Positions 1-8,147 of a stretch of 8,147 nt of DNA are shown here, one piece after another. The notes under the pieces are model-generated. The model made no database searches and had not been told where the DNA came from. It worked only from the letters and a program-made list of their open reading frames with translations. The stretch spans positions 1 through 8,147 of the forward strand of contig JAEZEN010000529.1 of the NCBI GenBank assembly GCA_023433185.1. The letters run 5' to 3'. The translations under genes and the position numbers were made by a program. How positions within the stretch are numbered: position 1 is the stretch's first letter; each line of letters begins with the position of its first letter. This DNA comes from Pseudomonadota bacterium (GTDB taxonomy: Bacteria; Pseudomonadota; Alphaproteobacteria; Rhizobiales; Kaistiaceae).

Positions 1-679
1 GCGCCAGGGCGCGGGCGGGCCGGCCCGTCGCCGGCCAGCGCCACAGCGGCAGCCCGGGGCGGGCGAGGATGCCGTGGCCGGCGGCGACGCCGAGAAGGAC
101 GACGCCGAACCACGGGAACACCGGCACGTAGTCGACCGTCGCCGGCGGCACCGTGGAGAGGCCGAGCCAGTACCAGGGCCAGCCGTCGAAGACGGGGCTC
201 GCCAGAAACTGCGGATCGGCGATGAAGAACGCCGCGGCGAGGAGCGTCACCCAAGCCGGGGCCCGCAGGAAGGGCAGCGCGAGGATGCTTGCAAGGAAGA
301 TCTGGTGGAGGATGCCGAAGAAGACGAAGGTCCGCGGATCGAGCCACCAGGTCCCGAGCGAAACCGCGAGGGCGGCCGCGAGGATCACGGCGAGCCGGCG
401 GAGATAGGGAGCCGGCCGGATGCCGTTCCGGCCGGCGAGCACGAGGTTGATCCCGACGAGCAGCAGGAACGAGGCTGCGATGCTGCGCGCGAAGATGCGC
501 CAGCCGAGCTCGTTGGTCACGTCGGTCGCGATGAGCTGGTAGGCGGAGAGATCCCAGGCGAAGTGGTAGACGACCATGGCGAGGATGGCGACGCCCTTGA
601 GGACGTCGATCACGGCGATCCGCCGGTTGGGCGCGGCGGCGGCGATGGTGCTGGCCCCGGTCGACATGGGCGTTTGCAT
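1..679 (-). CDS. DUF1624 / HGSNAT-like membrane acyltransferase, 3' end cut by window
   Basis: N-terminal 226 residues of a polytopic inner-membrane protein; the C-terminus lies beyond the left edge. After a short hydrophilic start, residues 20-46 carry a family signature (R-x-x-V-I-D-V-L-K-G-V-A-I-L, then V-V-Y-H-F-A-W-D-L). Further hydrophobic segments lie near 61-82, 94-110, 118-137 and 186-201. The motif FFGILHQI (120-127) and the stretch DYVPVFPWFGVVLLG (183-197) also match the heparan-alpha-glucosaminide N-acetyltransferase catalytic domain family (DUF1624). Family members are thought to move acetyl groups from acetyl-CoA across a membrane onto a sugar, but the bacterial substrate is unknown. 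His39 and His125 are candidate functional histidines. The ATG at 679 is preferred because AGGAGG lies 4 nt upstream; an in-frame ATG at 667 has that motif 16 nt away. The gene is divergent from acpXL, so a role in envelope glycan or lipid acylation is only a guess. The family call is fairly firm, the function is not. Confidence 0.85.
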   Translation of the reverse strand, partial: MQTPMSTGASTIAAAAPNRRIAVIDVLKGVAILAMVVYHFAWDLSAYQLIATDVTNELGWRIFARSIAASFLLLVGINLVLAGRNGIRPAPYLRRLAVILAAALAVSLGTWWLDPRTFVFFGILHQIFLASILALPFLRAPAWVTLLAAAFFIADPQFLASPVFDGWPWYWLGLSTVPPATVDYVPVFPWFGVVLLGVAAGHGILARPGLPLWRWPATGRPARALA

Positions 680-683
680 ACTC

Positions 684-689
684 CCTCCT
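684..689 (-). promoter_or_regulatory. Shine-Dalgarno of the DUF1624-like gene
   Basis: On the minus strand a perfect AGGAGG sits 4 nt upstream of the ATG at 679. It decides between the two in-frame ATGs at 679 and 667. Confidence 0.7.
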
Positions 690-704
690 GCGGCCCCCGT
701 CTTC

Positions 705-719
705 CGCCCCGGCGGGGCG
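705..719 (-). repeat. GC hairpin in the leader of the DUF1624-like gene
   Basis: CGCCCC-GGC-GGGGCG (plus strand) forms a perfect 6-bp stem with a 3-nt loop. It lies 26-40 nt upstream of the minus-strand start codon. It has no T-tract in either direction, so it is not a classical terminator. It may be a leader structure or chance in GC-rich DNA. Confidence 0.4.
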
Positions 720-721
720 AG

Positions 722-743
722 CGTCAAGACGGACCGTCAAGAC
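722..743. repeat. 9-bp direct repeat containing TTGAC on the minus strand
   Basis: CGTCAAGAC occurs at 722-730 and again at 735-743, a 13-nt period. Read on the minus strand each copy is GTCTTGACG, containing a consensus-like -35 TTGAC. Either copy could be the -35 of the DUF1624-like gene, although no good -10 hexamer is visible at 16-18 nt. Confidence 0.4.
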
Positions 744-789
744 AGACATGGACATCGCATCGCAAGGCCTGTAATCGGATGGCGACGCG

Positions 790-816
790 CGGGCACCCGG
801 CCACCCCGGGCACCCG
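790..816. repeat. Two copies of CGGGCACCCG, 17-nt period
   Basis: The same 10-mer, CGGG-CA-CCCG, appears at 790-799 and 807-816. Each copy is itself an inverted repeat (4-bp arms, 2-nt centre). Such an arrangement could be a paired operator in the divergent promoter region. It could also be chance in a very GC-rich stretch. Confidence 0.4.
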
Positions 817-969
817 CCGTCCGGGTTTTCGGGGCAGGACCCCATGCCGGCGCGATCTCCGCCGCCGCATGCGGTCCTTTATTGGGTTCGTGGGCGCCGC
901 GTTTTCCGCTTGGATTCGCCGGGCTTGGGCGTTACATGGCCTGATCAGCAAAGGGATCGCCAGAAACAC

Positions 970-1254
970 ATGTCTTCGACATTCGACGTGGTCGCGAAGG
1001 TCATTTCCGAAACCAGCGAGATTCCGATCGAGCAGATTACGCCGGAGTCGCACGCCATCGACGATCTCGGCATCGACAGCCTCGATTTCCTCGACATCGT
1101 CTTCGCGCTCGACAAGAAGTTCGGCATCAAGATCCCGCTCGAGTCCTGGACCGAAGAGGTCAACGAGGGGCGCGCCAAGGTCGAGGACTACTTCGTCCTC
1201 AAGAATCTCTGCGCCCGCATCGACGAACTGGTGGCCGCGAAGAAGGCGACCTGA
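970..1254 (+). CDS. acpXL: AcpXL, acyl carrier protein for very-long-chain fatty acid of lipid A
   Basis: A 94-residue acidic carrier protein. Its Ser37 in the motif [14 protein letters not shown] (31-44) is the expected site for the 4'-phosphopantetheine arm. The following stretch FGIKIPLE plus WTEEVNEG, and the conserved [13 protein letters not shown] near the C-terminus, separate AcpXL from housekeeping AcpP and match rhizobial AcpXL closely. In rhizobia AcpXL carries the growing 27-hydroxyoctacosanoyl chain and delivers it to the lipid A acyltransferase LpxXL in the cytoplasm. The ATG at 970 gives the normal family length of about 92-94 residues. An in-frame ATG at 844 would add 42 residues with no family resemblance. 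AAAGGGA lies 13 nt upstream, a slightly long spacing. It is the first gene of the operon, 9 nt before fabZXL. The call is firm from the signature and the cluster. Confidence 0.96.
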
Positions 1255-1263
1255 TCGACAGCC

Positions 1264-1731
1264 ATGCGCCTCGAATATTTCGACATGATCGACTCGGTCG
1301 ATGTTTTCGACGTGGCAGGCGGCCACGTCGAAACGACGTCGCGGGTTCCCGACCACAGCCCGGTGTTCGAGGGCCATTTCCCGGGCTATCCGCTGGTGCC
1401 TGGCGTCCTGCTCCTCGAGACGATGAACCACACCTCCGGCTATCTCATGCTCGGCATGAACGAGTTCAATCGGCTGCCGTTCTTCGTCGGTGCGAAGAAG
1501 GTCAAGATCCGCAAGTTCGTGACGCCCGGGATGGTGATGAAGACGACCTGCGACCTCCTGCACGAGGGTTCGGGCTTTTGCATCACCAACAATGTCATTA
1601 GGGTCGACGGCGAGGTCATCGCCGACGCTGAACTGACCATGATGGTCATGGAATTTCCGAGCCCCGAGCTTCCCAGGCTCATCACCGAGAGGGCCCGGCA
1701 ACACGGCGTCGCCTTGGGGCTGAACGCCTGA
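1264..1731 (+). CDS. fabZXL: FabZ-like 3-hydroxyacyl-ACP dehydratase of the VLCFA pathway
   Basis: A 155-residue hotdog-fold dehydratase, the usual FabZ length. The motif FEGHFPGYPLVPGVLLLE (35-52) places catalytic His38 and Glu52 fourteen residues apart, as in FabZ. The central FFVGAKKVKIRKFVTPG matches the FabZ strand that follows the active-site helix. It should dehydrate 3-hydroxyacyl-AcpXL to the trans-2-enoyl thioester during chain elongation in the cytoplasm. It begins 9 nt after the acpXL stop codon and ends 11 nt before fabF2XL, so it is co-transcribed. No clear Shine-Dalgarno is present, and translation may depend on coupling to acpXL. The residues around the active-site helix (ETMNHTSGYL) differ from the usual E-A-x-A-Q of housekeeping FabZ, fitting a specialised substrate. 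That last point is inference. Confidence 0.93.
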   Translation: MRLEYFDMIDSVDVFDVAGGHVETTSRVPDHSPVFEGHFPGYPLVPGVLLLETMNHTSGYLMLGMNEFNRLPFFVGAKKVKIRKFVTPGMVMKTTCDLLHEGSGFCITNNVIRVDGEVIADAELTMMVMEFPSPELPRLITERARQHGVALGLNA

Positions 1732-1742
1732 CGGGAACCGGA

Positions 1743-2951
1743 ATGGCACGCGAGGTCTGGATTACCGGGATCGGCCTGACCTCGTCGCTGGGCGAGGGCA
1801 CGGATGCGCATTGGCAGGCGATGGCGCTGGCCGATCCCCCGCGGCCGGTCGTCGACGCGACGAACTTTGCGCCCTATCCCATCCACCCGATGGTCCCGCT
1901 CGACTTCGAGAAGCAGATTCCGAAGGGCGGCGACCGGCGCCAGATGGAGAACTGGCAGCGGGTCGGCACCTACACCGCCGGCCTCGCCCTCGACGATGCC
2001 GGCATCGCCGGCAACATGGACATCCTCGCCAACACCAACATGGTGGTCGCGGCGGCCGGCGGCGAACGCGACCTGATGGTCGACCAGACCGTGCTCGAGG
2101 GCGTCGGCAGCGCGCCGCAGCCGGCGGAGTTCATCAACGAGCGGCTTTCCAACGACCTCCGTCCGACGCTGTTTCTCGCACAGCTCCCCAACCTCGTCGC
2201 CGGCAACATCGCGATCGTCCACAAGGTCACGGGCTCGTCGCGCACCTTCATGGGCGAGGAGCTTGCCGCGGTCAGTGCGGTCGAGGTCGCGGCGCGCCGC
2301 ATCGCCGCCGACCAGGGCGACGTCTTCCTCGTCGGCGGCGCCGTGCTCGCCGAGCGCAAGGACGTGCTCCTCGTGCTCGCCGGCGCCGGCTGGGCGTGGC
2401 ACGGCGAGCCGCTCTCGGTCTGGGCACGGCCCGAGCTGGGCGGCGGCACGATGATGGGCTCGGTCGGCGCGTTCCTCGTGCTCGAAGCGCGCGAGCATGC
2501 CGAGAAGCGCGGCAAGACGCCCTATGCCCGCCTCGGCACGGTGCTGTCGGGCCGCACCCGGCGCGAGCCCGGGCAGGCCGCGGCCCTTGCCTCCGAGCAG
2601 TTCGCGGCGCTCCGCAGGGAAGCCGGCTCCGCCACCCTCGCGGTCCTCTCCGGGGCGAACGGCCTCGCCCGGACCACGCGCGAGGAGCGCGACTGGCTCG
2701 CCCGCCTCAGGGCCGAAGGTGCGGTCGATACCGTCCGCGCAGTCCCGAACATGCTCGGCAACACCGTCGAGGCCGCCTTCCCGTCGATGGTCGCACTGGC
2801 GGCGCTGTCGCTGTCGCGCGGCGCGTTCTACCGCAGCGCCGACGACACCGGCTTCGAGCCCGCGGGGATCGAGGCGCCGGAAGCCATCCTGGTCAATTCG
2901 TGGGGGTCCTGGCGGGGCGAAGGCATGGGACTGGTGCTGCCCGCGACGTGA
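1743..2951 (+). CDS. fabF2XL: FabF2XL, KAS-like protein lacking the catalytic triad
   Basis: A 402-residue thiolase-fold protein that starts like a condensing enzyme (VWITGIGLTSSLGEG, 5-19) and ends with a KAS-like strand (ILVNSWGSWRGEG, 382-394). By motif alignment the nucleophilic Cys is replaced by Met170 (SSRTFMGEE), the first active-site His by Asn306 (SGANGLARTT, in place of the usual AHGT) and the second by Asn340 (NMLGNTVEAA, in place of GH). The protein contains no cysteine at all, so a Cys-dependent condensation is impossible. The glycine-rich C-terminal loop GFGG is also altered. The cluster position matches rhizobial fabF2XL. It begins 11 nt after fabZXL and ends 17 nt before fabF1XL. 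The likely role is a structural or chain-length-setting partner of FabF1XL, as with KS-beta in type II polyketide synthases. Identity is firm from position; the partner role is inference. Confidence 0.9.
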   Translation: MAREVWITGIGLTSSLGEGTDAHWQAMALADPPRPVVDATNFAPYPIHPMVPLDFEKQIPKGGDRRQMENWQRVGTYTAGLALDDAGIAGNMDILANTNMVVAAAGGERDLMVDQTVLEGVGSAPQPAEFINERLSNDLRPTLFLAQLPNLVAGNIAIVHKVTGSSRTFMGEELAAVSAVEVAARRIAADQGDVFLVGGAVLAERKDVLLVLAGAGWAWHGEPLSVWARPELGGGTMMGSVGAFLVLEAREHAEKRGKTPYARLGTVLSGRTRREPGQAAALASEQFAALRREAGSATLAVLSGANGLARTTREERDWLARLRAEGAVDTVRAVPNMLGNTVEAAFPSMVALAALSLSRGAFYRSADDTGFEPAGIEAPEAILVNSWGSWRGEGMGLVLPAT

Positions 2952-2956
2952 CGGGC

Positions 2957-2963
2957 AAGGAGG
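2957..2963 (+). promoter_or_regulatory. Strong Shine-Dalgarno of fabF1XL
   Basis: AAGGAGG lies 5 nt before the ATG at 2969. It is the strongest ribosome binding site in the operon and fixes the fabF1XL start. The reading frame is open far upstream, but only because it overlaps fabF2XL in another frame. Confidence 0.85.
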
Positions 2964-2968
2964 TTTCA

Positions 2969-4243
2969 ATGGTTTCGAAGGTCAGGGATTCCCGCGGCCG
3001 CCCGGTGGTCGCGATCACCGGCATGGGCGTGGTGTCCTCGCTCGGCGTCGGCCTCGACGAGAACTGGTCGGCGCTGGTCGCCGGGCGCTCGGGCATCAAG
3101 CGCATCACCCGCTTCCCGACCGAGCACCTGCGCACCACCATTGCCGGCACGATCGACTTCATCGAGGACGACAAGGGCGACCTCAAGCTCGCCATCGGCG
3201 AGATCGCCACCGACGAGGCGATCCGGATGGCGCGGATCGGTGCGCCGGGCGACTTTCCGGGCCCGCTCTTCACCGCCATCCCGCCGGTCGAGCTCGGCTG
3301 GACGGCACGGCGGCGCCTCTATGACAGCGGCGACCCGGCGATCGCCGACGCCTATGACCGGATGTGCGCCGTGGCCGAGGGCCTCAACGACCGCAGCCAG
3401 TTCGAGCGCGTGATGTACGGCTACGTCGCCGAAAAGCTCGCCGACCGCTTCGGCACCAAGGGCGCGCCGGTATCGCTGACCACCGCCTGCGCCTCGGGCG
3501 CCACCGCCATCCAGCTCGGCGTCGAGGCGATCCGCCGCGGCGAGACGCAGGCCGCCCTCTGCGTCGGTACCGACTGCTCGGTGACGGCGGAGGAGGTGGT
3601 GCGCTTCTCCCTGCTTTCGGCCCTGTCGAATTCCAACGCGGTTCCCGAGGAGGCGGCCAAGCCGTTCTCCAAGAACCGCGACCGCTTCGTCATCGCCGAG
3701 GGTGCGGCGGCGCTGGTCCTCGAGGACTACGACAGCGCGGTCGCCCGCGGCGCCACGGTGCTCGCCGTGATCCGCGGCGCGGCCGACAAGAACGACGATT
3801 TCCACCGCACCCGCTCCAAGCCCGACGGTTCGGCGGTGATCGGCGCGCTGCGCCAGACCTTCGACGATGCCGGCATGCATCCGGACCAGATCGAATACAT
3901 CAACGCCCACGGCACCGGCACGCCCGAGAACGACAAGATGGAGGCCTTCGCGCTCGAGGCGGTGTTCGGCGAACGCCTCCGCGGGGTGCCGATCAGCTCG
4001 AACAAGTCGATGATCGGCCATACCCTGACCTCGTCGGGCGCGCTGGAGGCGGTATTCTCGGTCAAGACGATGCAGAGCGGCGTGATCCCGCCGACGATCA
4101 ACTACAAGGTACCGGACCCGAGCATCGACCTCGACGTGGTGCCGAATGTGGCGCGCGCCCAGAAGGTGGGGACGGTCCTCTCCAACTCGTTCGGCTTCGG
4201 CGGGCAGAATGCCTGCGTGATCATCTCGGCCGAGCCCGCCTAG
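2969..4243 (+). CDS. fabF1XL: FabF1XL, catalytic beta-ketoacyl-ACP synthase of the VLCFA pathway
   Basis: A 424-residue KAS II-type condensing enzyme. The N-terminal VAITGMGVVSSLG (14-26) opens the thiolase fold. The nucleophile is Cys174 in SLTTACASGATAI (169-181). The two histidines are His314 (INAHGTGTPEND) and His351 (SSNKSMIGHTL), with conserved Lys346. NSFGFGGQNA (406-415) is the usual C-terminal glycine loop. It should condense malonyl-ACP with acyl-AcpXL in the cytoplasm during synthesis of the C28-type chain. The segment from about residue 62 to 165 is longer and more charged than in E. coli FabF and probably shapes the substrate pocket (inference). The ATG at 2969 has a strong ribosome binding site and sits directly before the conserved N-terminus. 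It lies 17 nt after its non-catalytic homologue fabF2XL and 27 nt before adhXL. Confidence 0.95.
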   Translation: MVSKVRDSRGRPVVAITGMGVVSSLGVGLDENWSALVAGRSGIKRITRFPTEHLRTTIAGTIDFIEDDKGDLKLAIGEIATDEAIRMARIGAPGDFPGPLFTAIPPVELGWTARRRLYDSGDPAIADAYDRMCAVAEGLNDRSQFERVMYGYVAEKLADRFGTKGAPVSLTTACASGATAIQLGVEAIRRGETQAALCVGTDCSVTAEEVVRFSLLSALSNSNAVPEEAAKPFSKNRDRFVIAEGAAALVLEDYDSAVARGATVLAVIRGAADKNDDFHRTRSKPDGSAVIGALRQTFDDAGMHPDQIEYINAHGTGTPENDKMEAFALEAVFGERLRGVPISSNKSMIGHTLTSSGALEAVFSVKTMQSGVIPPTINYKVPDPSIDLDVVPNVARAQKVGTVLSNSFGFGGQNACVIISAEPA

Positions 4244-4270
4244 GCTCGCCGGCAAGGGACGTTTTTCTTC

Positions 4271-5293
4271 ATGCGCGCACTCCAGCTCCTCGACAGCCGG
4301 CGGCTCGAGGTCGTCGAGCTCCCCGATCCGCCGCCGCCCGGGCCCGGCGAGGTCCAGGTCCGCATCCGCGCCGTCGCCCTCAACCACATCGACGTGTGGG
4401 GCTGGCGCGGCATGGCCTTCGCCAAGCGCAAGCTGCCGATCATCGTCGGCGTCGAGGCCGCGGGCACGATCGCTGCGGTCGGCGACGGGGTGACGGATCG
4501 GACGGTCGGCGAACAGGTGGCGCTGTTCGGCGCCGAGACCTGCGGCACCTGCCCGGCCTGCCGCGAAGGCCGGGACAACCTCTGCGTCAACGTCCAGGGC
4601 ATCCGCGGCTTCCACATCGACGGCCTCACCCGCGATGCGATCAACCTCAAGGCGCGTTTCACGATCCCCGCGCCCGGCATCCCGATCGAGGCGGCTGCCT
4701 GCGCACCGGTCACCTTCGGGACGCCCGAGCACATGCTCTTCGACAACGCCAGGCTCCGGGCCGGGCAGACGGTCCTCGTCCAGGCCGGCGGCAGCGGCAT
4801 CGGCACGGCGGCGATCCAGCTCGCCAAGGCGGTGGGCGCGACCGTGATCACCACCGTCGGCAGCGACGACAAGATCGGACCCGCGAAGGCGCTCGGCGCC
4901 GACCACGTCATCAACTACCGCGAGGAGCGCTTCGAGGGGGTGGTGCGCAAGATCACGAAGAAGGAGGGCGTCGACGTCGTCTTCGAGCATGTCGGCCCCG
5001 ACACCTTCGCCCAGAGCATGTTCTGCCTCAAGCGCGGCGGGACGCTCGTCACCTGCGGCTCCACCACCGGGATCAACTGCGAGATCAACCTCTTCCAGCT
5101 CTACCAGCAGCAGCTTCGCCTGATCGGCAGCTTCGGCTGCACGATCCGCAACCTCGCCGAGGCGCTCCGCAAGATGGCCGACGGCGTCGTGACGCCGGTC
5201 GTCGACTCCGTGATTCCGCTCGAGGGCATCCCCACGGCGCTGGAGCGGATCGAGTCGCGGAACGTCTTCGGCAAGATCATCGTGACCCTGTGA
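4271..5293 (+). CDS. adhXL: AdhXL, MDR-family oxidoreductase, likely enoyl reductase-like
   Basis: A 340-residue medium-chain dehydrogenase/reductase. The structural zinc tetrad is intact: Cys91, Cys94, Cys97 and Cys105, spaced CX2CX2CX7C. The nucleotide-binding motif is VQAGGSGIG (170-178), and Gly197-Ser198 plus Lys201 after the second strand suggest NADPH. Two usual catalytic-zinc ligands are missing: the first Cys is Asn38 (ALNHIDVW) and the His of the GHE motif is Val61 (GVEAAG). This pattern is that of quinone oxidoreductases and polyketide enoyl reductases, so reduction of trans-2-enoyl-AcpXL is more plausible than alcohol oxidation (inference). The conserved rhizobial cluster names it adhXL. 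The ATG at 4271 has AAGGGA 11 nt upstream. Its stop codon overlaps the lpxXL GTG start. Cluster membership is firm, the reaction is not proven. Confidence 0.9.
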   Translation: MRALQLLDSRRLEVVELPDPPPPGPGEVQVRIRAVALNHIDVWGWRGMAFAKRKLPIIVGVEAAGTIAAVGDGVTDRTVGEQVALFGAETCGTCPACREGRDNLCVNVQGIRGFHIDGLTRDAINLKARFTIPAPGIPIEAAACAPVTFGTPEHMLFDNARLRAGQTVLVQAGGSGIGTAAIQLAKAVGATVITTVGSDDKIGPAKALGADHVINYREERFEGVVRKITKKEGVDVVFEHVGPDTFAQSMFCLKRGGTLVTCGSTTGINCEINLFQLYQQQLRLIGSFGCTIRNLAEALRKMADGVVTPVVDSVIPLEGIPTALERIESRNVFGKIIVTL

Positions 5294-6402
5294 GCGATCC
5301 GACCGCGGAGATGGACCCGCCGGTCACCGGCGCCACGCCGGCTGCGGATGCGCCGCGAAAGCGCAGGCGCAAGCAGCGTCGCAAGCTCTCGCAGAGTTCG
5401 ATCGAGCGCATCGAATCCCAGCGCAGCCGGAAGGCCGTTCGCGAGGCGCGGAAGCAGCGCCTCCTCGGCCGACTGGGACGGTCCGCCTTCGTCGAGCGCC
5501 GGCTCGCCGGCGGCATGCGCTTCATCTTCCGCTGGTCGGAGGCCGTCGGCCGCGAGCGCGCCACCCGCACCGCCGCCCGCGTGGCTCGCACCCTGTCGCG
5601 CTTCAGCCGCGAGAATGCGCTGGCCGCCGCCAACCTCGCCGCTGCCTATCCGGAGAAGAGCCAGGCGGAGCGCGACCGCATCCTTGCCGGCGTCTGGGAG
5701 AATCTCGGCCGGCAGACTGTCGAGTACGCCTTCCTCCAGGAGCTGGTCGACGGCTTCGACCCCGAGCGGCCCGGCGAGGGGCCGATCGAGGCGGTCGGCC
5801 TCGAACATCTCGTCGCGATCCGCGACAGCGGCAAGCCGGCGATCCTCTTCGGCGCCCATATCGGCAATTTCGAGCTGACGCCGGCGCTCGGCGCGAAGCT
5901 CGGCCTGCCGGTCACCGCGCTCTACCGGCCGCCGACCAATCCCCACATCGCCGCCGAGATCGAGAAGCGGCGGAACAACTACCTCGGCCGCATGGTGGTC
6001 TCCGGCCGCGGCGCCGCCCTCGAAGTGGCCGATGCGCTGAAGCGTGGCCGCCATATCGGCGTCCTGATCGACCAGCGGATCACCGAGGGCCAGATCATCC
6101 CGTTCTTCAACCGGCCGTCGCTCTCCAACCCGCTGGTCGGCGTGATGGCGCGCATCTTCAACTGCCCGGTCCACGGCGGCTATGCCGTGCGCCTGCCCGA
6201 CGGACGCTTTCGCGCGGTGATGACCCCACCGCTCGAACTGCCGCGCGACGAACGCGGCAAGATCGACGTCGAGGGCGCGAACCTCGTCGTCCACGCCATG
6301 GTCGAATCCTGGATCCGGGAATACCCCGACCAGTGGCTCTGGCTGCACGACCGCTGGCGCTGGGGCCGGAAGGGCCGCCAGAAGGCCAAGGGCAAGGCCT
6401 GA
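5290..6402 (+). CDS. lpxXL: LpxXL, very-long-chain acyltransferase of lipid A, with basic N-terminal extension
   Basis: A 370-residue member of the LpxL/HtrB lysophospholipid acyltransferase family. The catalytic HX4E motif is His190 to Glu195 (GAHIGNFE). LYRPPTNPHI (211-220), GVLIDQRITEG (257-267) and the C-terminal PDQWLWLHDRWRW (346-358) are family blocks. In rhizobia LpxXL moves the very-long-chain acyl group from AcpXL to lipid A at the cytoplasmic face of the inner membrane. The GTG at 5290 is chosen because it overlaps the adhXL stop as GTGA, typical of translational coupling. An in-frame ATG at 5311 would remove 7 residues; neither has a clear ribosome binding site. Residues 22-64 are very rich in Lys and Arg (for example RKRRRKQRRK), and I see no N-terminal membrane helix. 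The enzyme is roughly 60 residues longer than typical family members. The family call is firm, and the start is uncertain. Confidence 0.93.
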   Translation: MSDPTAEMDPPVTGATPAADAPRKRRRKQRRKLSQSSIERIESQRSRKAVREARKQRLLGRLGRSAFVERRLAGGMRFIFRWSEAVGRERATRTAARVARTLSRFSRENALAAANLAAAYPEKSQAERDRILAGVWENLGRQTVEYAFLQELVDGFDPERPGEGPIEAVGLEHLVAIRDSGKPAILFGAHIGNFELTPALGAKLGLPVTALYRPPTNPHIAAEIEKRRNNYLGRMVVSGRGAALEVADALKRGRHIGVLIDQRITEGQIIPFFNRPSLSNPLVGVMARIFNCPVHGGYAVRLPDGRFRAVMTPPLELPRDERGKIDVEGANLVVHAMVESWIREYPDQWLWLHDRWRWGRKGRQKAKGKA

Positions 6403-6559
6403 GCCGGCGGCAGGCCCGCGCCACGATCCTTCGCGCGGCTTCGCCCTCGCGCGCGTCCTCCTGGCCATGCGGGTCGACCCGCCGCGGTAGCCGCGCGGAC
6501 GGAACGCGGCCGGCTGCGCGCCCCTTCCCTCGATGCGCGACTCATGCCACGTTCCCGGG
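6403..6559. promoter_or_regulatory. Leader region between lpxXL and mmcB
   Basis: About 157 nt with no gene. It contains a potential stem CGCGCG-N10-CGCGCG (6432-6453) without a T-tract, a perfect 14-bp palindrome (6469-6482), and the left part of a LexA box running over the mmcB start codon. No clear terminator for the lpxXL operon and no good sigma70 promoter is visible. A promoter for mmcB is expected here because a LexA box is present. Confidence 0.4.
6469..6482. repeat. Perfect 14-bp palindrome GCGGGTCGACCCGC
   Basis: The sequence reads identically on both strands with no central spacer. It lies 77 nt upstream of the mmcB start. It could bind a dimeric regulator or form a cruciform or hairpin. 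Nothing downstream looks like a terminator T-tract. Confidence 0.45.
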
Positions 6560-6565
6560 ATGTTC
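6551..6565 (+). promoter_or_regulatory. LexA (SOS) box over the mmcB start codon
   Basis: GTTC-CCGGGAT-GTTC is an exact match to the alphaproteobacterial LexA operator GTTC-N7-GTTC. It spans the mmcB ATG (6560-6562). About 0.15-0.25 matches to this eight-base pattern would be expected by chance on both strands of the whole window, so finding it exactly at a gene of an SOS-linked repair family is unlikely to be accidental. It predicts repression by LexA and induction by DNA damage. Confidence 0.75.
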
Positions 6566-7042
6566 ACGGACCTGCAGACCCTCGTCCCGCCGGTCGACGG
6601 GCGGCAATCCGAGCGTGCGGCGGCGATCCAGCGCGGCGTCGGCCGGCTGCTGCGGGCCCGCGGCTTCGCGATCGTGACCGAGCTGCCGCTCGCCACCGGT
6701 CGCCGCGCCGACATGGTCGCCCTCGGCCCGGCGGCCGAGGTCTGGATCGTCGAGATCAAGTCGTCGATCGAGGACTATCGCGTCGACCGCAAGTGGCCGG
6801 ACTACCGCTGCTCGTGCGACCGCCTGTTCTTCGCGACCCATGGCGGCGTCCCGGCGGGCATCTTCCCGGAGGACGCCGGCCTGATCCTCGCCGATGCCTA
6901 TGGCGCAGAGGTCCTCCGCGACGCCCCCGAGCACCGGCTCGCGGCGGCGACGCGGAAGGCGATGCTGGTGCGCTTCGCCCAGGCGGCGGCGCATCGGCTG
7001 CATGGGCTCGTCGATCCCGCCGCCGCGGCGCCGGGCTGGTAG
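6560..7042 (+). CDS. mmcB: MmcB-family DNA repair protein
   Basis: A 160-residue protein of the MmcB family, first linked in Caulobacter to SOS-regulated mitomycin C resistance. It has a PD-(D/E)XK nuclease-like core: Asp51 in SGRRAD-type context (TGRRADMVALG, 46-56), then IVEIKSS (63-69) with Glu65 and Lys67. The blocks DRKWPDYR (76-83) and CDRLFFAT (86-93) follow, and the C-terminal AYGAEVLRDAPEHRLAAATRKAM is strongly conserved in the family. It probably acts on DNA in the cytoplasm during crosslink repair; the biochemical activity is inference. The ATG at 6560 is preferred over an in-frame ATG at 6533 because family similarity starts just after it (DGRQS at 13-17). No Shine-Dalgarno precedes either start, so a leaderless or very short-leader transcript is possible. 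It is separated by 157 nt from lpxXL and seems unrelated to lipid A. Confidence 0.92.
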   Translation: MFTDLQTLVPPVDGRQSERAAAIQRGVGRLLRARGFAIVTELPLATGRRADMVALGPAAEVWIVEIKSSIEDYRVDRKWPDYRCSCDRLFFATHGGVPAGIFPEDAGLILADAYGAEVLRDAPEHRLAAATRKAMLVRFAQAAAHRLHGLVDPAAAAPGW

Positions 7043-7108
7043 CGCCTCCGGAAGCCGCGCCACCGGCCGGGCCGGATGTGACGCCGTTCACCGGCTTGTG
7101 TTGACTCC

Positions 7109-7130
7109 GGCGGCGCCCTGCCGTCTTTTT
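7109..7130 (+). terminator. Candidate intrinsic terminator after mmcB
   Basis: GGCGGC-GCCCT-GCCGTC (7109-7125) forms a 6-bp GC-rich stem with one G-T pair and a 5-nt loop. Five T residues follow at once (7126-7130). It is 66 nt downstream of the mmcB stop and would separate mmcB from the protease gene. The stem is short, so the call is tentative. Confidence 0.45.
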
Positions 7131-7182
7131 GCCGCCGAGCCGGACTAGGGGGAGCGCCGGCGGGACTTTGGTTCCCATCCGT

Positions 7183-7186
7183 GGAG
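7183..7186 (+). promoter_or_regulatory. Shine-Dalgarno of the protease gene
   Basis: GGAG lies 6 nt before the ATG at 7193. It overlaps an in-frame GTG at 7181, which argues that the GTG is part of the ribosome binding region and not the start. Confidence 0.7.
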
Positions 7187-7192
7187 ACATTC

Positions 7193-8116
7193 ATGACGAA
7201 GGCAACTGCATTCTCGAAGGGGCCGGCGCTGCTCCTCGGTCTCGCACTGGCGGTCGGGGCGACGTTCGCGCATGCCGCAACGACCGAAGAGTTCATCGTC
7301 GGCGGCTCGCCCGCGGCGGAGGGCGCGTGGCCGTGGCAGGTCCGCCTGCTCGATTCCAAGAACCCGCAGTCCGGCTTCTGCGGCGGCTCGCTGATCTCCA
7401 ACCAGTGGGTGCTGACCGCGGCGCACTGCGTCGTGCAGGGCCGGACGACCATGCCGAGTGTCGTCATAGGTTACGGCAGCACGGAGCAGAGCAAGCTCAC
7501 GCTCGTCGACAGCGCGATGATCATCGTCCATCCGGACTACATGAAGGAGAACCACGCGGACCTCGCGCTGGTGAAGCTCGCCGAGCCGCTGAGCGACGCC
7601 GAGTGGATCGAGATCGCCGACGCGGCCAAGGAGCAGGAGCTCGTCACGCCCGGCGCCACGCTCACCGTGACCGGCTGGGGCGCGCTGTGGGACTTCGCGG
7701 GCTTCGAGGAAGCGCTCTACAGCCGCAACAACGGCAGCACCGCGGTCGATACCTACAAGCTCCTCACGGCCAACGCCCTCGTCTCGCCGGACAAGCTGCA
7801 CCAGGTCGAGATCGAGCTCATCACCAACGAGGAATGCGCCGCCGCCTACCAGGCCTATAGCGAGGCGATCCAGCAGAACCTCACCATCGCCGACACCGAG
7901 CTCTGCGCCGGCAGCCCGGCGGGCGCCAAGGACTCGTGCTACGGCGACTCGGGCGGACCGCTGGTCGTGGCCGACGAGAGCGGCAAGTACTACCAGGTGG
8001 GCGTCGTGAGCTGGGGCAGCCAGTGCGGCAACCCGGTCCTCCCCGGCGTCTACAACAAGCTCGCCCGCTTCGAGGACCTCCTGTGGGATGCCCGCAGCCA
8101 GGCGACGCTGCGCTGA
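7193..8116 (+). CDS. Secreted trypsin-like S1 family serine protease
   Basis: A 307-residue exported endopeptidase of the chymotrypsin fold. A Sec signal peptide covers residues 1-28 (Lys3 and Lys9, hydrophobic core 11-25, cleavage after AHA). A six-residue propeptide (ATTEEF) precedes the mature N-terminus IVGG (35-38). The catalytic triad is His78 (TAAHC), Asp123 (HADLALVKL) and Ser253 (GDSGGP). Asp247, six residues before Ser253 ([11 protein letters not shown]), corresponds to Asp189 of trypsin, with Gly at the 216 and 226 positions (SWGSQ and PGVY), so cleavage after Arg or Lys is expected. Six cysteines (63, 79, 215, 238, 249, 278) match the three core disulfides. A loop of about 20 extra residues (roughly 164-200) follows GWG in the autolysis-loop region. 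The residue before IVGG is Phe, so activation is not by trypsin-like cleavage. The ATG at 7193 is chosen over the GTG at 7181. Natural substrate unknown. Confidence 0.94.
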
Positions 8117-8147
8117 GCCGTGAGGCCTTCGCCGGAGGAACGGAAAA

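Follow-up and report, generated by a model that had tools for sequence, protein, structure and literature searches.

FabF2XL, a non-catalytic ketosynthase homologue encoded beside FabF1XL in the rhizobial lipid A cluster, and the proposal of a two-subunit ketosynthase

In type II polyketide synthases a live ketosynthase (KS) gene and a dead one, that of the chain length factor (CLF), lie next to each other (actinorhodin, 1TQY; Streptomyces L164 and L165), and the locus described here has likewise a live and a dead KS gene side by side. Two further arrangements are close to it. In the highly reducing KS/CLF pairs, ApeO-ApeC and the Iga11-Iga12 pair of ishigamide, a KS and a non-catalytic partner elongate on an acyl carrier protein, as described in passages of PMC8358021. 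In AmcF-AmcG, a KS and a cyclisation factor, the partner had no known motifs, was insoluble alone and proved to be the heterodimer partner of the KS (PMC10698177, in part).

The rhizobial acpXL-lpxXL cluster for very-long-chain fatty acids (VLCFA) comprises six genes. According to sections of PMC5613085, these genes are important for symbiosis and for resistance to stress, and attempts to disrupt them in Bradyrhizobium ORS278 did not succeed, while the enzymology of C26-C30 acid synthesis for rhizobial lipid A is still unsolved. FabF1XL and FabF2XL have been treated as KAS II or elongation enzymes (PMC11901934, PMC5613085), and neither the word “heterodimer” nor the term “active site” appears in the main text of either paper. 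We found no earlier proposal of an F1-F2 heterodimer in the titles, abstracts and passages searched; subscription papers fell mostly outside this search, so that an earlier proposal is possible.

The cluster and its two ketosynthases

The window—the whole stretch of 8,147 nucleotides analysed—comes from a Bauldia-like bacterium and contains this known cluster on its forward strand, with acpXL, fabZXL, fabF2XL, fabF1XL and lpxXL side by side in the order acpXL-fabZXL-fabF2XL-fabF1XL-adh2XL-lpxXL, identical to that of an S. meliloti record (L166); its two KS genes correspond to fabF2XL and fabF1XL as published. The first gene, acpXL (970..1254), encodes the acyl carrier protein for the very-long-chain acid (PF00550; NCBIfam NF005079 over cut-off), and fabZXL (1264..1731) a 3-hydroxyacyl-ACP dehydratase-like protein with a FabA-like domain (PF07977), the FabZ models staying below their cut-offs. 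Downstream of the KS genes come adh2XL (4271..5293), the zinc-type dehydrogenase of the cluster (PF00107, PF08240), and lpxXL (5290..6402), a lipid A acyltransferase (PF03279; NF005120 over cut-off).

The 424-residue product of fabF1XL (2969..4243; PF00109, PF02801) scores over the cut-off of NF005076, not over that of TIGR03150 fabF, and has the Cys-His-His triad of an active KAS II-type enzyme: Cys174, His314 and His351. In our 285-row alignment the Cys174 column is Cys in 135 of 136 FabF1XL rows and X in the other one, the two His columns are His in 136/136 each, and the column of Lys346 is Lys in 136/136 FabF1XL rows against 0/139 for FabF2XL.

FabF2XL (1743..2951; 402 residues; NF005084 over cut-off, PF00109) is a homologue with the KS fold and without any Cys. 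The original prediction had opposed a cysteine-free FabF2XL to a FabF1XL bearing the triad, which the translations bear out, and had set Met170, Asn306 and Asn340 against Cys174, His314 and His351. These three letters are correct, but the first pairing is not: phmmer against a solved FabF, a pairwise MAFFT alignment, the 285-row and an 18-row alignment, and hhalign of the family profiles all place Glu173 opposite Cys174, and the predicted helix starts agree with this register (helix 173-189 in FabF1XL, 174-188 in FabF2XL). Glu173 (codon 2259-2261) closes the pseudo-active-site elbow SSRTFMGEE (residues 165-173; 2235..2261), and its column is Glu in 137 of the 139 distinct FabF2XL rows, Asp in one and a gap in one, the truncated row L161.

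The loss of the first His is equally general: in the 285-row alignment none of the 139 rows has His at the His314 column, occupied by G304 in the window, and only one row has a His no more than 4 columns away. Its pairing with Asn306 depends on the register, and this Asn is not conserved (five commonest residues at the column: T 64, S 54, C 10, N 9, V 1). As for Asn340, it does face His351 in the window, but the family mostly retains this His (107/139 rows), which is lost in 32/139, the window included. Orthologue alignment, the check suggested with the prediction, thus upholds the Cys and first-His losses and not the second-His loss, so that the triad is not generally lost as a whole. Besides, as only 33/139 FabF2XL rows are cysteine-free, the absence of cysteine anywhere is incidental. 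Chance is excluded as the source of the residue pattern because the Cys column of FabF1XL and the Glu column of FabF2XL are conserved. FabF2XL does not have the triad of an active KAS II (FabF); with a fixed Glu at the Cys column and no first His it is, to judge from these alignments, a conserved, non-catalytic ketosynthase.

Pairing across genomes and patterns of conservation

Of 397 order-level genomes, 112 carry the FabF1XL family, and the FabF2XL family is present in precisely these 112. We counted 116 F2-then-F1 pairs on one strand, in 111 of these 112 genomes, with 13-361 nt (median 39) between the profile matches; of the 15 class-level loci that score above the family cut-off, 14 show the adjacency as well, and the other, L029, is cut off by the end of its contig. 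Shared distribution and adjacency of this kind are explicable by a common pathway alone. Three genomes (L174-L176) carry the pair repeated in tandem, fabZ-F2-F1-adh-F2-F1, and a Bradyrhizobium plasmid (L167) carries it with none of acpXL, fabZXL, adh and lpxXL close by.

A natural F2-F1 fusion, P0244, joins both nearly complete domains in 818 residues with 19 residues between them; it is the one clean fusion among the 35 listed matches to a joined F2-F1 query. P0244 lacks its first residues relative to the F2 profile and is known as a protein sequence only; no stop-free full-length match to it was found in 385 class genomes, where six long matches each have 1 or 2 stops. P0242, P0243, P0245, P0246 and P0248 cover both families and appear partly out of frame, and the other listed matches are partial or not F2-F1; we did not retain them as fusions.

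The distribution of highly conserved positions differs between the two proteins. Columns conserved at 97% or more make up 27/79 of FabF2XL residues 100-178 and 28/323 of the remainder (odds ratio 5.5, p 8e-8); in FabF1XL they make up 9/76 of residues 104-179 and 102/348 of the rest (odds ratio 0.32, p 0.0014), the limits being set in both cases after viewing the alignment. Conservation is thus complementary, the peak of FabF2XL coinciding with the poorest region of FabF1XL. This peak includes the stretch DLRPTLFLAQLPNLVAG (residues 138-154; 2154..2205), which we propose as a partner face and in which R140, P141, T142, L145 and G154 are each present in 138/139 rows. The motif G[HQNST][ILV][STA]I is found in 134/139 FabF2XL and 0/136 FabF1XL, in 2/2 Streptomyces CLFs and ApeC, and is absent from 2/2 KS-alpha and ApeO. 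Among homodimer-type KSs it is present in the FabF-like L168 and absent from the FabB-like L170 and from ApeR; as these vary, the motif alone is no mark of quaternary state.

Mean-field DCA of 133 pairs (Neff 62) showed no excess of inter-protein couplings, which made up 33 of the 100 strongest where 51% would be expected, and no cluster marking an interface; so few sequences do not settle the matter in either direction. The FabF2XL model has low confidence in the conserved stretch (pLDDT blocks of 55-73 at residues 101-150, and 65 at 161-170), which we do not take as the sign of a partner-dependent segment, the block correlation with conservation being only -0.27. Foldseek with this model retrieved FabF chains as well as CLF chains, with the CLF of actinorhodin (1tqy_B) at rank 19; since it resembles both alike, the fold does not discriminate CLF from FabF.

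A proposed two-subunit ketosynthase

We consider it probable that FabF1XL and FabF2XL are one two-subunit ketosynthase, which extends AcpXL-bound acyl chains towards the C26-C30 acids found in lipid A. The joint presence of the two genes in every genome examined that has either suggests that they act as one two-part enzyme, and the heterodimer we infer from sequence comparison is well supported, though indirectly. FabF2XL, KS-like in fold and without nucleophilic Cys, is encoded beside a catalytically complete KS. This was the basis of the KS/CLF analogy in the original prediction, now backed by distribution, adjacency, tandem repeats, the plasmid pair, the fusion and complementary conservation. 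In such an enzyme FabF1XL would do the condensation chemistry with Cys174, His314 and His351; FabF2XL, with its fixed Glu at the nucleophile position and its first catalytic His gone, would perform no condensation and would stand where an ordinary ketosynthase dimer has its second subunit. Its residues ~100-173 may be the partner face and the partner-side wall of the FabF1XL acyl pocket, and it may influence chain length. In A. fabrum, a fabF2XL mutant makes lipid A without VLCFA, partly restored by fabF2XL alone; the null loses all lipid A VLCFA, with no length shift (PMC11901934). Observations that speak against the pairing view include the retention of the second His in most FabF2XL and the fact that 34 of the 35 joined-query matches are not clean fusions.

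That the heterodimer exists and that FabF2XL sets the C26-C30 length by shaping the end of the FabF1XL tunnel is a reading we hold tentatively, at somewhat less than even chances. In the 18-row alignment the conserved FabF2XL stretch falls on the gatekeeper region of CLFs, located at the KS/CLF interface in passages of PMC6638757, and R109, D110 and D114 are each fixed in 138/139 FabF2XL rows. However, the A. fabrum null loses its product entirely, and FabF2XL has conserved charged residues in the very columns where the S. lavendulae CLF has aromatics. Possibly this would be an independently evolved KS/CLF system serving a membrane lipid and not a polyketide, in which the FabF2XL wall LRPTLFLAQLxNLxAGN...SRTxxGEE, with R109/D110/D114 and Glu173, extends the FabF1XL tunnel and sets C26-C30.

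Alternatively FabF2XL might work in the pathway without dimerising with FabF1XL, perhaps as a homodimer that docks AcpXL or chaperones the system. Its requirement, adjacency and shared distribution would suit any obligate pathway protein, and coevolution, on few sequences, showed no interface; on the other hand one clean fusion, the repeats and plasmid carriage of the pair alone, and a conservation highest in FabF2XL ahead of the pseudo-nucleophile, where that of FabF1XL is lowest, make this unlikely. Some other catalysis, such as decarboxylation of malonyl-AcpXL to a primer via Glu173 and the second His, would accord with the frequency of both residues and has a precedent in the CLF glutamine, whose decarboxylating role is stated in part of PMC6638757; we regard it as very improbable given that FabF2XL has neither the first His nor the Lys and that the second His is lost in about a quarter of the rows, including the window. 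A decaying pseudogene would explain the missing catalytic residues but is already contradicted by the conserved columns of residues 100-178 and by the mutants without VLCFA, and can be dismissed.

If the heterodimer is real, both genes have so far been annotated as stand-alone synthases, and FabF1XL alone in vitro would fail or mislead. The chain-length-factor solution would then have evolved separately for a structural membrane lipid, and chain-length control would become a question of two-gene exchange.

Comparison with known ketosynthase pairs

Compared with FabF/KAS II, FabF2XL is without the Cys and the first His, and FabF1XL without the FabF-like motif. Compared with type II KS/CLF, the Glu of FabF2XL at the Cys column is matched in one Streptomyces CLF, the other having Gln, and AntE has Asp there (PMC6638757, in part). 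In both systems the FabF-like motif is in the dead subunit and not in the live one. By contrast the KS/CLF gene order is reversed relative to F2-F1, and the two Streptomyces CLFs keep the Lys and lost both His, whereas in FabF2XL the Lys is lost and the second His is kept in most rows. KSQ-type decarboxylases have Gln at the Cys position and both His; FabF2XL, with Glu and no first His, is not of this type.

ApeC retains the FabF-like motif (GNLTI), as FabF2XL does; unlike FabF2XL it has one thiolase domain, according to passages of PMC8358021. In three FabF2XL proteins tested at E up to 10 we found PF00109 only and no PF13723, the family of ApeC, and the profile match between the two is not significant (probability 2.3%), which rules out ApeC as close kin. 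AmcF-AmcG performs one elongation and a cyclisation, against the iterative elongation to C26-C30 proposed for FabF1XL/FabF2XL.

In a KS tree sampling 22 F1 and 22 F2 of 136 shared keys and only 2 CLFs, a branch with 98/97 support separates FabF2XL and ApeC from F1, KS-alpha, CLF, FabF and other KSs, ApeC being a long branch of unsure place. KS-alpha is the sister group of the Streptomyces CLFs (100/98) and FabF2XL stands elsewhere, outside the clade that Streptomyces-type CLF descent would imply; the likeness of FabF2XL to CLFs thus looks convergent.

Gene content of the window and pairing of the two ketosynthase genes

In the window, acpXL (970-1254), fabZXL (1264-1731), fabF2XL (1743-2951), fabF1XL (2969-4243), a zinc-type dehydrogenase gene (4271-5293) and lpxXL (5290-6402) all lie on the forward strand, in an order identical to that of the S. 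meliloti record L166. This six-gene cluster is already known; at issue here is the role of its two ketosynthase (KS) genes. Upstream of acpXL, and divergent from it, lies a gene for a membrane protein whose catalytic domain is of the heparan-alpha-glucosaminide N-acetyltransferase type (PF07786; 2-727, reverse strand). Past lpxXL, at the downstream end of the lipid cluster, the forward strand carries genes for an MmcB-like DNA repair protein (PF06319, 6533-7042) and then for a trypsin-like serine protease, encoded in full (PF00089, E 1.9e-52, 7181-8116). The nearest titled relatives of the window FabF2XL, at 86-87%, belong to Bauldia MAGs. As for L166 (CP090106.1), it is titled plasmid pSymB, yet it measures 3.7 Mb and carries cobalamin genes beside the cluster for very-long-chain fatty acids (VLCFA): the replicon label may be wrong.

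The NCBIfam profiles NF005084 (FabF2XL) and NF005076 (FabF1XL) each matched 112 of 397 genomes from the Bauldia litoralis order, in both cases the same 112. We found 116 same-strand pairs, FabF2XL then FabF1XL, in 111 of these 112 genomes, the profile matches of a pair lying 13-361 nt apart (median 39); in the exception, G416, the matches lie on separate contigs. At class level 15/289 genomes passed the cut-off and FabF1XL adjoins FabF2XL at 14 of the 15 loci, the other one (L029) ending at a contig edge; at phylum level 35/398 passed, and none of 14 named controls. Judged from sequence, the pairing is obligate. The pair also occurs on a Bradyrhizobium plasmid typed conjugative (L167:3757-6278), between methyltransferase and response-regulator genes; the 11 kb inspected there contain nothing that matches acpXL, fabZXL, adh or lpxXL. 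Three genomes (L174-L176) repeat it in tandem, fabZ-F2-F1-adh-F2-F1; the second pair, beyond adh, could for instance add a second chain length.

The two proteins joined as one query (E up to 1e-30) returned 35 proteins. One, P0244 (818 aa, 3 member sequences), is a FabF2XL-FabF1XL fusion with 19 residues between domains, spanning 12-401 of 402 profile positions for FabF2XL and 7-423 of 427 for FabF1XL; it scores above the NF005084 cut-off and below that of NF005076, keeps GEE in its first half and has TACATG, NAHGT and NKSMIGHT in the second. The remaining large matches appear incomplete or shifted in frame, and 385 class genomes yielded no equivalent free of stops: the fusion is one case, not a pattern. 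Besides, P0270, P0274 (25 member sequences) and P0276 are single proteins with a KS first, then a second KS-like or PF13723 half, and the FabF2XL profile matches two distinct KS-like chains (B and C) of PDB entry 9s5h, which may be a further KS pair.

Loss of catalytic residues in FabF2XL

We gathered 148 FabF2XL and 146 FabF1XL sequences, 139 and 136 once identical ones were dropped; the 139 comprise 108 order-level and 13 class-level sequences, 15 from loci of the window-relative search, 2 from plasmids and that of the window. The original prediction, a complete triad in FabF1XL beside its loss in FabF2XL, stands in part. Cys174, His314 and His351 are indeed present in the window FabF1XL, and their columns hold C in 135/136 rows (X in one), H in 136/136 and H in 136/136. 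The window FabF2XL has no cysteine and carries M170, N306 and N340, as described. However, five alignments place Glu173, not Met170, opposite the catalytic Cys, a register that fits the helix starts predicted for both proteins. In FabF2XL this column is E in 137 rows, D in one and a gap in one (the truncated L161); that of the first His is G in 117, A in 15, S in 5, D in one and a gap in one. Losses of Cys and first His are thus general, but the second His is kept in 107/139 rows, the other 32, among them the window and its Bauldia/Kaistia relatives, having N, Q, T, A, S or Y. Likewise only 33/139 rows lack any cysteine; from these counts neither Cys-freeness nor Met170, Asn306 or Asn340 is essential to FabF2XL. 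The column of Lys346, K in 136/136 FabF1XL, has no Lys in any of the 139 FabF2XL rows. By its residues, FabF2XL has lost catalysis. Around the site, the S166, R167, T168, G171, E172 and E173 columns each hold a single residue in 137 or 138 of 139 rows, and the strict pattern SSRTxxGE[ED] occurs in 105.

Conservation and the putative partner face

With region limits chosen after the alignment was viewed, columns at least 97% conserved number 27/79 in FabF2XL residues 100-178 vs 28/323 elsewhere, and 9/76 in the matching FabF1XL residues 104-179 vs 102/348 elsewhere. Directly before the nucleophile, the motif G[HQNST][ILV][STA]I is found in 134/139 FabF2XL and 0/136 FabF1XL. It is also common to FabF, two Streptomyces chain length factors (CLFs) and ApeC, and missing from two KS-alphas and ApeO, so that each of the three kinds of pair compared has it in the dead member and lacks it in the live one. 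As the FabB-like KS L170 and another KS, ApeR, also lack it, the motif is no more than suggestive. In E. coli FabF, the acyl pocket is lined by two residues from the partner subunit, Phe133 and Thr137; they align with FabF2XL Leu143 (133/139) and Gln147 (134/139), which may occupy equivalent positions.

A proposed heterodimeric ketosynthase for lipid A

According to PMC11901934, an A. fabrum C58 fabF2XL insertion mutant makes lipid A without VLCFA, which plasmid-borne fabF2XL partly restores. As the two genes share a transcript there, with fabF2XL ahead of fabF1XL (same source), polarity may add to the phenotype; on the other hand, the rescue by fabF2XL alone speaks for an effect of losing this gene itself. 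In Bradyrhizobium ORS278, acpXL, fabZXL, fabF1XL and fabF2XL are reported to be refractory to mutation (PMC5613085), and in S. meliloti mutants in fabF1XL, fabF2XL and the other cluster genes are reported to grow at a disadvantage in the medium of that study (PMC5539429).

The best reading, we infer, is a FabF1XL-FabF2XL complex: FabF1XL would condense within a heterodimeric ketosynthase, of which FabF2XL would be the obligate non-catalytic half. Against it count the second His retained in most FabF2XL and the coevolution test, in which 133 pairs (Neff 62, few sequences) gave no inter-protein signal. Of the interpretation first offered, the dead KS obligately beside a live one is supported by sequence; control of chain length by FabF2XL is a hypothesis. 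The reading put forward here, which may have been proposed before, is that of a KS/CLF-like pair acting in lipid A fatty-acid elongation, whose likeness to KS/CLF is probably convergent.
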